From: Brevibacillus brevis
Lineage (GTDB): Bacteria; Bacillota; Bacilli; Brevibacillales; Brevibacillaceae
NCBI RefSeq assembly: GCF_900637055.1
Contig: NZ_LR134338.1
Coordinates: forward strand, 3,544,001-3,608,000
DNA length: 64,000 nucleotides
Direction: 5' to 3'
Of this stretch, positions 1-64,000 are shown piece by piece. The notes beneath the pieces were generated by a model, which searched no databases, was not told the DNA's origin, and was given only the letters and a program-made list of their open reading frames with translations. Position 1 is the first letter of the stretch. Each line of letters begins with the position of its first letter. A program made the position numbers and the translations under genes.

Positions 1-414
1 ACTCCCCTGCACATTATATATTTACGGGAAGTGGGCTGTCCTGTGGAAAGCGTGCCTGTCTTTACCCAATGGCTAAAATCGAATATAAGCCTGAAAACAT
101 ACGAGGATGGTGAAATTTTTAACTTCGTCATCGGGGGCACGGCACATATCGTAGCCACATGGAAAAACAGGCCTTGGATTCCCATTGCGATGAAAGCGTT
201 ACCACCAAAAATGCACGTCACTTTTGGAACACCTGACCAAACGTTCCTGCAAAAAGTACGGAGGCGCTTTGAAAAAAGTAATGTCCTATTCCATTCGGAT
301 GCCCATGAGCTTACGTTCGTCCGGGAAGGATACTCTTTTTCTGTTATCCATACACCCGATTTCGCCCCTGACATCCCGAGTAAATTGCAATTACCTCTTT
401 CTATCTCCACCTAG
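1..414 (+). CDS. Hypothetical protein, 5' end outside window
   Basis: The reading frame is open from base 1 to a TAG stop at 412-414. The gene therefore probably starts upstream, and the internal GTG at 31 is not a convincing start. The visible 137 or so residues form a soluble, mixed-composition C-terminal part with no membrane segment, no repeat and no motif I recognise. It is convergent with the minus-strand ATP-grasp gene that follows, and an imperfect hairpin lies between them. I cannot assign a function. It is called coding because the frame is long, runs in from the edge and has no better competing frame. Confidence 0.5.
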   Translation, partial: TPLHIIYLREVGCPVESVPVFTQWLKSNISLKTYEDGEIFNFVIGGTAHIVATWKNRPWIPIAMKALPPKMHVTFGTPDQTFLQKVRRRFEKSNVLFHSDAHELTFVREGYSFSVIHTPDFAPDIPSKLQLPLSIST

Positions 415-419
415 CAAAT

Positions 420-465
420 ACAGCGGCAGACGAGGACTTCAGACGTTGTCCTTGACTACCGCTGT
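420..465. terminator. Imperfect hairpin between convergent genes
   Basis: Arms ACAGCGG and CCGCTGT close an imperfect stem, with further pairing inside (GAGGAC against GTCCTT). It lies between two converging genes, where a shared terminator is expected. The T-runs on both sides are weak, so the call is tentative. Confidence 0.35.
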
Positions 466-477
466 TCTGCTTTCACG

Positions 478-1596
478 CTATCCTCTAGCGACCTTTCTCT
501 TCAAAAGTGGCTCGCGACCTTCGCGTCCTTGTGTTTTCGCAAGGTAGATGGCATATTCAAGCGGGCGAGTAATGGCATTCTTGTACTGCTCCATTGCCCC
601 CATCTCCCGGAAAATTTCCCGAGCTGGTTTGGGATTCACTTCGATCAGCCACGCACGACCCTCTACATCGATGCCAATATCCAGTCCAAATTCAACCATC
701 CGTCCAAAATGATCCTCGAGTGTTTCTGCTGTTTGAAAAGCGAGCTGTTCGCAATCACGTACGATCTGCGCAGTGCGCTCCTCCCCAAATCTCGGTCGGA
801 GAAATACCGAAACAGGGATAGCTTTTCCACCGCCATGCAGATTAGAGGTGGCACTGCGTTCTGGACCCACGCGAATCCCATGACCTGTAATACTCCATTC
901 ACCCTGCCCATTCTTTTGAATCAAGAGGCGCATGTCTACTGCACGCGAAGGAACCAGCTGCAAACGAAGCCCTTGCTGAACGATGTATTTCTCCTGTCTC
1001 GTCCAACGATCTACCCATCTCTGGGCAGCGGCTTTGTCTCTTACTACTGTGGACACTTTCGCCCTTTGCTTATTACGTCCGAGCAGTCTCAGTTCGTCGC
1101 CACGCTTTTCAATGGACAAGATGTTTCGACCCCCTGTTCCATTGAGTGGCTTTACGTAGAGCAATGGATGCTTGCCTAACATGTTTACGAGGCTTTGACG
1201 GTTATAGAGGTAGGTCTCCGGAAGCCAGCGATGCATTCTGGAGTCCCGATGCAGCACCTCATGTACTCGCCATTTGTTAGCCAATCGATTGTTTGCGTAC
1301 AAAAAATTACTCGTCCGCCGAAAGGCCACGTAGTTCTTAAACGCCTGTGTCGGTGTATAACGGTACCGGTCGAATACAGCGTCTGGACGATCAAATATCC
1401 TTGCTTGCCAGCCGCCACTCTTCCCCGGGACATACCCTCTCACCTGCTTGCCTGATCCCAACACGTCGTTAGGTGAAAACAAGAAAACGGTACAGCCCAG
1501 TTCTTGTCCAGCCTTGAGCAGTCGCCGAAAATAGGTTGGCTCTGCAAAACGTGTGCCTTCCCGCCAAGTCAAGATGCCGATTATGGGTCGTTTCAA
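478..1596 (-). CDS. YheC/YheD-type endospore coat-associated ATP-grasp protein
   Basis: This 372-residue protein resembles the YheC/YheD family, ATP-grasp proteins found on or linked to the Bacillus spore coat; their substrate is not known. The N-terminal 100 residues form a small alpha/beta domain (starting KRPIIGILTWREGTRF). The ATP-grasp fold follows, with the glycine-rich ATP loop KPLNGTGG at about 149-156 and a metal-ligand stretch EVNPKP near residue 320. The start is TTG preceded by AGAGAGGGTGG. It lies 59 bp downstream of the pseudouridine synthase gene on the same strand and could be co-transcribed. Family assignment is fairly sure; the biochemical reaction is not. Confidence 0.8.
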   Translation of the reverse strand: MKRPIIGILTWREGTRFAEPTYFRRLLKAGQELGCTVFLFSPNDVLGSGKQVRGYVPGKSGGWQARIFDRPDAVFDRYRYTPTQAFKNYVAFRRTSNFLYANNRLANKWRVHEVLHRDSRMHRWLPETYLYNRQSLVNMLGKHPLLYVKPLNGTGGRNILSIEKRGDELRLLGRNKQRAKVSTVVRDKAAAQRWVDRWTRQEKYIVQQGLRLQLVPSRAVDMRLLIQKNGQGEWSITGHGIRVGPERSATSNLHGGGKAIPVSVFLRPRFGEERTAQIVRDCEQLAFQTAETLEDHFGRMVEFGLDIGIDVEGRAWLIEVNPKPAREIFREMGAMEQYKNAITRPLEYAIYLAKTQGREGREPLLKRKVARG

Positions 1597-1655
1597 AAGA
1601 CCACCCTCTCTCGTTTCCTCCTTGGCAGTTTATTCAGTCTGTAGTCAAATGGCGA

Positions 1656-2564
1656 TTATCTCAGCTTCTTTTCCAAGTGAAACAGATCGAGTGGCAACGG
1701 AGCCGTGACTTCGATAACTTCTCCACCGAATGGATGCTCAAATTTGAGTACGGCGGCGTGCAGCGCTTGTCGCTTAATGAGTTCGCGCTTGCCACCATAC
1801 AGTTCATCCCCCAAAAGCGGATGCCCAATATGACTGAAATGAACGCGAATTTGATGGGTTCGCCCCGTCTCCAATTGACATTCTACTTTCGTAGCTGTTT
1901 GAAAGCGTTCTTTCACCTGGTAATGCGTAATCGCTGGATCTCCGTTAGGTGTGACCCTTCTGCGCGTCCCATGATTCCGATCTTTTCCGATGGGTTCATT
2001 GATTTTCCCGCGCTCTTTGGGCATTTGTCCCGAAACATACGCGACATAAGTACGCTTGATTGTGCGCTCACGCAGCATTTCATCTAAAAGTGCAGAAGCC
2101 CACGCATGCTTCGCGTACAGAACGACGCCTGACGTATCCTGATCCAGCCGATGGACATGGCGGACTTTTGCTTCCAAACCCGTACGAAAAAAGTGCCCCG
2201 ACACGAGATGATCCAACGTCACATGATGATAGCGTTCGGTTGGATGCAACAGAAGTCCAACCGGCTTATTTACGATGAGCAAATGATCATCCTCGTACAA
2301 AATCTCGGGAACTTCACTAGCCGGATCAAGCCCCAAAGGCTCAGGCTTGCACATTCGCAGCCGAATTTCCTGCCCTGCTTTTCCCACAACATGCTGAGCA
2401 ACAGGTGCACCGTCCAGCAATACTTCTTTGTGTTGGAATAAAAGATGGACCTGCTTGCGAGGCAGCTTCCACTCTTCGCGCAGCAGGTTCCCAATCGGAA
2501 TGGCATCATCTTTGTCTCGTAAGTGAGCAACAAGCCATTCCCCTTCTTTTTTCATGTTTAACAT
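1656..2564 (-). CDS. RluA-family RNA pseudouridine synthase
   Basis: A 302-residue pseudouridine synthase that isomerises uridine in rRNA or tRNA. An S4-like RNA-binding segment occupies about residues 20-75. The catalytic motif HRLDQDTSG is at 138-146, making Asp141 the expected nucleophile. A further family signature, GRTHQIRVH, follows towards the C-terminus. Length is normal for the RluA/RluD group. The ATG start follows GGGAGATA. It lies 33 bp downstream of the thioredoxin-like gene and probably shares its transcript. Which uridine is modified cannot be told from sequence; several paralogues (YlyB, YhcT and YjbO types) exist in Bacillales. Confidence 0.9.
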   Translation of the reverse strand: MLNMKKEGEWLVAHLRDKDDAIPIGNLLREEWKLPRKQVHLLFQHKEVLLDGAPVAQHVVGKAGQEIRLRMCKPEPLGLDPASEVPEILYEDDHLLIVNKPVGLLLHPTERYHHVTLDHLVSGHFFRTGLEAKVRHVHRLDQDTSGVVLYAKHAWASALLDEMLRERTIKRTYVAYVSGQMPKERGKINEPIGKDRNHGTRRRVTPNGDPAITHYQVKERFQTATKVECQLETGRTHQIRVHFSHIGHPLLGDELYGGKRELIKRQALHAAVLKFEHPFGGEVIEVTAPLPLDLFHLEKKLR

Positions 2565-2597
2565 TTCTGTCTATCTCCCTGTTCTATGTTCATGCCA

Positions 2598-2945
2598 TTA
2601 CGCTTGCTCGAGTCCTTTACCCACTTGAATGGCACGGTCTAAGAAATGCTCGATCTCCTCACGACTTTTTCCGAGCTTGCTGACGAAGCGAACCAGTTCT
2701 TTACCATTTTGGAACGCAATAAAGCTCGGGATTCCGAAGACATCGTACTTTTCGGACAGGTCCGGGAGAGTATCACGGTTGACTTCGATCATATCCAGCT
2801 GTTCTTTGTATTTTTCCTCCACGGCAGGCATGAAAGGATCAATGCGATGGCAATCTGGGCACCAATCCGTGAAGAATTTGACGATGACTGGCTTGGTTGC
2901 TGCGATTACTTGCTCGAACTCTGCTTCTGTCTTAATTTCTCTCAT
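2598..2945 (-). CDS. Thioredoxin-like thiol-disulfide protein
   Basis: A 115-residue thioredoxin fold with active-site motif WCPDC at residues 28-32 (the family norm is WCGPC) and the cis-proline loop GIPSF further on. It has no signal peptide, so it should act in the cytosol as a redox or redox-chaperone protein. The start was set at the ATG at 2945 because GGGGAGGAAC lies just upstream and the fold begins there. The frame stays open upstream but that part is not conserved-looking. The CPDC motif resembles YtpP-type thioredoxins of Bacillus, so a housekeeping thioredoxin role is less likely than a specialised one. Confidence 0.85.
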
Positions 2946-3003
2946 GTTATGTTCCTCCCCAGAATGATTTGGAAATAGTGTACCACAGGCGTGGGAAATC
3001 ACT

Positions 3004-3891
3004 CTATATTTTTCCACCCTGCTCGATGAGACATTGCACAAACGCTTCAGCCGGGCGCGACAATGGCTTATCCTTTCGATACGCCACGACGAGTGTGCGA
3101 GAAGGTTTTGTTTTGATCCGCACATAAGTTGGCGGCTCGATCGTTCCGGGTGCGAGCGTAATCATTTTCGGCGCAAACGACAACCCCATGCCTGCTGCAA
3201 CAAGTGACTGAGCCGTCTGGATGTTCGAGCTCTCAAACACGATTCGCGGTCGGAATCCCGCCTGCTCACAGAGCCGAAGCGAAATCGTGCGGAAGCCTTG
3301 TCCTTCTTTTAATAGAATAAAAGGCTGATCGGCTACCTCTGCGAGATCGACTTCTTTACGTTTCGCGAGCGGATGATTGGCTGGTACCGCCAAAAAGATT
3401 TCTTCGTTGATCGCGGGGATGATTTCCAAAGACGGATCACTGATGGGCATGGTAAGCAGGCTTACATCAATTTTCCCCCGCACGAGCAGCTGCTCCAAAT
3501 GACTCGACGTTTCCTCCATCAATTGCAGCTCGACACCGGGAAATTGCTGCGTAAACGTAGGCAACACCCTCGGCAGAACGTACGCCCCTGTAATCGGTAG
3601 ACTTCCGACTAGCAATTTGCCGCTTTCTCCTACGGCATAAGCTCGCATTTCCCTCTCCAGCCCCTCTGACATGTCGACGAGCGTTTGCGCCACTTGTATG
3701 AAGCGCTGGCCCGCATCAGTCAGTTCAACGTGCTGTGGCAAGCGATGGAACAAGCTGACACCAAGTATTTTCTCCAGCTTCGCAATTTGTTGGCTCAACG
3801 ACGGTTGGGCCAAATGTAATCGATTGGCTGCCCGGGAGAAACTGCGTTCTTCCGCAACAGCGAGTACATAACGAATTTGTCGTAACTCCAT
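3004..3891 (-). CDS. LysR-family transcriptional regulator
   Basis: A 295-residue LysR regulator. The N-terminal winged helix-turn-helix spans about residues 1-60 ([20 protein letters not shown], followed by [12 protein letters not shown]). A two-lobed periplasmic-binding-like effector domain covers about 90-295. It is transcribed divergently from leuCD across a 111-bp gap that holds overlapping promoters and a T-N11-A box. By the usual LysR arrangement it may control leuCD and itself. The effector is unknown; a CcpC/CzcR-like role cannot be excluded. The stop is 58 bp from the thioredoxin-like start. Confidence 0.88.
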
Positions 3892-3902
3892 ATAGACCTC
3901 CC

Positions 3903-3919
3903 GATAGGCAAAAACTATC
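3903..3919. promoter_or_regulatory. LysR-type box between lysR-like gene and leuC
   Basis: GATAG-N7-CTATC is a perfect inverted repeat of the T-N11-A kind bound by LysR regulators. It lies just in front of the lysR-like start and upstream of the leuC promoter. A second symmetrical element, ATAATTATTAT, sits at 3926-3936 and overlaps the TATAAT (3932-3937) of a possible minus-strand promoter. Confidence 0.5.
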
Positions 3920-3940
3920 CTTCTTATAATTATTATATCT

Positions 3941-3969
3941 TTGAACTATTCTCTTTGCCATGTTACAAC
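3941..3969 (+). promoter_or_regulatory. Probable sigma-A promoter of leuCD
   Basis: TTGAAC (3941-3946) and TACAAC (3964-3969) are separated by 17 bp. They lie 34 bp in front of the leuC start and beside the LysR box. Confidence 0.5.
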
Positions 3970-4002
3970 CTTGTTAAGAGTTTTTGAACGAAGGAGGAAA
4001 AC

Positions 4003-5436
4003 ATGATGACAGCCCGTACGATGTTTGAAAAGATTTGGGACAATCACGTTATTCACGAAGAGGCAGGCAAGCCGAGCCTTTTGTATATCGACCTGCACCT
4101 GGTTCACGAGGTGACTTCGCCACAAGCTTTCGAAGGACTACGCTTGGCTGGCCGCAAAGTACGCCGTCCAGAGCTTACCTTCGCAACCATGGACCACAAC
4201 GTACCGACTGCTGACCGTTTTAATGTCAAAGACCCGATTTCTCGTCAACAAATGGAAACCTTGACGGCGAACTGTGAGGAATTCGGGATTACACTGGCGG
4301 ATTTGAACAGCCCGGATCAAGGGATCGTCCACGTCATTGGTCCTGAGCTCGGACTCACACATCCAGGCAAAACAATCGTCTGCGGTGACAGCCACACCTC
4401 CACTCACGGCGCATTCGGTGCCCTCGCTTTCGGTATTGGTACCAGTGAAGTGGAGCATGTACTCGCAACGCAATGCTTGCAGCAATCCAAACCAAAAACG
4501 ATGGAAGTACGCGTAAACGGCGACCTGCCATTCGGTGTCAGTGCAAAAGATTTAATTTTGGCGATTATCGCAAAATACGGAACTGACTTTGCCACTGGCT
4601 ACGTCGTAGAATACACAGGCGCTGCGATCCGCAACCTGACCATGGAAGAACGCATGACTGTGTGCAACATGACAATTGAAGGTGGTGCTCGCGCCGGCTT
4701 AATCGCTCCTGATCAGACTACTTTTGACTACTTGAAAGGCAAGCGCTATGTTCCGCAAGGGGAAGATTTCCTTGCAGCTGTCGAGGCTTGGAAAGAGCTC
4801 TGCACAGACGAAGGCGCTGCATTTGATGCCTGTGTAGAAATCGAGGCAGCCGAGATCGCACCGCAAGTGACGTGGGGAACGAGCCCTGGTATGGGTACGA
4901 ACATTACGAGCACCGTTCCAAACCCTGAGTCATTCGAGACAGCCGCACAGCGCAAAGCGGCACAAGATGCTCTGGCGTACATGGACCTTGCACCTGGCAC
5001 CCCTATGAGTGAAATCAAAATCGATCGTGTGTTTATCGGCTCCTGTACAAACGGTCGGATCGAGGACCTGCGCAAAGCAGCAGAAGTGGCAAAAGGACGC
5101 AAGGTCTCCCCTTCCGTACACGCGATGGTCGTTCCTGGCTCACAAGCTGTTAAGCAGCTCGCTGAGCAAGAAGGCTTGCACCTCATTTTCCAAGAGGCTG
5201 GCTTTGACTGGCGCGAATCTGGTTGCTCCATGTGTCTGGCGATGAATCCAGATATCCTGTCTGAAGGTGAGCGTTGTGCTTCTACCTCCAACCGGAACTT
5301 CGAAGGACGTCAGGGACGCGGCGGACGGACGCATCTGGTCAGCCCGGAAATGGCAGCAGCAGCAGCTATCGCAGGTCACTTCGTCGATGTACGTGAATGG
5401 AAAAGCGAGAACGCTAGCAAGGAGGTATTCCAATGA
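4003..5436 (+). CDS. leuC: 3-isopropylmalate dehydratase large subunit
   Basis: A 477-residue aconitase-family subunit which, with LeuD, isomerises 2-isopropylmalate to 3-isopropylmalate in leucine biosynthesis. The [4Fe-4S] ligands are visible: Cys347 in GSCTNGR, and Cys408 and Cys411 in [10 protein letters not shown] (positions approximate). The substrate-loop motif [14 protein letters not shown] is at about 126-139. The first of two ATGs follows GAAGGAGG. The stop overlaps the leuD start by 4 bp (ATGA), giving translational coupling. The leuA, leuB and ilv genes are not in the window, so here leuCD is separate and next to its own LysR-type regulator. Confidence 0.97.
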
Positions 5437-6017
5437 ATCCATTTGTCATCCACACCGGAGTGGTAGCCCCACTCGATCGTGTAAACGTAGATACGGACGC
5501 AATTATTCCTAAGCAGTTCTTGAAGCGTATTGAGCGCAGCGGTTTTGGTCAATTCCTGTTCTACGAATGGCGCTTTACTGTCGATGGTGCGCCAATCGAT
5601 TCGTTCATTCTGAATACGCCTGCGTACAAGGAGTCTACTGTCCTTCTTGCCCGCAACAATTTTGGCTGCGGCTCCTCTCGCGAGCATGCGCCATGGGCTC
5701 TCCTTGACTATGGCTTCCGCTGTGTAATTGCTCCATCCTTTGCGGACATTTTTTACAACAATTGCTTCAAAAACGGCATCCTGCCGATCACGTTGAGTGA
5801 AGAGGAAGTCGATGAGCTGTTCAATCGTGCTCAAAACAAGCCGAACTACCAGCTGACCATCGATCTGCAGGAACAAGTCGTTCGTGACAATGAAGGTCTC
5901 TCCTACCCGTTCGAGGTAGACTCCTATCGTCGTTACTGCCTCCTGAATGGTCTCGACGATATTGGAATTACGTTGCAGTATGAAGATAAGATCGCTGCAT
6001 ACGAGGCAAGTCGTTAA
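5433..6017 (+). CDS. leuD: 3-isopropylmalate dehydratase small subunit
   Basis: A 194-residue swivel-domain subunit that completes the LeuCD heterodimer. Family motifs include the N-terminal [15 protein letters not shown] and the central [16 protein letters not shown], which shapes the active site. It overlaps leuC by ATGA and is followed at once by a strong bidirectional terminator, so leuCD is a two-gene operon. Length fits the bacterial family (about 190-200). The call is secure. Confidence 0.97.
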
Positions 6018-6042
6018 TTTTTCATCTATAACGTTGTGCATA

Positions 6043-6084
6043 GAAAAAGCGAAGGCAGCCGCTATTGTGTGCCTTCGCTTTTTT
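6043..6084. terminator. Bidirectional terminator after leuD
   Basis: A 14-bp stem, AAAAAGCGAAGGCA paired with TGCCTTCGCTTTTT, has T-rich tails on both strands. It separates leuD from the convergent acetyltransferase gene and can stop transcription from either side. Confidence 0.92.
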
Positions 6085-6093
6085 CATGTTTTC

Positions 6094-6600
6094 CTATAGA
6101 AGAATATACATGTGACTCTCATCAAAGTATTGATCGCCATTTTTCAGTGCACGCTTTTCTAAACCATATGGAATAAAGCCCATTTTCTCATAGAGACGAA
6201 TGGCAGCCGGATTAGTCGTGACGACAGCGAGCTGTACTGTATCGATATCTCCCCGCTCCTTTAAGTAGGCTAGCTCTGCCTGCATGAGCGCTTGTGCGAC
6301 ACCTGTCCCGCGATACGCTTCACGCACGTACATGGAGACGATAGAAGCTTTGTGTCTTGCTTTCACCCCTCTGTGACGGAAAAAACCGATGATGCCGGCC
6401 AGGTGTCCTTCCACAAATGCACCAAAATAGCCGCTATCACCTGAATCCCCTTGAGAAAGTCTTTGCCGCCACTCTTCCATCGATACCTGCATGGCCTCTT
6501 CATAGGTAGAGCCAAAAGCGTCTGGGTCTGTTTGCAGCCCTTCCAGTCTAATCTTTACCAATTCTTCTGCATCGTCTGGTCCCAAAAATCTAACTTCCAT
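6094..6600 (-). CDS. GNAT-family N-acetyltransferase
   Basis: About 168 residues with the GNAT fold: an N-terminal substrate-binding half, then the acetyl-CoA loop in YRGTGVAQALM and the C-terminal NPAAIRLYEKMGF motif. The ATG at 6600 is preferred over a GTG at 6612 because the ribosome site GGAGAGG lies directly against the GTG. It is monocistronic, convergent with leuCD, and shares leuD's terminator. The substrate (a small amine, peptide or protein N-terminus) cannot be predicted. Confidence 0.85.
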   Translation of the reverse strand: MEVRFLGPDDAEELVKIRLEGLQTDPDAFGSTYEEAMQVSMEEWRQRLSQGDSGDSGYFGAFVEGHLAGIIGFFRHRGVKARHKASIVSMYVREAYRGTGVAQALMQAELAYLKERGDIDTVQLAVVTTNPAAIRLYEKMGFIPYGLEKRALKNGDQYFDESHMYILL

Positions 6601-6673
6601 GCTAGGCTGCACCTCTCCTATTTTTGATTTCCACTTATCTTAATTAAGAGTTGCTCGAATGTAAAGAACTATC

Positions 6674-6706
6674 TAAAAAAGCGCCAGGAGCATCTCCCTA
6701 GCGCTT
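6674..6706 (-). terminator. Terminator of the acyl-CoA synthetase gene
   Basis: On the minus strand AAGCGCTAGGGAG pairs with CTCCTGGCGCTT around a 3-base loop, followed by a T-run. It lies 9 bp after the stop codon. Confidence 0.9.
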
Positions 6707-6715
6707 GAACCCTGC

Positions 6716-8374
6716 CTATGCAGTTCCCGTCTGGTTTGGATTGCTTTGTCCAAACAGCTGCAACGCTTGCTCCCGCAGCTTGAACTTTTGAATTTTACCG
6801 GAAGCGGTCATCGGATATTCGTCAACAAACTGTATGTAGCGAGGAATTTTGTAATGAGCAATCTTCCCTTCGCAATAGTTCCGTACCTCTTCCTCCGACA
6901 ACGTCTCGTGCGGCTTTACCCGAATACACGCCAATACCTGCTCTCCGTATTTGGCATCAGGTACACCGACTATCTGGACGTCCAACACTTTTGGATGCGT
7001 ATAGAGGAATTCTTCCACTTCACGTGGATAAATATTTTCCCCTCCGCGAATGATCATGTCTTTGAGCCTGCCAGTTATCCGATAGTAGCCTTCTTCATCT
7101 ACGGTTGCCAAGTCTCCGGTATGTAGCCAGCCTTCGTGATCGATCGCTTTCACTGTCTCCTCTGGCATATTGTAATAGCCCTTCATGACCAAATATCCTC
7201 GGGTACACAGCTCGCCTTGCAAACCTGGCGGCAAAATGTCACCAGTTGCCGGATCAATGATTTTTGCTTCTACCTCTGCATGCAGACGACCGACAGTGGA
7301 TACTTTCCGCTCGAGGGAATCCTCCGGCACGGTCTGTGTGATGACGGGAGACGCTTCGGTTTGTCCGTACGCTATCGTGATGTCACGAATTCCCATTTGA
7401 TCGACGACCTTCTTCATGACCTCAATCGGGCATAAAGAACCAGCCATGATGCCTGTTCTAAGCGAGCTCAGGTCACGCTCGGCAAAAGTCGGATGGTTCA
7501 ATTCGGCAATAAACATCGTGGGTACACCGTACAGTGCTGTGCAGCGTTCGGCCTCCACAACCGCAAGTACCACGCCGGGATCAAAGGCGATGACTGGAAC
7601 CATCGTCGCACCTGTCGCCACACATGCCAAGGTCCCCATCACACAACCAAAGCAGTGGAAAAACGGTACCGGAATACACACCTTATCCTCTAACCCGAGC
7701 CGCTGACATTCCGCTACCTTGATGGCATTGTTGACGATATTGACATGCGACAGCATAACTCCCTTTGGAAAACCAGTCGTACCGGATGTGTACTGCATAT
7801 TGATAACATCATCAGGTGAGAGTGTCGCCTGACGTGCGATCCTCTCTTCTTCCGTCACCAATGCAGCCCGTTCGAGCAAATCACTCCACAAAAACATTCC
7901 AGGTTGGCGCTCATTCCCTAGATAGATCACATTTTTTAAATGCGGAAGCCTTTCGGATTGAAGCGCTCCAGGTTCACATGTCAGTAACTCCGGGCAAATT
8001 TCTTGAATCATGGCAAGATAATTCGCATCGCGATAGGAATCCATTAAGAGAAGTGTTGTCGACTCTGATTGACGCAGCAAATATTCCAGTTCATGTACCC
8101 GATAGCTTGTATTGACCGTTACCAGAACACCACCCATTTTCGCTGTGGCAAATTGCGAAATCACCCATTCTGGCACGTTGGTTGCCCAAATCGCGATATG
8201 TTCCCCTTTTTGAATCCCAAGAGACATAAATCCCCGCGCTGCCTGATTGCATATCTCTTGAAATTCCCCAAACGTATAGCGGAGCCCTCGTTCGTGATAA
8301 ACCAGCGCTTCCTTTTCCAGATACTTACTGGCTGTGTCGTCTAACATGTTGCCGATTGTGGTCATATGAATCAT
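6716..8374 (-). CDS. Medium/long-chain acyl-CoA synthetase (YngI-like)
   Basis: A 552-residue member of the adenylate-forming (ANL) family that activates a carboxylic acid with ATP and CoA. The phosphate-loop motif [10 protein letters not shown] is at about 195-205, the [11 protein letters not shown] motif in the middle, the hinge [18 protein letters not shown] near 430, and the catalytic-lysine motif [12 protein letters not shown] near 533. From memory it resembles B. subtilis YngI along its whole length, which points to fatty acid use rather than acetate. ATG follows GGGGGTG. It is monocistronic with its own terminator. The chain-length preference is not visible. Confidence 0.9.
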
Positions 8375-8511
8375 ACAAGCACCCCCAAAACATTCAGACT
8401 ATTCTGTAGGATTCTTCCTTTTCGCCACAATCCCTTCTTTTTCCGTTATCGTCCTATATCCATTCGTTCTACGGTTTGACATATCAAGAACGTTCCTTTC
8501 CTTTCCCTTCC

Positions 8512-8545
8512 CCACAAAAAGAAAAGCGTCCCTTTTGTGGAACGC
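8512..8545 (-). terminator. Terminator of the membrane-anchored unknown gene
   Basis: On the minus strand GCGTTCC pairs with GGGACGC (one G-T pair) around ACAAAA, followed by TTTTCTTTTT. It sits about 10 bp after the stop codon. Confidence 0.88.
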
Positions 8546-8553
8546 CATCTGCT

Positions 8554-9030
8554 TTACTTCACGACGATTTTTTTCGTAGTCTCTACCTTGTACGGCAGAT
8601 GATTGCTGTAGTTGAGCTCTACCCGAATTTCATGCTCTCCCTTGGGCAATTTTTTCAGCAAAAACTCTGGTTGATAAATCATCCCTTTTGGTTCGCCATT
8701 CAGGTATAAATGTGCGTGTCCCTCTCCAAAGACTGGGGCTTCGGCCAATTCGCCATTTTCCTGAACAAATGTGAAGTTCTCTGTTAGCAAGGAAACTTCT
8801 GCCGTCGTCCCATCCACCTTGACGTCCATGTTCAGCGCGGGCTTTTCTGCCCCTGCTGGCTGGTTCATGGGTGCCGTCGCTGTAACAGAAGTAGTCGGAT
8901 CTGACGGTCGATAAGAGTCCGAGACGCTCAGAGGGTCTTTGACCAAAAGTACGATTCCCGCCACGAGTACTACAAGAAAAACAATTCCGCCCAAAATGAG
9001 ATTGCGCATACTGATAATAAAGACCTTCAT
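8554..9030 (-). CDS. Membrane-anchored extracytoplasmic protein of unknown function
   Basis: 158 residues from the ATG at 9030, chosen because GGGAGAGTAGAG precedes it; a GTG at 9063 lacks a site. One N-terminal membrane helix (about residues 8-30, LILGGIVFLVVLVAGIVLLV) is followed by a Ser/Thr/Pro-rich linker and a domain of beta-rich character containing GEGHAHLYLNGE and PKGEHEIRVELNYSNHLPY. This suggests a single anchored domain outside the membrane. The His-rich stretch could bind metal, but that is a guess. It is monocistronic with a good terminator, and a repeat element lies upstream. I do not recognise the family. Confidence 0.75.
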   Translation of the reverse strand: MKVFIISMRNLILGGIVFLVVLVAGIVLLVKDPLSVSDSYRPSDPTTSVTATAPMNQPAGAEKPALNMDVKVDGTTAEVSLLTENFTFVQENGELAEAPVFGEGHAHLYLNGEPKGMIYQPEFLLKKLPKGEHEIRVELNYSNHLPYKVETTKKIVVK

Positions 9031-9126
9031 GTCTCTACTCTCCCTTTCGCAAGTGCTTGTCACTTATTTGTACATGCATATGCGAGAGTGAAGAGAGTTA
9101 GAAGCAAAAACTTTTCTAGTAGTCAC

Positions 9127-9294
9127 TGCTCAAAAAGTTGGCTTTTCAGCACCGAGAAGATGGCGAGAACTGTACGAAGGAGGAGCGGAGTGTAGGCTAA
9201 CTACATGAGCACCGGACTTCGGAGGTAAACGCCATATTCGATGTCGATTTCGCTTGCACGACTACTTCGTGATCAAAAGACGACTTTTTGAGCA
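9127..9294. repeat. MITE-like palindromic-ended repeat
   Basis: A 168-bp intergenic element with terminal inverted repeats: TGCTCAAAAAGTTG at the left and its near-complement at the right, matching 13 of 14, and about 22 of 26 when extended inwards. There is no coding capacity. The hexamer CTAGTA lies on both flanks (9116-9121 and 9299-9304), close to but not touching the ends, which may be a relic of target duplication. It ends 11 bp after the yajQ stop codon. No second copy was seen in the window. Confidence 0.75.
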
Positions 9295-9305
9295 ACCTCT
9301 AGTAA

Positions 9306-9797
9306 TCAACGGTAGTTAATAAATTGCACTTCCAATGGAAGATCAGCCTTGCGGATCGCGTTGATGATTTGCTGCAATTCGTCCTTGCTTTTTCCCGTCA
9401 CGCGAATTTGATCGTCTTGAATCTGTGTTTTCACTTTGAGTCCTGTATCTTTGATGATGCTGTTGATCTTTTTCGCATTGTCTTTGTCGATCCCCTGCAC
9501 CAGCTTGACACGTTGACGGACAGTACCGCCCGCTGCCGGTTCCATTTTGCCGTAGTCGAGGTTTTTAATCGGGACATCCCGTTTGACGAGCTTCCCAAGC
9601 AAAATGTCTTTTACCTGACTGAGCTTGAAGTCGTCATCGGAGACGAGGACGAGCTCTTCCTTTTCCAAGGAAATGCTGCTCTTGCTCCCTTTGAAGTCAA
9701 AGCGATTTTCTATTTCTTTTAATGCGGTCTGAATCGCATTGTTCACTTCGGACAACTCTACTTTGGACACGATATCAAATGAGCTCTCTTTACTCAA
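9306..9797 (-). CDS. yajQ: YajQ-family nucleotide-binding protein
   Basis: 163 residues matching the UPF0234/YajQ family along the full length: N-terminal [13 protein letters not shown], then FDFKGS, and the C-terminal [10 protein letters not shown]. Family members bind nucleic acid or nucleotides, and cyclic di-GMP binding was shown for one homologue; the role in Firmicutes is not settled. The start is TTG after AGAGGGGAA. It lies 20 bp downstream of the SDR gene, so both are probably on one transcript, and just ahead of the MITE-like repeat. The family call is secure. Confidence 0.93.
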
Positions 9798-9817
9798 AGG
9801 AATTCCCCTCTCTTTTA

Positions 9818-10606
9818 TTAGATCGCACGGATCAAGCCACCGTCGACGAGGAAGGATTGACCTGTCACGTAGCTGTTTGCTGGCGAAGCCAAGAACGTCA
9901 CCATGCGAGCAAACTCATCAGGCTGACCGTATCTGCCCAATGGGATTTGCTTCTCCCAATTTTCCCTAACTTCATCAGTACTGATGCTCTTCGCCTCTGC
10001 GGCAAGCCCATCCAGTTGTGCCACCCGATCCGTCGCAATTCTGCCAGGCCCAATGGTGTTAATCAGAATCCCATCTGGTCCTAGTTCTGAAGAAAGCGTC
10101 TTGGAAAGGCCCAATACCCCTGTTCGAAACGTATTGGACAGAAGCAAATTCTCAATTGGCTGTTTAAAGGACGAAGAAGCGAAATTGATGATTCTTCCAA
10201 ATTGGTTCGCTCGCATATGAGGCAAAACAGCACGAATGGCACGTACATAGCTGAGCAAATTTAGCTGGAAGGCTTGCATCCACTGTTCGTCGGTGAGCTG
10301 ATCGAATCTGCCTGCTGCAGGCCCACCTGAATTGTTGATTAAAATATCGACGCTGCCAAAATGCTTGACCGTTTCTTCGACAACTCGTTTAATATCATCT
10401 TCCTTTGTCACATCCACGGTTACAGCAAGAGGGGATTTTCCAGTAGCCTGTTCGATCTCTGCACGTACGATTTCCAGAGCAGCTTCATCTCTACCGCATA
10501 TCGTGACATTCGCTCCTTCTTGGGCGAGGCACTGCGCTGTTGCTTTCCCCAATCCTTTTGAAGAGGCGAGTACCAGAGCCGTTTTTCCTTGCAAAAATAG
10601 ATCCAT
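9818..10606 (-). CDS. Short-chain dehydrogenase/reductase, atypical BKR-like group
   Basis: 262 residues with the SDR Rossmann fold. The cofactor loop reads ASSKGLG instead of TGxxxGxG. The NNSGG motif replaces NNAG, the serine region SSSFK is present, but the usual YxxxK is absent: the aligned place reads [11 protein letters not shown]. This fits the FabG-like subgroup known to deviate in both the NAD motif and the catalytic tetrad. Normal Tyr/Lys catalysis is therefore doubtful. The ATG at 10606 was chosen because AAAGGAG lies 7 bp before it; two ATGs upstream are badly spaced. It probably forms an operon with yajQ. Confidence 0.85.
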
Positions 10607-10681
10607 GTGCATGCTCCTTTCATGGTTCACTCATGTATGTATCTTGATCTCTTTATTCTACAGAACTTTCAGACGAAGGAA

Positions 10682-10722
10682 AAGCAAAAGAGAAGGGGGA
10701 CAGCACATACTCCCCTTCTCTT
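10682..10722 (-). terminator. Terminator of the RND efflux operon
   Basis: On the minus strand AAGAGAAGGGG pairs with CCCCTTCTCTT and is followed by TTGCTTTT. It starts about 10 bp after the pump gene's stop. Confidence 0.9.
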
Positions 10723-10730
10723 GCGAATCA

Positions 10731-13700
10731 TTATACCTCTGTCGGAGGTACGTTCTTATCTTTGTTTTGTTTCGCCTCTCGTTTTGCTTCGCGCTTCGCT
10801 TGGCGAGCCGCTTTGCGCGCCAGTCTTCTTGCCTTCGCCCCCTCAAACAGGGAGTACAGTACTGGAACGAGCACCAGCGTGACGATAGTATGGAAGATCA
10901 AGCCAGCGATTACGGCAGTTGCGAGCGGCGCTTCCAAATCAGAGCCTTCCGCCATCGCAAGTCCCATCGGAAGCATCCCGAGAATCGCCGTCAGCTTCGT
11001 CATGATAACAGGACGAATCCGTTCTTTGGTTCCTTGGATAATGGCTTCGGCTGTCTCCATTCCACGCTTGCGGAGCAAGTTGATCCGGTCGATCAGGAGA
11101 ATCGCATTGGAAACGACGATACCGACCAGCATAATGATCCCAATCATCGCCATTTCACCGAATGTCCGCTGTGTAAGGACGAATCCTAACACGACACCGA
11201 CCAGAGCCATTGGAATGGTCAGCATGATGATAAACGGCTGGGAAAGACGTCCGAACTGAGCAACCATGACGACATAGATCAATGCGAGTACACCGACGAA
11301 GACGAAGATCGCTTGTGTCATGTTCGTGCTTTGCTCTTTCAATTTTCCGGCGATCTCTACTTTGTAGCCCGCTGGAATCACTACACCTGGAAGCTTCTCT
11401 CCGATCTCACGACCAACTCCAGCCAAATCGCCACCTTGAAGCTCAGCAGAAACGGTGATAATCCGCTCGCCTTTTTTGTGCTGAATCGTAACAGGAGATT
11501 TGCTATAGGTCATCTCTACCAAGTCAACCAAAGGTACTGCTGCACCATTTTTCGCGCTCACCATGACGTTTTTGAGTTGATCCGGGTGCTTCAGCCAGTT
11601 ATCAGGCATTTTAGCCACAACGTCCACTTCGATTCCGTCCTGCGTGATAGATGTAATTTGTTGGCTGCCAATCAGCACACTCAACTGTTGTAACAACGAA
11701 CGATGATCTACATTCAGCCTTGCGAGAGCTTCTTCTTTTGGCAATAACGTGACCTTTTCCTTGCCTTCTTTAAAGTCGTTGCGAATGTTGCCAACACCGG
11801 AGATAGTAGAAAGCATTCCTTCCAAATCGGTAGCGATCTTGCTCAACTGCTCCATGTCGTCCCCGAAGATTTCCAATTGGATCGGCGCACTGCCACCCTG
11901 CTGTCCGTAAGACATAGAGACCGATTCAATTCCTGGCAATCCATTCAAAATATTGTTGATATCTTCATTCAAAGCTTCCTTATCCCGTGTTCTTTCTGTT
12001 TTCGGAATCAAGGAAATGAATAACTCTGCGCCTTCCTTGGAAGCGAAGAAGAATACATCGTTAATTTCGGGGATTTTCCGCAGAGCTTCTTCCCCGGCGA
12101 CTGCTGCTTTTTGTGTCTTTTCAATTGTAGCCCCAATCGGCATGTCAATGTTGGCAAAAATGATATTTTCATTAGGATTGATCCCTTGGCCTGTTTTCAT
12201 CATAGGCGTAAGGAATACAGATCCAACTAGCATCGCAATCGCCAGTAGAATCGTTTTGACGCGATGTCTAATCGCAATCTGTAAGAGACCGCTGAACGCA
12301 CGGATGATAAAGTGTTCTTTCCCTTCTCCTTCTAGCGAAACATGCTTATCCTTTTGCAAGAAGCGATTGGAGAATACGGGAACAAAAAAGAATGCGGCGA
12401 TGGTTGAAGCGATAATGGCAGCAGATACGGTAAACGCGATCGTTCCCAAAATCGGTTTGAGCCAGTCTTCAAAATCTGCAAGGACGAGCGGCAAGAAAAC
12501 GATAATAATCGTAAGCTGTGAAGTAAACACAGGCGTCAATACTTCTCTCGTTCCTTTTACAATCGCCTGTTTGAGCTCCTCGCCTTTTTCTCGATAGTGA
12601 TAAATACTCTCCAGCACCACAATCGCGGCGTCAACAATCAATCCGACTGATAAGCTCAAGGACAACAAGCTGATCATGTCAATGTTGTACCCGCCGATTT
12701 TCATTGCGATAAATGTCATAAAAGCAGAGAGTGGCAGTGTCGTTGCAATGACGAGAGTAACCCTCCAGTTACGAAGGAAAACGAACAGGATGATAATCGC
12801 GAGCGCACCACCGATCATCACATCACGACTGAGGTTGGAAACCGCATGCTTAATGAAGGAAGCTCCTTCAAACATCACTTTGATGGTATACTTGCCATTC
12901 GCTTCTGCGATTAATTCGCGAACAACTTCTTCTACCTTCGCTTGCGTGGTGATCAAATCATAGCCATCAGCTCGTGTGACGCTCAAATGAACAAAAACGG
13001 AGCTGTTCGTAAGGGCTACTGAATCTTTCACTTTTCCACGCAAGTCTTCAATGTCTGCGAGCTGATCTAGGGAAACCGCTCCCTTCGGCGTATCGATCGA
13101 CAGTGCTCTCATTTCCTCCGCATTTTGGTACGAGTTGTCGATCATGACTACCGTGTCAAAACCTGTGTTCTCCAGCGTCCCAATCCCTTGTTTCCAGTTC
13201 GTATCCTGCAGTTGCGAGATAACTGCCGAAGGATTGGTTTGATACGCATTCAATCGCTCAGGCAACAGGGAAACGGCTATTTTATTTTCGAAGCTTCGGT
13301 CAGAAACAGATACTTCCTTGACACCTTCGATTTCCTCAATGCGGTCCTTGATCGATGTTTTGGCCAGACTCAGCATCGTCTTCGGATCAGCGCCTACGAG
13401 GGCGTAGTCAATCATTTGTTCGCCACCAAAGCTGCTCTGGTTGACTTCTACGGAATCAATGGCTTTCGGGAAACCGTTGCGAAGGCGGTTGACGGCATTT
13501 TGTACATCTTGCTTGACTTGCTCGCCTTTTCCTTCATTCGCAGAAATATTGATACTAACGTAGCCAGCACTCGTTGAAGAATAATAATTTTTAATATCAT
13601 TAATCGATTTTAGCTCTTGTTCTACTTTTTTCGTTATTTTCTCTTCCATTTCTTCAGGAGGAAGTGACCCACCCGAAATTCGAACAAAAATGTCCGGGAA

Positions 13701-13826
13701 GTTCGTCTTCGGTACCAATTCAATATTAAAGCTGAACAAGGACCCCAGTCCGGCAATGACGAGCAAAAAAGTAAACAAATAGACAATCAGTTGTCTCTTA
13801 AGCAAAAAGAGAATCATCTTGTTCAT
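10731..13826 (-). CDS. RND (AcrB/SwrC-type) multidrug efflux transporter
   Basis: A 1031-residue inner-membrane proton antiporter. The first membrane helix (about residues 10-30) is followed by a large extracytoplasmic loop, a helix bundle around residues 340-480, a second loop, and a final bundle near 860-1010. The repeated-halves architecture and length fit HAE1/SwrC pumps. B. subtilis SwrC exports surfactin, so a lipopeptide or antibiotic substrate is plausible but unproven. The C-terminus is very basic (RRLARKAARQAKREAKREAK). Its ATG lies 4 bp after the adaptor gene's stop, with AAGGGAG in the adaptor's last codons. Unlike the lone swrC of B. subtilis it has a dedicated adaptor. Confidence 0.93.
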   Translation of the reverse strand: MNKMILFLLKRQLIVYLFTFLLVIAGLGSLFSFNIELVPKTNFPDIFVRISGGSLPPEEMEEKITKKVEQELKSINDIKNYYSSTSAGYVSINISANEGKGEQVKQDVQNAVNRLRNGFPKAIDSVEVNQSSFGGEQMIDYALVGADPKTMLSLAKTSIKDRIEEIEGVKEVSVSDRSFENKIAVSLLPERLNAYQTNPSAVISQLQDTNWKQGIGTLENTGFDTVVMIDNSYQNAEEMRALSIDTPKGAVSLDQLADIEDLRGKVKDSVALTNSSVFVHLSVTRADGYDLITTQAKVEEVVRELIAEANGKYTIKVMFEGASFIKHAVSNLSRDVMIGGALAIIILFVFLRNWRVTLVIATTLPLSAFMTFIAMKIGGYNIDMISLLSLSLSVGLIVDAAIVVLESIYHYREKGEELKQAIVKGTREVLTPVFTSQLTIIIVFLPLVLADFEDWLKPILGTIAFTVSAAIIASTIAAFFFVPVFSNRFLQKDKHVSLEGEGKEHFIIRAFSGLLQIAIRHRVKTILLAIAMLVGSVFLTPMMKTGQGINPNENIIFANIDMPIGATIEKTQKAAVAGEEALRKIPEINDVFFFASKEGAELFISLIPKTERTRDKEALNEDINNILNGLPGIESVSMSYGQQGGSAPIQLEIFGDDMEQLSKIATDLEGMLSTISGVGNIRNDFKEGKEKVTLLPKEEALARLNVDHRSLLQQLSVLIGSQQITSITQDGIEVDVVAKMPDNWLKHPDQLKNVMVSAKNGAAVPLVDLVEMTYSKSPVTIQHKKGERIITVSAELQGGDLAGVGREIGEKLPGVVIPAGYKVEIAGKLKEQSTNMTQAIFVFVGVLALIYVVMVAQFGRLSQPFIIMLTIPMALVGVVLGFVLTQRTFGEMAMIGIIMLVGIVVSNAILLIDRINLLRKRGMETAEAIIQGTKERIRPVIMTKLTAILGMLPMGLAMAEGSDLEAPLATAVIAGLIFHTIVTLVLVPVLYSLFEGAKARRLARKAARQAKREAKREAKQNKDKNVPPTEV

Positions 13827-13830
13827 GCAG

Positions 13831-15054
13831 CTATTCTCCCTTCGCCTCTACTTTTTGCCCTTCGACATAGAATGTAATCCCACTTCGCAGGAGCTGGTCG
13901 CCTTCTTTCACTCCGGAAACGATTTCGATGGAGTCTCCGACCATTTGACCGGTCTTCACTGGTTTTCTCACAGTCAGTCCATTCTCTACTGCCATCACAT
14001 AATGGTCTGTTTGACTCACGCCGACACTTTCCAGCGGCACGAGGAAGCCATTCACTTGGCGCGGCACCTCAATCGTCGCGGCCATTCCTCCACGCCAGTA
14101 ACCATCTGCATTCGGTATCGTGATCTCAACGCGGTACTTCCCTGTATCCTTGTTTACAACTGGAGATATAAATGCAATGGTTCCTTCACTTTTCTTACCA
14201 TCGTCCGACAAAGCCTGCACCTTGGTTTTCTCACGGAATTGACCGATCAAATCATTGGAAACATCCAGGGTTACCTTCATTTCGGACAGGTCAACGAGTC
14301 GAATGATTTCCTGACCTGGAGACACCTGCTCACCAATTTGCAAGTTCACATCCACCACTGTTCCTGTGAATGGTGCCTGAATTTTCGCATCATCCAAGCT
14401 CTTTTTCGCACGGTCTACACCGCCGGCAGCAGCTTTAATCGATGCGTTGGCGACCATGACATCTTCTGGTTCCGCTCCTTTTTGAAGTTCATTCAAAGAC
14501 AGCTGAGCATCGCGCAGGGTAATCTCTGCTTGCGTCACGGCCCGTTTACTCGCATTTATTTCGTTTTGCGAAATGGCTCCGCCAGCAAACAGCTTCTCAT
14601 TTGTTACGAGGTCCTGCTTTGCTTTATCCAGACTGTCTTGCGCGCTTTTTACCTGCAAACGCTTCTGCTCAATTGCTTCTGCTGTCGCTCCCTTTAACGC
14701 CTTGATTTTCCGCGCTGCTGCTTCCTCGACCTGCCCCTGTGCCGCTGCAATTTCTTTTTGGTGGTAACGGGTATCCAATGTGGCCAATAGTTGACCTTGC
14801 GCGATTTTTGCACCTTTGGTCGCGGAGATCGCTGAGATCGTTCCCCCCGTACCAAACGACAACACCGCGTCCCGCTTGGCTTCTACCATCCCTGTAACTG
14901 CGAGCATCACTGGCTTTGTTGCTTTTTGAACCTTCACTACCTCTACTACCTTCGCCTTTGCCTCTGTCTGCTGCGGTGCCTCTGGTGCTGGCGCTGAGCA
15001 ACCTGCTGCGACCAACATTACCGAAGCCAGAATAATCGATGCCCGTTTTTTCAC
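13831..15054 (-). CDS. RND efflux adaptor (membrane fusion) lipoprotein
   Basis: A 407-residue HlyD/AcrA-like adaptor. The signal peptide ends in the lipobox VAAGC near residue 19, so the protein is a lipoprotein on the outer face of the membrane. A lipoyl-like half motif GTGGTISAI is near residue 70. A long coiled-coil hairpin follows (about 100-190, rich in Ala, Lys, Glu and Gln), then the second lipoyl half (IQAPFTGTVVDVNLQIGEQV) and beta-barrel regions. It starts with GTG after GGAGGAATTCTT. It is the first gene of the two-gene operon with the pump. Confidence 0.92.
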   Translation of the reverse strand: MKKRASIILASVMLVAAGCSAPAPEAPQQTEAKAKVVEVVKVQKATKPVMLAVTGMVEAKRDAVLSFGTGGTISAISATKGAKIAQGQLLATLDTRYHQKEIAAAQGQVEEAAARKIKALKGATAEAIEQKRLQVKSAQDSLDKAKQDLVTNEKLFAGGAISQNEINASKRAVTQAEITLRDAQLSLNELQKGAEPEDVMVANASIKAAAGGVDRAKKSLDDAKIQAPFTGTVVDVNLQIGEQVSPGQEIIRLVDLSEMKVTLDVSNDLIGQFREKTKVQALSDDGKKSEGTIAFISPVVNKDTGKYRVEITIPNADGYWRGGMAATIEVPRQVNGFLVPLESVGVSQTDHYVMAVENGLTVRKPVKTGQMVGDSIEIVSGVKEGDQLLRSGITFYVEGQKVEAKGE

Positions 15055-15146
15055 AAGAATTCCTCCAAATTTTCACAATCATTCCTCATGGCGTAATTGT
15101 GCCAGTTTTTACCTCTGCTGCAAAACAGTCAGCGGGTGGAAATTCA

Positions 15147-15166
15147 TCTCCGCCCCGAGACGGAGA
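15147..15166 (-). other. Leader hairpin upstream of the efflux operon
   Basis: TCTCCG pairs with CGGAGA around an 8-base loop, within the untranslated leader between the ECF-like promoter and the adaptor gene. It directly follows an AGGAGGTGTTG stretch. It may be a regulatory hairpin; no T-run follows it. Confidence 0.35.
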
Positions 15167-15192
15167 CCAACACCTCCTAGCGCATAAATAGA

Positions 15193-15218
15193 TACGCAAA
15201 GAAAATGGGAAAGTTACC
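15193..15218 (-). promoter_or_regulatory. Likely ECF-sigma promoter of the efflux operon
   Basis: On the minus strand GGTAAC is followed by 16 bp (TTTCCCATTTTCTTTG) and then CGTA. This matches the AAC...CGTA pattern with T-rich spacer used by SigW-type ECF factors. It lies about 140 bp in front of the adaptor start. Confidence 0.5.
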
Positions 15219-15286
15219 GTATTTTGGACGACTTAAAGAAAAATTTTACAAAAGGGCCATGAGAGGAGACGTTTTCCACAGAAGTG

Positions 15287-15325
15287 CAAAAAAGGCAGCC
15301 AAGTCTTGGACTTGAACTGCCTTTC
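15287..15325 (-). terminator. Terminator of pepF
   Basis: On the minus strand AAAGGCAG pairs with CTGCCTTT, with inner pairing CAAGTCC/GACTTG, followed by a T-run. It begins just after the pepF stop. Confidence 0.92.
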
Positions 15326-15337
15326 GGATATCGTTTC

Positions 15338-17149
15338 TTAGTTTTGTGTGACCAGCTGTTCCAGTTCTTCGAGCAATTCCTTAAAAACACTCAATGCTTC
15401 CGCAATCGGTGTTGGCGACGTCATGTCTACGCCTGCTCCCTTGAGCAGATTGAGCGGATAATCTGAGCTGCCACCCTTGAGGAACTGCAAATAGCGATCC
15501 ACAGCTGGCTGACCTTCCTCCAAAATCTGCTTGGAAAGAGACGTCGCGGCCGAGAAGCCAGTCGCGTACTTATACACATAGAAGCCGCGATAGAAATGAG
15601 GAATCCGCGCCCATTCCAAATCAACTTCGCTGTCTACTACCATATCTGGACCGTGATAGGCAACATTGAGCTCACGGTAAATCGTACTGAGAGATTCGGC
15701 AGTCAGCGGCTCTCCCTGCTCTTCTTTTGCATGCACAATTTTCTCAAACTCGGCAAACATGGTTTGACGGAATACCGTACCACGGAACTGCTCCAGATAA
15801 TGATTAATCAAGTACATGCGCTGTTTCTTGTCTGTCGTCGTCTCGAGCAAATGATTCATCAGAAGTGCTTCGTTCAGTGTGGAGGCCACTTCTGCTACGA
15901 AAATCTTGTAATCAGCATAGGTGTAAGGCTGTGCGTGGTTGGAATAGTAGCTATGCAAAGCATGCCCCATCTCATGCGCCAGTGTAAACATGTTGTTGAC
16001 ATTGTCCTGATAGTTCATGAGCACAAACGGGTGTGACGTATAAGCGCCCCATGAATAGGCTCCGCTTGTCTTCCCTTCATTTTCATGCACATCGATCCAA
16101 CCGTTGGAAAAGCCCTCATCCAAAATGCGACCGTACTCTTCGCCCAGTGGATGTAGTGCTTCTTTAATCGTTGAGACAGCCTGATCATACGGGATTTTCA
16201 TGTCCGTCTCAGGTACGATCGGCACATACAAATCGTACATGTGCAATTCATCAACACCCAATAATTTTTTGCGCAAGGCAATGTATCGGTGCATGAGCGG
16301 AAGATGCTCATGGATCGTTGCAATCAGGTTATCGTAAACAGGAAGCTCCACATTATCGGCAAACAAAGCTGCGTACAGGGCAGACGGATATTTTCTCGTC
16401 CGTGCGTAGAAAACATCCCCTTTAATCGCAGATGTCAACGAGGCAGCAATCGTATTGCGGAACTTGCCATACGTACTGTACAGCGCTTCGAATGCTTCTT
16501 TTCGCACGCGTCGGTCTTTGCTTTCCATGAACTGCGTATAGCGTCCCTTGGTCAGCTCGACTTCCTCACCGTTTTCATCCGTGATCATCGGAAATTTCAT
16601 GTCCGCGTTGTTGAGCATTCCAAAAATTTTGGAAGGAGAAGACGCAAGCTCGCTCATGTTTGCCAGCAATGCTTCTTCCTCGGAAGATAGCGTATGTGGC
16701 TTAAAGCGGGTAATCTCTTCCAACAAAATGCGGTAGTGTTCAAGACCTTCTACTTCTTTTATCCACGATTGCAAGTCTTCCGTGGGAATGGCCAAAATCT
16801 CTGGCTGTATGTACGAAATGGAACCGTATACTTGCGTGCTCAGGCTGGTCGCCCTGTCAGTCAGACCTTGATACTTGCTGTTCGCATTGTCTTCATCTCG
16901 ACGCATACGTGCATAGACGTACACTTGATCAAGCGTCTTCAACAATTCATCTTGCAGAGTCAACACGGCCAGCAACTGTTTACCGGAAGTAGCTAGAGAG
17001 CCTTTCATTGCTGCGATTTTTTCTGTGAGCTGTTTTACTTTTTGTACGTCCGCTTCCCAATCATTATCAGTGGGATACATGTCCTCGAGACGCCATTTGT
17101 ATTCTGCGGGGACGTCACTGCGTTTCGGCAGTGTTTTGCTTTTATTCAC
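15338..17149 (-). CDS. pepF: Oligoendopeptidase F (M3 family)
   Basis: A cytosolic zinc metallopeptidase of about 603 residues that trims oligopeptides. The zinc motif HEMGHALH (HExxH) lies around residue 390, and the third ligand Glu follows in FVAEVASTLNE. Both match the M3B family. The GTG at 17149 was chosen because AGGGAG sits 8 bp before it and the protein then begins with the typical NKSKTLPKRSDVPAEYKWRLEDM. An ATG at 17200 would add 17 unrelated residues. It is monocistronic with a strong terminator. Confidence 0.93.
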   Translation of the reverse strand: MNKSKTLPKRSDVPAEYKWRLEDMYPTDNDWEADVQKVKQLTEKIAAMKGSLATSGKQLLAVLTLQDELLKTLDQVYVYARMRRDEDNANSKYQGLTDRATSLSTQVYGSISYIQPEILAIPTEDLQSWIKEVEGLEHYRILLEEITRFKPHTLSSEEEALLANMSELASSPSKIFGMLNNADMKFPMITDENGEEVELTKGRYTQFMESKDRRVRKEAFEALYSTYGKFRNTIAASLTSAIKGDVFYARTRKYPSALYAALFADNVELPVYDNLIATIHEHLPLMHRYIALRKKLLGVDELHMYDLYVPIVPETDMKIPYDQAVSTIKEALHPLGEEYGRILDEGFSNGWIDVHENEGKTSGAYSWGAYTSHPFVLMNYQDNVNNMFTLAHEMGHALHSYYSNHAQPYTYADYKIFVAEVASTLNEALLMNHLLETTTDKKQRMYLINHYLEQFRGTVFRQTMFAEFEKIVHAKEEQGEPLTAESLSTIYRELNVAYHGPDMVVDSEVDLEWARIPHFYRGFYVYKYATGFSAATSLSKQILEEGQPAVDRYLQFLKGGSSDYPLNLLKGAGVDMTSPTPIAEALSVFKELLEELEQLVTQN

Positions 17150-17265
17150 CGTGATCACTCCCTCGTTATTCATGTAAGATGAAATGGTCAAATCATCCAT
17201 ATGTGTATCCTATCGTATTATGCCTACAGGTTCAAATCAGTCAGGCACTTTCACGATTTTCCACA

Positions 17266-17305
17266 GAAAAAAAGCCGAGCTTTCCCGAAATGGAAAAGTC
17301 AGCTT
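17266..17305 (-). terminator. Terminator of the polysaccharide operon
   Basis: On the minus strand an imperfect stem (GAAGCTGACTTTTCC against GGGAAAGCTCGGCTT) is followed by seven Ts. It overlaps the stop codon of the UDP-glucose dehydrogenase-like gene. Confidence 0.8.
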
Positions 17306-18585
17306 CTCCCTACTCCGATATAGTGAAAGCCTGCTTCCTTCACCTCCTGGTTCGGCCAGGCATTTCGTCCGTCTACCAAGAGCGGCTGCGTCATGCTTTG
17401 ATGAACCTGTTTCCAATCCAGTTGGACACACTGTTCCCATTCTGTGACCAATAATGCGGCGTGTGCTCCCTCGCATGCTTCTGCCGCGGATTGCGTGTAT
17501 GTGACCTGCGGAAACTGCTTGCTGACACTAGGTACTCCAATCGGATCGAACGCCTTCACGGAAGCACCTCTTTGCAGGAGTGCTTCTATCAATTTGAGCG
17601 ATGGCGCTTCGCGGATGTCATCCGTATCCGGTTTAAACGTCAACCCCAAAACGGCAATTTCTTTGCCTTTTAGATCAGGGAGTTGCAAGCACAACTGCTC
17701 CAAAAACCAGGCAGGCTGCGTAGCATTCACCTCTCGCACTTTATCCAAAATGCTTAAGTGAATATTGTGCTCAGCTGCGAGCTGCAATAACGCAATCGTA
17801 TCCTTCGGAAAACAGGAGCCGCCATATCCTACTCCTGCCCGTAAAAATTGCGGACCGATTCGGCTGTCCAGTCCCATTCCCCGCGAGATCGTCACGATAT
17901 CCGTCCCGAGCGCGGTACTTAACCGTGCTAGCTCATTCATGAAGGAAATTCGGGTGGCCAAAAATGCATTCGAAGCGTATTTGATCAGCTCTGCGTTTGC
18001 TCTGGTGGTGATTACTCGCGGTGCCATCACGCCATTGTACAGCTCCTCCATGCGCGCCGCTGCCTGAGGATTATCTACGCCAATGACGATTCGCGAAGGC
18101 TCCAATGCGTCCAATAATGCACTCCCTTCCCGTAAAAACTCCGGGTTGGACGCAACAGATACTCCTTGGCAGCCAGCCAGCATCCCCGCGACTTTTTCGC
18201 CAGTTCCGACTGGTACGGTACTCTTGATTACCACGATGCGTTCTTGCGGTGCGAGCGAATGGACCTTTTCAATGTCTGAAACAGCCCCGAGTAAATACGT
18301 TAAATCGGCTGTGCCGTCTGCTGCTTCAGGTGTCCCTACACAAATATAAAAGATCTCTGCGTCCTTTGCCTCTGTCAGATCCGTATAAAAAGCAAGCGCG
18401 CCATCATCCAGTACTTTTTTCAATGCCTCATCTAAGCCCGGCTCGTAAATCGGCGAGATCCCTTGGCGCAATTTTTCTACTTTGGATGCAACGAGGTCAA
18501 TACCAGTTACCTGATGACCGTTCATGGCAAGGGAGACAGCAGTCGTCAAACCTACGTAACCGGTCCCAATAACGGCAACTTTCAT
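17299..18585 (-). CDS. UDP-glucose/nucleotide-sugar 6-dehydrogenase (YtcA/TuaD-like)
   Basis: 428 residues that oxidise a UDP-hexose to the uronic acid with two NAD+. The N-terminal Rossmann motif is GTGYVGLTTAV (7-17). The central active-site motif GGSCFPKD contains the catalytic cysteine (near residue 258). The C-terminal UDP-binding domain begins at GLTFKPDTDDIREAPS. It is the last gene of the seven-gene cluster, 12 bp after the GT4 gene, and would supply UDP-glucuronate (or similar) to its glycosyltransferases. By context it corresponds to B. subtilis YtcA; TuaD has the same chemistry. Confidence 0.92.
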   Translation of the reverse strand: MKVAVIGTGYVGLTTAVSLAMNGHQVTGIDLVASKVEKLRQGISPIYEPGLDEALKKVLDDGALAFYTDLTEAKDAEIFYICVGTPEAADGTADLTYLLGAVSDIEKVHSLAPQERIVVIKSTVPVGTGEKVAGMLAGCQGVSVASNPEFLREGSALLDALEPSRIVIGVDNPQAAARMEELYNGVMAPRVITTRANAELIKYASNAFLATRISFMNELARLSTALGTDIVTISRGMGLDSRIGPQFLRAGVGYGGSCFPKDTIALLQLAAEHNIHLSILDKVREVNATQPAWFLEQLCLQLPDLKGKEIAVLGLTFKPDTDDIREAPSLKLIEALLQRGASVKAFDPIGVPSVSKQFPQVTYTQSAAEACEGAHAALLVTEWEQCVQLDWKQVHQSMTQPLLVDGRNAWPNQEVKEAGFHYIGVGRS

Positions 18586-18597
18586 TCCTTCACCTCA

Positions 18598-19671
18598 TCA
18601 TTTTTTCGAGACACGCAAATAGAGCTCTTCTAGCCTCATCCGCTGCTTATGGATATCATGGTTTTTTTCTACTTTCAGTCGAGCCTCCGTCGTGATCTGT
18701 GCCCATTCATGACTTTCTGTTAGAACACGGTTGATCATTTTCCCGAGTGCAGTCGGCGATTTCTCCGGGACAAGATATCCGGTCCTTTTGTTTTCGACCA
18801 GCTCAGGAATCCCCGCGTGATAGGTGGAAATGACAGGGCGTCCGCTAGCCATCGCTTCCATAATGACATTGGGAATTCCCTCTTGATTGCCATTTCTCGC
18901 TGTCTTGCATGCGAGGATAAACAAATGGCACTTGGCCAGTTCACGCTGGACTTCACGATGTGGCAGTGCACCTTTGAGCACGACTTGTGTGCCTAACCTG
19001 TTTTTCTTGATCAGTCGTTTGAGCTTCTTTTTTTCTTCTCCATCGCCGACGATGATTAGCTTCGCCTTGGGATGTTTTTTATGCACCTGGGTAAACGCCT
19101 TGATTAACGTATCCATCCCCTTTTTTTCAGTCAGTCTCCCTACACTTAGCAATCGGTACTCCCCATTTTCCACAGGCTGTTGCGGCAGCATCGGAAATTT
19201 GCGCAAATCAATTCCTGAACGAATAAGGGTAATTTTAGACGGGGGACAGCCCAGACGAATCAATCGCTTTCTCATGTGATTGCTGACGACTGTAAACGCC
19301 TGGCCCTTTCGAAAGAGACGCGTAAGGGACCGTCTGTACACGGGATTTTCTTTTACGCGCTTGGTCGCATCAAAGCCGTGAAAGGAAGTGATCAGGGGAA
19401 GCTTGCTTTTTTGTGCATAAGGAAGCAATTCTAATCCAGCAGGACCAAAACGGGCATGCAGGCATTTAATTTTTTTTCGTCGCAGCCAAGTGGAGAGGCC
19501 GGCCATATGCTTGCGCACATAGACCGGCGAATAAGGAAATTGTTTTCGGTTAAAGGCTCGCTGTCGGGTCAACACCACGGGTTTGACCACTTGATGTCCA
19601 AGCAATTGCTCATAAATAAATGTTTCACTCTTGGGAAGAAACTTTCTGCGATAAACGAGGACCCGATGCAT
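18598..19671 (-). CDS. GT4-family glycosyltransferase (YtcC-like position)
   Basis: A 357-residue GT-B glycosyltransferase. The acceptor half includes LHARFGPAGLE and SFHGFDAT. The donor half carries VGRLTEKKGMDTLIKAF and the E-x7-E region EGIPNVIMEAMASGRPV. There is no membrane segment, but the protein is very basic, which suits association with the inner membrane surface. It lies between the epimerase and UDP-glucose dehydrogenase genes, as ytcC lies near ytcA and ytcB. The sugar and acceptor are unknown. Confidence 0.88.
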   Translation of the reverse strand: MHRVLVYRRKFLPKSETFIYEQLLGHQVVKPVVLTRQRAFNRKQFPYSPVYVRKHMAGLSTWLRRKKIKCLHARFGPAGLELLPYAQKSKLPLITSFHGFDATKRVKENPVYRRSLTRLFRKGQAFTVVSNHMRKRLIRLGCPPSKITLIRSGIDLRKFPMLPQQPVENGEYRLLSVGRLTEKKGMDTLIKAFTQVHKKHPKAKLIIVGDGEEKKKLKRLIKKNRLGTQVVLKGALPHREVQRELAKCHLFILACKTARNGNQEGIPNVIMEAMASGRPVISTYHAGIPELVENKRTGYLVPEKSPTALGKMINRVLTESHEWAQITTEARLKVEKNHDIHKQRMRLEELYLRVSKK

Positions 19672-19697
19672 GCAACTGGCCTCCTTTATGACGGGAG

Positions 19698-20648
19698 TTA
19701 CCCCTTCGATTGCGAACGAATCTCTGCTAATTGATGGCGAAGGCCCTCTTCTAGCGTTACTTTTGGTTTGTATCCCAAGCGTTGTTGGGCAAATTGGATA
19801 TCCGCACAGGTTCGCAAGGAATCACCTGCTGGCCCATTTTGATACGCAATGCGAGGGGTTAGATTCATTAACGTGCCCATGATGGATAGCACATCGATGA
19901 GCTTGATTTCCCGATCTCCACCCACATTAAAAATGTCACCAGGAACGGCATGCTGTGCAGCGAGCAGATTCGCCTCTACCGCGTCTGTTACATACGTAAA
20001 GTCTCGTGATTGCTGGCCATCTCCATAGATGATGACCTGCTCGCCTTTCATCATTTGACGAAAAAAGCGATGAAAAGCCATATCGGGACGCTGTCTGGGA
20101 CCGTATACCGTAAAGTAGCGAAGCATGGTCACCGGGAGTCCATAAGCTTTCACATATACCGAGCAGATTTGCTCCATCGCTTCCTTGGTCACTCCATAGG
20201 GGGAAACTGGGCGAAGAGGCGCATTTTCATTGGTTACGGTCCCTTGCATCGTCCCGTATACCGAAGAGGAGGACGAGACTACGATGACAGGCGGCTTCGG
20301 TCTTTGCAAGCAAGCCTCCAGCAATTCTTGTGTAGCCAAAATATTATGGCTAACATAATCGGCAAAGGACTTTCCCCAGCTGTTTCTCACTCCCGGCAAG
20401 GCAGCGAGGTGGAAAACAACATCGACGTTCTCGAGCCAAATGTCCCAACGCCCAGTCTGAAGCGTTGTAGAATGGAAGGTGAAGGCAGGATGTTTTCCTA
20501 TTTCGGCCAGATTACGTAGTTTCGCAGCAACATCGTAGTTATCGATGAACCCGTCTATCCCGATGACTGTCACGCCATCGTTCAACAAGCGCTGCGTCAA
20601 ATGAGACCCAATAAAACCTGCACAGCCGGTGACAAGAGCTTTCTTCAT
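19698..20648 (-). CDS. NAD-dependent NDP-sugar epimerase (UDP-glucose/glucuronate 4-epimerase-like)
   Basis: A 316-residue extended SDR. The NAD loop TGCAGFIGSHL is at 8-18, and the catalytic YxxxK reads YGVTK (about 153-157) after the serine stretch VSSSSSVYG. GDGQQSRDFTYVTD is the sugar-binding region. The first codons overlap the GT2 gene's stop by 4 bp. Together with the dehydrogenase gene it could turn UDP-glucose into UDP-galacturonate. It resembles YtcB of B. subtilis in type and context. Substrate specificity is inferred only from context. Confidence 0.9.
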   Translation of the reverse strand: MKKALVTGCAGFIGSHLTQRLLNDGVTVIGIDGFIDNYDVAAKLRNLAEIGKHPAFTFHSTTLQTGRWDIWLENVDVVFHLAALPGVRNSWGKSFADYVSHNILATQELLEACLQRPKPPVIVVSSSSSVYGTMQGTVTNENAPLRPVSPYGVTKEAMEQICSVYVKAYGLPVTMLRYFTVYGPRQRPDMAFHRFFRQMMKGEQVIIYGDGQQSRDFTYVTDAVEANLLAAQHAVPGDIFNVGGDREIKLIDVLSIMGTLMNLTPRIAYQNGPAGDSLRTCADIQFAQQRLGYKPKVTLEEGLRHQLAEIRSQSKG

Positions 20649-21448
20649 CGTCTCCGACGCCTCACTTTCTTCAGCCTTCTAATGACTAAATAACCGTTTT
20701 TGTAACCATAGATGGCCTTGTACTTCTTGCCCCACCTTTTCAGATAAAATTTGAATGTTTTTTTTCGCAAATAATTTCGGCGGAACTTCATCTTGCTATC
20801 CGTGAGCTGACCTTTATGCTTCGTTCGGTTGTAAAGGATTTTGTTGATGTATCTGACCCGATACTTTTCAATTAATCGCAAAATGATTCGCCGGTCCTCC
20901 ATAATCCTTCCCTCGTACCGATCCGAGGTATCCCAACCACCCACTTGATGCAGTGCATCTACGCGATAACAACGTGGAGAAACCATCCAGCGATTGTACT
21001 TCAGAAACTGGTACTTGTTATGAAATGTCTTGTGCGTCACCTTGAACGACTTGGTATACTTTCCGCGCCTAACTTTCCAGATGTTCATGTTGCCATAGAA
21101 GAGAGCTGTGCTTTTCTTGCTTTTGTGAATGTACTTTTTGAGCACCGCCAGCGTTCGTTTCGGTAACCAGTCATCGGAGTCGAGTTGTACAAGATAAGGG
21201 GTATCTACCATTGACAATGCCTGATTCATGACTTTGCCGATTCCAGAATTTTGTTCCATTCGATGATACATAATGTTTGGGTGGTACATATATTTTTCAA
21301 TTTTACTTCTGGTTCGATCGGTGGACGCATCGTCAATGATCAACAGCTTCCAATCTTTTGAGGTTTGATTCAAGACGCTTTTGATGGCTTTGCGAATAAA
21401 CTTGGCGCGATTGTAGGTCGGAATGACTACAGTAAAGGTCGGATTCAT
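20645..21448 (-). CDS. GT2-family glycosyltransferase
   Basis: 267 residues with the GT-A fold: N-terminal FTVVIPTYNRAKFIRKAIKS, DDASTDRT near residue 38, and the metal-binding QLDSDDW near residue 95. The C-terminal third is strongly basic, ending in KKVRRRRR, and should hold the enzyme at the membrane surface. There is no membrane helix. It overlaps the genes on both sides by 4 bp (ATGA), so translation across this part of the operon is coupled. Donor and acceptor are unknown. Confidence 0.88.
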   Translation of the reverse strand: MNPTFTVVIPTYNRAKFIRKAIKSVLNQTSKDWKLLIIDDASTDRTRSKIEKYMYHPNIMYHRMEQNSGIGKVMNQALSMVDTPYLVQLDSDDWLPKRTLAVLKKYIHKSKKSTALFYGNMNIWKVRRGKYTKSFKVTHKTFHNKYQFLKYNRWMVSPRCYRVDALHQVGGWDTSDRYEGRIMEDRRIILRLIEKYRVRYINKILYNRTKHKGQLTDSKMKFRRNYLRKKTFKFYLKRWGKKYKAIYGYKNGYLVIRRLKKVRRRRR

Positions 21449-22491
21449 ACGTCCTCCCTCTTAACAGCCGGAATGCAAATGGACGATTTGTCGCTTACAA
21501 TGAAAACGCCCGTACTGTTAGAAGATTGACCCGTCATCATCGATGAGCGGCCAAAAACGCTGTTTGTTATTTTCCATGCAATGTCATGCAACGAGCAGTT
21601 TTCCAGCAAGATACTATTTTCGAGATACGAGCAATTTTTCAAGCTTACGCCATTTTGGATCGAGACGTACGGTCCGATTTGGCAATTTTCAATCACACAA
21701 TCATCACCAATTAGTACGGGACCCGTAATCTTCGAATTTTTCACAATGGTTCCTTTGCCAATTTGATGTTGATTGCCTAGCTCCCTCGTAAGCATCCACT
21801 GGTTGGCCTCCAGCCAGCGATCGATGGTTCCCACATCCGAATACTTTCCGTTGGTGACGGAATGGGCCAATTTGAATCCGCGATTAATCATCGATTGAAT
21901 CGCATCCGTTATTTCTAGTTCGCCTCTGGGAGATGGCTGCAGGGTAGCAATCGACTCAAAAATAGGTGGCGTAAACAGGTATGCGCCAATCACTGCCAGG
22001 TTGCTCTTTGGCTGACGTGGCTTTTCCTCTACAGAGATTAATCGTCCTTTTTGTACTTCTGCAATCCCATAATCCTGTGGTCTCTCCACTTGACTCAGCA
22101 TCACGACACCGTCAGATTTCCCCTTCGTAAACGCTTTGGTAAGCCCGTGAAGTGAATCCATCAATAAATTATCACCTAGTAGCAAGATAAACGGTTCGTC
22201 TTGCAAAAACGGTTGCGCTAGCTGGACAGCATGGGCAATTCCCAGTCTTACCTCCTGCCTGATAAACGTAATGGTAGCCCCGAATTGACTACCATCGCCC
22301 ACCATGGGAGGAATCTGTGATTGTGAAGGATGTATCACGATGCCAATGTCCTGAATGCCCACTTCACGCAGTTTGCGAATGCAATAGTGTAAGACCGGGT
22401 GATTGGCCACAGGGAGGAGGGTTTTCGGTTGCGAATAGGAAAAGGGGTGCAATCGCGACCCACGTCCAGCACACAAGATTAACCCTTTCAC
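21445..22491 (-). CDS. Sugar-1-phosphate nucleotidyltransferase (RmlA-long/YtdA-like)
   Basis: 348 residues that make an NDP-sugar from a sugar-1-phosphate and an NTP. The N-terminal signature is LCAGRGSRLHPFSYSQPKTLLPV, and the catalytic Asp sits in LLGDNLL. The C-terminal third (from about residue 245) reads as left-handed beta-helix hexapeptides (IKNS.ITGPVLIGDDCVIENCQIG). The start is the GTG at 22491, with GGGGAGTG 6 bp upstream; an open extension to 22593 does not look coding. The activated sugar (UDP- or dTDP-linked) is uncertain, and the name glucose-1-phosphate thymidylyltransferase would also fit. Confidence 0.88.
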   Translation of the reverse strand: MKGLILCAGRGSRLHPFSYSQPKTLLPVANHPVLHYCIRKLREVGIQDIGIVIHPSQSQIPPMVGDGSQFGATITFIRQEVRLGIAHAVQLAQPFLQDEPFILLLGDNLLMDSLHGLTKAFTKGKSDGVVMLSQVERPQDYGIAEVQKGRLISVEEKPRQPKSNLAVIGAYLFTPPIFESIATLQPSPRGELEITDAIQSMINRGFKLAHSVTNGKYSDVGTIDRWLEANQWMLTRELGNQHQIGKGTIVKNSKITGPVLIGDDCVIENCQIGPYVSIQNGVSLKNCSYLENSILLENCSLHDIAWKITNSVFGRSSMMTGQSSNSTGVFIVSDKSSICIPAVKREDV

Positions 22492-22612
22492 AAGTATCAC
22501 TCCCCAGTTGTGCTCTGCGATACTTATAAGGTATGCGTATCTGGATAGCTGGACAGGGCAGACGTCCACATCGGCGAAAGAAAAGGCAACCACCTACATC
22601 ATTAACATCGAA

Positions 22613-23785
22613 TTAACCTGTTTTTAAAAGCTGTTGCTTCTCTTCTCTTCGCGTTGGAACTACGGTTTCAAATACGTTCAGATAGCCTTGCGCAGTTGCA
22701 TACCAAGAAAAAAACTTTGCTCGTTGCAGAGCCTGTTTGCCCATTTCATTCCGGACGGCAGGTGAACTCCACAACAGTTCCCAGACAGCAGGCAATCCTT
22801 TTTCCCAATCTTTTGGCGGGATGATAAAGCCACTTTTCTCGTGAGCAACGACTTCACGAATGCCGCCACGTGGAGTGGAAATGACGGGCTTTCCGGAAGC
22901 CATTGCCTCTAAATTGACACGGCAAAACGCTTCTTTCCAAACGGATGGTGTCGCTACGACATCCCCAATTTGGTAGTAAAGCGGCATTTTTGCGGATGGT
23001 ACGAAATTGACGAAACGCACCTTTTCACCCAAAGGCTTCGCAAGGCGCTTGAGCTCGCGAACATACGGATTCAGGCGATTGCTACCGTATCCCGTACCGC
23101 CCACAATGACGAGTCTGGCTTTCGGGTCTTGTTTGCTGACCTGGCGAAAGGCTTTGATCAGCACATGGACCCCTTTTCCGCGCATGAGTCTACCGGCATA
23201 AAACAAGATGCGATCATCTGGCTTCAATCCTAGTTCTTGACGCATTTTTTTAATCGCGATCTTTGCAACCTGATAAGGCGTGACATCGACTCCGAGGTGA
23301 ACCGCATGAATTTTATTTGCAGGAATCTTGCACGTCCGAATAAAATGTTGACGTAAAAATTCACTGTTGGTAATAAAACCCGCTGCCAGTCGAACGGCAC
23401 GCCGCATATTTTCCTTGCTGATAATCGGCTGTGAACCGTACACGTGAGAGTGCATATTCACAAAGACTGGGATCTTGGGAAAATGGCGTTTTAATGTGAG
23501 AACATAGATCGGTCTGTTTTCCACAAGAATGACATCTGGCTTGTTCTTCTTGATATGGTTAATAATCCGGCGCAAATATGGCTTTGGCCCTTGATACGGG
23601 ACGCGAATGAACTGCCGGTTTTCTTCCACGGATGAGGTTGGATAGGTCGCACATTGACGAGTGTAGATCGTCACGTTATGCATGGGCTCGATCATCTTTG
23701 TGACCTCGTCGATATCGTGTTCGACCGAGCTTCCTTTGACCGGTGGCACAGAAAAGGGACCCGGACTAATAATTGCGATGTTCAT
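22613..23785 (-). CDS. GT4-family glycosyltransferase (CotSA-like)
   Basis: A 390-residue GT-B glycosyltransferase. The N-terminal ISPGPFSVPPVKGSSVE is typical of CotSA/YtcC-type enzymes of spore formers. The donor half shows YAGRLMRGKGVHVLIKAF and the E-x7-E stretch EAFCRVNLEAMASGKPV. The gene starts inside the last 20 bp of the coiled-coil gene, so they are coupled. It is the second gene of the operon. The CotSA likeness is from memory of motifs; the transferred sugar is unknown. Confidence 0.86.
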   Translation of the reverse strand: MNIAIISPGPFSVPPVKGSSVEHDIDEVTKMIEPMHNVTIYTRQCATYPTSSVEENRQFIRVPYQGPKPYLRRIINHIKKNKPDVILVENRPIYVLTLKRHFPKIPVFVNMHSHVYGSQPIISKENMRRAVRLAAGFITNSEFLRQHFIRTCKIPANKIHAVHLGVDVTPYQVAKIAIKKMRQELGLKPDDRILFYAGRLMRGKGVHVLIKAFRQVSKQDPKARLVIVGGTGYGSNRLNPYVRELKRLAKPLGEKVRFVNFVPSAKMPLYYQIGDVVATPSVWKEAFCRVNLEAMASGKPVISTPRGGIREVVAHEKSGFIIPPKDWEKGLPAVWELLWSSPAVRNEMGKQALQRAKFFSWYATAQGYLNVFETVVPTRREEKQQLLKTG

Positions 23786-24188
23786 TTCGCTCGATCTCCC
23801 ACTCCTTTTTCAGTGAAAGAACTACTTGATACAAGTACTGCAATTGTTTTGTATGGTGCTCTTCAAGCTTCTCCCATCTTTCTTCCCACGAAGCAAGCGC
23901 CTCTCTCAGTTCCATCACTTCTTGCTCAAGCTTGTGAACCTGTTCCACGACTGCCTCGTCGGTCTCTCTCATAATAATTTCAAAGGTAGGCTCCAAGACC
24001 AGTTCCTTTGGCTGCTCTGCTGTTGTATTTACGACCAACTCCTGGACGTTTTCCGTTTCTTCCTCTTCCTGTTTTTTATTGGCATTTACGATTGAAATAC
24101 GTTGAACGGCCTCATCTACGACATAATTTCCTGAAAATACACCTGGTGTCACCCAATGAGACAGATCCCATTTTTTCCGTTTTTCCAC
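23766..24188 (-). CDS. Coiled-coil protein, first gene of polysaccharide operon (possible spore coat protein)
   Basis: 140 residues with no signal peptide. A folded-looking N-terminus (KKWDLSHWVTPGVFSGNYVVD) is followed by an acidic linker and a predicted coiled coil over about residues 80-135 (EQVHKLEQEVMELREALASW). The start is GTG with AGGAGG upstream. Its place at the head of a glycosyltransferase operon is like that of ytxO, a spore coat gene ahead of ytdA-ytcABC in B. subtilis. I infer a similar role as coat anchor or regulator, without sequence proof. Confidence 0.7.
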   Translation of the reverse strand: MEKRKKWDLSHWVTPGVFSGNYVVDEAVQRISIVNANKKQEEEETENVQELVVNTTAEQPKELVLEPTFEIIMRETDEAVVEQVHKLEQEVMELREALASWEERWEKLEEHHTKQLQYLYQVVLSLKKEWEIERNEHRNY

Positions 24189-24222
24189 AAGTCATCGCCT
24201 CCTGAAGCTTGCATCTACGTAA

Positions 24223-24252
24223 TATGTTATGACCGACAAGGAAAATGGGTAC
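24223..24252 (-). promoter_or_regulatory. Candidate sigma-K promoter of the polysaccharide operon
   Basis: On the minus strand CATAACATA matches the sigma-K -10 pattern CATAnnnTA. A TACC carrying the -35 AC lies 17 bp upstream. It is 35 bp ahead of the first gene's GTG and directly after the dnaD terminator. This would place the operon in the mother cell late in sporulation. Confidence 0.45.
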
Positions 24253-24267
24253 GTGTACGGTGACATA

Positions 24268-24304
24268 GAAAAAACCGCTTGATTTAGATGAAATCAAAGC
24301 GGTT
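24268..24304 (-). terminator. Terminator of dnaD
   Basis: On the minus strand AACCGCTT-GATTT pairs with AAATC-AAGCGGTT and is followed by a T-run. It overlaps the dnaD stop codon. Confidence 0.88.
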
Positions 24305-24977
24305 GCCCGTGGTCTCTCATATTTGCTTGTCTGCGGAAATTCAAGCTGTAAAGACGCGCTTGTTCTACGGTTGTTATCTGTTGCTTTTGCCATTCGAGCA
24401 AGATCCTGTCGATATAGCGGATGTGGAGCTTGCCGACGGTTGCAGCCTCACGCAAAGCGGTCAAAATCAATTCTTCCTGATAGCCATCCTGTTCGGTCCA
24501 CATATGGATATTCTCCAACTCAAACGGCGCTAGCGGGCGGCCAAATGCCTGCTCAAAACGAGCGTAAATGGCAACAGGTTCCGCATCCAGTGAAACGGCC
24601 ACTTCCATATAAGGGTCCATGCTTCTCGGGTCTGCTTGCTGCTCCCGCCAGGTCTGGTACAGCTTTTTGTACAACGGGGTCAAATTGTATTGCTCATGAC
24701 GCATGCCAGTTTGTGGGTCAATAAACTCATCTATCGTAATCCAATCTTCTTTTAATAGCTTTTGAAGAGATTGAATCAATCTCCTGCTGGTCATGGACAT
24801 GCGTTCCTCCAGCTCTGTTAAGGTCGGGAATCGATTCCCTTCCTGCTGAAAGGATAGCAAATGAATCAGTAGCATCATCTCGTCATCAGTCAATGACATA
24901 CGCTTATACATTTTCAAAAGAAGGTTGGAGACGGATGTTGCTCCTTCTTGCAACAATTGCAATATATGGGAGTCCAT
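24294..24977 (-). CDS. dnaD: DNA replication initiation protein DnaD
   Basis: 227 residues with the DnaD layout: an N-terminal winged-helix oligomerisation domain (about 1-120, with MMLLIHLLSFQQEGNRFPTL) and the C-terminal DnaD domain (about 130-215) with FEQAFGRPLAPFELENI and YIDRILLEWQKQ. The YxxxIxxxW-like motif binds DNA. DnaD remodels DnaA/oriC and helps load the DnaB helicase. It lies downstream of asnS as in B. subtilis, but nth, the usual next gene, is replaced by the polysaccharide operon. Confidence 0.93.
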   Translation of the reverse strand: MDSHILQLLQEGATSVSNLLLKMYKRMSLTDDEMMLLIHLLSFQQEGNRFPTLTELEERMSMTSRRLIQSLQKLLKEDWITIDEFIDPQTGMRHEQYNLTPLYKKLYQTWREQQADPRSMDPYMEVAVSLDAEPVAIYARFEQAFGRPLAPFELENIHMWTEQDGYQEELILTALREAATVGKLHIRYIDRILLEWQKQQITTVEQARLYSLNFRRQANMRDHGQPL

Positions 24978-25101
24978 AACGCATATTCACCTCTGGGTTG
25001 GAATAACAAGGGAGTGCGTAAAACGCGCTGTCAAACAATAGGAACACCCTGCTGCCCTCTCGCAACAGGGTGTAGATCGTTCGTTCACCGATAAAGGAAC
25101 T

Positions 25102-26391
25102 CTACGGATAGAGACGATTCAGCATGCGTGGGAATGGAATGGTTTCACGCACATGATCCAGACCGCAAATCCATGCAATGGTGCGCTCCAGACCCAAACC
25201 GAAGCCTGAGTGAGGAACTGTACCATATTTGCGCAGATCCAAATACCAGCGATAAGCCTCTTCCGAAAGCTCATGCTCAGCAAAACGTTTCTCCAAAAGT
25301 TCTGGATCATCAATCCGCTGGCTACCCCCGATGATTTCACCGTAGCCTTCCGGTGCGATCATATCCGCACACAGTACCACTTCCGGACGTTCAGGGTGTG
25401 GCTTCATGTAGAAAGCCTTGATTTCGGTAGGATAATGGGTAATGAAAACTGGCTTGTCGAAGTGGTCCGCAATCATCGTCTCATCCGGTGCTCCGAAGTC
25501 GTCTCCCCATTTGATCTCGCTACCTTTTTCCTGCAACAGTTTGATCGCATCATCATAAGAGATGCGTGGGAACGCCCCCGTTACATTTTGCAGTTTTGTT
25601 GTATCGCGCTCCAACGTTTTCAGTTCGCGCTCACAGTTTTTCAATACGGATTGTACCACATGAGAAACAAACGCTTCCTGAATACGCAGATTTTCTTCGT
25701 GATCCACGAAAGCCATCTCCGGCTCGATCATCCAGAACTCGATCAAGTGACGACGTGTCTTGGATTTCTCGGCGCGGAAAGTTGGACCGAAAGAGTAAAC
25801 GCGACCTAACGCCATAGCGGCTGCTTCCATATAAAGCTGGCCGGACTGCGAGAGATACGCATCCTCCTCAAAATATTTGGTATGGAACAGATTGGTGGTA
25901 CCTTCCGCAGAGGTCGGTGTCAGAATCGGTGGATCTACTTTTACGAACCCGTTCTCGTGGAAGAACTCATACATGGCGCGAATCACCTCGGAACGCACAG
26001 CCATGACTGCACGCTGACGTGGAGAACGCAACCACAGGTGGCGATGGTCCATGAGGAAGTCAACACCGTGTTCCTTCAAGGAAATCGGATATTCCTGGGC
26101 GACCTGAATAATTTCCACACCTGTTACTGTCAGTTCGTAACCGCTTGGTGCGCGGTCATCCGCACGAACTACACCGGTTATGTAAAGTGAGCTTTCTTGT
26201 GTGAGCTGCGATGCATTCTCCCACACTTCTTCCGCTACTTCCGCTTTTACTACTACACCTTGGATGAAGCCGGATCCATCGCGGAGCTGCAAAAATTGAA
26301 TCTTGCCGCTGCTGCGTTTGTTGTATAACCAGCATCCCAGGCGTACTTCTTGTCCAACATGCTGCCCGATTCGGGCAATCGTCGTCAACAT
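25102..26391 (-). CDS. asnS: Asparaginyl-tRNA synthetase
   Basis: A 429-residue class IIb aminoacyl-tRNA synthetase. An N-terminal OB-fold anticodon-binding domain covers about 1-105. Motif 2 appears as [22 protein letters not shown] and motif 3 as [12 protein letters not shown] near the C-terminus. The ATG at 26391 was chosen (GGAGGG 9 bp upstream, length like the 430 residues in B. subtilis); the open frame to 26448 runs into the promoter. A clear sigma-A promoter precedes it. I looked for a T-box leader and found none. Confidence 0.96.
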
Positions 26392-26447
26392 TGAATGATT
26401 CCCTCCATTTACCATGCCACGCAAATACAGACTAAGTATACCTAACA

Positions 26448-26476
26448 ATTATACTATTGGGGGTCTGTAAATTCAA
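26448..26476 (-). promoter_or_regulatory. Sigma-A promoter of asnS
   Basis: TTGAAT and TATAAT on the minus strand are separated by exactly 17 bp, about 55 bp ahead of the asnS ATG. Confidence 0.75.
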
Positions 26477-26480
26477 TGAA

Positions 26481-26543
26481 AGTCTCCCTGCATAATGTTA
26501 ACCATAAATCAATTATGTAAACTAATGTGCATTTGGGAGACCT
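26481..26543. repeat. Inverted repeat upstream of asnS
   Basis: AGTCTCCC and GGGAGACCT bracket a region with weaker inner pairing (CATAAT/ATTATG). It lies between the repeat-protein gene and the asnS promoter. It may end the upstream transcript, although the T-run on the minus strand is poor, or serve as an operator. The rest of the 216-bp gap shows nothing else. Confidence 0.4.
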
Positions 26544-26607
26544 GATCTCAACATCGGCCTCCCTGCTTCTGAATCATCCACTCGCCCCATTGTTGTTTCC
26601 TACCGAA

Positions 26608-29454
26608 TTATTTATCGTTCTCGATATCGCTATCGTATTCTTCACTACTTTCATAATCTTGCTCGAGATCACTTTCATCCGTGTCTTCTTCATCCATGTC
26701 GTGATCCTCCGTGTCATCCTCGTCTGTGTACTCATCTTCCATGTCTTCGTCTTCCATGTCTTCATCATCCGTATCTTCGTCTTCCATGTCCTCATCTTCC
26801 ACGTCTTCATCATCCGTATCTTCGTCTTCCATGTCTTCATCATCCGTATCTTCGTCTTCCGCGTCTTCATCTTCCATGTCCTCATCTTCCGTATCTTCAT
26901 CATCCATGTCTTCCTCTTCAAAGTCGTGATCATCGTCACTTTGATCTTCTTCGACCTCTTCTCCCTCCAGATACCCCTTCTCTGTTGACCATTCCAAGAT
27001 TTCGTGTGGGACATCTACTCCTTTTACTCCAATTCCGATCCAGTGAATCACACCAGTCGCTTCCTGCCCTTCTTGATTGCGAAATACGGTGATGATCGCT
27101 GAAGTCCTTTTCGTGTATTTGAGCGATGTATATATCCCCGGTTGATTTGTCATTGCCACCATACAATAATGGGTATCCGCATAAGGCTGTGGCAATCGAA
27201 CGGTCACATCTGTAGACCTGCTTGTGGCAGAAAGTCTGAATGGGACGAAACCGTATTGTTGCAAGGTTACTCCTATGTGATTATGCGTCTCAATTACCGG
27301 AAAGGATAACTTCTCAGGACTAATTGACTCATTCGCAATGTGATGCGTAGTGACAGCTCTGGACGCAATTTTAGAACCGGTCACGGAGTCCTCTGCCAGT
27401 TTTTCCTGCGTAATGATCCGGTTTTGCAGATGCTGTTCTGTTATGCTCCTGCTAACAAGATGATTTCCTCTGAGCGTCCCTTCCTTAATGTGAGTTCCAT
27501 CCAAGCTGCCCTTTATGACATGAGCACCATGAACGGAATGGCTATCCAGCTTGCTCGCATCAATGCTCTGGTCGGCTATTTTATCTCGGGTGACACTGCC
27601 GTCCTGTATTTTTTCCTTGGAAATGGAGTTTCCCTGGAGATGGTCCGCATGAATGATGTGACTGTTGAGATGTGTAGACGATATGGCTTTTTCCGCAATT
27701 TTTTCCCCCGTGACGGATGATCTGCCCAGATGGCGTGTCTTGATCGCATCTTTGGCTATTTTGGGAGCTGTGATGATGGCATCTCCCAGTTTGCTAGTCG
27801 TAATGCTTAGGTCTGAAATTTTGTCTGTGGAAACAGATTCCGGCGCCAATTTTGAGGTGGTCACCAAGTGGTCATGAAGATGCTGCGTCTGGATGATGTA
27901 CTCGCGTAGATGATTGCCCCCAATGAGTCTGTCAGTCAAATGCTGTTCTTCAATCGATCTCCTTGCCAGCTTTTCTGAGCGAATGGACCCGTCAATCAGA
28001 TGTCGTGAACTCACGCTCTCATCGAGTAAGTGTTGCTCTCCTACACTCCTGTTCGCCAATTTGTCTGTAGTGACAGCCTTGTCAGCTATCTTGGCTGAGG
28101 TTATCTGCTGATCTCCAATTTTTTTAGCCGTCAGCATCCCGTCTTGCAAGTGGCTCGATAGGACACTGCCAGCTTGTAAATGTGTGCTGCCGATTGATTC
28201 TTTGGCGAGCTTTTCTGCCGTGACACTGTTGTTGTCCAAATGCTCAGTCAATATTGCATATGGCCCTACTTTATCACTGGTCACTGCTTCTGGATGTAAA
28301 TGCTGGCTATAAATAGCCTGAAAGGCAATGTGCTGATCCGTGATGCTGCCAACTCTAATGTTGCTGCCATCTATTAGCTCTTCCGTAAGATGATGATGGT
28401 AAATGGAGCCTTCACGAATATGCTGAGACTCAATTGAATCTTCGTCTATCTTCGTCGAAGTCACTGCTCCATCGCGTAATTTATCGCCTGTGACAGCTCC
28501 ATCCTCAATCTTCACGGTGTTGATCACATAATTGGCGAGATTACTTGTTTGAATGGTCCCCATCTTTATTTTTTCCGAAGTAATCGATTGATCCTGGATC
28601 AACTCATTCGTGATCGCTTGCTCCTGAATATGCTTGCTCTGGATCGAGTGGTCGGCAAATTTCATGGAGTCGATGGTTTTATCAGCTAACTTCTCGGACG
28701 TAATGCTATGGTTGATCAATTTTTGCGCGGAAATCGAATAATCCTGCAAATGCTCTCCGCTTACGATTCCCTGCCCCAGATGATCCCTCTGTACCGCATG
28801 CGGTGCGAGTTTGGTGGAAGTTACGCTCTTGTCCGCAAGTTTACTGCTGTCTACAGCATAATCCTTCAAAATCGAATTATCCACGGCGCCTTGCTTAATC
28901 TTGGACGCGTCAATGGCACGGTTCGCAATTTTTTCTGTTGTCACCGATTGATCTGTCAAGTCGTCTGTATAGACAAATGATTGGACACGATCATCATTTC
29001 GGTCTTTGATGACCTTCGAATAAAAGTTCTGATTGGCAGTTGAGCTTTGTTTGGAGGATACGTTTTGTTTGGATGATGAATCCTGTTTGGACGGTGAATC
29101 CTGTCTGGATGGTGAATCCTGCCTGGATAGTGAATCTTGCCTGGATAGTGAATCCTGTCTGGATGGTGAATCCTGTCTGGATGATGAATCCTGTCTGAAA
29201 GACGAGTTCTGTTTGGAGGATAGGTCCTGCTTGGGTACTTTGGGAATCGGTTTTTGTTGCTCTTTCGGTGTGGCAGCAGAGATGGGTGGTATTTTCTGAG
29301 TGCTCTCCAAATTACTTTCAAGCAGATTTAATTCGAGGTCTTCCATCCACTCCCGATCGGGTGATGATGTATAAGAGAGCGGTAACTCGTGCATGGTCTG
29401 CCTAAAGGTTTTGCTCAGGCTTTTGTTTGTTTTTCGCCGGTTCACATTGGCCAT
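26608..29454 (-). CDS. Giant decapeptide-repeat protein with acidic tail
   Basis: 948 residues with no signal peptide or membrane helix. Residues 75-137 form Arg/Lys-Gln-Asp-Ser hexapeptide repeats. Residues 170-719 hold about 55 consecutive decapeptides without a single insertion, consensus (A/S)(V/I)TSx(K/H)(L/I)xDx. A globular C-terminal block (about 720-830) contains LPQPYADTHYCMVAM and GVIHWIGIG, like the tail domain that ends tail-fibre-like proteins of Paenibacillaceae (WIAG-tail type, from memory). Residues 832-948 are almost entirely Asp/Glu. The repeats recall phage-fibre beta-structures, so a fibrous protein of spore or cell surface is plausible. ATG follows AAGGAG. It is monocistronic. 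Confidence 0.88.
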   Translation of the reverse strand: MANVNRRKTNKSLSKTFRQTMHELPLSYTSSPDREWMEDLELNLLESNLESTQKIPPISAATPKEQQKPIPKVPKQDLSSKQNSSFRQDSSSRQDSPSRQDSLSRQDSLSRQDSPSRQDSPSKQDSSSKQNVSSKQSSTANQNFYSKVIKDRNDDRVQSFVYTDDLTDQSVTTEKIANRAIDASKIKQGAVDNSILKDYAVDSSKLADKSVTSTKLAPHAVQRDHLGQGIVSGEHLQDYSISAQKLINHSITSEKLADKTIDSMKFADHSIQSKHIQEQAITNELIQDQSITSEKIKMGTIQTSNLANYVINTVKIEDGAVTGDKLRDGAVTSTKIDEDSIESQHIREGSIYHHHLTEELIDGSNIRVGSITDQHIAFQAIYSQHLHPEAVTSDKVGPYAILTEHLDNNSVTAEKLAKESIGSTHLQAGSVLSSHLQDGMLTAKKIGDQQITSAKIADKAVTTDKLANRSVGEQHLLDESVSSRHLIDGSIRSEKLARRSIEEQHLTDRLIGGNHLREYIIQTQHLHDHLVTTSKLAPESVSTDKISDLSITTSKLGDAIITAPKIAKDAIKTRHLGRSSVTGEKIAEKAISSTHLNSHIIHADHLQGNSISKEKIQDGSVTRDKIADQSIDASKLDSHSVHGAHVIKGSLDGTHIKEGTLRGNHLVSRSITEQHLQNRIITQEKLAEDSVTGSKIASRAVTTHHIANESISPEKLSFPVIETHNHIGVTLQQYGFVPFRLSATSRSTDVTVRLPQPYADTHYCMVAMTNQPGIYTSLKYTKRTSAIITVFRNQEGQEATGVIHWIGIGVKGVDVPHEILEWSTEKGYLEGEEVEEDQSDDDHDFEEEDMDDEDTEDEDMEDEDAEDEDTDDEDMEDEDTDDEDVEDEDMEDEDTDDEDMEDEDMEDEYTDEDDTEDHDMDEEDTDESDLEQDYESSEEYDSDIENDK
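26671..26910 (-). repeat. 15-bp coding tandem repeat (acidic pentapeptides)
   Basis: Sixteen Asp/Glu-rich pentapeptides (DMEDE, DTDDE and variants) give a 15-bp periodic DNA tract in the 3' part of the repeat-protein gene. Such tracts change length easily during replication. Confidence 0.9.
27298..28947 (-). repeat. 30-bp-period coding region, about 55 decapeptides
   Basis: The period is exactly 10 residues through the whole block. Position 2 is Val or Ile, position 6 is mostly Lys or His, and position 7 is Leu or Ile. DNA copies have diverged considerably, so the repetition is old at the protein level rather than a fresh expansion. Confidence 0.9.
29044..29232 (-). repeat. 18-bp coding tandem repeat (RQDSPS hexapeptides)
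   Basis: About ten hexapeptides (RQDSPS, RQDSLS, KQDSSS) near the N-terminus are encoded by nearly identical 18-bp units. This suggests recent expansion or slippage. Confidence 0.9.
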
Positions 29455-29577
29455 AGGGTCTCCTTGCCTCCTGATTTCATTCCCGTATCACTCTTGTAGG
29501 ATATTCATCCATTTCCGTATTTGGCACCGTGTCTACAAAATTGTTTCATCCTTATTGGCCTAAGTTTCCAGCAAACG

Positions 29578-29620
29578 CAAAAAACCTGCTTCGCCAACAC
29601 TCTCATTGGCTAACAGGTTC
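29578..29620 (-). terminator. Terminator of the FtsH-like gene
   Basis: On the minus strand AACCTG-TTAGCCAA pairs with TTGGCGAAG-CAGGTT, followed by a T-run. It lies 12 bp after the stop codon. Confidence 0.88.
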
Positions 29621-29631
29621 TTTCTCTTCAT

Positions 29632-31143
29632 TTATACAGCAACTTCTTCTTTCGTTTGTGACAAAAGCGTCCTGAATTCATCGCCTTGCAGAACTTCCGC
29701 TTCCATCAATGTGTACAAGCCCGTTTGGAATACGGAGTCATACTGTCTCAAAAGATTGCGAGTTTCTACGAGCAATCCTTCCAGCAGACGCTCAACCTCG
29801 TCATGAATACGTCTCTTATCCACATATTGCAAATGTACAATCCCCAGGTCGGACATACCGCTTTGAACAATTTCCTGTGCCATTCCCAGCGCTTGCTCGA
29901 AGTCATTCTTCGATCCAGTACTGCGCCCACCGTAGTAGATTTCCTCCGCTACGGCTCCCCCAAGGCTAACCATGATTTGCTTTTCCATCGCTTCCTTGGT
30001 ATACAGATAGCGGTCTTCCATTGGATTTTGTCGGACGTATCCGAGCGCTTTTCCACGTGGACTCAGCGTGACCTGCGAGACAGAGCCTGGACGCACGACC
30101 TCACTGACAATGGCATGGCCCAATTCATGGAGAGCCACACGCTTCTTCTCTTCCTCTGATGCTTGTCGGTCTACCTTTTCACCGAGCATGACCTTGTCCA
30201 CAGCATAGGCAAAATGCTTCGCAGTGATCTTTTCCTGGCGGTCACGCATGGCGTAAATGGCCGCCTCATTAGCTACACTTTCCAATTGGGCGCCAGAAAA
30301 ACCGAATGTCTCCTGTGCCACTTTTTCCAGTGTGACGTCCTCGCCTAGCGGTTTATTGGCCGTATGAATGGTCAAAATCTGCTCGCGTGCTGGCTTGTCT
30401 GGAAGATCAACGCTGATATGACGGTCAAAACGACCAGGACGCAACAGCGCTGCGTCGAGCATGTCTTTCCGGTTCGTAGCTGCCATGACTAAAATCCGCG
30501 GCTTGTCGGTCGTAGCTACACCATCCATCTCCGTCAACAGTTGATTCAAGGTTTGATCGTATTCACGCTGCTGTTGACCGTCCCTTTTCCCACCGACGAC
30601 ATCGATCTCATCGATAAAAATAATCGCGCTGTCTTGCCCATTTTTCTCTGCTAATGCCTTCGCTTCTTGAAACAATTCACGAACGCGTTGTGCACCGACA
30701 CCCACATACATCTCTACAAACTGCGAACCTGATGCCGCCACAAAGGCAGAATTTGTATAGTTCGCCGCTGCTTTCGCCATCAGTGTCTTACCCGTACCAG
30801 GAGGACCTGTCAAAAGAACACCTTTGATGGGGCGAATCCCGTACTGCTCAATTTTGTCCTTGTACACGAGAAAATCAAGCGATTCCTTCAGTTCTTTTTT
30901 GGCGCGTTCCTGTCCACCGATATCGGCAAACTGCACGTCCGATTTCGGCAGCTCATGCTTGTTTACTTTTCTTTTCCCACCGAGGGCGACATTCCCGCCT
31001 TGTCCATTTTGCTGGCGGATGACCAGAAAGTAAATCGCCCCCAGTACGGCTCCGAACACCAAGAATGGCGTAATGTTTACACCTAGAAAAACAAGAAAAA
31101 TCAACAGTGCAGGTACGACGCCGATCAGTACTTCCTTACGCAC
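29632..31143 (-). CDS. FtsH-like AAA+ membrane metalloprotease, short form
   Basis: 503 residues. Two adjacent N-terminal membrane helices (about 5-45) are joined with hardly any loop, so the extracytoplasmic domain of true FtsH is missing. Walker A GPPGTGKT is near 113-120, Walker B IIFIDEID near 175, and the arginine-finger region ATNRKDMLDAALLRPGRFDRH follows. The zinc motif is HELGH (HEAGH in classical FtsH), with an SKNDFEQA third-ligand region. It should degrade or remodel membrane proteins. Its start overlaps the upstream membrane-protein gene by 8 bp, which suggests a shared task. It is a paralogue, not the housekeeping FtsH. Confidence 0.88.
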   Translation of the reverse strand: MRKEVLIGVVPALLIFLVFLGVNITPFLVFGAVLGAIYFLVIRQQNGQGGNVALGGKRKVNKHELPKSDVQFADIGGQERAKKELKESLDFLVYKDKIEQYGIRPIKGVLLTGPPGTGKTLMAKAAANYTNSAFVAASGSQFVEMYVGVGAQRVRELFQEAKALAEKNGQDSAIIFIDEIDVVGGKRDGQQQREYDQTLNQLLTEMDGVATTDKPRILVMAATNRKDMLDAALLRPGRFDRHISVDLPDKPAREQILTIHTANKPLGEDVTLEKVAQETFGFSGAQLESVANEAAIYAMRDRQEKITAKHFAYAVDKVMLGEKVDRQASEEEKKRVALHELGHAIVSEVVRPGSVSQVTLSPRGKALGYVRQNPMEDRYLYTKEAMEKQIMVSLGGAVAEEIYYGGRSTGSKNDFEQALGMAQEIVQSGMSDLGIVHLQYVDKRRIHDEVERLLEGLLVETRNLLRQYDSVFQTGLYTLMEAEVLQGDEFRTLLSQTKEEVAV

Positions 31144-31663
31144 GTGCCGTCACCTCTTTTTCAATCGAACGGGGTATGATGGTGTAAAAATCCTCCGTTC
31201 CTTTTTTCAAGTAAACATAAATGTTCTCGTCATCCATCAATGCAGATGCTTCGTCGAGCTGATTCCCTTTTTTCCATTGTTCCACGAGGGCCGGAATGCG
31301 GCTATATTCATGCAACTCCACCGCTTCTGTAAACACAAATTGACCGCTCTGCCAGATATCGTTCATCGTCGTCGACTGGTTGGCGATGTCAATGACCACT
31401 TCTTTTTCCCCTGCGATCTTTTGTGTTTCCGTTAGCAGATTACGATATTCTGCTGGAAAAGCGTCTGGTTTTGTAACAGTTACATCTATTTGAATTTTAT
31501 CTTTGCTGATCTCCAAATTGCCCAATGTTGCGGACTGCATCTGTCCTATTTCTGCACGGATTGGCTCCTCAATCTCTATCTTTTGATACAAGAACCATCC
31601 GGCGAACAGGAGTGCCAATGTTGCCAGCAAAGATAATCCAATTGCGCTCTTTTTCAACTGCAC
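31136..31663 (-). CDS. Membrane-anchored protein coupled to the FtsH-like gene
   Basis: About 175 residues with one N-terminal membrane helix (AIGLSLLATLALLFAGWFLY) and an extracytoplasmic domain of about 150 residues with alternating beta/alpha character (KIQIDVTVTKPDAFPAEYR). The GTG at 31663 was chosen because GGGGGGAG lies 5 bp upstream. The open frame reaches 31810 but crosses a terminator-like region. The last 8 bp overlap the FtsH-like start, so the product may be partner or substrate of that protease. The family is unknown to me. Confidence 0.75.
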   Translation of the reverse strand: MQLKKSAIGLSLLATLALLFAGWFLYQKIEIEEPIRAEIGQMQSATLGNLEISKDKIQIDVTVTKPDAFPAEYRNLLTETQKIAGEKEVVIDIANQSTTMNDIWQSGQFVFTEAVELHEYSRIPALVEQWKKGNQLDEASALMDDENIYVYLKKGTEDFYTIIPRSIEKEVTARA

Positions 31664-31766
31664 GGCTACTCCCCCCATAAATATCGTTCTCGTTTTCTCT
31701 CTATGCAACGTCCCCAGTATATCATATGAGTATATCAATTTCTTATACAGATGTTGGATGGAATGC

Positions 31767-31800
31767 CAAACAGGCCTTCTCCCATAAGGAAAAGGCCTGT
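31767..31800 (-). terminator. Possible terminator after tseB-like gene
   Basis: On the minus strand ACAGGCCTTTTCC pairs with GAGAAGGCCTGT, followed by only TTTGG. It lies 15 bp after the stop and may be leaky. Confidence 0.6.
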
Positions 31801-31815
31801 CGTTATGCAAGCGTA

Positions 31816-32295
31816 TTAGGTTGGCGCGAGCACGTATGAGGTTAACAGAGCGCCAGTGAATAGATCATAGTGAATGTAGTGAAAACGACCGTCTTTATCT
31901 TTGACAGTGACTTCCCAAAATTTCTTATCGTTTTCGAGACCAGGAACCAAATGCGTGATCTCCGATTGCGGGAATGATTTGTAAACCGCCTCTTCTACAT
32001 TCTTTTTTGGAACAGCAAGATCCATTCGATCGAAGCTAACTTTCTGATCGGTCATCCAAGCTACAACCGGTGTTCCCGCCTTATTTTTCCCAATGACGAC
32101 CGCGTAGCTTTCTTTGCCTCGATATTCATCAATGGATTCAATCTCCGTGATCGTCGTGCGATCGTGGACCCACTGACGAACGGTCTCCTCAAATTGATTG
32201 CGCTCTCCTGCTACAGAAGCCGTCAGGTGATAGGCGAACCCAGCCCCCGTAAGTAAAATGACGGCTACAATTGATAGGATAATTCGTACTAACAC
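31816..32295 (-). CDS. TseB/YpmB-type cell wall elongation regulator
   Basis: 159 residues. An N-terminal membrane helix (IILSIVAVILLTGAGFAY) is followed by two PepSY-like repeats; the second includes EVTVKDKDGRFHYIHYDLFTGALL. Length, layout and location between dinG and asnS match B. subtilis ypmB (tseB), whose product binds penicillin-binding protein PBP2A during elongation. The aspB gene that normally follows is absent here. It probably forms a two-gene unit with the preceding membrane-protein gene, 29 bp apart. Confidence 0.8.
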   Translation of the reverse strand: MLVRIILSIVAVILLTGAGFAYHLTASVAGERNQFEETVRQWVHDRTTITEIESIDEYRGKESYAVVIGKNKAGTPVVAWMTDQKVSFDRMDLAVPKKNVEEAVYKSFPQSEITHLVPGLENDKKFWEVTVKDKDGRFHYIHYDLFTGALLTSYVLAPT

Positions 32296-32324
32296 AGCAA
32301 AGTAACTCCTTTACGTGGCTGACA

Positions 32325-33029
32325 TTACAATCGGAATCGAAGCTGGTCTCTCTTCACTCCAACTGCCGTTTGTATTTGCAAATCCAGCTCCAGTTGTCGA
32401 AGCTGCCCCGTAGTTGACTCGTACCATAGTTGATAATTGACTTTCATTCCGTTCGTTACGTTCGCAGTCAAACCGTGAATAGGGAAGGATGGACCTAGCC
32501 ACATCGATAATAGCGAAGTGACTTCCTCAGATGGTACCGCTATCCGATATCCACTCCATCCTTGCCCTGCAGTATCTTCAAGGCGTTCAGGACTAACCGA
32601 TGGCATAACTCCCTTGAGCAATACTGCGTGCTCATATGGGGTGAACATCGCATACGGCAGTGCAGCATGATCCTGTATCTGGCCATCAATTCGCACCGAT
32701 ACGGGCTGCCCATCTTTTCTGGCTATTTCAAGCTGGTGGCCACCGATTTCTCCTGCGAGCTGAAATTGCTCATTTTGATATCGCCCATGCAAGGTCTGAT
32801 CCTGCATGTATACCAGAAATGAGCGTTCCTCATCCTTTGTGATCTGCTCCAAAAGCTCCGCTACCGTCGTCGTTGTCTGCTCCGTACCTGCTGTTTGTCT
32901 GACCCCAGACGCAGTATCTGTGCTGCCTGTATTGGTTGATCGACTTACTATCCCCAATACAATCCCGAGGAGAAATAGACCGAGTAGGATAGGAATGAGC
33001 CACCACAGCATTTTGGGCCGGATGTACAT
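32325..33029 (-). CDS. Membrane-anchored protein of unknown function
   Basis: 234 residues. One N-terminal membrane helix (about 8-28, MLWWLIPILLGLFLLGIVLG) is followed by a Ser/Thr/Gly-rich linker (about 30-55) and an extracytoplasmic domain of beta-rich appearance. It is the upstream neighbour of the TseB-like gene and likely co-transcribed with it, so a role in the cell envelope is reasonable. In B. subtilis the small ypmA lies here, but this protein is far larger and not a homologue that I can recognise. Confidence 0.75.
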   Translation of the reverse strand: MYIRPKMLWWLIPILLGLFLLGIVLGIVSRSTNTGSTDTASGVRQTAGTEQTTTTVAELLEQITKDEERSFLVYMQDQTLHGRYQNEQFQLAGEIGGHQLEIARKDGQPVSVRIDGQIQDHAALPYAMFTPYEHAVLLKGVMPSVSPERLEDTAGQGWSGYRIAVPSEEVTSLLSMWLGPSFPIHGLTANVTNGMKVNYQLWYESTTGQLRQLELDLQIQTAVGVKRDQLRFRL

Positions 33030-33162
33030 GTCGTCCCCCCTGTCCCATTTTTGTCTTTAGCCTATGCTATACGGGAAGGTTTTAGAACGACACGGAAAAG
33101 TTGCTAATCATAGCTTAAGGTCGGGCGGTCATACTACATATACACCCCGAGGAGGTGAGCGC

Positions 33163-33342
33163 GTGACATCTTCGCAACAAACCACATCTCCTGACATACT
33201 TGGGTTTCTGTTACAGGAATACCGCGTCTCCTGGGCAGGATTGTCGTCTCCCTTGCGTCAATGGTCGCAAACACCCACTCTTCATTTTCGCCATCATCTC
33301 CTGACAAAAGCGGTGGCAAAAATGAACAACGGAACGTCGTAG
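33163..33342 (+). CDS. Small ORF with strong ribosome site (59 aa)
   Basis: GTG at 33163 is preceded by GAGGAGGTGAGC, close to an ideal ribosome-binding site. The 59-residue product (MTSSQQTTSPDILGFLLQEY at the start) is soluble, with a His/Arg-rich C-terminal half. The same frame stays open back to 33064 but that part has no site. It fills most of a 375-bp gap between two divergent minus-strand units. A CATACTACATATAC stretch about 35 bp upstream could be the -10 of a sporulation-sigma promoter. I do not recognise the product. Confidence 0.5.
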   Translation: MTSSQQTTSPDILGFLLQEYRVSWAGLSSPLRQWSQTPTLHFRHHLLTKAVAKMNNGTS

Positions 33343-33405
33343 TATCCAATTCCCCTACCTACAACTGCACTGCCTTACTCCTGTCCCCCACCTGACAGGA
33401 GCCTT

Positions 33406-34710
33406 TTACCGTTTTAACGTTTGGAATACGCGGTTCGCTTCGTAAATCGCGCGCTCCTCATCAATGGTCAACAGCTTGTGATTACGCATCAAGAATTTAC
33501 CCGCTACAATCGTATCTTTCACGTCACGTCCATTTGCTGCGTACACCACGTGTGAAATCGGTTGGTGTGCCGGGTGGAAATGAGCTTGGTGACTATCCAG
33601 CACGATCAAGTCAGCTTGCTTGCCTACTTCAATGCTTCCGAGCGTTTCCTCTTGGAATACTCCTTCTGCGCCATAACGAGTAGCCATGCGAAGGGCTTCC
33701 TCTGCTGGTACAGCTACTGGATCGTTGTTCACACCTTTGTGCAGGATCGCAGCGAGTTTCAATTCCTCAAACAAATTCAAATTGTTGTTGCTTGCCGAGC
33801 TGTCGGTACCCAGCGATACACTGACACCTTTTGCCAACATTTTCGGAACAGGCGCAACTCCGCTTGCCAGCTTCAGGTTGCTCACTACATTATGAGAAAC
33901 TCTCACGTTGTATTTTGCCAAAATGTCGATTTCTTCATCCGTTAAGTGAACAGCGTGTGCGACAAGTGTTGGGCGATTGAACATTCCCAGCTTTTCCAAA
34001 TGAGCAACTGGACGCAGCCCGTAGTCCTTCTCGTTTTGACCGACTTCCCAAGCAGTTTCAGACATATGGATATGAAGCGGCAAGGACAGCTCATCTGCTT
34101 TTTCGATAATTTGGGTAATAAATTCTGGTGAGCAGGTGTACGGCGCATGCGGTGCCATCATGACGGTAATACGCCCGTCTGCCTGATTATGCCATTCTTT
34201 TGCAAAAAGAGTCGCGTCTTTCAGCTTTGTTTGACGTTCTTCTTCGGAGCACAGACCGATCATCCCTCTGCAAAGGCGGGCACGCATTCCAGCTGCATCG
34301 ACTTCCTTCGCCACAACATCCATATGATCATACATATCCACAAACGTGGTGGTTCCGGTACGAATCATCTCAATAAGCGACAGTTGGGTCCCCCATTTTA
34401 CTGTGTCTCCCGTAAATTGTGCCTCCAATGGCCACATTTTGTCTTCCAGCCATTGTTGCAGCGGCAAATCATCTGCATAACCGCGTAGGAGAGACATACC
34501 AGCATGTCCATGCGTGTTGATTAATCCAGGCAGTATGTAGTCTCCTTTTTGATCGATAACTTCATCGTATCCCGCTTCCGACAGGTCCTCAGGAGTTGGG
34601 CCCACATATGTAATCTTGTTGCCTTCGAATGCTACGGCACCATCGTAAATGACTTCATTCGTCTCGTTAACGGTAATAACTGTTGCGTGAATGAGGATCG
34701 TCTTTTTCAT
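33406..34710 (-). CDS. mtaD: 5-methylthioadenosine/S-adenosylhomocysteine deaminase
   Basis: A 434-residue amidohydrolase-superfamily enzyme that deaminates MTA and SAH to the inosine forms. The metal motif HxH is in GLINTHGHAGMS (about 66-77). Further ligands lie in HAPYTCSP, HIHMSET and LGTDSSASNN. The ATG at 34710 is preferred (GGAGTG 6 bp upstream) to the GTG at 34719. Substrate assignment is by family resemblance; guanine or chlorohydrolase-like activities are alternatives. It follows the broken rex by 16 bp and could be on its transcript. Confidence 0.88.
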   Translation of the reverse strand: MKKTILIHATVITVNETNEVIYDGAVAFEGNKITYVGPTPEDLSEAGYDEVIDQKGDYILPGLINTHGHAGMSLLRGYADDLPLQQWLEDKMWPLEAQFTGDTVKWGTQLSLIEMIRTGTTTFVDMYDHMDVVAKEVDAAGMRARLCRGMIGLCSEEERQTKLKDATLFAKEWHNQADGRITVMMAPHAPYTCSPEFITQIIEKADELSLPLHIHMSETAWEVGQNEKDYGLRPVAHLEKLGMFNRPTLVAHAVHLTDEEIDILAKYNVRVSHNVVSNLKLASGVAPVPKMLAKGVSVSLGTDSSASNNNLNLFEELKLAAILHKGVNNDPVAVPAEEALRMATRYGAEGVFQEETLGSIEVGKQADLIVLDSHQAHFHPAHQPISHVVYAANGRDVKDTIVAGKFLMRNHKLLTIDEERAIYEANRVFQTLKR

Positions 34711-34726
34711 AGTATACACTCCATTC

Positions 34727-35350
34727 TTACGTCAAGTAGTAGGCCAAGCTTTGCAGGTTGGACGTCACATCCGCATAGTGAATGCGAACATCTTTTCCTG
34801 CGCGAATCGTCGTAGGGGCAAAATTCAAGATCCCCCTGATACCCGCTTGAGTCAACTGATCACATACGGATTGCGCTGCAGGTGCCGGTACCGTAATAAT
34901 CGCCAGCTTGATTTGCTTGCTTACGATCGTTTCTTCCAGCTCTGATAAAGGCTGAATCGGTATACCTGCGACTTTTTTGCCCTGCTTCTCTGGATTATTG
35001 TCAAAGATGGCCGCAATCCGCATGTTATCTTTCAAATAAGCGTTTTAGTTACTAATGGCATGGCCCAAATGCCCAGCTCCGACCAAAGCAACACGGATTT
35101 CATCCGTTAGCTTCAGGATTTCACGTATTTTTTCCACCAGATAATCGACATCATAGCCGATTCCCTTTTTTCCAAAATCACCAAAAGCTGCAAGATCTTT
35201 TCTGATTTGGGCAGGATTCACATCAAGATTCTTGCCCATCTGTTGGGAGGAAACGGTGGTCACCTCAACTTGCTGCAAATAACTGAGGTAACGCAGATAA
35301 ATCGGCAAACGACGGACGACCGCTTCTGAAATCTTTTCGTGTTTTGCCAC
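34727..35350 (-). pseudogene. rex: Redox-sensing repressor Rex, interrupted by an in-frame TAA
   Basis: The N-terminal half (35350-35045, 101 residues) carries the winged-helix DNA-binding domain (TVSSQQMGKNLDVNPAQIRK) and the start of the Rossmann NAD(H) domain (ALVGAGHLGHA). A TAA at 35045-35047 ends it. Without any frame change the sequence continues as NAYLKDNMRIAAIFDNNP to a second stop at 34727. The stop takes the place of a conserved tyrosine (TAC or TAT to TAA). A TTG at 35035 opens the second half. The full length, 207 codons, is normal for Rex. It may be a real mutation, a sequencing error, or two-part translation. Confidence 0.85.
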
Positions 35351-35366
35351 GTTCGGTCTTTCCCCC

Positions 35367-36272
35367 CTAATTCTTTTGCTTCAAAATCCGATATTCTTTT
35401 CCATTCGATAAAATGGTAATGGAACCGTCGTGGCTGGTCACGTATGTCTCGGCCCATGACTCACCCAGGCGCTCCATGACTTCCGTCTGACCGTCTTTCA
35501 TTTGATCCCGCGATCGGCCTGTCTGAATAATGGCGACCTGAGGATCGACCTGCGTCAGAAACGGTTGCGAAGAGCCTTGATTGCTCCCCTGACCGGCTAC
35601 CTTTAGCACTTCCGCCTTCAGTCTGTCATTTTGCCGTTCCAACAGTCGCTCTTCTGCTTTTTCATTCACGGCACTCATAAATAAAAATCGCAATTGGCCG
35701 TGTGTTAATCGAAAAACGAGAGAATTGTTCTGGGGCGATAAAAATAACGGTTCTTCCGGGAGCAAAACCTCCATGGAGATTTCTTGGTCAAGAGTGAGTA
35801 CTTGTCCTTGCTCTGCTTCCATCTGCTTGTGGTTGGCGCGAAGCAGCACGACATGGCGAATGGATGGTGCGATCAGCTTGGGCAAAATGACGGCATCTAC
35901 AAGCACTTGCTGGCTCAATAAAGCGTAGCCCCCCATATGCTCTGGCTGGTCGTTCGTCAACACCACATAATCGAGCCGTGTGATCTTGAGCTCTGCCAAG
36001 CGTGCCGAAAGAACGGGCCAATCTTCTGCCGTACCCGTATCAATCAGCATCGTTTTGCCGCCTGGCATTCGCAAAAGCGTACTCTCGCCATGCGGAAGTG
36101 CCAAGTAGGTGACAATGAGACCCGAAAATTCCTGTTCTGTCTCCGTTTCAAACGGGTCATCTATCTTCACTGCTGCTTCTTGCAAATACAAATGGCTATC
36201 AATCGAGCATGCGCAAAGGAAAATCGCACTAAGAACTACAATCCACCAACGCCACGCTTTTTTCCATAACAT
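35367..36272 (-). CDS. ComEC-like metallo-beta-lactamase-fold lipoprotein
   Basis: 301 residues. The N-terminus WIVVLSAIFLCACSID looks like a lipoprotein signal with cysteine near residue 22. The rest resembles the free-standing MBL domain related to the ComEC/Rec2 C-terminus: the strand PGGKTMLIDTGTAED, then VVLTNDQPEHMGGYALL. In catalytic members the latter reads (S/T)HxDxDHxGG, so most metal ligands are replaced and activity is doubtful. It ends 16 bp before rex. A nuclease-like or binding role outside the cell is inferred only from the family. Confidence 0.8.
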   Translation of the reverse strand: MLWKKAWRWWIVVLSAIFLCACSIDSHLYLQEAAVKIDDPFETETEQEFSGLIVTYLALPHGESTLLRMPGGKTMLIDTGTAEDWPVLSARLAELKITRLDYVVLTNDQPEHMGGYALLSQQVLVDAVILPKLIAPSIRHVVLLRANHKQMEAEQGQVLTLDQEISMEVLLPEEPLFLSPQNNSLVFRLTHGQLRFLFMSAVNEKAEERLLERQNDRLKAEVLKVAGQGSNQGSSQPFLTQVDPQVAIIQTGRSRDQMKDGQTEVMERLGESWAETYVTSHDGSITILSNGKEYRILKQKN

Positions 36273-36313
36273 TTATTTTATCACCTTAATCCCTATGAGA
36301 CTATTGCTTCATT

Positions 36314-39217
36314 TTATGAATCTGACAGGGATTGCATACTAAGGAATGGCTCTATGCGCTCTCGAAGTGTTGGCCATGGACCGCTTTGGATTTGAAATGG
36401 CGGCAAAGATTGAAGGAATGAGCGTCCATATCTCGACTCAACTACACGCGTGTCGAGAACGATCACGACCCCTCGATCCAAGTGATGGCGAATTAATCGA
36501 CCCACCCCTTGCTTAAATTGCAAAACGGCTTGTGGAAGAGACAAAGACATAAAGGCGTTTTTTCCTTCTGCCTTTAAAAGCTCTGCCCTTCCTTGATAGA
36601 CAGGATGATTCGGAGGCGCAAACGGGAGGCGAACAATGACTAAACTGCTCAGCCATTCCCCCTGAATATCGACACCTTCCCAGAAGCTGCTCGTCCCAAG
36701 CAGAACACTTCTCTCCATGCTTCGGAACAGACGTACCAGCTTGCTCCGATTGTTGCTATCAATCCCGTGACCGAATAACGTATACGATTCTGGGGCCTCC
36801 GTAAGCCGTTCCTTCATCGCTTGGTAAACAAGTCGAAGCATCGAATGGGAGGTAAACAGGATCAGCGTCCTTCCTTTCGAAGCCAGTACGACATCAACGC
36901 ACCCTTGAATGACCGCCTCCAAATACGTGTGGTCACTTTCTTTGCCTGGTGCGGGGAAATCAGATGGAATCAACAGTAACCCCTGCTCTTCGTAATGAAA
37001 CGGCGATGGCAGTGACAAGGTACGCACTCGTTCCTCGGGCAGTTGGTCGAGACCAAACTGGCTTTTGATGTAGGAGAAGCTGTTTTTGACCGTCAGAGTG
37101 GCTGATGTCAAGATCAGACTCCGCTTCTGCACGAAAAGCGGTTCTGCCAGTGAGTCGGCAACCTTCAAAAGTGCTGCTGACAAATGAACCTGCTTGCGAG
37201 CTGTACGGGACTCTACCTCCATCCAATATACATACTCAGCATCCTGCTCAAGTAAAAAGAAGTGAAGCAGCTCCACGGCGTTTTGCCAGTCTTTGATGAG
37301 ACCGAATAAATCTGTCAGTAGACTGCGTACGGCAAAAGGAGGCTTTTCCTCTTGCGGAGTGGTTCGCAAAAGCTGCTCGATGCCTGCTGCGTATGCGGTC
37401 ATCCCTTCAATCACCTTTTTGGTTACTTTGCGTATCTTCTCGTGTTTGCCTACAAAGGATTCGATCCGATAACGTACCGTCTCACGTCCGGCGTCCGTCG
37501 TCTCCTCCGCACGATCTGATGCCCATGCATACAAGAGCTGTGTCCATTGCTGCGCTTTCTCACGCAAGGCAGCGGACTGTTTTCTTAGCTCCAGAAGCTT
37601 TGAGGCTACATCTTCTTGTACTGCAGGCATCCAGCTTTGCAGCTCTTCTGCGAAGCGGGCAATTGCCCCACTCTCTTCCACCGATGCACGATCTAACAAG
37701 AAAAGAAGCTGCGTGGTTGAAAACTGCTTGCCTAAATGCTGTGTCGCCGCATCCTCCAAATGATGGGCCTCATCGACGATGGCAACTTCATACGACGGGA
37801 GGATTCTGTTTTCCGCTTGCAAGTCGCTGATAAAAAGGGCGTGATTGACGATGAGTACATCGACATCGCGAGCCCGTTCCTTCGCCTGAAAATAGTAGCA
37901 GCGACTAAACCAGGGACAAGCCCGATTCAAACAAGAGCTCGTATCACTTTTTACCTGTTGCCACAGCAGTTGGCCACTCGGAGGCATGCTCAGCTCTTCC
38001 ACGTCACCGGTAACGGTTTGCGTGAGCCATGTCAGCATCTGTCCTTTGACCAAGCGCATTTCTTGGCTGCTTCCTTCTACAGGCTCGTCCACGGCTTGTT
38101 CAAATTTACGCAAGCATAAGTAGTTTCCTCTGCCTTTCAGCGTCGAAGCAGTAAAAGAAAACGGCAACGACTCCTGCAAGGTAGCGATTTCCTTATGGAA
38201 TAGCTGTTCCTGCAATTGAATGGTATTGGTACTGACCATCAGCTGCTGCTGATTGTGATGAGCCCAAATGATCCCCGGCAAGAGATAGGCTAATGATTTT
38301 CCCGTACCTGTCCCTGCCTCTACCAATAAATGGGCACCATCCTCCATTGCCTCATAGACGGCATGCATCATCGCTTCCTGAGCATCCCGACGTTGATACC
38401 CCGACATTTTCGCCTGCATGTGCCCGTTTTCGCCCAAAACATCCTCGAGCTGATCAGCAAACGCTTTGGTCACTGTAGCATCGATATGAGGACGCTTCAG
38501 AGACGCTGTTACTTTTTCTTCGCGCTTCCGTAGGGCCAGCTGGCGGTAAATATCCCACATGTCTGAGGAATCCGTTTCGGTTGGCGTTCCATCCAGCTCT
38601 GGCAGCTCTATAAGCTTTTCCATCTCGATCTGACGTAAAAGAACTTCGATATCAGAGCGAAACGAAGAGACGAGCATCTGCAGGCGCTGGATCGTCACGA
38701 GCGGCAGTCTCTTTAAAATATCCAGCAAGTGGAGAAACAGCTGCGCCGTTGCAAGTGCATCGCTGTCTGCTTGATGGGGATTATCGTGCTCGATTTCTAG
38801 CTCAGACGCCAGTTCTCCGAGTCTGTAGCTATTTTGCATCGGCAAAAGAACGCGGGATAGCTCCACCGTATCAAGCACGTAGCCGTCAAACGCATAATAG
38901 CCCTGGCTCAGCAGGGCTTCTTGTAAAAATTGGAGATCAAAGCTTGCATTATGTGCAACAAAAGCTCGTCCGTCCAATAAACGCAAGAAATCTGGAAACA
39001 CTTCTTCCAAGGAAGGAGCATCTGCAACCATCTCATTGGTAATCCCTGTTAATTGGGTAATAAATGGGGGAATATCCTGGCCCGGATGAATCAGGGTGGA
39101 AAAACTCTCGGTAATCTGCCCGTCATCGATTGCGACGGCACCAATCTGAATGATGCTGTCACCTTGGCGCGGATGGCTTCCCGTCGTCTCAAAATCTACA
39201 ACTAGTAATCGATTCAA
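36314..39217 (-). CDS. dinG: DinG-type 3'-5' exonuclease/helicase
   Basis: 967 residues. An N-terminal DEDD exonuclease domain (about 1-165) shows DFETTG and the later HNASFD. The XPD/DinG helicase has Walker A EAGTGTGKS (near 285) and DEAHH. Cysteines in NYLCLRKFEQ and the cluster SSCLNRACPWFSRCYY could hold a 4Fe-4S cluster, as in E. coli DinG. C-terminal motifs QGVGRLIRHHLDRG complete the second helicase domain. The exonuclease-helicase fusion is typical of Bacillales. It keeps its B. subtilis neighbourhood near panBCD, with one TPR gene between. Confidence 0.93.
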   Translation of the reverse strand: MNRLLVVDFETTGSHPRQGDSIIQIGAVAIDDGQITESFSTLIHPGQDIPPFITQLTGITNEMVADAPSLEEVFPDFLRLLDGRAFVAHNASFDLQFLQEALLSQGYYAFDGYVLDTVELSRVLLPMQNSYRLGELASELEIEHDNPHQADSDALATAQLFLHLLDILKRLPLVTIQRLQMLVSSFRSDIEVLLRQIEMEKLIELPELDGTPTETDSSDMWDIYRQLALRKREEKVTASLKRPHIDATVTKAFADQLEDVLGENGHMQAKMSGYQRRDAQEAMMHAVYEAMEDGAHLLVEAGTGTGKSLAYLLPGIIWAHHNQQQLMVSTNTIQLQEQLFHKEIATLQESLPFSFTASTLKGRGNYLCLRKFEQAVDEPVEGSSQEMRLVKGQMLTWLTQTVTGDVEELSMPPSGQLLWQQVKSDTSSCLNRACPWFSRCYYFQAKERARDVDVLIVNHALFISDLQAENRILPSYEVAIVDEAHHLEDAATQHLGKQFSTTQLLFLLDRASVEESGAIARFAEELQSWMPAVQEDVASKLLELRKQSAALREKAQQWTQLLYAWASDRAEETTDAGRETVRYRIESFVGKHEKIRKVTKKVIEGMTAYAAGIEQLLRTTPQEEKPPFAVRSLLTDLFGLIKDWQNAVELLHFFLLEQDAEYVYWMEVESRTARKQVHLSAALLKVADSLAEPLFVQKRSLILTSATLTVKNSFSYIKSQFGLDQLPEERVRTLSLPSPFHYEEQGLLLIPSDFPAPGKESDHTYLEAVIQGCVDVVLASKGRTLILFTSHSMLRLVYQAMKERLTEAPESYTLFGHGIDSNNRSKLVRLFRSMERSVLLGTSSFWEGVDIQGEWLSSLVIVRLPFAPPNHPVYQGRAELLKAEGKNAFMSLSLPQAVLQFKQGVGRLIRHHLDRGVVIVLDTRVVESRYGRSFLQSLPPFQIQSGPWPTLRERIEPFLSMQSLSDS

Positions 39218-39307
39218 ACGTTGTCACCTCGTAACCTGGGCGGAACATTCAATCCGCACCCATTCACATTCGGCAACGATGGGAAATATTCCTGCTCTCC
39301 CGTACAT

Positions 39308-40762
39308 TTAAGGCTGTACGAGCTCAGTCTGCATTTCTGATTGACCGAGCTTGCTTGCACACAATTGCATATAGATGGGGATTTCCCATAACTGTTCTGC
39401 GAATGGCAATGCCCGTTGAAAATATTGTTCAGCTAGGCGCCAATTTTCTTCCACAACCGCGATTCTTCCCAGATGAAAATACCCTAACGAACGTACATAA
39501 GGCTCAGCGTCTTCCAGGAAATACTTTGCCAATCGTTTTGCTTCTTGTGTATCCCCCAGCTTTTCGTATGCAGAAATCATCCCGGATTGTCCGAGGCGAT
39601 TGTCTCTGTTTTTCTCCAGCATGATCCGAAACGCTTTGATCGCTTCCTCTACCCTTCCGTCAAACAACAGCATCCATCCATAACTAAAAAGAAAGTCGTC
39701 ATTTTCGGGTGCAAGACTGATCGCTTTTTTGACGAGCGTCAATGCGCGTTTCGTACCCGCAATGAGCCAAGTATTCCAGGCTAAGCCATGCCATGTCCAC
39801 CCATCTTTTGGGGAACGCTCCGTCAAAAAGTGATAGCAAATTTGTGCCCGGTGGTAATTGCCCACTGTTTCGTATAAAGAGGCCATTTCCTGAAGAGTAT
39901 CGCTGTCCAAATCGCGTGTCGGCAGCTGCAAGCCTTTCGGCGGGCTCCATTCCACTGTCTGGTCCATCGTATGCAGTAATTTGGCAGCACGCAGCCATAG
40001 CATCTGCGCTTCCCAATCGTGCTCGTTTTTTTCTAGATACGGTTCCAATTCGTCCAAAGCTTCCTGTGCATCGCCATCTCTTAAATAGCAGAGCGCGAGG
40101 TTGTATTTGGCTTCTTCCTGTTCTGGCTTGATCTCGAGAGACGTCTTAAAAGCTTGCGCCGCCTCTAGCCATTGTTCCTCTTCCGCAAGTATGCACCCGA
40201 TGGCATTAAAGCTGATAGACACAATGGTGGGTGAGCTTGCTGTCCTGCCGAGAAGACGGAACTCCCGAAAGGCTAATTCTTTCTCCTCACACAAAAGGAG
40301 ACTGTAGGCGTAGTACAGGCGTCCACTTTCCCAGTCTGGCGATTTTTGGACTAATTCTCCAAAACATTTTTTCGCGTCTTGGAACATGCGCAAATGATAA
40401 AAGCCTTCCCCACGACGAAATATCGGCTCGTATGGATTCGTTTCCGGTGAATGATCTTTCTTTTTTCCGTCTGTTGTTTTTTTCGTTTCAACGGCCTTTG
40501 GTGATTCTGAGTTCACCTTTGACTGATCCGGCTTTTTCTCTTCCGCTGGAAGCTGTCCTTCCATTTCCTTGATGCTACGAATCGCATTCGATAATTTTTC
40601 TTCGAATTGCAGCCACAGGTCTACGACTGTATCACTTACTTGGCGCAATTGAAACAATTGTTCCGCGAGCTGAAGACGTTCTTGTTCAGAAGCCCCCTGC
40701 CACTTCTCTTCAATCGTCTGTGCTTTGTTCCGAAGCGTATGAAACCAGTCCTCGATTTTCAC
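39308..40762 (-). CDS. Tetratricopeptide-repeat protein
   Basis: About 484 residues. A helical N-terminal part (1-70) is followed by a Lys/Glu-rich linker (about 75-115), then TPR helices for the rest: FRRGEGFYHLRMFQDAKKCF, EAKYNLALCYLRDGDAQEAL, WTWHGLAWNTWLIAGTKRAL and others. It is probably a scaffold in the cytosol; the partner is unknown. The GTG at 40762 is preferred (AGGGGGTGG 8 bp upstream). That ribosome site lies inside the 3' arm of the hairpin that ends panD transcription. It is inserted between panD and dinG compared with B. subtilis. Confidence 0.8.
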   Translation of the reverse strand: MKIEDWFHTLRNKAQTIEEKWQGASEQERLQLAEQLFQLRQVSDTVVDLWLQFEEKLSNAIRSIKEMEGQLPAEEKKPDQSKVNSESPKAVETKKTTDGKKKDHSPETNPYEPIFRRGEGFYHLRMFQDAKKCFGELVQKSPDWESGRLYYAYSLLLCEEKELAFREFRLLGRTASSPTIVSISFNAIGCILAEEEQWLEAAQAFKTSLEIKPEQEEAKYNLALCYLRDGDAQEALDELEPYLEKNEHDWEAQMLWLRAAKLLHTMDQTVEWSPPKGLQLPTRDLDSDTLQEMASLYETVGNYHRAQICYHFLTERSPKDGWTWHGLAWNTWLIAGTKRALTLVKKAISLAPENDDFLFSYGWMLLFDGRVEEAIKAFRIMLEKNRDNRLGQSGMISAYEKLGDTQEAKRLAKYFLEDAEPYVRSLGYFHLGRIAVVEENWRLAEQYFQRALPFAEQLWEIPIYMQLCASKLGQSEMQTELVQP

Positions 40763-40765
40763 AAG

Positions 40766-40821
40766 AAAAGCCACCCCCTATGAGGCATGAGTACTTTCAT
40801 TGTCTCACAAGGCAGGTGGCT
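40766..40821 (-). terminator. Hairpin after panD that contains the next gene's ribosome site
   Basis: On the minus strand AGCCACC pairs with GGTGGCT, with inner pairs TGAG/CTCA, followed by TTTTCTT. It works as a terminator for panBCD. Its 3' arm is also the Shine-Dalgarno region of the TPR gene. Confidence 0.7.
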
Positions 40822-40844
40822 CTATGCAGCAACAGACAGATCGC

Positions 40845-41228
40845 TTACAGAATCGTCGCGTGTACTTCTTCTGCGATCAATTCTTTGATCTGATTTTTTT
40901 CATCCATGATGGCGACACGTGGCTTATAAGTTCTTGCCTCTTCATCCGTCATCATCGCATAGGCAATAATAATGACGATATCGCCCTCTTGTACGAGACG
41001 TGCAGCTGCTCCGTTCAAGCAAATGACGCCACTGCCTGGAGCACCTTCGATTACATATGTTTCCAGACGCGCTCCGTTGTTGTTATTGACGATTTGTACT
41101 TTTTCATTTGGCAAAATATCCAGTGCATCCAACAAATTTTTATCGATGGTAATACTGCCAACATAGTTCAAGTTTGCTTCAGTTACCGTTGCGCGATGGA
41201 TTTTTGCTTTCATCATGGTACGGAACAC
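40845..41228 (-). CDS. panD: Aspartate 1-decarboxylase precursor
   Basis: 127 residues that make beta-alanine for pantothenate. The self-processing site is Gly24-Ser25 in [10 protein letters not shown], where cleavage yields the pyruvoyl group. Family motifs [12 protein letters not shown] and VIIIAYAMM follow. Length is normal. It lies 20 bp after panC and is the last gene of panB-panC-panD, the B. subtilis order. Confidence 0.96.
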
Positions 41229-41248
41229 TAAGAATTCCTCCCTTTTCT

Positions 41249-42115
41249 CTACTTGATTGATGTAATCGTATTGTCGATCAGGCGTGTTTTGCCAAAACGA
41301 ACAGCTAACGCGATGATGATCGTCTGACCAGCGGTTTCCTGCTCAATTGGTGTAAGCGCCGGATAGCTCAAAATTTCCACATAATCAATATCAGCCAGCG
41401 GCTTCTCGGAAATTATTTGCGTGATACGATCCTTGATTTCAGAAAGAGCCATGCCCTCACCCAGCCATTCATCTGCTTGCTTCAGGCTCTGTGATAGCAC
41501 GAGTGCTTGTGCTCGCTCATCCGCTGACAAGTAGACATTCCGAGAGCTCATCGCCAGTCCATCCGCTTCGCGTACGATCGGGCATGGAACGATTTGCACC
41601 GGCATCGACAAGTCATGAACCATTTGCGTCACAACAGCTACCTGCTGGGCATCCTTTTGTCCAAAAAAAGCGTAATCGGGCTGGACAATTTGAAACAATT
41701 TATTGACGACGGTCGATACGCCATCAAAATGACCCGGACGCGAAGCTCCGCACAATGGAGTCGTCACATTTGCCACTGAAATATTGGTCAGCATCGGTGT
41801 CGGATACATCTCGCTGACTTCCGGAGTAAACAGGAGGTCCACTCCCGCTTCTTCCGCCATTTTGCTATCCCGTTCGATATCACGCGGATAGCGTTCAAAG
41901 TCCTCATTCGGTCCGAATTGTAGCGGGTTTACGAAAATGCTCATCACAACCAAATCGCATACTTCACGGGCAGCTTTCACCAAGCTGAGATGTCCTTCAT
42001 GCAGAAAGCCCATGGTCGGTACCATCCCGATCGTTTTGCCTTGTCGATGTGCTTCTTTTATATGAACGCGCATCTCTGCAATGGTGGAGACTTGCTGCAT
42101 CATTGTTTGCATCAT
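41249..42115 (-). CDS. panC: Pantothenate synthetase
   Basis: 288 residues that join pantoate and beta-alanine with ATP. The class I synthetase-like HxGH is in [13 protein letters not shown]. Other signatures are [19 protein letters not shown] and [12 protein letters not shown], and the KMSKS-like loop reads MSSRNVYLS. The start overlaps the panB stop by 4 bp (ATGA), with AAGGAGTG inside the panB end. A small N-terminal addition of Met/Gln is present before STIAEMR. The call is secure. Confidence 0.96.
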
Positions 42116-42975
42116 GACTGCTTCACTCCTTCCCCGTACAATTCCTTGATGGTTTCTTCCGAAGCATGGAAGACATGCTCTGGCCCTGGGAAGCTTCTTG
42201 CTTCGACTTCTTTGTTATAGGTCTCAACTGCTTCACGGATTGTTTCACCGATGTTTGCGTAGCGCTTCACGAATTTCGGTGTGATATCCGATGCGTAGCC
42301 GACCATATCATGGAACACCAGCACTTGCCCATCACAAGTCGCACCCGCTCCGATTCCAATCACAGCGATGTCCAGCTTGTCTGCAATCATGCCAGCGACC
42401 TCTTCGGGAACACATTCCAGAACAATCGCGAATGCACCCGCTTCTTGAATAGCAAGAGCTTCGTCCAGCAATTTTTTAGCTGCCTCCAGATCTCTTCCTT
42501 GTACTTTGTAACCGCCTAATTGATGTACCGATTGCGGGGTAAGTCCGATATGTCCAACGACAGGGATGCCTGCTTGTACACAGCGTGTAATGATTGGGGC
42601 GAGTTCACGGCCCCCTTCCATTTTGACCGCCTTGGCCAGCCCTTCTTGCATTAGTCTGCCCGCGTTTTTCACCGCTTCTTCAACTGTTCCGTGATAGCTG
42701 AGAAAAGGCAGGTCCGCCACGACAAATGCACGCTTGGCTCCTCTCGTTACTGCTTTCGTATGGTGCAGCATGTCCTCCATCGTAACAGGGATGGTGGAGT
42801 CATAACCGAGTACGACCATTCCCAAGGAATCACCGACCAGAATCATATCAGCACCTGCTTCATCCACTAATTTGGCTGACGGATAGTCATAGGCGGTCAC
42901 CATGGTAATCGGGGTTCGCGTTTCTTTTTTCTTGCGGATACTCGAAGTCGTAATAGGTCTGTCGTTTGTTGCCAT
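42112..42975 (-). CDS. panB: 3-methyl-2-oxobutanoate hydroxymethyltransferase
   Basis: 287 residues that form ketopantoate from 2-ketoisovalerate and methylene-THF. Motifs are MVTAYDYPSAKLVDEAGAD, the metal-binding VGDSLGMVVLGYDSTIPVT, and HIGLTPQSVHQLGGYKVQG; IGIGAGATCDGQVLVFHD closes the barrel. It is the first gene of panBCD. A hairpin terminator lies about 50 bp upstream in the gap to birA. Confidence 0.96.
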   Translation of the reverse strand: MATNDRPITTSSIRKKKETRTPITMVTAYDYPSAKLVDEAGADMILVGDSLGMVVLGYDSTIPVTMEDMLHHTKAVTRGAKRAFVVADLPFLSYHGTVEEAVKNAGRLMQEGLAKAVKMEGGRELAPIITRCVQAGIPVVGHIGLTPQSVHQLGGYKVQGRDLEAAKKLLDEALAIQEAGAFAIVLECVPEEVAGMIADKLDIAVIGIGAGATCDGQVLVFHDMVGYASDITPKFVKRYANIGETIREAVETYNKEVEARSFPGPEHVFHASEETIKELYGEGVKQS

Positions 42976-43021
42976 TTTTCATTTCTCCTCTTTCGCTTCA
43001 AGCCCGTGGATCGTGTGAGGA

Positions 43022-43057
43022 ATAAAAAAACCTTCTCGCGTCAATCGGGAGAAGGTT
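43022..43057 (-). terminator. Terminator between birA and panB
   Basis: On the minus strand AACCTTCTC pairs with GAGAAGGTT around an 11-base loop, followed by seven Ts. It lies 180 bp after the birA stop and 47 bp before the panB start. It could end the birA transcript or act as an attenuator in a panB leader. The remaining 43058-43236 region has short palindromes (CTCCAATTTGGAG, TACTCCCGGAGTA) and no gene. Confidence 0.85.
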
Positions 43058-43236
43058 GTCCATGTCAAAAAGACATTTTGCGTTTAGCGGATTCCTTCTG
43101 TCTCGGTCCACACAGGCTCTGAGCAGATTTTTGTCCTTACACGTATTGCTTTTAGATTACACGATCTATACAAAAATACTCCGGGAGTACCGTTCACGTA
43201 GTGATACAGCCTCCAAATTGGAGTATAGCAAATGAT

Positions 43237-44220
43237 TTAATCATTTGCACGATAATTGACATCAGCCGAATAAACTTTGTGAATCTGTCCAGTCTGATCC
43301 TCGACCTTGAGTACGCCTTCCTCATCCAAGCCAACGGCACGACCTTCCAGCTGTTGTGAAATCGTCTGGAGGCTCACCCATTTGCCAATGGTGTACGAAT
43401 GATCCTCCCACTCTTGTTTCACACGATCAAAGCCAGCCTGCAAATAGTGGTCGTACTCTTCTTCAAAAATTCGGCAGAGGCGTTGGATAAACGAAACGCG
43501 CTTGAGTGGCTCGCCAGATTCAATACGAAGTGAAGTTGCAATCTGTGCCAGGTCTGACGGGAAATCAGACTCGATACTGTTGGCATTGAGCCCTATTCCG
43601 ATGACTAAATAATTGACCCGATCAGATTCAGCATTGAGTTCTGTCAAAATCCCGCATACTTTTTTGTCTCCGATAAAAATATCGTTCGGCCATTTGATTT
43701 TGACAGGCAACCCAGTCTCTTCCCGGATCGTTTTCGCTACTGCAACTGCCGTTAACAACGTCATCTGAGGTGTCTTCGGTAACGGAATCGCAGGACGGAT
43801 GATCAAACTCATCCAAATCCCCGTTCCTTTCGGAGAATGCCATGGTCGGCCGAGTCTGCCTTTCCCGCCTGTTTGCAGCTCTGCCAGCACAATCGTACCT
43901 TCTACTGCCCCTTTTGCCGCAGCCTCGTGTGCGAGTGGCTGTGTAGATACCACCTCATCGTAAGCGATGACATTTTGTCCGATCCGATCCGTTTCCAGTC
44001 CAGCCATGATTTCTGCTGCTGACAAGCGATCAGGGGCAACCAGCAGGCGATACCCCGATTTGCGTACCGCCTCTACCTCGTAGCCATCTCGGCGCAGCTC
44101 TTCGATATGTTTCCAGACTGCCGTCCTTGAGCAACCGCATGTTTGGCTTAATTCTTCACCAGAGATGAAACTGCCCGGCTGGTCACGGAATGCTTGAAGG
44201 ATGACTTGCTTAATGTTCAT
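43237..44220 (-). CDS. birA: Biotin-protein ligase / biotin repressor
   Basis: 327 residues. An N-terminal winged helix (about 1-65, SGEELSQTCGCSRTAVWKHI) gives the repressor function. The ligase domain has the ATP/biotin loop GGKGRLGRPWHSPKGTGIW, and WPNDIFIGDKKVCGIL holds the catalytic lysine. A C-terminal SH3-like cap follows. The ATG at 44220 was chosen (AGAGG upstream; the frame to 44322 lies inside cca). It overlaps the cca end by 11 bp, as expected from the conserved cca-birA pair. Confidence 0.95.
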   Translation of the reverse strand: MNIKQVILQAFRDQPGSFISGEELSQTCGCSRTAVWKHIEELRRDGYEVEAVRKSGYRLLVAPDRLSAAEIMAGLETDRIGQNVIAYDEVVSTQPLAHEAAAKGAVEGTIVLAELQTGGKGRLGRPWHSPKGTGIWMSLIIRPAIPLPKTPQMTLLTAVAVAKTIREETGLPVKIKWPNDIFIGDKKVCGILTELNAESDRVNYLVIGIGLNANSIESDFPSDLAQIATSLRIESGEPLKRVSFIQRLCRIFEEEYDHYLQAGFDRVKQEWEDHSYTIGKWVSLQTISQQLEGRAVGLDEEGVLKVEDQTGQIHKVYSADVNYRAND

Positions 44221-45433
44221 CTTGTGCAACCTCTTTCTTTGCAACTTCGACGAGTGCATCTGGTGTATTTGGTAAACCGTGCAGAGCCGTTTGTCTAAGC
44301 AACGATTCCAAGACGCGGACAATCCACTCGCCTGGCTTTTTCTGTAGGGCTACTTGCAGGTCAAGCCCCGTGATCGCCAAATCCTTGATGGTTCTGACAG
44401 GCATGTTTTCGTATTGATCGAGGAGTACTTGCATCGAAAACGATTGCCTCTCGTTCCACCAACACGCTTGCAATAAAAGGAAGAACTCGTTGCACGTGTC
44501 CCAGCCGACTTCAAGCAGCAGTGGCCCCCACTCGATCGATTGAGGGATATCCCATTGCGGCTGCAATCGCGTCAGGAGTTCAACCAAGCAAAAAATTGCT
44601 TCTGTTTCGCGTTTGGACATTTTGAGGAATTGGCATACTTCACGCGATTGCACAGGTGAATAATTCGCCGCAAACAGCAGCAACGCCCACTTTTGAGTCA
44701 TACTTTGCAAATGATGCAGCCGCCAAACATGCTCATTTGAGAGGACGAACAGCTTTTCTACATCAGGCGCATAAGCCATGAGCCTCGTTTCATTCAACAA
44801 CTGACAACCTACCTCTGGGGCTTTGCTCTCGAGCGTTTTATTCAGCTCTTCCCTAATGCGCTCCACAGCAATATGAGCTAACAAAGGCGCAGTCTGTTTC
44901 ATGGCAAGCATGGTTTGGTCTTCAATAGCAAAACCTAATTGGGAAGCAAATCGCACTCCTCGTAAAAGCCGAAGAGCATCCTCCTGAAATCTCTCTAGCG
45001 GAATGCCTACAGCCCGAACCAACCGATGCTCCATATCCTCTCGTCCACCGAACGGGTCGTGCAATACTTGATGACGATCCATCGCCATTGCATTCATCGT
45101 AAAATCTCGTCGCTCCAGATCGAGCCGAAGTTCTGAAACGAACTGAACTTCAGCGGGTCGACGGTAATCTTCATATTTTCCTTCCGTCCGAAACGTGGTT
45201 ACTTCGAACATCTGCCCCTCGACTTTTACAGACACAGTACCGTGTTTCAGACCAGTCGGGACATGATCGGGAAACAATCGGATGACGTCGCCGGGATGGG
45301 CATTCGTACATATATCTATATCATGAACAGGTCGTTGTAAAAGCCAGTCGCGGACGCAACCACCCACGTAGTAAGCTTCGAAGCCGTGTTCCACCAATCT
45401 GTCGAGAACACGCTTTGCCAATTCTATCGCCAA
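44210..45433 (-). CDS. cca: CCA-adding tRNA nucleotidyltransferase
   Basis: A 407-residue class II polymerase-beta-like enzyme that adds or repairs the tRNA 3' CCA. The nucleotidyl core GGCVRDWLLQRPVHDIDICT (about 24-43) carries the catalytic aspartates. RRDFTMNAMAM and the EDALRLLRGVRFASQLGF motif follow; the C-terminal half is helical. The start is TTG after a GGGGGG site. Between bshA and birA, the order is that of B. subtilis. A function as poly(A) polymerase is unlikely in this lineage. Confidence 0.93.
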   Translation of the reverse strand: MAIELAKRVLDRLVEHGFEAYYVGGCVRDWLLQRPVHDIDICTNAHPGDVIRLFPDHVPTGLKHGTVSVKVEGQMFEVTTFRTEGKYEDYRRPAEVQFVSELRLDLERRDFTMNAMAMDRHQVLHDPFGGREDMEHRLVRAVGIPLERFQEDALRLLRGVRFASQLGFAIEDQTMLAMKQTAPLLAHIAVERIREELNKTLESKAPEVGCQLLNETRLMAYAPDVEKLFVLSNEHVWRLHHLQSMTQKWALLLFAANYSPVQSREVCQFLKMSKRETEAIFCLVELLTRLQPQWDIPQSIEWGPLLLEVGWDTCNEFFLLLQACWWNERQSFSMQVLLDQYENMPVRTIKDLAITGLDLQVALQKKPGEWIVRVLESLLRQTALHGLPNTPDALVEVAKKEVAQDEH

Positions 45434-45489
45434 TCCAATTCCCCCCTTTCTGGTTTGCTCCGCCTGATCTACACAAGGAGGCGTTTTTT

Positions 45490-45573
45490 ATGAGAGTTTT
45501 GTATGGATTGTTCATTTTTATATCCAAGGTACATCAGCTAGCCAAAAGCTCGATCTTACGTTCAAAAGCTTAG
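45490..45573 (+). CDS. Very small ORF or terminator at the cca/bshA junction
   Basis: AAGGAGG ends 9 bp before an ATG at 45490, which opens a 27-codon frame (MRVLYGLFIFISKVHQLAKS at its start) with a hydrophobic N-terminal half. However the same bases can pair as CGCCT...AGGCG followed by TTTTTT, a plus-strand terminator shape. The frame also runs into the antisense of bshA. The two readings exclude each other; neither has independent support. Confidence 0.25.
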   Translation: MRVLYGLFIFISKVHQLAKSSILRSKA

Positions 45574-46704
45574 TTTTTCTTCGGGTTTGCTTGCCAATAG
45601 GTTGGCGTAAAGTGCTTCATACTGAGAGGCAATCGTTTCGTGACAAAACGTCTTGCAGGATCGCTCAATGCTATTCGCGGAGAATTCGCGGTATAGCTCT
45701 TCGTTTTGCAAGAGACGTATCGTTTCTTTCGCCATGCCTTCCACATCCCCAATTGGACGCAAGAAGCCGTTCACACCATCCAGGACGACTTCGGGCAAGC
45801 CTCCTGCCACTGTAGCGACGACAGGCACACCGCAAGCCATTGCTTCCAATGCGACGAGTCCGAAGCTTTCCTTTTCTGATGGAAGCAGCATGATGTCTGC
45901 CATCGACAATACCTCCGCGACGTCCTCCTGCTTGCCGAGGAAGCAAACATCGTCGTTCAGACCGAGCTCAGCGATCATCTTGCGGACCAGGCCCATTTCG
46001 GGACCTTCACCAATGAGGATTAGTCTGGAAGGCATTTCTTCACGTACGCGCGAAAATATTTCAATCACATCCGGCACTCGTTTGACAGGACGGAAATTAG
46101 ATATGTGCATAAGAATTTTTTCACCATTCGGTGCAAATACCTTTTTCAGCTTCGTAACCTCTTTCGGGTAGTAACGCCGCTTGTCTACGAAGTTGTACAC
46201 AGGGACAATTTCTTTTTCAGTATGCAGCAGCTCTTTCGTCTGTCTGATCAAATCATTGGATACCGCTGTGACCAAATCGCTTCGCTCAATGCCAAAGCGG
46301 ATCATATCACTCAAATTCGAGTCGTAACCCAAAACCGTAATATCCGTCCCGTGCAAGGTGGTTACAATTTTCAAATGATCGCCTACCATTTGCTTGGCGA
46401 GGAACGCACACAACGCATGTGGCACAGCATAATGCACATGTAATAAGTCCAAGTTTTCATTTTTTGCCACTTGCGCCATTCGGTTCGCCAAGGTCAAATC
46501 ATAGGGTGGATATTTAAAAACATCATAGTTGTTCACTTCTACTTCATGATAAAAAATGTTCGGGTGAAACGCACCTAAGCGAAATGGCATTCCACCTGTG
46601 ATGAAATGGACTTGATGTCCTCGCTCGGCCAATAGCTTGCCCAGCTCTGTGGCTACAACCCCCGATCCGCCCAATGACGGATAGCAAGTAATCCCGATCT
46701 TCAT
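45562..46704 (-). CDS. bshA: N-acetyl-alpha-D-glucosaminyl L-malate synthase (bacillithiol step 1)
   Basis: A 380-residue GT4 glycosyltransferase that links UDP-GlcNAc to L-malate. MKIGITCYPSLGGSGVVATELG is the BshA N-terminus. LLHVHYAVPHA and THGTD-like LHGTDITVLG are the acceptor side, and the donor side has ESFGLVALEAMACGVPVV. The ATG at 46704 follows AAGGAGTG; the frame extends to 46725 without a better site. It sits 17 bp after bshB1, in the mgsA-bshB1-bshA-cca order. Confidence 0.95.
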   Translation of the reverse strand: MKIGITCYPSLGGSGVVATELGKLLAERGHQVHFITGGMPFRLGAFHPNIFYHEVEVNNYDVFKYPPYDLTLANRMAQVAKNENLDLLHVHYAVPHALCAFLAKQMVGDHLKIVTTLHGTDITVLGYDSNLSDMIRFGIERSDLVTAVSNDLIRQTKELLHTEKEIVPVYNFVDKRRYYPKEVTKLKKVFAPNGEKILMHISNFRPVKRVPDVIEIFSRVREEMPSRLILIGEGPEMGLVRKMIAELGLNDDVCFLGKQEDVAEVLSMADIMLLPSEKESFGLVALEAMACGVPVVATVAGGLPEVVLDGVNGFLRPIGDVEGMAKETIRLLQNEELYREFSANSIERSCKTFCHETIASQYEALYANLLASKPEEKLSF

Positions 46705-46721
46705 AACAGTGTCACTCCTTT

Positions 46722-47417
46722 TCACAAGCTCTTTAATACATACGGAGCTGCACTGACAAATCCTTCTGCGTAGGCTACACCAGCCTGCTGGCCAAACAGT
46801 CGCTCTCGATACTCGACAGACTCCAGATACCCGTTGGTAAGCGGTGTTTGAACGCTGCCTTCTTCCAGCTCAAACTGACTGCGGTAGCAGCGCAGCGCCT
46901 CCATTTTTTGCGGATAGACAGCGGTGATATCCACGACAACCTGAGGCGTGACAGTGGAATTGATAAAATAGTAAAGGAATTGCGAAGGTCGATAGGCAGG
47001 CAAAGAAGGCTCCGGCAAATACTTGCGGATGCCTGCATTAAACACCGCCTCTCGAACGATCCGACTTACGCTCTCGTGATCTGGATGACGATCCGCGTAA
47101 TAAGGCGCAAGCACAATGGCTGGACGAGTTTCGCGGATGAGCTTTACAACACGTTCAATCGCACTTTCTCTGACTGCTTCCAAGCCGCGATCAGGCAAAC
47201 CGAAATTATAGCGAGCAGCCACTCCCATCACTTGGTCAGCTGCAGCCGCTTCTTGCTGCCTTCTTTCCACTGTTCCATTCGAAGACAATTCGGCGTAGGT
47301 CAAGTCGAGAATCCCAACGCGCTTTCCCTCTTTGGCTGCCAAGATTAGACTGCCTGCCGCGCCGATCTCGACATCGTCAGGATGAGCGCCGATCGCCAAA
47401 ATATCGAGTGAACTCAT
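46722..47417 (-). CDS. bshB1: Bacillithiol biosynthesis deacetylase BshB1
   Basis: A 231-residue zinc-dependent LmbE-like deacetylase that removes the acetyl group from GlcNAc-malate. The metal/catalytic motif [10 protein letters not shown] (10-19) and the later [12 protein letters not shown] supply the expected His/Asp ligands. The start overlaps the mgsA stop by 4 bp. With bshA it gives two of the three bacillithiol steps; bshC is not in the window. Confidence 0.95.
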
Positions 47418-47824
47418 GCTTCATTCTCCTTATGCACCACTTCGCGCCAATCCAGTTGTCCCAGCTCCAAAGCCTTCAGCATGATTTCTGCCGAACCGAG
47501 ATTGGTGGCAAACGGTATCTTGTGCACATCACACAGTCGAAGCAGTGCGATAATATCAGGCTCATGTGGTTGAGAGGTAAGCGGATCACGCAAAAAGATA
47601 ATCAAGTCCATCTCATTGCGGGCGATCATCGCACCGATTTGTTGATCGCCTCCTAATGGCCCTGACAGAAACCGGGTTAGGGACAGCGACGTAGCTTCCA
47701 TGATTCGGGACCCAGTTGTTCCTGTGGCATACAGGTCATGTTTTGCCAAAATGGATTCATAGGCCATCGCTAGTTGCACAATCTGTTCTTTCATTCGATC
47801 ATGGGCAATCAATGCAATTTTCAA
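47414..47824 (-). CDS. mgsA: Methylglyoxal synthase
   Basis: 136 residues that convert dihydroxyacetone phosphate to methylglyoxal and phosphate. The family is recognised by [11 protein letters not shown], the phosphate-binding TGTTG, and [12 protein letters not shown], with the catalytic Asp in FLRDPL. The start is TTG after GGGAGAGG. It lies 50 bp downstream of dapB and is coupled by overlap to bshB1. Confidence 0.95.
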
Positions 47825-47874
47825 GAAAACCTCTCCCTTTATGGCTGGGTATCGTGTGTATGTTAATCAATCGT

Positions 47875-48627
47875 TTAATCAATCAGATGTTCCAATCCGT
47901 AAATCAATCCGTTCATATTCATTACGGCTTTAATGGCCATATTTACCCCTGGCATGAATGATTCCCGGTTAATCGAATCATGGCGAATGGACAGCGTTTG
48001 GCCTGTTGCCCCAAACAAAACCTCTTGATGAGCAACCATGCCTGGCAGACGGACACTGTGAATCCGGAAGCCTTCATAATCTGCTCCGCGAGCGCCTGGA
48101 ATTGTTTCTACTTCTTCAGGATGCCCTTGCTTGAGCTCTTCCCGAACAGCCGCGATCATCTCCGCGGTCTTCAAAGCAGTTCCGCTTGGCGCATCCAGCT
48201 TGCGGTCATGATGCAACTCGATAATTTCCACATGTGGCATATATTTTGCTGCCATTGCGGAAAACTTCATACATAGAATCGCGCCGATCGCAAAATTCGG
48301 GGCAATAATGGCACCCAGTCCCGCTTCTTTATAGCGCTCAGTCATTTCTTGCAGCTGCTCTGTTGTCAGTCCCGTTGTTCCGACGACCGGTCTCACACCA
48401 CGAGCCAGACAGAGCTCCATATGACGATACACCGTATGCGGTGTCGTAAAGTCTACCAGAACATCCGGTTTCATTTCGTCCAATTGTTGATTGATTTCCT
48501 CTTCGCTCACCCGCGTGTCCAAATTGCCTGTAAAGACGAGCGCGGTATCCTGCCCCAGCATTTTCACTACTTCTTGCCCCATTCGACCATTTGCGCCTGC
48601 AACTGCTACACGAATTTGTTTAGTCAT
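47875..48627 (-). CDS. dapB: 4-hydroxy-tetrahydrodipicolinate reductase
   Basis: 250 residues of the lysine/diaminopimelate and dipicolinate pathway. The NAD(P) loop AGANGRMGQEV is at 9-19, VGTTGL in the centre, and the active-site motif ELHHDRKLDAPSGTAL contains the catalytic His and Lys. It is a little shorter than B. subtilis DapB (about 267) but shows all motifs. It overlaps the ypjD end by 8 bp. Confidence 0.95.
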   Translation of the reverse strand: MTKQIRVAVAGANGRMGQEVVKMLGQDTALVFTGNLDTRVSEEEINQQLDEMKPDVLVDFTTPHTVYRHMELCLARGVRPVVGTTGLTTEQLQEMTERYKEAGLGAIIAPNFAIGAILCMKFSAMAAKYMPHVEIIELHHDRKLDAPSGTALKTAEMIAAVREELKQGHPEEVETIPGARGADYEGFRIHSVRLPGMVAHQEVLFGATGQTLSIRHDSINRESFMPGVNMAIKAVMNMNGLIYGLEHLID

Positions 48628-48967
48628 GCTGCTCGTTCTCCTCTATTCTTGTCCAGCGATCTTTATCGCGAGTGTTAAACTTGTGCATAATACGATCAAA
48701 TGCTTCCTGCAAATCGATTCCGAGTGAGTTTGCGAAACAAATCACGATGAAGAGGACGTCACCCAGCTCTTCCTCTACTGTTTTTTCGCCTTCGTCCTTT
48801 TTCTTCGGTTTTTCTCCATAAAAATGGTTAATCTCTCTGGCTAATTCACCTACTTCTTCTGTCATTCTAGCCAGCATCGAAAGCGGAGAAAAATAGCCCT
48901 CTTTAAATTGCGATATGTATTGATCAACTTCTTGCTGCATCTCTTGCATAGTCTTTTGCCGTTCCAT
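48620..48967 (-). CDS. ypjD: MazG-type nucleotide pyrophosphohydrolase YpjD
   Basis: A 115-residue single MazG domain. The EExxE ... ExxD metal motif appears as EEVGELAREINHFYG and EEELGDVLFIVICFAN. It hydrolyses NTPs or modified dNTPs; the real substrate is not known. AAGGAGTGGGCGG precedes the ATG. It heads the ypjD-dapB-mgsA-bshB1-bshA run, divergent from ypjC. Confidence 0.9.
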   Translation of the reverse strand: MERQKTMQEMQQEVDQYISQFKEGYFSPLSMLARMTEEVGELAREINHFYGEKPKKKDEGEKTVEEELGDVLFIVICFANSLGIDLQEAFDRIMHKFNTRDKDRWTRIEENEQHD

Positions 48968-49062
48968 CCGCCCACTCCTTTTTTCACAGTCTTCTCTCTT
49001 TCACCTATCGTACTAAAAAAGGCTTCGTTTGCCAAATCACAATACTTCGTCTTTCCAGCATA

Positions 49063-49092
49063 TGGACAATCAAACGAGCGTTCATTTATAAT
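49063..49092 (+). promoter_or_regulatory. Sigma-A promoter of ypjC
   Basis: TGGACA (49063-49068) and TATAAT (49087-49092) are 18 bp apart, about 90 bp before the ATG. The leader contains a 7-bp stem, CAGGTAA/TTACCTG, at 49110-49131. Confidence 0.6.
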
Positions 49093-49183
49093 GGCTTTCG
49101 GATAGCCCTCAGGTAACCCAAGTATTACCTGCACATCATGTCCGGGGGGAAGCCTTTTCCTGGTCCGGCGAACAGGAGGAAAT

Positions 49184-50041
49184 ATGAAAATTCGTCTTGA
49201 CAGTATCATTGCCATTATCATCGGTTCTGCCATTATGGGATTCGGTATTAACGCGTTCAACATTCCCAATCATCTAGCTGAGGGCGGTATCACTGGTATC
49301 AGTATTTTGATCAAGCTGTTAGTTCCTGTTGTGGATCAGGGAATCGTCTTCTTTGTCCTGAACGTACCGTTATTTTTCTTGGGCTGGAAAATTCTTGGAC
49401 GAACTTCTTTTTTCTACACGATTTTGGGAACGGTTTCTCTCTCCGTCTTTTTATCCGTATTTGATGGTGTTCTTCCGTTGCCAATGAAAGATCGCTTGCT
49501 TGCTTCCCTCTATGCCGGGGTAGCTGTTGGTGTCGGTTTAGGGATTATTTTCCGTTACGGCGGGACGACCGGCGGTGTGGACATCATTGCCAGACTCCTT
49601 CAGAAATACATGGGTATCAGTATGGGGCGGACGTTGTTTTTCGGAGACATTTTGGTCATTGGGGCGTCCCTTGTCTATTTGAATCTGGAAAGCGCTATGT
49701 ATACCCTTGTTGTCGTCTTTATCGCAGCACGAGTCATCGACTTTTTCCAGGATGGCGCCTATGCAGGAAAAGCTTTGACGATCATCTCCAACGAAGCAGA
49801 TAGCATCGCCAAGCAAATTCTCGATGTAGGTCGTGGTGTGACACTCTTAGCCGGTAAAGGTGCGTACTCTGGCGAGGAAAAGAAAGTCATCTATGTCGTT
49901 GTCAGCCGAAACGAAGTCATGCGTTTTAAAACCATTGTGCAAGAAATTGATCCGCATGCTTTTGTCATCGTTAATGATGTACATGAAGTTCTCGGAGAAG
50001 GGTTCACCCTTGATGAAAATAAGAAACCGCTTCACGACTAG
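49184..50041 (+). CDS. ypjC: YitT-family membrane protein YpjC
   Basis: 285 residues. About five membrane helices fill residues 5-195 (IIAIIIGSAIMGFGINAF, FRYGGTTGGVDIIARLL), followed by a cytosolic DUF2179 domain (about 215-280) with TLLAGKGAYSGEEKKVIYVVVSR. The family's substrate or role is not settled. It is the only plus-strand gene in this block, as ypjC is set apart from its neighbours in B. subtilis. ATG follows AGGAGG, and a strong terminator ends it. Confidence 0.9.
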   Translation: MKIRLDSIIAIIIGSAIMGFGINAFNIPNHLAEGGITGISILIKLLVPVVDQGIVFFVLNVPLFFLGWKILGRTSFFYTILGTVSLSVFLSVFDGVLPLPMKDRLLASLYAGVAVGVGLGIIFRYGGTTGGVDIIARLLQKYMGISMGRTLFFGDILVIGASLVYLNLESAMYTLVVVFIAARVIDFFQDGAYAGKALTIISNEADSIAKQILDVGRGVTLLAGKGAYSGEEKKVIYVVVSRNEVMRFKTIVQEIDPHAFVIVNDVHEVLGEGFTLDENKKPLHD

Positions 50042-50055
50042 CACGAAGCAGCACA

Positions 50056-50092
50056 GAAAAACCCTTGCCTTTTTGACAGGCAAGGGTTTTTG
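50056..50092. terminator. Bidirectional terminator between ypjC and ypjB
   Basis: A stem AAAAACCCTTGCCT pairs with AGGCAAGGGTTTTT around TTTTGAC, with A/T tails on both strands, between two converging genes. Confidence 0.93.
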
Positions 50093-50098
50093 CATCTA

Positions 50099-50914
50099 TT
50101 AGGTCGAACGGATTTCTCCGTCATATTTCTTCCACGCCACATAAGACAAGGCCATAATCAAAGCTATCGAGATCGAGGCGAGAATAACAATAGGTGAATC
50201 TGGCCGCATCATTAAACGAGCAAACGTACTCTTCTCTTCGCCCACAAAAGCCACTTGAAAAGAGCTGTTCAATTCTCGCAATGCCTCTCGAACCAGCTGC
50301 CAATCTACTTGGGTGTTTCGCATCTCTTTGGATATGATATCGTACGCAACTGTAATCGAGGACATTTGCTCCTCTGGAAGCTGAATGCTCATCCCCGGCT
50401 TAATGGCCAAAAATAATCGGTAGTTCTCATCGAACTGTTCGCGAAACTGGCTGAAATTCCGCTCAACAGCCGATAGCTGCAAATTTTGGACCTGTGTTAC
50501 GAGAGAAGAATAGTAGCTGCGCCACATCGGCTGGTGATCATGCGTCAATGCGTCTATGGCAATTCGGACACGCGTGGCATGCCACAGCAATTGCTGTTCA
50601 CTTGCATTTGCGGAAGCAAAGCTTTGCTTGGCTGCCAGTATGGACTGGGTCACTGCATTCAGACTCTCAATTCGTATCGGATTGGGCAAATGCTGGTTTG
50701 GGAATCGTTCTGCTAGCTGTACGATGCGCTGCTCTGCCCCTTCAAGATCTCCCTTTTTTGCATACGTGAGTAACTCATGCGCAATTTGATCTAATGCTGC
50801 CAACTGCTTTTGTTCTATCGGTTGATTCAGCTTCGAGTACAAATTATGAATGGGCCACGACAAGAACAACCCGATCATGAGAAAGAATAATAAAAACCGG
50901 ATGTTTTTCTTCAA
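50099..50914 (-). CDS. ypjB: Sporulation protein YpjB
   Basis: 271 residues. An N-terminal signal or anchor (FLLFFLMIGLFLSWPIH), a helical extracytoplasmic region of about 200 residues, and a C-terminal membrane helix (PIVILASISIALIMALSYVAW) with a short charged cytosolic end. The order and layout match ypjB next to ypjA and ypjC. In B. subtilis ypjB is linked to sporulation without a known mechanism. It starts with TTG after AAGGAGG. Confidence 0.85.
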   Translation of the reverse strand: MKKNIRFLLFFLMIGLFLSWPIHNLYSKLNQPIEQKQLAALDQIAHELLTYAKKGDLEGAEQRIVQLAERFPNQHLPNPIRIESLNAVTQSILAAKQSFASANASEQQLLWHATRVRIAIDALTHDHQPMWRSYYSSLVTQVQNLQLSAVERNFSQFREQFDENYRLFLAIKPGMSIQLPEEQMSSITVAYDIISKEMRNTQVDWQLVREALRELNSSFQVAFVGEEKSTFARLMMRPDSPIVILASISIALIMALSYVAWKKYDGEIRST

Positions 50915-50962
50915 CGCAAATAACCTCCTTCCCTAGTACAGCCTATGGAAAGGAGGACAAGA

Positions 50963-51562
50963 TTAGACCTTATTTGTCGTATACTTCATATTCACCCACC
51001 AGATCACCGAGATCGAGATCAGACTGAGAAGAACCGTAAACAAACCGACGAAGCCCTCATACGGATCCAGCACACTCGGCAGCCACGGATGGATGTCCAT
51101 GACGTAATCGAGAAAATCATTATTCAGTGTCCACAGCGCAGCGATTCCCACCGGCAGAAGACTTAGCTTGTAAAAACGCGCATACAAAACAGATTCCACA
51201 GCCATGCCGGTGTGGGAAATGATCAGCATCACGTCTGTCCAACGCACTTCATTGCCCATCATCCAACCAGCCACGATAATGCAGACGGCCCAGACACCGT
51301 ACTTAAAATTGGTGATGCCAGCCAAAGCTTCCAGTACAGGAATGTGGCGACCCAACAAATAGGTAAGGAGTACAAGCGAAAAAAGTCCGCTACCTGTCGG
51401 GCTGTCAGGGACAAAAGGTATCAAGTATGCTGGTGTCTCAGCCAATTGGTTACCATACCAGATGAATCCATATATGGTTCCCAAAAAGTTGACGACGAAC
51501 AGCGTCCAAAGAAACCACCTTTTGCCCAAAGATTGCCGAAACCACTCCCATATCCAGATCAT
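50963..51562 (-). CDS. ypjA: DUF1405 membrane protein YpjA
   Basis: 199 residues with about six membrane helices (FLWTLFVVNFLGTIYGFIWY, FSLVLLTYLLG, VWAVCIIVAGWMMG and others) and short loops. It matches the DUF1405 protein encoded between qcrC and ypjB in Bacillales. Function is unknown; the constant pairing with qcr genes hints at a link with respiration, but that is only context. Confidence 0.87.
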   Translation of the reverse strand: MIWIWEWFRQSLGKRWFLWTLFVVNFLGTIYGFIWYGNQLAETPAYLIPFVPDSPTGSGLFSLVLLTYLLGRHIPVLEALAGITNFKYGVWAVCIIVAGWMMGNEVRWTDVMLIISHTGMAVESVLYARFYKLSLLPVGIAALWTLNNDFLDYVMDIHPWLPSVLDPYEGFVGLFTVLLSLISISVIWWVNMKYTTNKV

Positions 51563-51595
51563 GTATAATCGTCTCCCGCTGTGTACGCCGCTAAC

Positions 51596-51629
51596 GAAAA
51601 AGCTGACCGCATTACCAGCCAGCTTTTCC
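51596..51629 (-). terminator. Terminator of qcrABC
   Basis: On the minus strand AAAAGCTG pairs with CAGCTTTT and ends in a T-run, 9 bp after the qcrC stop. Confidence 0.85.
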
Positions 51630-51638
51630 CCTATTAGC

Positions 51639-52430
51639 TTATTTCAAGCCAGCCATGTATTCAGCTAGCTTTGCGATTTCTGCATCATCTTTGATCAAAC
51701 CGGCTGGCATTGCGCCTTTACCGTTCTTGATGACATCAGTAATCTTGGCTGCATCCAAAGTTGCACCGATTTTTTGGAGGTTAGGACCCATGCCACCCTC
51801 CATGTTTTTACCATGGCATCCCATACAGCTTGTTTGCGCTTTCCAAAGCGCATCCGCTGTAAAGCTGGTATCAGCAGGAGCAGGTGCAGTTGCACTAGAT
51901 CCCTCTTTGCCACCAGTTCCTTTACCTTTATCTGGGTGAGCCAGATGATATTCATGGTTTGCCGCCCAAGTCAGGTAGAAAATGCCAACGAGTGCAGTCA
52001 GCATCAAGCCTGTAGCAACTGGACGCTTGCTAGGACGACGCTCTTTGCTGGTATCCAACCAAGGCGCCAACATCAGTGCACCAAATGCGATACCTGGAAC
52101 GACAACGGTACCGAGTACGACCCAATCCCCTGCTGCCCAAGGATATTTCAGCATTTGATACAGGAACAAGAAGTACCAGTCTGGCAACGGAATGAATGAC
52201 GTATCATTCGGGTTTGCTTTGTCAGTTAACGGCGACGGATGTGAAACCGTTAACACAAGGAAACCAACCAAGCAAACGGCTGCCACCATCCACTCTTTCA
52301 ACAGGAAGTTTGGCCAAAACGGCTCGTTTTTCCCTGGAAAGTCGGAGTAGGATGGAGAAATGTTTGGGATACGCTTCGCCGATACTCGGGAATCTCCGAC
52401 GAAGGTAGCATCTTTATCTTGTTTTGCCAT
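51639..52430 (-). CDS. qcrC: Menaquinol:cytochrome c reductase cytochrome b/c subunit
   Basis: 263 residues that join a subunit-IV-like part (three membrane helices, about 45-165, with PLPDWYFLFLYQMLKYP) to a C-terminal cytochrome c domain with haem motif CMGCH in TSCMGCHGKN. An Ala/Pro/Ser linker (about 170-200) separates them. This b/c fusion is typical of Bacillales complex III. It follows qcrB, and the operon ends here with a terminator. Confidence 0.95.
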   Translation of the reverse strand: MAKQDKDATFVGDSRVSAKRIPNISPSYSDFPGKNEPFWPNFLLKEWMVAAVCLVGFLVLTVSHPSPLTDKANPNDTSFIPLPDWYFLFLYQMLKYPWAAGDWVVLGTVVVPGIAFGALMLAPWLDTSKERRPSKRPVATGLMLTALVGIFYLTWAANHEYHLAHPDKGKGTGGKEGSSATAPAPADTSFTADALWKAQTSCMGCHGKNMEGGMGPNLQKIGATLDAAKITDVIKNGKGAMPAGLIKDDAEIAKLAEYMAGLK

Positions 52431-52458
52431 GCTATTTCCTCCTTTTTTCGAAGACCGA

Positions 52459-53130
52459 TTATAGTGGACCCGAAATACCTTGCGAACGGATCATAACAAA
52501 GTGAGCTCCCAACAGACCAAGCAGTGCGCCTGGCAGGAAGAACACGTGAATCGCGAAGAAACGAGTAAGCGTTTGCGCCCCTAGAATGTCTCCGCCTGTG
52601 AGCAATGTTTTTACATATGGACCGATGAAAGGTACAGAGTCAGCGATCTGCACACCTACTTTGGTCGCAAAGTATGCGGTGTTATCCCAAGGCAAGAGAT
52701 AACCTGTGAAACCGAGGCCCAGCATAACGAAGAAAATCAGTACGCCGACTACCCAGTTCAATTCACGCGGCTTTTTGTATGAACCTGTAAAGAATACACG
52801 CAGAGTATGTAGGAACATCATCACGATTACCAAGCTGGCACCCCAGTGATGCATACCGCGCACGATTACCCCGAACGCTACTTCGTTCTGGAGGTACTTA
52901 ACGGATTCGTAAGCATTGATAACGTCTGGTACATAGTACATCGTCAAGAACATACCAGACAAGATTTGAATAACGGTAATAAAGAACGTAAGTCCACCAA
53001 AGCAGTAAACAAAAGCGGAAAAATGATGTGCCGGGTTCACGTGCTCAGGTACTTCGTGGTCAGCCAAGTCACGCCACATCGGAGTGATGTTTAAGCGTTC
53101 GTCGACCCAATCATACATTTTTTGCATCAT
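52459..53130 (-). CDS. qcrB: Menaquinol:cytochrome c reductase cytochrome b subunit
   Basis: A 223-residue cytochrome b6-type subunit with four membrane helices. Haem-binding His pairs lie in helices around GMHHWGASLVIVMMFLHTLRVF and FFAIHVFFLPGALLGLLGAH. Cys near residue 43 (VYCFGG) may bind the extra haem c seen in b6-type proteins. The start is 1 bp after the qcrA stop. Electrons pass from menaquinol to the Rieske protein and cytochrome c. Confidence 0.95.
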   Translation of the reverse strand: MMQKMYDWVDERLNITPMWRDLADHEVPEHVNPAHHFSAFVYCFGGLTFFITVIQILSGMFLTMYYVPDVINAYESVKYLQNEVAFGVIVRGMHHWGASLVIVMMFLHTLRVFFTGSYKKPRELNWVVGVLIFFVMLGLGFTGYLLPWDNTAYFATKVGVQIADSVPFIGPYVKTLLTGGDILGAQTLTRFFAIHVFFLPGALLGLLGAHFVMIRSQGISGPL

Positions 53131-53131
53131 T

Positions 53132-53650
53132 TTAGCCGTTCACCCCCGGACGAGGATTTGCTTTTACTTTACCTAAATACAATTTTCCGTCTTTGACTTC
53201 TGTCTCATACTCATCAAGAGAGGCCGTCGGTGGCGTTCCCAAAATGTGCTCGCCATTGATCGTATAACGACCCATGTGGCAAGGACAGAAGTACTCATTT
53301 GGTTGTCCAGGGCCAGTTCCCCAGTCAACCGTACACCCTAAGTGCTTACAGATCGGGGACAGAGCAAGAATCTCACCCTTGTCGTTCTTGGTAACCCATG
53401 CAGTAAGTGTAGATTCTGATTCATACCAACCGTCCTTGGTATGGACCTTGAATTCAACGCGTTTTGGCACGGCACTAAACTCATCCGGACTGCCGACAGC
53501 TACTTTATCTCCACCTGCATGTCCTTGCAGAAGGGGGTCTACCGCAAAGCGAATCATTGGGGTGATCATTCCCGCAGCAAGGAATCCGCCAGTTCCCATC
53601 AGGGCGTAGTTCAAAAATGTACGCCTGGAAATTTCGCGTTTGTCTCCCAT
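53132..53650 (-). CDS. qcrA: Rieske iron-sulfur subunit of complex III
   Basis: 172 residues. An N-terminal twin-arginine signal anchor (ISRRTFLNYALMGTGGFLAAG) directs folded export. The Rieske 2Fe-2S ligands are in CKHLGCTVDW and CPCHMGRYT (C-x-H and C-x2-H pairs). It is the first gene of qcrABC, behind a consensus promoter with a palindromic element. It also starts the conserved ypiF-qcrA boundary. Confidence 0.95.
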   Translation of the reverse strand: MGDKREISRRTFLNYALMGTGGFLAAGMITPMIRFAVDPLLQGHAGGDKVAVGSPDEFSAVPKRVEFKVHTKDGWYESESTLTAWVTKNDKGEILALSPICKHLGCTVDWGTGPGQPNEYFCPCHMGRYTINGEHILGTPPTASLDEYETEVKDGKLYLGKVKANPRPGVNG

Positions 53651-53724
53651 ATCTTTTTTCCCTCCTTATCCTGTAAAATAGCGCTACGATGGCATTTTCA
53701 TACATATACACTAGGTCAATCCCA

Positions 53725-53753
53725 ATCATAGCTAACGCCTATAAAGATGTCAA
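53725..53753 (-). promoter_or_regulatory. Sigma-A promoter of qcrABC
   Basis: TTGACA (53748-53753) and TATGAT (53725-53730) on the minus strand have a 17-bp spacer, about 75 bp before the qcrA ATG. Confidence 0.8.
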
Positions 53754-53755
53754 GA

Positions 53756-53770
53756 ATGTCCAGTGGACAT
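53756..53770. promoter_or_regulatory. Palindromic operator candidate at qcr promoter
   Basis: ATGTCCAGTGGACAT is a perfect 7-1-7 inverted repeat ending 2 bp upstream of the -35 box, a position suited to an activator or repressor. Confidence 0.5.
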
Positions 53771-53902
53771 GTCTTTACCCAAACGATGTGTGACAGGATA
53801 TTGTTGCCAGATTGTCAAATTTAAGACCTTGCCCCACCCATTTTTCTGTAGTATTGCCGGAAACCGCTTTCTCTATTGCGTCTCTTTTATACGTCAGAGC
53901 GT

Positions 53903-54325
53903 TTATCCCCGCCCGTTTTGCCACAACTTGATGACCTCTTTGTACAGCACATCCACGGTCACTTCAAAACGCAAAGAAGATTCCAGATCTTCATCCCCTA
54001 CCAATAAAGTCACCACGCCTTCTTCCGCTCGTTCCTGTAATTCAATCTGTTCTCCGCGAAAATGCAGCACTACTTTATAGGGGAATTCCGCCGGAGTTCT
54101 TTGTTCCAGCTGTTCTTCTCCTATTTGATAGCTTAACGGAAATAGCAGTACGCGTCCCTTCAGTCGCTGCTCAATCCCGGCCGCTACATTTAATAAGTAG
54201 TTCATGCGTACAACATGCTCTTCTACTTTTCTCTCCGAGCTGTACAAATAAAGAGGGAGCAGTGCGGTATCCACAAAGGACCGCAACTCCTCCCAGTTTT
54301 CAAAATCGTTCAAGTTCCACTGCAT
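53903..54325 (-). CDS. ypiF: DUF2487 protein YpiF
   Basis: A soluble 140-residue protein with WNLNDFENWEELRSFVDTALLPLY at its start and a C-terminal beta-rich half. It corresponds by order (ypiB-ypiF-qcrA) and by type to B. subtilis YpiF. Function is unknown; location points to a link with qcr expression or assembly. ATG start; about 90 bp separate it from the IDEAL-domain gene. A promoter-bearing gap of 250 bp follows before qcrA. Confidence 0.82.
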   Translation of the reverse strand: MQWNLNDFENWEELRSFVDTALLPLYLYSSERKVEEHVVRMNYLLNVAAGIEQRLKGRVLLFPLSYQIGEEQLEQRTPAEFPYKVVLHFRGEQIELQERAEEGVVTLLVGDEDLESSLRFEVTVDVLYKEVIKLWQNGRG

Positions 54326-54414
54326 AGAGCCGTCTCCTCATTTCCTTGTTCATTTCTGGAAACAAGCGTACCATGAATGGTTGGAGACTCGCAATAACGC
54401 ATACGATTATGTAT

Positions 54415-54630
54415 TTAGGCTTTCTCGTAAGCCATGATTTCTTTTAATTCGTCTGTTAAGCGCAAAAACAGCTCTTTGTTTTTCGATGCAAGTGCCTCAT
54501 CAATCTCCTGAATTAGCGTACGCTTGCGATATTGACGCATCTGCTCGTCGATCACCATTTCAGATAGCAAACCGGAAACCATTTGATTGTTCGTTCCGTA
54601 CGCGTTGGAATAGAAATTCGGCCACTCCAT
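54415..54630 (-). CDS. IDEAL-domain small protein (YpiB C-terminal-like)
   Basis: 71 residues from the ATG at 54630 (GAGGG 6 bp upstream; another ATG at 54636 is too close to it). The C-terminal half contains IQEIDEALASKNKELFLRLT, the IDEAL signature. B. subtilis YpiB in this place is a longer UPF0302 protein ending in such a domain, so this may be a reduced form carrying only the IDEAL part. It starts 3-9 bp after the preceding gene's stop and is clearly co-transcribed. Confidence 0.8.
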   Translation of the reverse strand: MEWPNFYSNAYGTNNQMVSGLLSEMVIDEQMRQYRKRTLIQEIDEALASKNKELFLRLTDELKEIMAYEKA

Positions 54631-54639
54631 ACCCATCCC

Positions 54640-55758
54640 TCACTTCAATAAAATAGTCGTTTCGGTAAAACCATTGTATTTTCGAAGCCAAGTCTGGCTC
54701 GCATACGTTGCGGTGTATAACCACTGTTCCTGTTCGTCTTGACCGACGCGCAACAATCCAAGGTGCACCATCATCTTGCATACCCGATTCACCAAGATAT
54801 CTGTAGGTGAATCGTAGTAAAACTCTTTCATCCAATGGAGCAGCGTGTCCATCAGCGATTGCTGACTTACCCATCCACCCGATGCGATCAACGGAATGAG
54901 CTGAACCAGCATCGGCAAGTTTGGGACAGCCCGCTTGTACAGCCTCATCCAGAAGCGAATGACATCATGGTACAATTGATCGGTATACGTTTGCTCCAGT
55001 CGCTCCCTCCCCGCTTCCGTTACTGCTACCTTGCCGTCCACTTCTACAATCCATCGGTGATAGTAGCAGAAATCGTAGAGCAAGGAAAAACGGTCAGGGT
55101 ATAAATCAAAGTGCAAACCGTACCCAAAACGCCATTTTTGCGGCAATAGCGGCTCTTCTTTTACGTGCAAAAATTGAAAAAGCTGCTGCTGATGACGCTT
55201 GTACATGCCACCTTCTGCGGTTAGCGGTACTGGCTCCTGCTGGAGAAATTGTAAAAATTGCATGATATCATCGCAAAGTGCTGTTCCTTCATCCCTGTAA
55301 GCTTGCGGCCCCGGATGAAGGAATGCGTTTGACTCACGCCACGTTGTCAACCACGCTTGCAAGTACGGCTCACGGATGTCCAGCGGAATTTGATACTGCC
55401 CTACGGTTTTACTTTTCGCCGGAAAAATCCATCCTCGCTTCATTGCAGCTGCGACAAACTTTCGTCCTTCCTCCTGCTTTTTTTCCTTTTCACACGCCAG
55501 TGCCACCCCGGCCTTCGCCAACAAATCCTCAAGCGACATAACCGTACGCTTGTCCAGGAACAATTGGAGCAAAAAATGGGTTTCCGCACTGCTCAGCTGC
55601 TCAACTTCTTGAGAGATTGTCAACCTGTGCCTCAAGCTAGACAACAGTGACGTAATCAATTCGTTTTTGGAATGAGGGTTGCATTCGCATCCGTAATGGT
55701 TGGCAATCTGATGGAGCTGCCGGATATCGGTGTACACCAAGATCTCAGCCAAGTTCAT
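54640..55758 (-). CDS. Conserved-looking protein of unknown function, helical
   Basis: 372 residues, soluble, mostly helical by composition, with no signal or membrane segment. The N-terminal region (IRQLHQIANHYGCECNPHSK, then LSSAETHFLLQLFLDKRTVM) resembles the helical/winged region that precedes XPB-type helicases in Firmicutes, but no helicase motif is present. It sits between ypiA-like and ypiB-like genes, a place without counterpart in B. subtilis. ATG start. I can offer only a possible DNA- or protein-binding role. Confidence 0.75.
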   Translation of the reverse strand: MNLAEILVYTDIRQLHQIANHYGCECNPHSKNELITSLLSSLRHRLTISQEVEQLSSAETHFLLQLFLDKRTVMSLEDLLAKAGVALACEKEKKQEEGRKFVAAAMKRGWIFPAKSKTVGQYQIPLDIREPYLQAWLTTWRESNAFLHPGPQAYRDEGTALCDDIMQFLQFLQQEPVPLTAEGGMYKRHQQQLFQFLHVKEEPLLPQKWRFGYGLHFDLYPDRFSLLYDFCYYHRWIVEVDGKVAVTEAGRERLEQTYTDQLYHDVIRFWMRLYKRAVPNLPMLVQLIPLIASGGWVSQQSLMDTLLHWMKEFYYDSPTDILVNRVCKMMVHLGLLRVGQDEQEQWLYTATYASQTWLRKYNGFTETTILLK

Positions 55759-55813
55759 CTGTGCATCCCTTCTTTACGATGGCTTACTTGTCTCTCATTC
55801 TTGCCAAAATGCG

Positions 55814-55853
55814 GAAAAATAAACAGGAAGCCACCGAAGTGACTTCCTGTTTG
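55814..55853 (-). terminator. Terminator of the TPR (YpiA-like) gene
   Basis: On the minus strand AACAGGAAG pairs with CTTCCTGTT and is followed by TATTTTT, just after the stop. Confidence 0.88.
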
Positions 55854-55864
55854 GCGATTTTTTA

Positions 55865-56818
55865 TTATTCCTCTTCAGATTCATGGTCCCACAGGTCGTG
55901 AAGCTGTTGGTATTCTTTCGCTTCCTCATAGCGCCCTGCTTGAGTCAAAAGGGCAATCAGCCTGCGGATCTGATCCAAATCGAAACCTGACAACGATACA
56001 TATTGCTTTAGAGCCTCAATAGCCGCTTCTGTTTTCCCCATCGAAAGATTCACATCTGCAGCTAATGGGTAAGCAGCCACATACTCATCGTCAACCGCTT
56101 GCAAACTGCTGACCAATTCTGCCGCTTCATCCAGTCGTCCAACGTGGAATGCCATCAGTGCACATCCGTAGAGGACTTCTGGGGAACGATCCATGACCAG
56201 CGCCTGACGGAATACTTGGTAAGCCTGTTCGAATTGACCGCTTTGTGCGTACGAGCGCCCCTTCGTCAAAAGCATGGACAGACTTTCATCCCCGGCTTGT
56301 TCCAGGAGCTTCATTGCTTTCTCGTCTTCTCCAATGCGGAAATACAAGTTACCTAGCGCTGCCATAATATCCTGGTTATCTGGCTCCTTCAGTCTCGCTT
56401 GCTCCAAATACTTGACCGCTACTTCATCTAAATCTTGGAGTGAATACAGATCCGCTAGCAACAAGTCAAGCTGAATGCTTTCGAAGCCAGATTCTTTGCA
56501 TTCATAGAGAAGATGTTGCGCCGTCTCAAAATCACTGGAATCCAAAGCAATCTCCGCTAACAGCAGCTGGCATTCTCTGCGCAAAGAGGAATCCATTTGC
56601 GGATTTTTGGCCATGACATCTGTCAGCAATTGACTCGCCTCTTCCAAATGACCGAGTCGATACCAGACCTCTGCCAAATACATCATGACATCCGGCAAAT
56701 CTTTTCCATGCTCCTGAACCTTTTGCAGAGCGGTCAACCCCAACTCTACTTCATCGTTTTCGATCCGCTTGATCGCTTCGTCTATGACATACAGCCACTT
56801 TTTCGGCATTTCTTTCAC
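55865..56818 (-). CDS. TPR protein YpiA-like
   Basis: 317 residues made almost wholly of TPR helices: ELGLTALQKVQEHGKDLPDV, WYRLGHLEEASQLLTDVMAK, DNQDIMAALGNLYFRIGEDE and so on, ending in an acidic tail. B. subtilis YpiA (about 420 residues) has the same location next to aroE, so this looks like a shorter relative. It should be a cytosolic scaffold with unknown partners. ATG start, monocistronic. Confidence 0.82.
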   Translation of the reverse strand: MKEMPKKWLYVIDEAIKRIENDEVELGLTALQKVQEHGKDLPDVMMYLAEVWYRLGHLEEASQLLTDVMAKNPQMDSSLRRECQLLLAEIALDSSDFETAQHLLYECKESGFESIQLDLLLADLYSLQDLDEVAVKYLEQARLKEPDNQDIMAALGNLYFRIGEDEKAMKLLEQAGDESLSMLLTKGRSYAQSGQFEQAYQVFRQALVMDRSPEVLYGCALMAFHVGRLDEAAELVSSLQAVDDEYVAAYPLAADVNLSMGKTEAAIEALKQYVSLSGFDLDQIRRLIALLTQAGRYEEAKEYQQLHDLWDHESEEE

Positions 56819-56886
56819 CTCATATGTATTTTGCGTGGCCTTGTTGCTCTACGCGTTTGTTGAACAACTACTCTAATAAAATAGCC

Positions 56887-56918
56887 ACAAAAGACCGTCC
56901 GAAGACGGTCTTTTCTTT
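56887..56918 (-). terminator. Terminator of the sigma/anti-sigma operon
   Basis: A perfect 11-bp stem, AAAAGACCGTC/GACGGTCTTTT, closes a TTCG loop on the minus strand and lies 20 bp after the anti-sigma stop. Confidence 0.9.
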
Positions 56919-56937
56919 TACTCTTGATCATATACCA

Positions 56938-57588
56938 TTATGCTCGCGTTAGCCAGCTCATTGTAAGAACAGTAATAAGGATTCCAAAAATACTAAGCAC
57001 GATACTGTAATTCGGCTTGGCTAAATCAGTAGAAGTTGGCTTCCCATCGAGCGGTACGATCGAAGCAGTGGCATGTTCCAGTGAATCTCCTTGCGACGTA
57101 TATGGCTGTGCTTCTACCACGTATGTACCATCGTCTGTTTGCATGGAAGAAGAAATGACTTGCGCTTTTGGCGTATTAATCTCCATGACTTCACCGTTAA
57201 TAACGAGAGAATTCGCATGCTCCGTGGTACTTGTATTCACATATAAAGTGAACGAAAAGACCATGAGCAACAAAACAGCTACACTTGCAGCCATGCGTCG
57301 CATTCTCGCTGTCACACTGAAAATTTTTCTGCCTATTGGGATCGCCCACTGCTCTTCCGATAAAATACGGGCCATCACCGCATCTACAATGGAACGTGAT
57401 GGAGTTACAGAATGGTATTCTTCTTTATCCATCTCCATCCACTCACCACTGTCCGACCAAATCTCATAGTCGGAACGACAGGCATAGCATGCCGCCATAT
57501 GGTGATCAACCCGGCGTTGGGTCACCTCAGGCAACAGATTTTCGGCGTATTCAGGCAGTATTTCCTGAACTTCTTCACATCTCATCAT
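56938..57588 (-). CDS. Zinc-finger anti-sigma factor (membrane)
   Basis: 216 residues. The N-terminal zinc-binding anti-sigma motif H-x3-C-x2-C is in HHMAACYACRS (about 29-39). A membrane helix follows in the middle (ASVAVLLLMVFSFTLYV, about 97-113). The outer domain is about 70 residues, and a last hydrophobic segment at the C-terminus (LSIFGILITVLTMSWL) may be a second helix. The gene overlaps the sigma gene by 4 bp, the normal pairing. It should hold the sigma factor at the membrane until an envelope signal arrives. ATG follows GAAGGGATG. Confidence 0.9.
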   Translation of the reverse strand: MMRCEEVQEILPEYAENLLPEVTQRRVDHHMAACYACRSDYEIWSDSGEWMEMDKEEYHSVTPSRSIVDAVMARILSEEQWAIPIGRKIFSVTARMRRMAASVAVLLLMVFSFTLYVNTSTTEHANSLVINGEVMEINTPKAQVISSSMQTDDGTYVVEAQPYTSQGDSLEHATASIVPLDGKPTSTDLAKPNYSIVLSIFGILITVLTMSWLTRA

Positions 57589-58175
57589 CGATTCATCCCT
57601 TCAGCTTCATCCAAATGAGGGTCCAGGATGTAGTTTTCCAACTGTCCACGAATACTTTGCCGCGCTCGAAACAGTAAAGATTTCACAGAGCTCACTGTTA
57701 AATCCAGAATCGTAGCGATTTCTGTGTAATCCATTTGTTCGTACTCGCGTAATATCAATGCTGAGCGTTGCTTCTCTGGCAAGCTGTTAATTGCCAGTCT
57801 TACCATGCTCTCCCGTTCATTCCGGAGCAAAACTTGCTCAGGCAGTGTCTTGGGAGATGCCATAGGCACTTGCAACGTATCATCCAGATACACGTCAGAA
57901 TTGCGGCTCTTTCGCAATTCACTGAGTACGGAGTTGCGTGCAATCGTATAGAGCCAGGTGGAGAATGTAGCTTCTACATCTCGGAAAGAATGAATGCTCT
58001 TATACGCCTTGTAAAACGTCTCCTGACATATATCCTCCGCTATATGCTCTAAATGTGCCTGACGCAAAAGATGAGTGACAAATGAGAGGATCTTTTTTTC
58101 ATATCGACGAATCAGTTCAGCATAGCATTCCAGATTACCTTCTTTAATCTCTCGGATAAGCTGGGAATCGGTCAT
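57585..58175 (-). CDS. ECF-type RNA polymerase sigma factor
   Basis: 196 residues of the sigma-70 ECF group. Region 2 (about 8-95) contains EDICQETFYKAYKSIHSFRD and FSTWLYTIARN; region 4 (about 125-180) contains LPEKQRSALILREYEQMDYTEIA and SVKSLLFRARQSIRG. It is coupled to the zinc-finger anti-sigma gene. An ECF-like promoter upstream suggests self-activation. Relation to SigW, SigV or SigX of B. subtilis cannot be decided here. Confidence 0.93.
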   Translation of the reverse strand: MTDSQLIREIKEGNLECYAELIRRYEKKILSFVTHLLRQAHLEHIAEDICQETFYKAYKSIHSFRDVEATFSTWLYTIARNSVLSELRKSRNSDVYLDDTLQVPMASPKTLPEQVLLRNERESMVRLAINSLPEKQRSALILREYEQMDYTEIATILDLTVSSVKSLLFRARQSIRGQLENYILDPHLDEAEGMNR

Positions 58176-58227
58176 GATCAGAGATTACCTCCTTGCGATT
58201 CCGATCCCTCAGCGGCCTTTTGCATAA

Positions 58228-58255
58228 TTAGACTGCTGGGGATGTAAAAAGTTGC
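58228..58255 (-). promoter_or_regulatory. ECF-type autoregulatory promoter
   Basis: On the minus strand GCAACTTTTT (58255-58246) and GTCTAA (58233-58228) have the spacing and motifs of ECF promoters (AAC with T-run, GTC/CGT at -10), about 55 bp ahead of the sigma gene. Confidence 0.5.
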
Positions 58256-58302
58256 GCGACCTTACGATTCTTTTTCTCGTCTGTCTGCTGGAAACCATTC
58301 AC

Positions 58303-58325
58303 GAAAAAACCCCCAAACCGGGGTT
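58303..58325 (-). terminator. Terminator of the amidohydrolase-like gene
   Basis: On the minus strand AACCCC pairs with GGGGGTT around GGTTT and ends in a T-run; it overlaps the stop codon. Confidence 0.88.
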
Positions 58326-59445
58326 ATATGACATAAGCGTAGGGCTTCGTGTCGAATAAACACTTACCCATACCAATCAAAGGGATAAATCGCATATTTC
58401 GATATATCCATTTACCGTTCGACATAACAGATGTTGGAAGATGCATTTCACTAAAATTGAGAATAGTGGAAAGATCATACTTTGTCAACCAGTTTTCCTT
58501 TTTCAGGAAAACGATATCAGCGTCTGCGCCAGTTGTCAAGCTTCCTTTTCGCGGATACAGTCCAATTGCTTTTGCAACATTTGTCGAAGTGAGCCTGACC
58601 AGCAAGCAAAGCAATTCTTCAGGCGTACACCAGCTCTTTCGTGTATCAATCCGCACATCGTGAATTGGAGACGCTACTTGCCAGCTTCCAAACCATTGTC
58701 GATGCAATTGACGAAGACCTTGATCCGTCACTTCAGCAGGCAAACGAAAGATATGCAGGTACGGGTCATTTTCATCAAAATGAAAGGCCGCTTGAGAATC
58801 AGTGATGACTGTTCGCAACCGCCAATAACGGGTAGCCTCCAGCCAAATCTGTCGAATGTATTCCCGCTGTTCTTTTTTGAAGAACGGATCATTTTGCACC
58901 TGCATGTGCAGGATCGTATGTTTAGACGTATGAAGTTGCAAAAGCGTTTCCCATTTTATTGTGGAAATTTCTTCTGGATTTCGAATCGTGACATGAAACG
59001 AAGAATAGCCATGGTTCATCCACTCCGCTAAGCGGTCACCGTGAAGATCGGCGACATCGATTTCCACGTGCCAAACATAATCCAGCAAACTGTTGAAATG
59101 CTGGGTTTGTTGATAGTGGATTTGCGGTCTGCTCATCCAACGCTCTGGCCGGAAGACGTCCACCAGGCTTGTACAACCCGAGCTAATGAGATTTCGCATA
59201 GCTTCTATATAAACATCTACCTCTTTGATTTTATACAACGAATGTGTCGGGAGTGCGACGAAACCAGGCAAAAGATACATATCGGTAGCATCTATTTCTT
59301 CATATAAATCGTTGAAGGGGTTTTTCGTTAAGGTATCTTTAGCAATTCGGACAATTTTCCCATGACGGATCCAAATATCTGCTTCTTTCATTCCTCGTGC
59401 TGTGACAATCGTTCCCCCGCGTATGACCATCCCTTGCTCCAGCAT
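58324..59445 (-). CDS. Degenerate amidohydrolase/dihydropyrimidinase-like protein
   Basis: 373 residues. The start (MVIRGGTIVTARGMKEADIWIRHGKIVRI) and the end (GSLTTGADADIVFLKKENW) match the composite beta-sandwich of cyclic amidohydrolases. But the metal motif HxH after the first strand reads LLPGFVALPTHS, so one histidine is gone, and the barrel between is diverged and short. Catalysis is doubtful; it may be a non-enzymatic paralogue, as CRMP-type proteins are. The ATG start lies about 100 bp from the small terminator unit upstream. It is not part of the conserved block in B. subtilis. Confidence 0.75.
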   Translation of the reverse strand: MLEQGMVIRGGTIVTARGMKEADIWIRHGKIVRIAKDTLTKNPFNDLYEEIDATDMYLLPGFVALPTHSLYKIKEVDVYIEAMRNLISSGCTSLVDVFRPERWMSRPQIHYQQTQHFNSLLDYVWHVEIDVADLHGDRLAEWMNHGYSSFHVTIRNPEEISTIKWETLLQLHTSKHTILHMQVQNDPFFKKEQREYIRQIWLEATRYWRLRTVITDSQAAFHFDENDPYLHIFRLPAEVTDQGLRQLHRQWFGSWQVASPIHDVRIDTRKSWCTPEELLCLLVRLTSTNVAKAIGLYPRKGSLTTGADADIVFLKKENWLTKYDLSTILNFSEMHLPTSVMSNGKWIYRNMRFIPLIGMGKCLFDTKPYAYVI

Positions 59446-59546
59446 AGCTCGTCCCCCTCCCGCTTCTCATGCACACACTACCCTTGTACGAGCATATGCA
59501 CAGAAAGGGGAAAAAGTACTAATTCGAGCCAAACCGATTTTTAAAC

Positions 59547-59640
59547 AAAAAAAGACCGCCGTTGATGTAAGCGCATTCAAACGACGGTAGCACACACGTG
59601 CTTTCTTATATTGGATAGGAGTGGAGAGAAACCATACTGT
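59547..59640 (-). ncRNA. Small RNA or attenuated leader between aroA and the amidohydrolase-like gene
   Basis: A predicted transcript of about 95 nt starts near 59640 behind a consensus promoter. It contains a small hairpin, AGCAC-N4-GTGCT (59589-59602), and ends in a terminator (ACCGTCGTT/AACGGCGGT, 59555-59588) followed by seven Ts. No plausible reading frame with a ribosome site is inside. The terminator loop holds ATGTAAGCGC (plus-strand reading), repeated exactly in the promoter. It either stands alone as a small RNA or is the leader of the amidohydrolase-like gene about 100 bp downstream. Confidence 0.55.
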
Positions 59641-59646
59641 ACTTTT

Positions 59647-59675
59647 ATAATAAACGGAATGTAAGCGCTTGTCAA
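59647..59675 (-). promoter_or_regulatory. Consensus sigma-A promoter of the small transcript, with repeated 10-bp element
   Basis: TTGACA and TATTAT on the minus strand are 17 bp apart. The spacer contains ATGTAAGCGC (59659-59668 in plus reading), the same 10 bp as at 59565-59574. The core AAGCGCTT resembles cre-like operators only partly. Confidence 0.75.
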
Positions 59676-59716
59676 ATCATTTTTGCTAAAATTCGGAACG
59701 CTTTGTCTTCGCACCA

Positions 59717-59756
59717 ATAAAAGAAGCCTGCTCCCCTAAGGGCACAAGCTTCTCTT
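59717..59756 (-). terminator. Terminator of aroA
   Basis: On the minus strand AGAAGC...GCCC pairs with GGGG...GCTTCT and is followed by TTTATT, a few bases after the stop. Confidence 0.85.
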
Positions 59757-59763
59757 TCATTCT

Positions 59764-61047
59764 TTATGCTTGGCTGATTTTCACAAGCAAGTCATGAAAG
59801 CCAGGGAAAGAAACATCAATCGCATCATCATTTCCGATCGTCGTTTCACCCTCGGCAACGAGACCTGCGATCGCCATCGCCATGCCAATTCGGTGATCCC
59901 CCATGCTATCGATGACAGCCCCTGTCAATCCTGTCTTTCCTTCGATGATCATTCCGTCATCTGTAGGTGTCACCCTAGCACCGAATTTGGACAGTTGACT
60001 AACCACCGTAGCAATACGGTCCGTCTCCTTTACTTTCAGCTCTTCGGCATCACGGATTACGGTTTGTCCCTTGGCCTGTGTTGCCATGACCGCAATCACC
60101 GGAATTTCGTCAATCAGCCGTGGAATGATATCTCCGGCAATTTCAATACCGTGCAGCTCTAAATGAGTCACGAGGAGGTCTGCAACCGGCTCTTCATTTA
60201 CGACTCGCTCATTCAAAAGCTCCAGGCTTCCCCCCATCGCCTTGACAACATCAATGATACCGGTGCGGCTTGGGTTGATTCCGACATTTTCAATCAGAAG
60301 AGAGCTGCCTGGTACGACCATTACGGCTGCAATCAAAAAGGCAGCGGAAGAAATGTCACCAGGAACAGAAATGGCACGGCCCTTCAGCTTTTGTCCGCCT
60401 TCTACTGAAACGGTCAAGCCATCACGCACAACTTGTACACCAAATGCTTGCAGCATACGCTCTGTATGATCGCGGGATAAATGAGGCTCTGTTACACTCG
60501 TCACGCCTTTTGCCTGCAACCCTGCCAGCATAATCGCCGATTTCACTTGTGCACTCGCAACCGGAGAGTGATACGCAATCCCTTGAAGCTCCCCGCCTCG
60601 AATGGATAGCGGTGTGTATTCGCCGTCTTTTCTTCCATCGATTTTGGCTCCCATTTGACGGAGTGGTCCGATCACACGGCGCATGGGTCTTTTGGCGATA
60701 GACTCATCGCCTTCCATCACCACGTGGAAAGGCTGTGTCGCCATGATCCCTGCCATTAAGCGAATGGTCGTACCGGAGTTCCCTACATCCAAATGTTGAG
60801 ACGGTTCCTGCAAGCCGTACCAGCCTTTTCCTTGTACAGTCACGGCATCTCCTTGTTGTTCAATCTCGATCCCCATCCGACGAAAGCAGCTAATCGTGCT
60901 CAAGCAATCGGCACCCGGCAAAAATCCTTCAATGGTTGTGGTTCCTTCTGCTAGAGCTCCAAACATGACGGCACGATGGGAAATGGACTTATCTCCTGGC
61001 ACGCGAACGGTACCTTTGATTTGTTTGGCTTGTTGTACGCGAAGCAT
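59764..61047 (-). CDS. aroA: 3-phosphoshikimate 1-carboxyvinyltransferase (EPSP synthase)
   Basis: 427 residues (aroE in B. subtilis naming) of the shikimate pathway. Signatures are [18 protein letters not shown] near the start, [13 protein letters not shown] in the first domain, SRDHTERML and [10 protein letters not shown] in the second. The LxGN-SGTT region with Gly rather than Ala in NSGTT fits a standard PEP site; class I or II (glyphosate) behaviour was not judged. The ATG at 61047 has AAGGAGTG 6 bp upstream. It is the last of trpA-hisC-tyrA-aroA on this strand. Confidence 0.96.
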
Positions 61048-61137
61048 TTCTTCCACTCCTTTTCTCTCTCACGCTCTCCCAGATCATCAGTCGCACTGTG
61101 AAGCGTCTTCGTTGTAAAGTGTGTTTGCATAAAAAAC

Positions 61138-62241
61138 TTATGTGCGCTTGTATACATTGTAATCGAAAAAGCGAAGAACTTCCTCTCCCTTTTCCAACTC
61201 TTGTTGCGAATGGAACGTAATGCGTAGCACCCCATAAATGTCTTCTCGTGTCTCTCTGATTTGAAGATTCGTGATGTTGATATCTCTTGCTCCCAATAGT
61301 GTCGTAATTCGTCCGATTTCGCCTGGGTTGTCTGGGATATCGATATACAAATCGTTCAAAGGAGGCAATGCACCCGTTTTGCGCTCAGGCAAGCTGTCTC
61401 GAAATTCTCGTGCCGTTTTGAAAAAATGCTCGATTCCTTCTGGATCTCCCTGTTCTACAAGTTGAACGACCTCTTCCAATGCGTTTGCCCAATCCTTTGC
61501 GATTTTCAGGATCGGATCACGGTTTTGCAGCAAGATGTCACGCCACATCTGCGGGTTGCTCGATGCAATGCGCGTAATGTCACGAAAGCCGCCAGCAGCA
61601 AGCGTTGCATGCCAAGCATTTTCCTCGTCGTACCCTGCCACCAGATTGACCAGAGCAGAAGCGAGAATGTGCGGGAAATGGCTGACTGCACCCACGACCT
61701 GATCATGCGAAGCCGCGTCCATTTGCACGACTTTTGCGCGAGTCAGTGTAAGTAGTTCAGACAATTGCTTTACTTTTTCTTCAGATGTTCCCGGCGCTGG
61801 TGTCAAAACATAGTAGGCGTTTTCCATCAGACGGTCAGAAGCAGCTTCCACGCCGGATTTATGCGAGCCAGCCATCGGATGTCCACCAATAAATGTAACA
61901 TGATTGGGAATAACATCCACCGCTTGTCTGACAATACCTGCTTTTGTACTGCCCACATCCGTAATGATCACACCCGGCTGCAGCTCCATTTCCACTAACG
62001 AGCGAATGGTTGCAACAATTTGCTCTACTGGTGATGCGAGGAAAATGACATTTGCTTCTCGAACTGCGGTCTGCAAATCAGTTGTGCCAGCATGAATGAC
62101 ACCAAGAGTCAGTGCTTTATCCAAACAATCCTGACGTAAATCGTAGCCGACTACCCGAATATTCGGATCACGTCGCATAGACAGCGCGATTGAGCCGCCG
62201 ATCAACCCGACGCCGATTACAGTAATGGTGGTTTTTTTCAT
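61138..62241 (-). CDS. tyrA: Prephenate dehydrogenase with C-terminal ACT domain
   Basis: About 367 residues that convert prephenate to 4-hydroxyphenylpyruvate with NAD+. The Rossmann loop is VGLIGGSIALSM. Catalytic-domain motifs are TDVGSTK, FIGGHPMAGSHKSGVEAA and the helical AAGGFRDITRIASSNPQMW. An ACT domain at about 295-365 (LYIDIPDNPGEIGRITTLLG) suggests tyrosine feedback. Either GTG at 62247 or ATG at 62241 may start it; I chose the ATG. It lies between hisC and aroA as in B. subtilis. Confidence 0.95.
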   Translation of the reverse strand: MKKTTITVIGVGLIGGSIALSMRRDPNIRVVGYDLRQDCLDKALTLGVIHAGTTDLQTAVREANVIFLASPVEQIVATIRSLVEMELQPGVIITDVGSTKAGIVRQAVDVIPNHVTFIGGHPMAGSHKSGVEAASDRLMENAYYVLTPAPGTSEEKVKQLSELLTLTRAKVVQMDAASHDQVVGAVSHFPHILASALVNLVAGYDEENAWHATLAAGGFRDITRIASSNPQMWRDILLQNRDPILKIAKDWANALEEVVQLVEQGDPEGIEHFFKTAREFRDSLPERKTGALPPLNDLYIDIPDNPGEIGRITTLLGARDINITNLQIRETREDIYGVLRITFHSQQELEKGEEVLRFFDYNVYKRT

Positions 62242-62278
62242 CTCCACTCTCTATCCTTCCTTCATCTCTCTTAGACAA

Positions 62279-62304
62279 AGATGCCGAGGCATGCCCGGCA
62301 TCTT
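62279..62304 (-). terminator. Hairpin between hisC and tyrA
   Basis: A 9-bp stem, AAGATGCCG/CGGCATCTT, lies in the 70-bp gap. The following T content is poor (TGTCT), so it may reduce rather than stop transcription, or stabilise RNA ends. Confidence 0.5.
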
Positions 62305-62310
62305 CGTCCT

Positions 62311-63405
62311 CTATTTCAATGCTCCAGTCACGATTTCTTGTAAGACAGAAAGAATCTTATCATTTTGCTCTTTGGTCCCGATGGTAATACGTTGAAAACC
62401 TGGGAAGCCTAGCGCATTACCAGAGCGAACGATGATGCCTTGAGAGAGCAGCTTCTTGAATACTTCATCAGAATCCCTTTTCAAATCAACCAAGATAAAG
62501 TTGGTCTGAGATGGATAGTAGGAGAGTCCCCACTCGTCAAAGGAATCGGTAAACTGCTTCATGCCTTCACGGTTACGATCGCGGCATGCTTTCACAAATT
62601 CCTGGTCTTGCAACGCCGCACGTGCTGCTACTTGGCCAAGTGTGCCTGTATTGAACGGCTCACGCACATGTTCCAGAGAGGAAATAAGCTCTTCTGACGC
62701 GATACCGTAACCGATACGAAGAGCAGCCAGACCGTAGATTTTGGAGAACGTACGCAAAATAATCAGGTTTGGATACTCAGCGAGCATCGGTACTGTTTGT
62801 GGATATTCTGGATCAACCACATACTCGTAGTAAGCCTCATCCAAAACGACCAGCACGTTTTTGGGAACCTTTTTCAGAAAAGCTTCCAACTCGGATGTTG
62901 TTACAATCGTGCCAGACGGATTGTTCGGGTTACATATCCATACGACCTTCGTTTGTTCGTTGACGGCAGCCGCCATCGCTTCGAGATCGTGAACGCCATC
63001 TTTCAACGGCACCTCAATCAAGTCTGCTCCTTCAATAATCCCATTTGAGCGATATTGCGAGAACGTTTGCGTCGCCATGACTGCGTTTGTTCCTTCGCCC
63101 AAAAAAGCACGAGAGATCATCAACAGAATTTCATCAGACCCGTTTCCGAAAAACAATTGGCCTGGTTTGACTCCGAGGAAGTCAGCAAGATCCCAGCGCA
63201 GATTAAGGCTTGCACCGTCTGGATAAAGAGCCAAATTGTCCAACTGTTCCGCAATGGCAGCTTTCGCCTTCGGTGAGGAACCAAAAGGATTTTCGTTGGA
63301 CGCCAGCTTGATGACTTCGGTCAAACCAAATTCACGTTTCACGTCATCAATGGGCTTGCCAGGTTGATATACCGGGGCATTGAGTATGCGTTGTTTCGGT
63401 TGCAT
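62311..63405 (-). CDS. hisC: Histidinol-phosphate aminotransferase
   Basis: A 364-residue PLP enzyme of fold type I. The PLP lysine lies in TFSKIYGLAALRIGYG. WICNPNNPSGT holds the cofactor-contacting Asn, and VVLDEAYYEYV the Asp. In Bacillales HisC also serves aromatic amino acid transamination, which fits its place between trpA and tyrA. ATG follows GGAGTGAACGTGG. It lies 29 bp after trpA. Confidence 0.95.
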   Translation of the reverse strand: MQPKQRILNAPVYQPGKPIDDVKREFGLTEVIKLASNENPFGSSPKAKAAIAEQLDNLALYPDGASLNLRWDLADFLGVKPGQLFFGNGSDEILLMISRAFLGEGTNAVMATQTFSQYRSNGIIEGADLIEVPLKDGVHDLEAMAAAVNEQTKVVWICNPNNPSGTIVTTSELEAFLKKVPKNVLVVLDEAYYEYVVDPEYPQTVPMLAEYPNLIILRTFSKIYGLAALRIGYGIASEELISSLEHVREPFNTGTLGQVAARAALQDQEFVKACRDRNREGMKQFTDSFDEWGLSYYPSQTNFILVDLKRDSDEVFKKLLSQGIIVRSGNALGFPGFQRITIGTKEQNDKILSVLQEIVTGALK

Positions 63406-63434
63406 CCACGTTCACTCCAGTCACATTTTTCCCA

Positions 63435-64000
63435 CTATTGTAGCGCACTGGCTAACTGATGTACAAAGGTTTTTATTTTTTCTACAGCTTGCGGCATCTG
63501 TTTCGGGTCTTTCAGCTGCTCAGCATGCTCCTCGATTTGCTGTACAATGGCACTTCCCACAATCACACCATTCGTATGGGGTGCTACTGCTCGTACCTGA
63601 TCCGGCGTGGATATTCCGAAGCCTACAGCAGTAGGAACCGATGTACTGGCCTTTACTCGTTCCAGAAAATCTGCCAAATCCTCTCGCAGGTCGGTACGGG
63701 CACCCGTCACACCAAGCGACGATACACAATAAAGAAATCCGGTTGCTTGGGCGCCAATCGTATTGATTCTGGAACTGGAAGTTGGTGCCACCAGCGAAAT
63801 GACATGAATGCCATGCTGTTTTGCAGCGGTTACTGCTGGACCGTTTTCCTCAATCGGCAAATCAGGAATGACAACACCGTCCGCACCATAGGCAGCGAGA
63901 TCGGCAAAAAAGCGCTCGATGCCATATTGTAAAACTGGATTAAAGTAGGTGAACAGGACGATGGAAGCCTCCATACCTGATTCGCGGAGCCTTTTGACCA
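63435..64000 (-). CDS. trpA: Tryptophan synthase alpha subunit, 5' part outside window
   Basis: The frame is open to the right edge. The visible 188 residues are the C-terminal part of a family of about 265. SIVLFTYFNPVLQYGIERF and DGVVIPDLPIEE contain the catalytic Asp region. ISLVAPTSSSRI and the phosphate-binding VGFGISTPDQV and GVIVGSAIV follow. The alpha subunit cleaves indole-3-glycerol phosphate and passes indole to TrpB. It heads the trpA-hisC-tyrA-aroA run; the true start is beyond base 64000. Confidence 0.95.
   Translation of the reverse strand, partial: VKRLRESGMEASIVLFTYFNPVLQYGIERFFADLAAYGADGVVIPDLPIEENGPAVTAAKQHGIHVISLVAPTSSSRINTIGAQATGFLYCVSSLGVTGARTDLREDLADFLERVKASTSVPTAVGFGISTPDQVRAVAPHTNGVIVGSAIVQQIEEHAEQLKDPKQMPQAVEKIKTFVHQLASALQ

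What the first reader, a model, noticed from the sequence alone, without database searches (positions are those of the whole stretch)
26608..29454. 948-residue protein with about 55 gap-free decapeptides, a globular cap and a pure acidic tail
The 10-residue period holds across 550 residues with no insertion, which argues for a strict repeating structure such as a beta-solenoid or trimeric fibre. Position 6 alternates between Lys and His. The tail of about 115 residues is nearly all Asp/Glu, and no secretion signal is present. A cytosolic or spore-coat fibre that binds cations or basic proteins is possible. Proteins like this seem limited to Paenibacillaceae (inference).
Basis: partly seen in the sequence, partly recalled or inferred. 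Interest (0 to 1): 0.8.

Follow-up and report, generated by a model that had tools for sequence, protein, structure and literature searches.

The report
Spore-former fibre resembling phage tail fibres
A Brevibacillus chromosome carries a conserved single-copy gene for a long fibre built like a phage tail fibre (basic anchor, 55 ten-residue repeats, lectin-like tip) that occurs only in endospore-forming Bacilli and sits near spore-coat-type genes, so it is probably an undescribed spore-surface fibre.

Summary
Window 26608-29454, minus strand, encodes 948 residues: a basic N-terminus, a DxxWxxxLE motif, a hexapeptide linker, a shaft of 55 gap-free decapeptides (residues 171-720), a globular cap (about 727-812) and an acidic tail. 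The cap is NCBI's named but functionally undescribed WIAG-tail domain (E 1e-29). All 26 Brevibacillus genomes and 38 of 39 in the order carry it, at one fixed locus wherever the fetched contig shows the flanks. Of 349 sampled Bacilli genomes 91 carry it (35 of 134 genera), and all 91 have SpoIVA. It is therefore not limited to Paenibacillaceae. Outside this order it often sits beside YheC/D ATP-grasp, glycosyltransferase or SpoVR genes. An upstream element of sigma-E/sigma-K -10 shape is conserved in 47 of 58 genes. The shaft repeat is shared with phage tail fibres; the predicted cap resembles tailspike/pyocin-fibre C-terminal domains and H-type lectins. The 55 repeats are orthologous one to one between species, while linker and tail lengths drift. 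The acidic tail is specific to one clade. Best reading: a tail-fibre-like, probably trimeric, spore-surface fibre with a glycan-binding or trimerising cap. No expression, localisation or oligomer evidence exists; those steps are inferred.

The parts
26608..29454 (-). CDS, 948 aa, WIAG-tail fibre protein
29497..29526 (-). Conserved upstream element TGCC-N16-GAATATCCTA, its last base 42 bp before the ATG; resembles a sigma-K/sigma-E type promoter (inference)
   Evidence: the -10-like box G[AC]ATANNNT[AG] is found 25-55 bp before the start in 47 of 58 WIAG genes, shuffles mean 0.7, max 5; the match to the B. subtilis sigma-K consensus is not significant per sequence
29577..29619 (-). Terminator-like hairpin plus T-run after the upstream FtsH-like gene, so the fibre gene is probably its own transcription unit
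   Evidence: read directly; not listed by the simple scan
29395..29454 (-). Residues 1-20: basic N-terminus (net +6), MANVNRRK-type, proposed anchor
   Evidence: K/R-rich N-terminus kept across Bacilli families
29314..29358 (-). Residues 33-47: DREWMEDLELNLLES, the DxxWxxxLE motif
   Evidence: W-[LM]-x-x-[LI]-E type motif recurs in most homologues
29066..29205 (-). Hexapeptide linker (SRQDSx repeats), 18-bp tandem array
   Evidence: distance to the shaft varies in steps of 6 residues between close species
28945..28977 (-). Residues 160-170: near-invariant shaft entry FVYTDDLTDQS
   Evidence: YTDDLTDxxVTxEKIAxRxID-type entry in nearly all homologues
27295..28944 (-). Residues 171-720: shaft of 55 gap-free decapeptides
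   Evidence: repeat shared with phage tail fibres
27019..27276 (-). Residues 727-812: WIAG-tail cap, predicted beta-sandwich of the tailspike C-terminal / H-type-lectin type
   Evidence: NF012201 E 1.2e-29; fold comparison
26611..27009 (-). Residues 816-948: acidic tail, clade-specific
   Evidence: net -85; about 70% D/E only in the brevis-like clade; tandem repeats in DNA

Best explanation
This is a chromosomal, sporulation-linked structural fibre built on the plan of a phage tail fibre. Shown: conserved single-copy gene, fixed locus in the order, confinement to spore-forming genomes, the domain order, shaft homology to phage fibres, fixed shaft length within the clade. Inferred: the protein is made in the mother cell late in sporulation (no export signal needed), three chains wind together through the decapeptide shaft and are held in register by the C-terminal WIAG cap, the basic N-terminus plus DxxWxxxLE motif ties the fibre to the coat or exosporium, and the cap faces outward and binds a glycan, either coat polysaccharide or an external sugar. 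The acidic tail is an optional, fast-changing addition in the brevis-like clade.
For: Cap = NF012201 over its cut-off. 26/26 Brevibacillus and 38/39 genomes of the order. Same place between FtsH-like and AsnS genes wherever both flanks are in hand in the order, a few loci lacking one hit. In 349 Bacilli, all 91 WIAG+ genomes have SpoIVA, against 238 of 349 overall (genus-level chance 0.0013); outside Bacilli none in the phylum sample. Neighbours outside the order: YheC/D ATP-grasp genes in 12 of 23 loci, often within 300 bp (chance per 16-kb stretch about 0.026), NTP transferase plus GT2 genes, SpoVR; yheC/yheD are sigma-E genes raised by SpoIIID in B. subtilis (PMC517825). Conserved upstream box in 47 of 58 genes. 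Shaft matches phage tail-fibre families and phage tail-fibre models. Cap fold: LKA1 tailspike Z 10.0, R1 pyocin fibre 8.9, AP22 gp54 8.7, Sf6 tailspike 8.1-8.2, Helix agglutinins 7.6-7.9; Gp53-like_C weakly matched by 6 of 16 caps, best E 9.6e-5. The 55 repeats align one to one at 61-68% identity between Brevibacillus clades and 50% with another genus, against 25% out of register, while linker and tail vary.
Against: No expression, localisation or proteomic data. The published B. laterosporus coat/parasporal-body study named four other proteins from its two major bands (PMC5335551). The cap model has only moderate confidence (pLDDT about 57-77; no Foldseek hit at E 0.001 or better). Shaft models are monomeric; confidence was 20-29 with five sequences and 82.8 only with phage and internal-repeat segments added, and the five models of that run ranged 49-83. 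In this order the gene sits among housekeeping genes, with the glycosyltransferase cluster 3-4 kb downstream. The strict promoter pattern is unique in this genome, so co-regulation is not shown. Three genomes keep anchor and cap but have lost the shaft, so the shaft is dispensable there.
Confidence: 0.6

Rival explanations
1. Intracellular scaffold: the protein stays in the mother cell or between coat layers as a structural rod or polyelectrolyte and never reaches the surface; cap and tail bind coat proteins or cations, not glycans.
For: No signal peptide; strongly basic N-terminus and, in this clade, strongly acidic tail suggest electrostatic self-assembly.
Against: Tail-fibre/lectin type cap and glycosyltransferase neighbours fit an outward-facing or glycan-linked role better; the acidic tail is clade-specific.
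Confidence: 0.2
2. Monomeric pentapeptide-like beta-helix rod: each decapeptide is two pentapeptides coiling into a solenoid.
For: Hydrophobic residues every five positions; profile hits to designed pentapeptide-repeat proteins at E 4e-7 to 1e-6 and a weak HetL hit.
Against: No Pfam pentapeptide match; the shaft model has one short helical turn per repeat and no strands; no solved structure matched by fold.
Confidence: 0.12
3. Prophage remnant or captured phage tail-fibre gene without a cell function.
For: The shaft repeat is typical of phage tail fibres.
Against: Single copy in all Brevibacillus, conserved synteny, no phage genes among the flanking genes examined; cap not found in 80 viral loci nor in eight annotated phage loci.
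Confidence: 0.03
4. Vegetative cell-surface or secreted adhesin unrelated to spores.
For: Fibre with lectin-like tip.
Against: No signal peptide or wall anchor in the sequence; presence only in SpoIVA+ genomes.
Confidence: 0.05

Closest known systems
WIAG-tail domain proteins (NCBIfam NF012201)
   Same: Cap domain over the curated cut-off; decapeptide shaft and C-terminal WIAG cap in most homologues found here
   Different: The family name gives no function; this member adds a 130-residue acidic tail and a hexapeptide linker
Phage tail fibres with VTTxKIADGA repeats (PHROG 892, 28766, 21412; cyanophage fibres)
   Same: Same gap-free decapeptide and same predicted shaft conformation
   Different: Chromosomal conserved locus; WIAG cap absent from the phage loci examined; His at position 5 in 42-59% of Lys+His positions, against 1-8% in phage shafts
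Tailspike / R-pyocin fibre C-terminal domains, Gp53-like_C (PF21882), and H-type lectins (Helix pomatia agglutinin)
   Same: Cap fold similarity, Z 7-10; weak Pfam match
   Different: Sequence identity 9-20%; Pfam score below cut-off; sugar-binding residues not tested
BclA collagen-like exosporium filaments
   Same: Analogy: N-terminal anchor, long shaft, globular C-terminal domain, trimer (PMC10470788 abstract, describes BclA trimers)
   Different: Decapeptide instead of collagen shaft; no collagen or BclA Pfam match
F-ENA endospore appendages (DUF4183)
   Same: Trimeric spore fibres; DUF4183 genes reported in Brevibacillus and Paenibacillus (PMC11952670)
   Different: No DUF4183 in this protein; the genome has two separate DUF4183 genes elsewhere

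Membership tests
WIAG-tail domain (NF012201) | HMM score over the curated cut-off (33 bits) | tested here: met
   102.2 bits, residues 731-809
WIAG-tail domain (NF012201) | Cap after long ten-residue repeats near the C-terminus | tested here: met
   55 repeats then cap
Phage tail fibre | Homologous shaft repeat | tested here: met
   PHROG 892 E 1.1e-90
Phage tail fibre | Gene lies in a phage structural module | tested here: not met
   Conserved housekeeping synteny
Gp53-like_C (PF21882) | Pfam gathering score 24.9 | tested here: inconclusive
   23.3 bits for the cap alone, 16.1 for the whole protein
H-type lectin | H-type lectin fold | tested here: inconclusive
   Z 7.6-7.9 to Helix agglutinins on a moderate-confidence model
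H-type lectin | Sugar binding | not testable with these tools
   needs a glycan array
Trimeric fibre | Three chains per fibre | not testable with these tools
   only monomer prediction offered
BclA-type collagen-like exosporium protein | Collagen (Gly-X-Y) repeat | tested here: not met
   no collagen match; Gly is not periodic at three
F-ENA (DUF4183) | DUF4183 domain | tested here: not met
Pentapeptide repeat protein | Pfam pentapeptide match | tested here: not met
   no match; weak similarity to designed pentapeptide proteins
Spore coat / exosporium protein | Found only in spore-forming genomes | tested here: met
   91 of 91 WIAG+ genomes have SpoIVA; not corrected for phylogeny
Spore coat / exosporium protein | Present on purified spores | not tested
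   no proteomic data found

The most novel reading that the evidence does not exclude
A widespread but undescribed class of endospore-surface fibres in Bacilli reuses the phage tail-fibre plan (anchor, fixed-length decapeptide shaft, lectin-like trimer cap), with histidines along the shaft as a cell-specific change that might bind metal or sense pH.
Probability: 0.45. Interest if true: 0.75.

Novelty: new variant of a known kind. Interest (0 to 1): 0.6.

Why it matters
Single-copy WIAG-tail genes occur in about a quarter of sampled Bacilli genomes, yet the full-text library held one paper using the name, for a haptophyte-virus protein. If the spore reading holds, the surface of many Brevibacillus and related spores carries phage-tail-like fibres with a lectin-like tip, a counterpart of BclA and ENA filaments. 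That would bear on spore adhesion, on how a fixed shaft length is kept, and on exchange between phage fibres and cell structures. It is directly testable.

Tried and rejected
Viral-contig scans with the full protein and with a cap query found no relatives; the 16-cap alignment was too divergent for the scan. Profile search of the cap against PDB sequences: nothing. Foldseek of the shaft against PDB: nothing. AlphaFold2 of 12 repeats plus cap with five sequences left the shaft unfolded. An alignment with overlapping self-segments was mis-registered and discarded. The B. subtilis sigma-K consensus was no better than shuffles in most single upstream regions, so only the cross-species conservation is used. 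The strict promoter pattern occurs once in the genome, so no regulon could be drawn. CpbA of B. laterosporus was considered and dropped: about 28 kDa without the GST tag, and its paper mentions no tail or long-repeat features. The His/Lys contrast was first seen in phage loci chosen with Lys-bearing patterns, a biased set; a less biased set still gave 8% against 42-59%.

Full report
OBSERVATION. The ORF at 26608-29454 is on the minus strand and encodes 948 residues. The register is gap-free: 55 decapeptides from residue 171 to 720, all with V/I/L at position 1 and L/I/V/F at position 6; position 5 is Lys 28 times and His 23 times, in no strict alternation. Shifting the shaft by whole repeats leaves about 25% identity, and the 30-bp units share only 39% DNA identity on average, so this is an old repeat held at protein level. 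In contrast, the linker before the shaft is an 18-bp tandem array and the acidic tail is coded by 30/45-bp tandem repeats.

WHAT IT IS. The cap (residues 731-809) is the WIAG-tail domain of NCBIfam, 102 bits against a cut-off of 33. Pfam has only a sub-threshold match to Gp53-like_C, a tail-fibre C-terminal domain; six of sixteen diverse caps match it weakly, best E 9.6e-5. The shaft matches phage tail-fibre families at up to 1e-90 and 80 phage records.

DISTRIBUTION. 26 of 26 Brevibacillus genomes and 38 of 39 in the family/order carry it, one copy each except one genome with two in tandem. In an even sample of 349 Bacilli, 91 carry it; all 91 have SpoIVA, which 238 of 349 genomes have. The hypergeometric value of 1.5e-19 ignores kinship; at genus level it is 0.0013. 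In a phylum sample of 398 genomes only Bacilli matched.

GENE CONTEXT. In this order the gene lies between an FtsH-like AAA/M41 gene and asnS, with TseB-like and amidohydrolase genes on one side and dnaD, a GT4 and an RmlA-type gene on the other; the order of genes holds wherever the fetched contig shows them, though some loci lack one or another hit. Downstream in the window, 17299-23785, is a cluster of UDP-glucose dehydrogenase, GT4, epimerase, GT2, RmlA-type and GT4 genes. In other families the neighbours differ but point the same way: YheC/D-type ATP-grasp genes in 12 of 23 loci (several within 300 bp), an NTP transferase with GT2 glycosyltransferases, and SpoVR. The YheC/D share exceeds a simple expectation of about 0.026 per 16-kb stretch taken from this genome's 11 copies, although six of the twelve loci belong to one family. 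B. [quoted passage not shown]

UPSTREAM ELEMENT. A box G[AC]ATANNNT[AG] lies 25-55 bp before the start in 47 of 58 genes (shuffles: mean 0.7, maximum 5), usually with a GCC or ACC about 16 bp before it. It has the shape of a sigma-E/sigma-K -10 region; the consensus is from my own knowledge, and its spacing from PMC517825. Taken singly, most sequences do not beat shuffles for a full sigma-K site, and the sequences are related, so this is suggestive only. A terminator-like hairpin follows the upstream gene (read by eye).

ANATOMY ACROSS THE FAMILY. Most homologues have a K/R-rich N-terminus without a signal peptide, a W-[LM]-x-x-[LI]-E type motif, a variable linker, a near-invariant shaft entry (YTDDLTDxxVTxEKIAxRxID), the shaft, and the cap. 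Uninterrupted shaft length runs from about 46 to 189 repeats between clades, but most Brevibacillus species, and one other genus at 50% identity, have exactly 55 repeats that correspond one to one. Within the brevis-like clade the distance to the shaft drifts in six-residue steps and the tail from 120 to 158 residues, while the shaft stays at 55. The tail is about 70% Asp/Glu only in that clade, lower in other Brevibacillus, and absent in several other families where the protein ends at the cap. Three genomes keep N-terminus and cap but have lost the shaft.

STRUCTURE. AlphaFold2 with five sequences gives a six-stranded cap (pLDDT about 57-77) and an unfolded shaft. The cap's best fold matches are C-terminal domains of phage tailspikes and R-pyocin fibres and the H-type lectins of Helix: Z 10.0, 8.9, 8.7, 8.1-8.2 and 7.6-7.9. 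Foldseek gave no hit at E 0.001 or better, and a Z below 8 can be a common arrangement, so this rests on the coherence of the top rows. A 12-repeat shaft with 22 further shaft segments (window, B. reuszeri, phages) gives pLDDT 82.8 in the best of five models, one short helical turn per repeat, and no strands. It has no PDB match and matches phage tail-fibre models. Absence of intrachain sheet argues against a classical solenoid and leaves an intertwined trimer as the likeliest form; that is inference. Sequence profiles also touch a cyanophage fibre with a solved entry (8i4m, E 2.7e-6) and designed pentapeptide proteins.

A CELL-SPECIFIC FEATURE. Shaft position 5 is His in 42-59% of Lys+His positions in Bacilli, 1.4% in IMG/VR phage shafts selected with Lys-bearing patterns, and 8% in a less biased set of annotated phages. 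A metal or pH role is speculation.

MECHANISM. Best reading: a mother-cell-made, surface-assembled trimeric fibre with N-terminal anchoring and an outward cap that trimerises and may bind glycans. Shown: gene, domains, distribution, synteny, fixed shaft length. Inferred: timing, localisation, trimer, glycan binding.

NOVELTY. The domain has a name, and the shaft is a known phage element. A search of 5.39 million open papers for 'WIAG-tail' returned one, an algal-virus annotation; most subscription papers are not held. I rate it a new variant of a known kind.

Noticed in passing
L081, L082, L083 (genomes G028-G030): WIAG proteins of 349-384 aa that keep the basic N-terminus and cap but have no decapeptide shaft: natural shaft-less versions.
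   Followed up: partly
L073 (G031:C9:160000-178000): Two WIAG genes in tandem (1194 and 740 aa) next to asnS.
   Followed up: no
window 17299-23785: Cluster of UDP-glucose dehydrogenase, GT4, epimerase, GT2, RmlA-type and GT4 genes downstream of asnS; looks like a polysaccharide operon.
   Followed up: partly
G000:C1:1101611-1102320: Two DUF4183 (F-ENA type) genes in the same genome, so this species may also make F-ENA spore appendages.
   Followed up: no
window 478-1596: A YheC/D-type ATP-grasp gene lies 25 kb from the fibre gene; the genome has 11 such matches.
   Followed up: partly
window 29632-31143: FtsH-like AAA/M41 protein of 503 aa, below the FtsH cut-off, next to the fibre gene throughout this order; possibly sporulation-related.
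   Followed up: no
G026 (same family): The only genome of 39 in the order without a WIAG-tail match, although SpoIVA is present.
   Followed up: no
L055 and L063: The small gene next to the FtsH-like gene (orf224) appears twice.
   Followed up: no
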